12,000 nucleotides of DNA, taken from contig JARFPV010000579.1 of assembly GCA_029288115.1 (NCBI GenBank), positions 1 to 12,000 on the forward strand, in the 5' to 3' direction. This DNA is from Akkermansiaceae bacterium (GTDB lineage: Bacteria; Verrucomicrobiota; Verrucomicrobiia; Verrucomicrobiales; Akkermansiaceae). The notes below the pieces were generated by a model. It saw nothing but the letters and a program-made list of their open reading frames with translations. It made no database searches and was not told the origin of the DNA. The stretch's first letter is position 1; the number at the start of each line of letters is the position of its first letter. This document shows, in pieces, positions 1 to 12,000 of the stretch. Made by a program: the position numbers and the translations under genes.

Positions 1-369
1 CCAGAGCCATACCAAAGCATCCTGATTATCCGGGAAACTTGAAGCGATCGGATTACCCGCCTCGTCCACCGGGATAATGGTTGAGCCTGTGGTATCCACC
101 CCAATCGCAACGACTTGATCGGGGCTAAACCCGGGCTCTTCTTGAGATGCCTCAGCGAGCGCCTCACGGATGATGATTTCGCACCCGTCCAAATAGTCTT
201 GCGGATTCTGGCGGGCTACGTGGGGGTCAGACGGGTCTGTCAGGATTCCCTGCACACCCGATGGGTAAGGGAACACCACACTACTGAGCTCACGACCTGT
301 TTCCAGGTCAACAATCAGGGAGCGACACGAGTTCGTGCCGTAATCGAGACCAATGGCGTAGTTAGGCAT
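1..369 (-). CDS. araB: Ribulokinase, N-terminal part (cut by window edge)
   Basis: FGGY-family carbohydrate kinase that phosphorylates ribulose (in the family L-ribulose, also other 2-ketopentoses) with ATP in the cytoplasm. Only the first 123 codons lie in the window; the frame runs open to base 1. The ATG at 367-369 starts MPNYAIGLDYGTNSCRSLIV, the FGGY phosphate-binding motif in the form seen in ribulokinases. Residues 87-101 (VVAIGVDTTGSTIIPVD region) and the DNQDALVWLW segment at 114-123 match the AraB pattern of a Gly-Val-Asp-Ser/Thr-Thr-Gly-Ser-Thr loop followed by an Ala-Met/Leu-x-x-Trp segment, which separates it from xylulokinase and glycerol kinase. It is the last visible gene of a five-gene minus-strand operon, five bases after the hydrolase stop codon. 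The C-terminal catalytic half is not visible, so activity cannot be judged. Confidence 0.85.
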   Translation of the reverse strand, partial: MPNYAIGLDYGTNSCRSLIVDLETGRELSSVVFPYPSGVQGILTDPSDPHVARQNPQDYLDGCEIIIREALAEASQEEPGFSPDQVVAIGVDTTGSTIIPVDEAGNPIASSFPDNQDALVWLW

Positions 370-374
370 GACGA

Positions 375-1187
375 TTAGTTTACGTTGATAAAGTCGATCA
401 CCCGCTGGTTGAAGTCGTCAAGGTTCTCCCAGTGGAAGGCATGACCTGACTCCGGATAAAGGTGCAGCGTGCTGTTAGGAAGCTCGGCGTCAATTTCCTC
501 CGCCATCCATCGCGGCGTGAAAACATCTGCCTCACCACCAATCACAAGTGCCGGTGCCGTGATGTTTTTCAACTGATCGAGGGTGCTGTGATTGATGCAT
601 GCCGCGGCCTGCCCGTGAACTCCGTGCAGAGGCTGGGGGTTCGGGTCTTCGGAGGCACCCTGGCGGCCTTCTAACATCGAGGCATAAACCTCGGGGTCGT
701 CCCAACTTCTCTTGTGGAAAATAAGCAGCTGAATCCACTCCATAAATGCGGCAGGTGTGAGGTGTGCCTTACACTGCTTCATGTGCTCGAATGTCGACTT
801 CGCAAACTCATCGCAACGTGCCCATGAGCACATCAGCACGAGACTTTTCACTTTATCCGGGTGTCTGAGTGCAAGTTGCTGACCGATGATACTTCCCATC
901 GAGCAACCAACAACATGAGCTTGCTCGATACCAAGTCCGTCCATCAAGTTGGCGTAATCATCCGCCATCATGGCCGAGGTGTAGTCACCGGGAGGCTTGT
1001 CACTCTGGCCAACTCCACGGTTGTCCGGGGTGATGCACTTGAATTGCTCACTCCATACATCCACGTGGGCTTCCCAGACTGCTCCGGGTGCGGTGATACC
1101 CATGATGAGAATCACAGGAACACCACCGTTCTGCTCGCCATGCACCTCGTAGTGCATGGTAAAATCATTTGTCGTATGTGCAGGCAT
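375..1187 (-). CDS. Alpha/beta-fold hydrolase (enol-lactonase / haloperoxidase-like)
   Basis: A 270-residue single-domain alpha/beta hydrolase, cytoplasmic, with no signal peptide. The nucleophile elbow is GCSMG at 94-98 (Ser96), the acid is probably Asp221 in GGEAD, and the catalytic His is His249 in ESGHAFHWEN. The HG-type oxyanion segment is replaced by IMGITAPG at 28-35. Overall it resembles 3-oxoadipate enol-lactonase (PcaD) and non-haem haloperoxidase-like esterases, but the substrate cannot be read from sequence. The frame is open upstream to 1283, but those extra 32 residues overlap the end of the upstream gene. I chose the ATG at 1185-1187 because it lies one base after that gene's TAA and starts a normal fold. 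Its place between sugar isomerases and ribulokinase suggests a lactone or ester of a sugar or sugar acid as substrate; that is inference. Confidence 0.85.
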   Translation of the reverse strand: MPAHTTNDFTMHYEVHGEQNGGVPVILIMGITAPGAVWEAHVDVWSEQFKCITPDNRGVGQSDKPPGDYTSAMMADDYANLMDGLGIEQAHVVGCSMGSIIGQQLALRHPDKVKSLVLMCSWARCDEFAKSTFEHMKQCKAHLTPAAFMEWIQLLIFHKRSWDDPEVYASMLEGRQGASEDPNPQPLHGVHGQAAACINHSTLDQLKNITAPALVIGGEADVFTPRWMAEEIDAELPNSTLHLYPESGHAFHWENLDDFNQRVIDFINVN

Positions 1188-1188
1188 C

Positions 1189-2001
1189 TTAGAGGGCGGG
1201 GATGAGGGTTTCGCGGATCCATTCTCCATCGTGCAGAGTGACACCATCCGGATCGTCAACAGCGGCAGGGGCTTCATCTTCACAGATCACCCAGCCGTCG
1301 TAGTCCTGTTCGACGAGCCACTTGGTGATACCTAACAGATCCACCTTACCCTGACCCATGAGGGCAAACTCGGGATTACCATCCCAGTCCTTGTAGTGGA
1401 CGTGGTTGATCAGGCTGGCGTATTGCTTCATTTTATCCAGAGGATCCATCTCGCCGTTGATGATGTGCCCGACGTCAGGCGTCCAACCAGTCACGCTGCT
1501 GTCGAGGTTCTCAATGATGTCGGTGTAATCTTCCTCGGTGCGGTTGATTGATGTCTCAGGAGAGTTCGGGTGGAAACTGCATTTGATGCCGGCGTCAGTA
1601 GCGCGCTTGGACACGGCATTGACATTGGCAACGAGGTTCTTGCGTCGCTGCTCGAGATCGTGACGGCCATTCGGCATCTGCACCGTACAAAGCACCGCAC
1701 CAGGGAACTGCTTGAGCAACTCAATCACACTGTCCGCTGCGGCACGCTCCTCATCGGTTTCCTCCGGGTTATTCCAGTCTTGGACAAAGGCAATCGCAGC
1801 GAGGTCCACTCCATGTTTATCGAGGCTTTCCTTGAGCAGAACCGGATCAGCCAGGTCTCCCATCCAGAAATGCATCGGCTCAATGCCGGTCATTCCCGCC
1901 TTTGCGGTGACTTCGATCATGTGGTCCAGTTTGTTGTCCCAGAAGGCACCTGATTCCTTCATGAACCAGGTGTAACATTCGTTTCCAAATTTAATTTTCA
2001 T
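1189..2001 (-). CDS. Sugar isomerase/epimerase, IolE-like TIM barrel
   Basis: A 270-residue protein of the xylose isomerase-like TIM-barrel superfamily (AP-endonuclease 2 family), which includes inosose dehydratase IolE, hydroxypyruvate isomerase and ketose 3-epimerases. Candidate divalent-metal ligands sit where the fold places them: Glu41 in GIEPMHF, His144 in CSFHPNS, Asp176 and His179 in TPDVGHI, His200/His202 in NHVHYKDWD, and Glu241 or Glu243 in ICEDEA. The C-terminal YDGW motif is also in the next upstream gene product, suggesting relationship. The ATG at 1999-2001 has no obvious Shine-Dalgarno sequence; it is seven bases from the preceding stop codon and one base before the next gene. 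The exact substrate is unknown; generic annotation is safest. Confidence 0.85.
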   Translation of the reverse strand: MKIKFGNECYTWFMKESGAFWDNKLDHMIEVTAKAGMTGIEPMHFWMGDLADPVLLKESLDKHGVDLAAIAFVQDWNNPEETDEERAAADSVIELLKQFPGAVLCTVQMPNGRHDLEQRRKNLVANVNAVSKRATDAGIKCSFHPNSPETSINRTEEDYTDIIENLDSSVTGWTPDVGHIINGEMDPLDKMKQYASLINHVHYKDWDGNPEFALMGQGKVDLLGITKWLVEQDYDGWVICEDEAPAAVDDPDGVTLHDGEWIRETLIPAL

Positions 2002-2008
2002 AGTTTTG

Positions 2009-2857
2009 TTAGATTTTGTGTTTTTCGATCATTGCTTTGGTGAAGGCGTAGCCGTCGCGGCAGATATCCATGCGCGGGTTGAACTCACGCCAGACGTTGA
2101 TGGCATTGGCGAAATCAAGATCATCACGTGAGAATGCCTCGATGGTGTACCACCCGTCGTAACCAGTCTTGGCGATGGAGCCAAACACCTCGTCCCATGG
2201 AATATGTCCAGCACCGGGTGTGCCGCGGTCGTTTTCACTGATATGCACATGCGTCATCACCGGCCCAATGGTATCGATGGCTCCGGCAAATGATTTCTCT
2301 TCGATGTTCGCGTGGTGCGGGTCAAACATACCGCGCAAGTTCGGATGGTCTGCCAGGTCGACGAGCTTTTTCAGCTGTGCCATGGTATTGACGAGATAGC
2401 ACTCGAATCGGTTGAGCGCCTCAGGCGTCAGGGTGATTCCTGCCTGTGCAGCGTGCTCTGCAGCAGCGTGGAGAACCTCCGCACTGCGTTTGTATTCATC
2501 CTCTTGCGGCTCGTCGCGCGAGAAGGTGGCGAATGCCGAGTGGAAAGGACCACAAATGTTCTTTCCGCCTGCAGCGTGCATGTTGTCGATCGCCTCCTTG
2601 ATCTTGTCTAACCCAGCCTGCCTGACTGCGGCATCTGTTGAGATGGGGTCCTGGTCAGGCCCAAGCCCAAGGCATCCGTTCACCTCTAAATCGATGGATT
2701 GTAGAAACGATCCGACCTTCTCGTAGTTGGCGCGGTCTGGCTCGGCGAGGAAGATCTCAATGCCGTCGTATCCGATTTCCTTGAGTGCCTCAATGTCTGC
2801 GAAGTGCTCCTCGGTGACATTCGTCGACCAGAGGTGCATGTTCATTCCAATTTTCAT
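2009..2857 (-). CDS. D-psicose/D-tagatose 3-epimerase-like protein
   Basis: A 282-residue TIM-barrel protein that matches the ketose 3-epimerase group closely. The four expected metal ligands can be seen: Glu146 in TPEALNRFE, Asp179 in FDPHHANIEE, His205 in HVHISENDRGTPG, and Glu240 in YTIEAF. The NRFE segment, the ANIEE segment and the SENDRGTPGAGH loop are characteristic of D-psicose (allulose) / D-tagatose 3-epimerases, which invert C3 of free ketohexoses and often ketopentoses using Mn2+ or Co2+. Length is typical. It is the second gene of the operon, 15 bases after the stop of the large TIM-barrel gene. With ribulokinase downstream, a ketopentose such as L-xylulose or L-ribulose is a possible substrate; that part is inference. 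The ATG at 2855-2857 is the natural start. Confidence 0.87.
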   Translation of the reverse strand: MKIGMNMHLWSTNVTEEHFADIEALKEIGYDGIEIFLAEPDRANYEKVGSFLQSIDLEVNGCLGLGPDQDPISTDAAVRQAGLDKIKEAIDNMHAAGGKNICGPFHSAFATFSRDEPQEDEYKRSAEVLHAAAEHAAQAGITLTPEALNRFECYLVNTMAQLKKLVDLADHPNLRGMFDPHHANIEEKSFAGAIDTIGPVMTHVHISENDRGTPGAGHIPWDEVFGSIAKTGYDGWYTIEAFSRDDLDFANAINVWREFNPRMDICRDGYAFTKAMIEKHKI

Positions 2858-2872
2858 AATGTTTAACGGTGA

Positions 2873-3898
<1,026 letters not shown>

Positions 3899-3907
3899 GT
3901 GGCAGAG

Positions 3908-3936
3908 CCTAGATAGCTCATTCTGGAAATTCTAGG
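3908..3936 (-). promoter_or_regulatory. Possible operator/promoter of the carbohydrate operon
   Basis: In the 75-base gap before the first isomerase gene, the five-base arms CCTAG (3908-3912) and CTAGG (3932-3936) form an inverted repeat with a 19-base centre. CTAG is generally scarce in bacterial genomes. The right arm overlaps a TAGAAT sequence (3929-3934, minus strand) that could be a -10 box. A -35-like ATGTCA lies 19 bases upstream, which is too long a spacer to be convincing. Both the operator and the promoter calls are weak. Confidence 0.2.
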
Positions 3937-3973
3937 ATATATTCTCAGATTTTTGACATCCGGGTTTGGAAAA

Positions 3974-4579
3974 TCATTCCGTGCGCTGCGCAATCATATA
4001 GACGTGCGGCTCTGTCGGTCCCTGATCGAATTCCACATGCCTCACCACACAACCAAACTGATGCAACAGACGAAAGTATTCCGGAATTCCCAACGTGCTG
4101 TATTCAAAGTCCTCACCCTGGAATGTCCCCGAGATTTTGCTCGGCTCATGGCTGCCACCACAAGTAAACATAACAACCCCACCTGGAGCCAAAGCATTAC
4201 ACATGTTTTTTAATGCAGCTTCGTGCAAGTCGAGTGGAAGGTGAAACGTGCTGTCCCATGCACAAACCAGATCATACTCGGTCTCGGTCTTCCACTGAGA
4301 TATATCCGCGACCGCAAACTCACTCTCAGGGTGTAGCTCACGGGCATGACGGATCATTTCCTCCGAAATGTCGATCCCGTCTACCTGAAAACCATGTTCC
4401 TGCAGCTCGTTGATAAAACGACCACTGCTGCCGCAGCCCACATCAAGAGCACGTTTCCTGTTGGTGACCCAGGTAACCGCACGCCTGAGCTGTTCAACAC
4501 CATAACCAGATGCCTCATGTTGCTGACGCCACCATTCAGCAATGCGGTTGTACTTTTCTCCAGTTACCTCAGGTTTCAT
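3974..4579 (-). CDS. Class I SAM-dependent methyltransferase
   Basis: A 201-residue soluble Rossmann-fold methyltransferase. Motif I is ALDVGCGSSGRF at 44-55, the acidic residue after strand 2 is Asp70 in VDGIDIS, and the Asp93 region (VADISQW) fits the adenine-contact motif. CAWDSTFHLP at 107-116 and the NALAPGGVVMFT post-motif follow. The substrate is not evident. A longer frame extends to 4702 with a hydrophobic N-terminus, but that lies inside the upstream acyltransferase gene in another frame; the ATG at 4577-4579, one base after the acyltransferase TAA, is much more likely. This tight coupling suggests co-translation and a shared pathway, so methylation of an acylated amino-lipid head group is a reasonable inference. 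Other small-molecule methylation cannot be excluded. Confidence 0.85.
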   Translation of the reverse strand: MKPEVTGEKYNRIAEWWRQQHEASGYGVEQLRRAVTWVTNRKRALDVGCGSSGRFINELQEHGFQVDGIDISEEMIRHARELHPESEFAVADISQWKTETEYDLVCAWDSTFHLPLDLHEAALKNMCNALAPGGVVMFTCGGSHEPSKISGTFQGEDFEYSTLGIPEYFRLLHQFGCVVRHVEFDQGPTEPHVYMIAQRTE

Positions 4580-4580
4580 T

Positions 4581-5564
4581 TTACTTACGCATCGCAGCAC
4601 ACCCCTCTTCTCCAAAATATCGCAGCAACATTTTTCTGGGTGCCTTCTGCATGTCAACAAGCACAAGGCAATCCAGAGAATTGTTAAACAAAGGATCCAC
4701 ATTAAACTCTAACAATGTGGCGTTAAACTTAAGATACTGGCGAAGTAATACCGGCACACCTTTTCCGTCTGGTTCTGTTTCAGAAATCGCTGCCGAAACC
4801 TGATCAATGTGTTCTAACCGGTCACTAATATGCACATCAGGCAGGTCTGGGTAGGCGTTTTGCGGATGCACGAAGCGAGCAAGAGAGTCTTCTCGGTGGC
4901 TCGTTCTCATAAACCTAACCATCAGGTCTTGCGAAATCCTCGTATAGTCATCACTGATACTGATACACCCAAACAGTTTATGATAACGGGGATACCGCAC
5001 TAAAAAAGCACCCACTCCACGCCACAACAAGGCAAGGGGGAAAAAGGATTTCTGATAATCAGAAGCCACAAATGCACGGCCTAGCTCCAGCCCTGGATTC
5101 AAATAGTCTAAAAACGGCTGCTCAAAATCAAAGAAGGAAGCAGTCACCAACCCGCTCGGACCGAACTCCGCTATGATCGTATCTGTCCGCCCCATACGAT
5201 AACCGCCGGCAATTTTTCCACGTTTCGGATCCCAAAGAAAGAGGTGCAGGTAATGATCATCAAAATCATCCAGATCCAGCGGCCTGCCGGTGCCTTCACC
5301 AACTTCACGAAAACATGTTTCACGCAATCGTCCGATTTCATGCATCACCGCCGGCATCGATTCCGGCCCGGAAAGATACACCTCCAAACCCCCCTGACTA
5401 GCAAGCGCACCACCACCCAAACCACCACCATTATGCGCCAAACGCTCAACCTCTGCACGCACCTGGGCCGGGTCTGCCGGGTCAGCGATGGGTTGCCATT
5501 GATCCATGGGGTTTGTGACTTGGGTGTTTCTCTCTTCGTCCAGCTGGTTTGTTCTTGTTGTCAT
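4581..5564 (-). CDS. GNAT-type N-acyltransferase, OlsB/GlsB-like
   Basis: About 327 residues, of the 'hemolysin-like' acetyltransferase group that includes OlsB (makes lyso-ornithine lipid) and GlsB (makes N-acyl glycine). Such enzymes transfer a 3-hydroxyacyl group from ACP to an amino acid amine. Diagnostic segments are FREVGEGTGR (about 85-94) followed by an acidic DLDDFDDHYLHL stretch, ELGRAFV (about 160-166), the YPRYHKLFGCISIS segment, and LLRQYLKFNATL followed by VDPLFNNSLDCL near the C-terminus. The protein has no fused PlsC domain; a separate PlsC-like gene lies at 7310-8167 in the same direction. Start is uncertain: GTG at 5570, ATG at 5564 (used here) or ATG at 5507, since the first ~35 residues are low-complexity and polar. 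It is followed after one base by the methyltransferase. Confidence 0.83.
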   Translation of the reverse strand: MTTRTNQLDEERNTQVTNPMDQWQPIADPADPAQVRAEVERLAHNGGGLGGGALASQGGLEVYLSGPESMPAVMHEIGRLRETCFREVGEGTGRPLDLDDFDDHYLHLFLWDPKRGKIAGGYRMGRTDTIIAEFGPSGLVTASFFDFEQPFLDYLNPGLELGRAFVASDYQKSFFPLALLWRGVGAFLVRYPRYHKLFGCISISDDYTRISQDLMVRFMRTSHREDSLARFVHPQNAYPDLPDVHISDRLEHIDQVSAAISETEPDGKGVPVLLRQYLKFNATLLEFNVDPLFNNSLDCLVLVDMQKAPRKMLLRYFGEEGCAAMRK

Positions 5565-5613
5565 GTCCACAGGGTTTGCACCATGAAGACATTCTCAAAA
5601 CGATAGGGTCTGT

Positions 5614-6165
5614 TCATGCGGTGTTTGCTGCCACGGCTGCGCGGTGCTTAAGTGTCGATGGCGCTACTCCGAACGTGCTACATATTTCAGTGTCGTTACC
5701 GACACATAGACTCCGAATCATCGCAAAATGGTGCACCGTGTGACTGACTAAAAACTGTAGCTCGCGACCAACACTTGAAACCTGCCACTGCACACACGCA
5801 TCGACTGCCTTGCCCTGATCCTCACCGCTGTCCATCTTGACACGTAATTCACGGGTTGTGGTGTCTTGGCTATCACTCCCTTTGAGGGTAACAAAAAAAT
5901 TCCGGAGCTCATCAACTCTCTCTTTCGCTGCGAGCGTTTCTGTTTCAACCGCATGGTCTCGCTTACGCGCGTCATAATCGACCTCGCCCGCCTCGAGGCC
6001 GCCTACAAATGCCTCATAATGCTCAAGACAGTGCCGCAGGTGCGCACCCACACTGGAATTGTAAAAACCCGGTTCACATCTCGCGTAACAACTGTCTTCT
6101 AGCCGGTCTACAAGTTCCGCAGCCTGTTCCAGAAAATGTAAATTGGCATCGATGAGTTTTTCCAT
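5614..6165 (-). CDS. DinB/YfiT-fold family protein
   Basis: A 183-residue predicted four-helix-bundle protein resembling the DinB superfamily, whose members often bind a metal through three histidines and act as thiol-dependent S-transferases or hydrolases; most are uncharacterised. The first helix pair carries VGAHLRHCLEHYEAF (His42, His45, His49), and the later helix carries LQFLVSHTVHHFAMI (His142, His145, His146), the usual positions of the metal site. A FGVAPSTLKH segment near 165-174 is also typical. No signal peptide or membrane segment is seen. The ATG at 6163-6165 is the first start in the frame, 28 bases after the PIN-TRAM stop; the acyltransferase follows after about 50 bases. A role in the neighbouring lipid pathway is not shown by sequence. 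Confidence 0.7.
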   Translation of the reverse strand: MEKLIDANLHFLEQAAELVDRLEDSCYARCEPGFYNSSVGAHLRHCLEHYEAFVGGLEAGEVDYDARKRDHAVETETLAAKERVDELRNFFVTLKGSDSQDTTTRELRVKMDSGEDQGKAVDACVQWQVSSVGRELQFLVSHTVHHFAMIRSLCVGNDTEICSTFGVAPSTLKHRAAVAANTA

Positions 6166-6193
6166 GTCTCAGTGGGAGTTTCGATAGCCACAG

Positions 6194-7258
6194 TTATTCC
6201 TCTCGCTCAAATAATTCAGAAAACACCATCGTGCCAGCCTCCGTTTCAAGTGTACTGATCACAGTGACGTCCTGGGTGGTATTAATCTTATTAGCGGCAT
6301 TATTCACCACAATCATAGAACCGTCCGGCAAGTAACCCACAGCTTGGTGCTCGTCCTTACCAGCACGAACAAGAGGTAGCCTAATGCGTTCACCCACGGC
6401 AATTTTGGGTTTGAGTGCCTGATTCAAGTCGTTGATGTTGAGCACCGTGATCGCCTGAAGGCGGGCTGCTTTTGTTAGGTTGTCATCTGTTGTTAGCAAT
6501 CGCGCCGATAACAACCGGCTGACATGCATCAGTCGCGCGTCGTGCGTGTCGCTGCCACGATCCGATTCGGAGTCGTGAATGGTAATCCGGAACTTGTCGT
6601 TTTTCTGCAGCCTCTCCAGCGTTTCCAGTCCCCGTTGTCCTCGGGCGCGTCGTGACGCCGATGGTGAGTTTGCCATAATGTGGAGTTCCTCTAACACAAA
6701 CCGGGGAATAATGAGGTTACCCTCAAGAAACCCAGCATTCAGAACACCGAATAATCGGCTGTCTGTGATCACATGCGCATCCATGAGTAGTGGCGGACCC
6801 GGGGTCGATTCCTTGTGAAAACGAACATACGGAATCAATAGAGAAAAATCATCACCACCACTTCGTAGCGCCAACACGGCACCAAGGAACCCAAGGCTTG
6901 AGTACAATGTGACATGGATCGCCAATACAAGGGCTTCCAGTTGCTCCACTTTACCTGAAAGGGTGGCCTCAATCAGGCTGATCACTCCTCGGCTTAGCAG
7001 CCACGCACAGAACACCCCGATCAACAGGCCCACTGTTGCGTTTGAAAATCCGCGCAAAGTAAACTGCTTCATCAGCGTTTCCACCAAAATGAAAAAGGCT
7101 GCCACGACAAGCCCCACAACAATACCAACCCAGATCTTGTCCGGCCCACCAATGTGGTTCGCTATAGCAGCACCCGCCAATTCGCAAATCAGTAGATAAA
7201 CCAATCTGGCTGTATTGACGGAGCGTATGGCTGGTTTCCTGCGCATCTCCGTTACCAT
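6194..7258 (-). CDS. PIN-TRAM membrane protein (YacL-like)
   Basis: About 354 residues in the order expected for this family: four membrane helices (roughly 18-37, 42-62, 76-96, 110-131), a cytoplasmic PIN nuclease-fold domain (about 155-282) and a C-terminal TRAM RNA-binding domain (about 290-354). PIN acidic residues are visible: Asp160 in LLMDAHVITDSR, Glu191 in IPRFVLEELH, Asp240 in DTHDARL, and Asp258 in LLTTDDNLT. The RRARGQRGLETLERLQK stretch and TRAM core HQAVGYLPDGSMIVVNNA are also typical. The usual Asp-Thr-Ser of the first motif is Asp-Ala-His here, but the acidic set is intact. Starts available are TTG 7282, ATG 7258 (chosen, with an AGGG about ten bases upstream) and ATG 7246. 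RNA cleavage is presumed from the fold; the cellular role of such membrane-tethered proteins is poorly known. Confidence 0.88.
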   Translation of the reverse strand: MVTEMRRKPAIRSVNTARLVYLLICELAGAAIANHIGGPDKIWVGIVVGLVVAAFFILVETLMKQFTLRGFSNATVGLLIGVFCAWLLSRGVISLIEATLSGKVEQLEALVLAIHVTLYSSLGFLGAVLALRSGGDDFSLLIPYVRFHKESTPGPPLLMDAHVITDSRLFGVLNAGFLEGNLIIPRFVLEELHIMANSPSASRRARGQRGLETLERLQKNDKFRITIHDSESDRGSDTHDARLMHVSRLLSARLLTTDDNLTKAARLQAITVLNINDLNQALKPKIAVGERIRLPLVRAGKDEHQAVGYLPDGSMIVVNNAANKINTTQDVTVISTLETEAGTMVFSELFEREE

Positions 7259-7309
7259 GCACAATTTATCCCTGCCCCGCAAGACAAACGTCCAAACCTA
7301 ACTATTCAG

Positions 7310-8167
7310 TCACAGAGTTATATCCGGATACCCAAGCGATTCTACAACATCACGCATCACCCTGGTTGCTTCTTCGGCGGACCCCAATGATGTCAATGAC
7401 TCATGATTTATCATCCGACTCGCCCGAAATGTTACAGACTTTCCCTTCATCGCCAAAAATGCACGAATAATCAGCGCAGATCTCATCATCGGGTGAACAG
7501 TTCCTAACAATTCGAACCATAACGGATTTTCTCCGAAATAACGCACCGGCAGTACAGGCGAGCCTGTCTTCATCGCTAAACGGACAATATGTGGTGACCA
7601 CTCAGGATCAGCGATACGAGCCAGATCGTTTCTCCATCGCGATACCGCACCTGCAGGAAAAACAACGAGTACACCACCTCCACGCAAGTGATCGAGCGAC
7701 GCTTTCATCGCCGTGCGATTCATTCCCGCCGCACCATCTTCGCCCATGATGTGTAACGGAATACTCCATTTATCCATACCCGGGAGACCCGAAACCATCG
7801 AGTTCGCTAGCACCTTGGTATCCGGCCGGACTCCGGCACATGCACCCGTGAGAGATATGGCATCTGCACCGCCAAAGGCGTGATTCGCTACCACCACCGC
7901 AGATCCAGTTTGAGGAATCCTCTGTGGAAAATCACCCATATCCATCTGCATCTTCCGATCATTAATAATCCCCAGAAACAAATTTTCACCACCGGATTCT
8001 TCGTTATCCCGCGCTTTGGAAAATACCTGGTAGATCGAATAGATACCTAACAACCTGTGCAAACACTCCCGTAAACGAGCTCTCCAGCCGCCACTGGCAA
8101 GCCAAGGCACCAGCTTGGCAAGATCCATGCTCGCTGGTAGTTGTTCCCTGTCTGCTGCCTCACTCAC
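7310..8167 (-). CDS. PlsC-like lysolipid O-acyltransferase (OlsA/GlsA-like)
   Basis: Up to 285 residues with the PlsC glycerolipid acyltransferase motifs in the variant seen in 'hemolysin-type' and amino-lipid acyltransferases: NHAFGGAD at 95-102 (His96 and Asp102, an H-x5-D spacing rather than the classical H-x4-D), the GMNRT element at 148-152, VFPAGAVSRW at 169-178, and SPVLPVRYFGEN at 203-214. Such enzymes add a second acyl chain to a lyso-lipid at the membrane. It is first in a same-direction run ending in an OlsB/GlsB-like N-acyltransferase, so it may complete an ornithine- or glycine-type lipid; classical phosphatidic acid synthesis is the alternative. The start is uncertain: GTG at 8167, or ATG at 8128, which fits the candidate promoter just upstream better and would remove 13 residues. 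Confidence 0.82.
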   Translation of the reverse strand: MSEAADREQLPASMDLAKLVPWLASGGWRARLRECLHRLLGIYSIYQVFSKARDNEESGGENLFLGIINDRKMQMDMGDFPQRIPQTGSAVVVANHAFGGADAISLTGACAGVRPDTKVLANSMVSGLPGMDKWSIPLHIMGEDGAAGMNRTAMKASLDHLRGGGVLVVFPAGAVSRWRNDLARIADPEWSPHIVRLAMKTGSPVLPVRYFGENPLWFELLGTVHPMMRSALIIRAFLAMKGKSVTFRASRMINHESLTSLGSAEEATRVMRDVVESLGYPDITL

Positions 8168-8173
8168 AAGAAT

Positions 8174-8202
8174 ACGATACGTTTAACTCACCCGACTGTG
8201 AA
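8174..8202 (-). promoter_or_regulatory. Candidate sigma70-type promoter for the acyltransferase run
   Basis: On the minus strand TTCACA (8197-8202) and TATCGT (8174-8179) are separated by 17 bases. Transcription would begin near 8167, making the GTG start nearly leaderless or favouring the ATG at 8128. It lies in the 90-base divergent gap with the thioesterase gene. Judged by eye only. Confidence 0.3.
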
Positions 8203-8208
8203 GCGCGT

Positions 8209-8237
8209 TTGCCGAGAATGCTTGATCTCTTTACATA
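8209..8237 (+). promoter_or_regulatory. Candidate sigma70-type promoter for the thioesterase
   Basis: TTGCCG (8209-8214) and TACATA (8232-8237) are 17 bases apart, placing a start of transcription near 8244 and leaving a leader of about 14 bases before the ATG at 8258. Both boxes deviate from consensus, so this is a suggestion. Confidence 0.3.
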
Positions 8238-8257
8238 CCGCCTGTTGGATAACCGCC

Positions 8258-8662
8258 ATGGAAACCCCCGAATGCACCACCCACGAAGAAGTCATGTTTT
8301 TTGATACGGATTGCGGTGGCGTCGTACACAATATCGCCTATCTGCGAATGATAGAAACCTGCAGAACCCGTCTCGCCACACAAATGGGTATGGACCTACC
8401 CGCCATGATGGAAACTCAACTATTTCCCGTCGTCGTTCGTACAGAAATCGACTACAGAAGCCCCGCCAAGCTCGGGGACAAACTCGTCATACATGGTCAG
8501 TTGGAAAAATTGGAGCGTGCTCGCTTCTGGTGTTCATTTAAAATGCTACGTGAAGGAGACGACAAACCTCTTATCACATGCCGACAAGCCTTGGCCATGG
8601 TGCAAATGCCACAAGGACGTCCACAACGGTTACCAGAAGACTGGCAAAACAAGTGGGGATAA
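8258..8662 (+). CDS. Hotdog acyl-CoA thioesterase, YbgC/4HBT family
   Basis: A 134-residue single hotdog domain that should hydrolyse acyl-CoA (or acyl-ACP) thioesters in the cytoplasm. The signature is FFDTDCGGVVHNIAYLRMIE at 14-33, corresponding to the YbgC/4-hydroxybenzoyl-CoA thioesterase motif; Asp18 is the presumed catalytic residue. The EIDYRSPAKLGDKL segment at 63-76 is the family's central beta strand. The frame is open from 8141, but the extra 39 residues overlap the divergent gene's start and lack family features; the ATG at 8258 places the motif at the usual distance from the N-terminus. Length is typical. It is divergent from the PlsC-like gene and could share lipid-related regulation, though no operator is evident. 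The preferred acyl chain is unknown. Confidence 0.87.
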   Translation: METPECTTHEEVMFFDTDCGGVVHNIAYLRMIETCRTRLATQMGMDLPAMMETQLFPVVVRTEIDYRSPAKLGDKLVIHGQLEKLERARFWCSFKMLREGDDKPLITCRQALAMVQMPQGRPQRLPEDWQNKWG

Positions 8663-8696
8663 AATTCGCTCTAAGTAATCCCGGATTCCCACCCAC

Positions 8697-8903
8697 TTAC
8701 TCTTCGGCCGTAACACGAATATCCGTTAGAGCATCAATAAAGTCTCCCAGGATCTCAGCAGGAACCATAATCGTATCTCGGTTACCGGATACTTCTTCGG
8801 TAATTTTAACCACCTTGCCTCTCGCGTTTTCCTTCAGGTCGAGATAAAAGGTCTTGCGGTCAGCGAGTATCTTTTCGGTATGCAGCAGGTCGTCGTTCCT
8901 CAT
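8697..8903 (-). CDS. Small PUR-domain (PurA-like, DUF3276-type) protein
   Basis: A 68-residue protein (to 99 if a TTG start at 8996 is used). The core from about residue 9 (TEKILADRKTFYLDLKEN, then KVVKITEEVSG, then MVPAEILGDFIDALTDI) has the beta-beta-beta-beta-alpha pattern and the 'R-K/R-T-F/Y-Y/F-x-D-x-K' opening of bacterial single-repeat PUR proteins found in Bacteroidota and spirochaetes, which bind single-stranded nucleic acid. The assignment rests on pattern memory, not a search. The ATG at 8901-8903 was chosen because the domain begins just after it; no Shine-Dalgarno site precedes it. It is convergent with the thioesterase, with 34 bases between stops and no strong terminator hairpin. 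Confidence 0.5.
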   Translation of the reverse strand: MRNDDLLHTEKILADRKTFYLDLKENARGKVVKITEEVSGNRDTIMVPAEILGDFIDALTDIRVTAEE

Positions 8904-9042
8904 GGGTAATATCAGTTTGTCAAACAGGTGATCCCCATCACCCCATACATGCCAGCTAAGGTCAAGCAAGGAGTCGAAATCATTTGATGAATACAAAAAC
9001 CCTACCCTGCCGCTTGTTACTTGTTCACGTGGTGAGGAAGAT

Positions 9043-9084
9043 ATGATTTTTTCAATCTATAAATTCTTCTTCTTCTCTTTGTGA
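9043..9084 (+). CDS. Possible 13-residue Phe-rich leader peptide
   Basis: ATG at 9043 follows a GAGG (9034-9037) at five bases' distance and encodes MIFSIYKFFFFSL, then TGA. Five of thirteen residues are Phe, as in attenuation leader peptides of phenylalanine operons, but the next same-strand gene is ribD, and no terminator/antiterminator pair was recognised. The Phe codons come from a TTC repeat, so chance is a serious alternative. Confidence 0.15.
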   Translation: MIFSIYKFFFFSL

Positions 9085-9235
9085 ATAAGCCAGCCAAAAC
9101 AGTGTTTCACGTTGATTCTACAGACGTTCCACGCGAATAATAACCTGGGAAATAGACGGTTAATTCTGATTACCACAGAGGTTATTTAAAATGCCTAAAG
9201 TAGAAAAACACAAGGCACAAACAATCTATTCACAA
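9079..9235 (+). ncRNA. Candidate structured leader upstream of ribD
   Basis: Four perfectly ordered inverted-repeat pairs: 9079-9087 with 9227-9235 (nine bases, TTGTGAATA/TATTCACAA), 9102-9107 with 9206-9211 (six, GTGTTT/AAACAC), 9139-9146 with 9179-9186 (eight, AATAACCT/AGGTTATT) and 9158-9164 with 9169-9174 (six pairs with one bulged T). They could form one long imperfect hairpin. The inner 3' arm covers a GAGG that would serve the small frame at 9191. No known riboswitch is recognised. The region is AT-rich, so chance pairing is possible. Confidence 0.25.
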
Positions 9236-9283
9236 TCACAGCACTGTTGTTCACAGCTTGATTTGCCCGCATACACCACCTAA
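9191..9283 (+). CDS. Possible 30-residue small ORF directly before ribD
   Basis: ATG at 9191 is preceded by GAGG (9178-9181) with nine bases spacing and ends in TAA at 9281-9283, nine bases before the ribD ATG. The peptide begins MPKVEKHKAQTIYSQ and contains a CC pair; it resembles nothing I know. Its Shine-Dalgarno is better than that of ribD, so translation could reach ribD by coupling. Without conservation data it may be a chance frame. Confidence 0.2.
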   Translation: MPKVEKHKAQTIYSQSQHCCSQLDLPAYTT

Positions 9284-9292
9284 GAGTCTCCC

Positions 9293-10324
9293 ATGACAAG
9301 CGATGAGCAATGGATGGCCCAAGCCGTCGCCGAGGCACGTAAAGGCATCGGTCTTACATCTCCAAACCCACCAGTCGGAGCTGTCATTGTAAAAAATAAC
9401 ATCGTCCTCGGTAAAGGGTGGCACCAAAGGGCAGGAGAGCCACATGCTGAACGGAAAGCAATCGAGGACGCTTCCACCAGCAACGGAAACGACTCCATGA
9501 AAGGAGCAACGATCTATGTGACACTCGAACCATGTTCGACAACCGGACGCACCCCCGCTTGTACCGATGGCATCCGTGAAGCCGGAATTACACGTGTGTG
9601 TTATGGATCGGTTGACCCTAACCCAGCTCATGCAGGTAGGGCCGACGCGATTCTAACAAACCAAGGAATCAAGGTGGATCAAATCGCAGACACAACAGAT
9701 TGTGACTCATTAATTCGTGCATTTGCAAAAGTCCAAAACACAGGACTACCCTGGGTCACACTCAAATCCGCGATGAGTCTGGACGGCCACATCACCCGCC
9801 CAACAGGGGAGGGGCAATGGCTAACATCGCCGGAATCGAGGACAGTGGTTCAGCGTATGCGCTACGAATCCGATGCCATCCTAACAGGCGGACAGACCCT
9901 CCGCGTGGATGACCCCGCGCTTACCATCCGCGATACCTCGCTCCCCAACAAGCCGCAACCGTGGCGTATGGTTGTCACTCAGGGGGACAAGGCAAGTTTA
10001 CCACCTACCGCACAGCTGTTTACCGATACCCACGCCGACAGAACTCTGGTGCAAGAAAACGGAGACCTTACTACAGCGCGTCGAACGCTCGTCGCCAAAG
10101 GATGCAATTCTGTTCTGGTGGAGGCCGGGGGCACATTGATGTCTGCGTTTTTACGCGCTGGTCTCGCGGATGAGGTTGCGCTCTTTTACGCGCCCCTCAT
10201 CACCGGCACAGACATTTCTGCCTTCGCCCCGCTACCGGAAGACATACCCCTCGCTGATCCCACCTACACCCGTATTGGTAACGACATCCTTCTCCGCGCT
10301 TCTATTCTGAAAACTGAAAACTGA
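9293..10324 (+). CDS. ribD: Bifunctional riboflavin deaminase/reductase RibD
   Basis: A 343-residue cytoplasmic enzyme that deaminates 2,5-diamino-6-ribosylamino-pyrimidinone 5'-phosphate and then reduces the ribose with NADPH in riboflavin synthesis. The N-terminal deaminase domain (1 to about 145) has TSPNPPVGAVIV at 22-33, the zinc/catalytic HAE motif at 51-53, and the zinc cysteines Cys81 (LEPCSTTGRTPAC) and Cys90. The C-terminal reductase domain starts at about 152 (LPWVTLKSAMSLDGHIT), with AILTGGQTLRVDDPALT at 195-211 and the nucleotide-binding LVEAGGTLMSAFL at 275-287. Length is normal and all key residues are present. The ATG at 9293 has only a weak AGAG upstream. No other rib gene is next to it, so the pathway genes are dispersed; pspA follows after 88 bases. 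Confidence 0.95.
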   Translation: MTSDEQWMAQAVAEARKGIGLTSPNPPVGAVIVKNNIVLGKGWHQRAGEPHAERKAIEDASTSNGNDSMKGATIYVTLEPCSTTGRTPACTDGIREAGITRVCYGSVDPNPAHAGRADAILTNQGIKVDQIADTTDCDSLIRAFAKVQNTGLPWVTLKSAMSLDGHITRPTGEGQWLTSPESRTVVQRMRYESDAILTGGQTLRVDDPALTIRDTSLPNKPQPWRMVVTQGDKASLPPTAQLFTDTHADRTLVQENGDLTTARRTLVAKGCNSVLVEAGGTLMSAFLRAGLADEVALFYAPLITGTDISAFAPLPEDIPLADPTYTRIGNDILLRASILKTEN

Positions 10325-10350
10325 TAAACTGCATTATAATTTCCACCACC

Positions 10351-10359
10351 TGTTATACT
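10351..10359 (+). promoter_or_regulatory. Candidate extended -10 promoter for pspA
   Basis: TGTTATACT matches an extended -10 element (TG-n-TATACT). No good -35 is seen, as allowed for this type. A separate TATAAT is at 10335-10340. Transcription from the extended -10 would start near 10366, giving a leader of about 47 bases that contains a six-base inverted repeat (CGCACG 10363-10368 / CGTGCG 10389-10394). Confidence 0.4.
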
Positions 10360-10412
10360 TGCCGCACGATACAAATTTCGGCATCATGCGTGCGAATTAA
10401 CCCAATATCAAT

Positions 10413-11177
10413 ATGTTCAAACGCATCGGCAATCTCATCAAAGGCTTCTTTGGCCTGTTCATCGGCGGTATCGAAAAGAATAACCCGGAAGCTCTGTTAG
10501 AAGTGGAAAAAGAAAACCTGCGAAAGCAGATTTCCGAGTTCAACAAAGGTCTCGCTACCCACGCAGCGCTCGTAGAGAAACTTTTTTCACAAGCAAAACG
10601 ACTCGATAAGGAAGAAACCGAACTGCGAGCCAAGACCGCTGCCAACCTCAAGGCGGGAAACCGTAAATTAGCCGGCGAGCTCGCCCTCAAGCTGCAAGCT
10701 ACAGACAAAGAGCACGATGAAGTACTCGAACAACTCGAAAGCGCTGAAACTCGCTATAAAGAACTCGTCAAGGCACGGGATGTGTCAGTGAAAACCGCGA
10801 AAAAGAAAATAGAGGACCTGTCACGTAATATCGATGAAATGAAAGTCCAGAAGGCCATGGCAGAACTCAATGAAATGGCGTCTGGAATGATCACCGAAAT
10901 CGGAGGCTCAGGTGATACCTTGAACCGACTCGAGGAAATGGTTGAGGACGAGCGCAATAAAGCCGCTGGCCGTGCTCGCGTCGCCAAGGATTCCGTCAAT
11001 ATGGAGGATATCAATATGCAACAGGCAGAGGAGGAAGCGCTCGCAGAAATGGCGCTTGCCGACTTCGCCGCCGCCGAGGGAATCGAACTGGCTGCCGAGG
11101 AAAAACCAGCCACCGAAGAAGGCGAGAAAAAATCAGACACAACACAAGGCTCCATGGGCCCCGGGGTATCCGAGTAG
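10413..11177 (+). CDS. pspA: PspA/IM30 (Vipp1) family membrane-stress protein
   Basis: A 254-residue coiled-coil protein of the ESCRT-III-related PspA/IM30 family, which assembles on the inner membrane and protects it under stress. The N-terminus is an amphipathic helix (MFKRIGNLIKGFFGLFIGGI) for membrane binding, followed by NPEALLEVEKENLRKQISEF, the classical start of helix 1. Long charged helices run to about 160, with a further helical part 165-228 and an acidic, disordered tail (about 229-254) not typical of E. coli PspA. I see no pspF, pspB or pspC nearby, so control differs from the enterobacterial phage-shock operon. The ATG at 10413 has no clear Shine-Dalgarno site. The gene ends 22 bases before a strong terminator. 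The symbol is a family name; the organism may carry several paralogues. Confidence 0.85.
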   Translation: MFKRIGNLIKGFFGLFIGGIEKNNPEALLEVEKENLRKQISEFNKGLATHAALVEKLFSQAKRLDKEETELRAKTAANLKAGNRKLAGELALKLQATDKEHDEVLEQLESAETRYKELVKARDVSVKTAKKKIEDLSRNIDEMKVQKAMAELNEMASGMITEIGGSGDTLNRLEEMVEDERNKAAGRARVAKDSVNMEDINMQQAEEEALAEMALADFAAAEGIELAAEEKPATEEGEKKSDTTQGSMGPGVSE

Positions 11178-11199
11178 ATATTGACCACTCACCAAAACC

Positions 11200-11236
11200 A
11201 AAACGGGCGGACTTTTTCACAAGGTCCGCCCGTTTT
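11200..11236. terminator. Bidirectional intrinsic terminator between pspA and cupin gene
   Basis: A perfect 13-base inverted repeat, AAAACGGGCGGAC (11200-11212) and GTCCGCCCGTTTT (11224-11236), with an 11-base loop. The G+C-rich stem is flanked by an A run on the left and a T run on the right, so it can end transcripts from both convergent genes: pspA (stop at 11177) and the cupin gene (stop at 11260). Confidence 0.92.
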
Positions 11237-11259
11237 ATGTAATGTTGCTGATGTTTTGA

Positions 11260-11604
11260 TCACTCATCAAACCACTCATCATCCGGGTCGAATGCTGGCA
11301 CCGGAATGTTGATGATACGCAAGTTTCCCACAGCCCTGTGTCTGCAACCTGGCTTGATGTATATCACCGACATCGGTTTTACGGCGACGAGATCTCCGTC
11401 CAACTCCATGTGACCTTCACCCTCAAGCACAAGATAGATTTCTGTTAGCTTTTTGTGGTAGTGGCTTTTGCTGTCCTTTGAAATGTCTACCAGATGAATC
11501 GTAGCCACAGCGTCTTCCACCCCCACAAAGGCGCGCCTCGTAGAGCCACACGGGCAATCATTTCGTTCAATGGCATCAAAATTTTCAACGTGATATTTTT
11601 TCAT
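11260..11604 (-). CDS. Small single-domain cupin protein
   Basis: A 114-residue protein with one cupin beta barrel. Motif 1 is SHYHKKLTEIYLVLEGEGHMELDG at 47-70 (too long to repeat fully), giving metal ligands His48, His50 and Glu55; motif 2 includes IYIKPGCRHRAVG at 81-93 with His89. All four usual ligands are present, so it probably binds a divalent metal; the function could be catalytic or sugar/ligand sensing and cannot be told apart. A DCPCGS segment at 16-21 precedes the barrel and may be a second metal or redox site. No signal peptide. The ATG at 11602-11604 follows a TATAAT box very closely. It is convergent with pspA and shares its terminator. Confidence 0.85.
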   Translation of the reverse strand: MKKYHVENFDAIERNDCPCGSTRRAFVGVEDAVATIHLVDISKDSKSHYHKKLTEIYLVLEGEGHMELDGDLVAVKPMSVIYIKPGCRHRAVGNLRIINIPVPAFDPDDEWFDE

Positions 11605-11612
11605 CTAAATAA

Positions 11613-11618
11613 ATTATA
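11613..11618 (-). promoter_or_regulatory. Consensus -10 box for the cupin gene
   Basis: TATAAT on the minus strand, nine bases from the ATG at 11604. A transcript starting at the usual distance would have a leader of only about two bases. The -35 side is poor (TTCAAT at 17 bases). Confidence 0.4.
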
Positions 11619-11728
11619 TAACTTAACCGACTTCGATTGAAACAGTGAAATGCGAAATCAATTCACTCCAAAAAACCGGGCAAAGTCGCGGTGCGATTAC
11701 GCGATAGAATCATCGATGTACGTCCACA

Positions 11729-11953
11729 TCATTGTTTGCGGTCAAGTGCCCACTCCAAAGAAACTCGAGGCCTGATTCTAAACTTGAGCAAACCTCTACC
11801 ACTCTCCTTGCTGAAGGTAATCATCATGGCGGCGCCTTCAACATTCTGATGAAGTGTCACATGCTCAACTTCTAGAATATGAAGCCCTGTCAGCAGCTGA
11901 TTATCTGTGAAAAGTCGAATTTCATATTCTCCATCAGATGGATACATCTTAAT
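11729..11953 (-). CDS. Unrecognised protein, C-terminal part (N-terminus lost at adapter)
   Basis: An open frame on the minus strand ends with TGA at 11729-11731 and runs into adapter sequence. Genuine sequence covers at most 74 residues, from IKMYPSDGEYEIRLFTDNQ to VSLEWALDRKQ. It could start at the ATG at 11945-11947 (72 residues) or be the end of a longer protein. It is polar, alternates hydrophobic residues in a beta-rich pattern (EIRLFTDNQ, AAMMITFSK, GLLKFRIRPRVSLEW), and may be a small beta-barrel or PilZ-like domain, but I do not recognise a family. The residues MYKRQ that would precede it are adapter-encoded and not real. Confidence 0.5.
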   Translation of the reverse strand: MKMYPSDGEYEIRLFTDNQLLTGLHILEVEHVTLHQNVEGAAMMITFSKESGRGLLKFRIRPRVSLEWALDRKQ

Positions 11954-11986
11954 CTGTCTCTTATACACATCTGACGCTGCCGACGA
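11954..11986. other. Illumina Nextera adapter (Tn5 mosaic end plus read-1 primer)
   Basis: Bases 11954-11972 are CTGTCTCTTATACACATCT, the 19-base Tn5 mosaic end used in Nextera libraries, and 11973-11986 (GACGCTGCCGACGA) are the reverse complement of the Nextera read-1 primer site; all 33 bases agree. This is library sequence, not genome. The last 14 bases (11987-12000) sit where an i5 index and the P5 sequence would follow and should not be trusted. Confidence 0.97.
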
Positions 11987-12000
11987 AGATTGTCTAGTGG

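Follow-up and report, generated by a model that had tools for sequence, protein, structure and literature searches.

The stretch of DNA analysed here (the window, 12,000 bases, from an Akkermansiaceae bacterium) is the whole of contig C341 of genome G000, a contig of exactly 12,000 bases whose end coincides with the window edge. The genome is a bin of 710 contigs (3.17 Mb; completeness 81.4, contamination 4.5). A Pfam domain scan was applied to 10 of the 36 window ORFs. Three adjacent minus-strand ORFs (1189-3898) carry xylose-isomerase-like TIM barrel domains (PF01261); an alpha/beta hydrolase ORF lies beside them at 375-1283, and a carbohydrate kinase fragment (FGGY_N) lies near them at the left edge of the window. 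On the plus strand, the ORF at 9293-10324 is, by its domains (deaminase plus RibD_C), a ribD-type riboflavin biosynthesis gene. The right edge is made up of the following features.

11729..11998, minus strand: 5′-open ORF of a hypothetical protein (89 aa), in which residues 1-15, TRQSSSAASDVYKRQ, are translated adapter (from the ORF list and the comparison with C192)
11931..11953, plus strand: last 23 genomic bases, which are also the opening 23 bases of C192, another contig of this bin
11954..11972, plus strand: Tn5/Nextera 19-base mosaic end, reverse complement, an exact match
11973..11986, plus strand: Nextera read-1 (i5 side) adapter arm, reverse complement, forming with the mosaic end an exact 33-mer
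11987..11996, plus strand: 10-base i5 index AGATTGTCTA
11997..12000, plus strand: start of the P5 arm, GTGG as against a presumed GTGT

Adapter and genome at the right edge of C341

The last 47 bases of the window, 11954-12000, are synthetic Illumina Nextera library DNA and lie outside the genome of the organism. The 33-mer CTGTCTCTTATACACATCTGACGCTGCCGACGA is found at 11954-11986 on the plus strand, exact and in a single copy in the window, and a chance match is ruled out, as the 33-mer appeared in none of 200 dinucleotide-preserving shuffles. When up to 3 mismatches are allowed, the 19-base mosaic end at 11954-11972 is likewise the only match in the window, and 1 of 200 shuffles contained one. 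The trimming instructions of Turner 2014 (PMC3906532) print these very 33 bases for removal from read 2 and, for removal from read 1, the partner adapter, the 19-base core followed by the arm CCGAGCCCACGAGAC. Thus, the exact agreement of 33 bases with the Nextera transposase adapter, which a preliminary description had claimed from the letters of the window, is borne out by the printed adapter. Compared with the Nextera read-1 read-through treated in those instructions, the 33 bases, their orientation and their position past the insert end are the same, but in C341 the adapter has survived into an assembled contig, with a 10-base index behind it.

The boundary between genomic and adapter sequence is exact. 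Bases 1-23 of contig C192 (G000:C192:1-23, L012) are identical to window positions 11931-11953; beyond 11953, C192 reads ACGATACCTG and the window reads CTGTCTCTTA. The genome resumes in C192 right at the 11953/11954 boundary, in agreement with the earlier claim that everything from 11954 on is artificial. To our knowledge, a 23-base overlap fits no assembler setting that we can name.

The boundary also falls within the minus-strand ORF at 11729-11998, the genomic part of which (11729-11953) has no Pfam match. When C341 and C192 are joined, the minus-strand frame is kept, with 137 codons open between stops, or 118 codons when counted from MNPF, the first plausible start by our choice. Among 58 genomes (its own included), the joined 118-residue protein matches only its own two halves and finds nothing in the 57 others; therefore, the relatives neither support nor oppose the C341-C192 junction.

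Adapter tails at the contig ends of the bin

With up to 2 mismatches allowed, the 19-mer occurs 87 times in G000 (83 exact copies and 4 with 1-2 mismatches), and a reversed control pattern of it occurs 0 times. All 87 mosaic ends are at contig ends, and all of them face outward. The mosaic end and read-1 arm of C341 have this same orientation, which the preliminary description had correctly recognised as that of a read running off its insert. From mosaic end to contig end, the 87 tails measure 19 to 128 bases; C341 ends 28 bases past its mosaic end. The arm behind the mosaic end, assigned on a comparison of at least 3 bases, is of the read-1 type at 49 ends and of the read-2 type at 32, the 6 ends with 0-2 bases after the mosaic end being too short and left out of the assignment. 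The partner (read-2 side) adapter is, then, present at sister contig ends of the same genome, and 60 of the tails show index bases.

Among the 87 adapter ends, C341 and C192 are the only pair that share their last 18 genomic bases. A second adapter end, that of C12, has a 96% similar copy in C627 which runs on without adapter. Of the 86 ends other than that of C341, 17 were searched against the bin; each of them found itself, for 16 this was the one strong match, and the search also gave two weak matches (E 0.36 and 0.67). Since the flank search and the sharing of 18 bases gave only these cases, continuation of the genome is seen directly for C341 and, by way of a similar copy, for C12.

The index bases fall into a small number of sequences. 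On the read-1 side, 37 tails retain 4 or more bases of the index; if one mismatch is allowed in whatever index bases a tail has, 19 of them carry the i5 index AGATTGTCTA, that of C341, and 18 carry ACACCGTGAC. Behind the read-2 arm, where 23 tails have two or more index bases, three i7 indices occur, in 12, 9 and 2 tails. The occurrence of two i5 indices, nearly equal in number, suggests that the assembly combined two or more indexed libraries, and the three i7 indices, taken along with them, suggest the same.

The P5 portion inside the window amounts to 4 bases only. We take the expected P5 sequence to begin with GTGT directly after the i5 index; the four bases in this position, reached by 25 of the read-1-side tails, are GTGG in 17, GTGT in 6 and GGGG in 2. 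Over the P5 part of the tails, 265 of 272 departures from this presumed sequence are changes to G, and at least 12 of the last 15 bases are G in 18 of the 25 tails (both sides) that have at least 45 bases after the mosaic end. Because 17 of 25 tails carry GTGG and the departures run to G, GTGG is the usual form in this assembly: it represents the beginning of P5, one base of which has been lost to G. The reading of 11987-12000 as index plus the start of P5, which had been offered with hesitation on account of this very base, can accordingly be adopted. In two-colour Illumina chemistry, according to PMC13218037, a missing signal is read as G, which can go as far as poly-G where reads end. The drift to G is what such chemistry would give, and the instrument was probably of this type.

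Two further observations concern the lengths of the tails and the other end of C192. The longest tails in the bin, 3 of the 87, are 128 bases long; added to the 23-base overlap of C341 and C192, this makes 151, which is a common read length. It may be that the sum corresponds to the smallest insert the assembler was able to anchor. A minus-strand ORF of C192 (L012), at 2840-4222, has its apparent start, MCIRDR, inside adapter at the contig's other end, a false methionine start.

Origin of the terminal 47 bases

We regard it as virtually certain that 11954-12000 originated by read-through into a Nextera adapter that was left untrimmed. A library fragment would have been shorter than the read that covered it, and sequencing would have carried on past the end of the fragment into Nextera adapter, i5 index and P5 arm; trimming of the reads would then have been omitted or incomplete; and the assembler would have lengthened C341 by a read of this kind up to position 12000, where support gave out. 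What is seen at the locus has the form that such read-through would leave: an exact mosaic end and read-1 arm facing outward, index and P5 bases behind them (P5 as presumed above), a position at a contig end that recurs at unrelated ends of the same assembly, and a genome that goes on differently past the 23 shared bases.

The 19-base mosaic end derives from Tn5, and it might be asked whether the match at 11954 is a natural Tn5/IS50 end, that is, whether a genuine transposon has been inserted in the genome with these 19 bases as its tip. A transposon body would then lie beside the mosaic end; what follows in C341 is the read-1 arm, the index and the start of P5, by which a natural end at 11954 is refuted. 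The bin at large speaks against it in the same way, as a synthetic read-1 or read-2 arm, partial or whole, stands behind the mosaic end in 81 of the 87 tails (the other 6 having 0-2 bases there), index bases are seen in 60, and a transposon body is seen in 0 of the 87, all of which stop at the contig end. We give this origin practically no chance. Hardly better placed, at an exceedingly slim chance, is a chimeric join in which adapter DNA links two pieces of genome, a possibility that the preliminary description had raised for the case that the contig went on beyond 12000. Because C341 ends at 12000, that conditional remark is void; zero genomic sequence lies past the adapter, and a chimeric join in C341 is ruled out by this end.

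No result in this analysis favours a natural origin of 11954-12000. As adapter read-through, these bases are an ordinary sequencing artefact without biological novelty, and nothing biological follows from them. They should be trimmed; after trimming, the gene call at 11729-11998 loses its false start. In addition, C341 can be placed next to C192.

Adapter tails in other genomes and public collections

Among 58 related genomes (own included), the exact 19-mer is present in three, with 83 copies in G000, 61 in G010 and 36 in G043. The 12 ends sampled from G010 have the same arms and, where readable, other index sequences; of the 6 sampled from G043, 4 continue into an arm and the remaining 2 go no further than the mosaic end. 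Scans with the 33-mer gave at least 120 stretches in IMG/VR and at least 120 in the GTDB species genomes. Among the matches listed, in which a stretch end is not always a contig end, 119 of 120 in IMG/VR and 121 of 126 in GTDB lie within 100 bases of the outward end of the stretch, the exceptions being L099 in the former and L231, L302, L289, L280 and L246 in the latter. These contigs resemble C341 in carrying the same 33-mer, mostly near outward ends among the matches listed, but differ from it in their indices: the first 8 bases of either G000 i5 index begin 0 of the IMG/VR and GTDB tails among the matches listed, where no fewer than 9 tails end with the 33-mer itself and cannot be judged.

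Since the 33-mer is found in at least 120 stretches of each collection, adapter screens of assemblies are still worthwhile. The literature searched yielded no mention of the adapter-derived peptides SDVYKRQ and MCIRDR. We consider it likely that the assembly drew on at least two indexed libraries and that adapter-derived protein starts from such contigs (SSSAASDVYKRQ here, MCIRDR in C192) may stand unnoticed in public protein catalogues. In the IMG/VR exception, L099 (IMGVR_UViG_3300000510_000121), the 33-mer is at 2154-2186, 2.1 kb into a viral contig of 4.7 kb, and a chimeric join through adapter is possible there.
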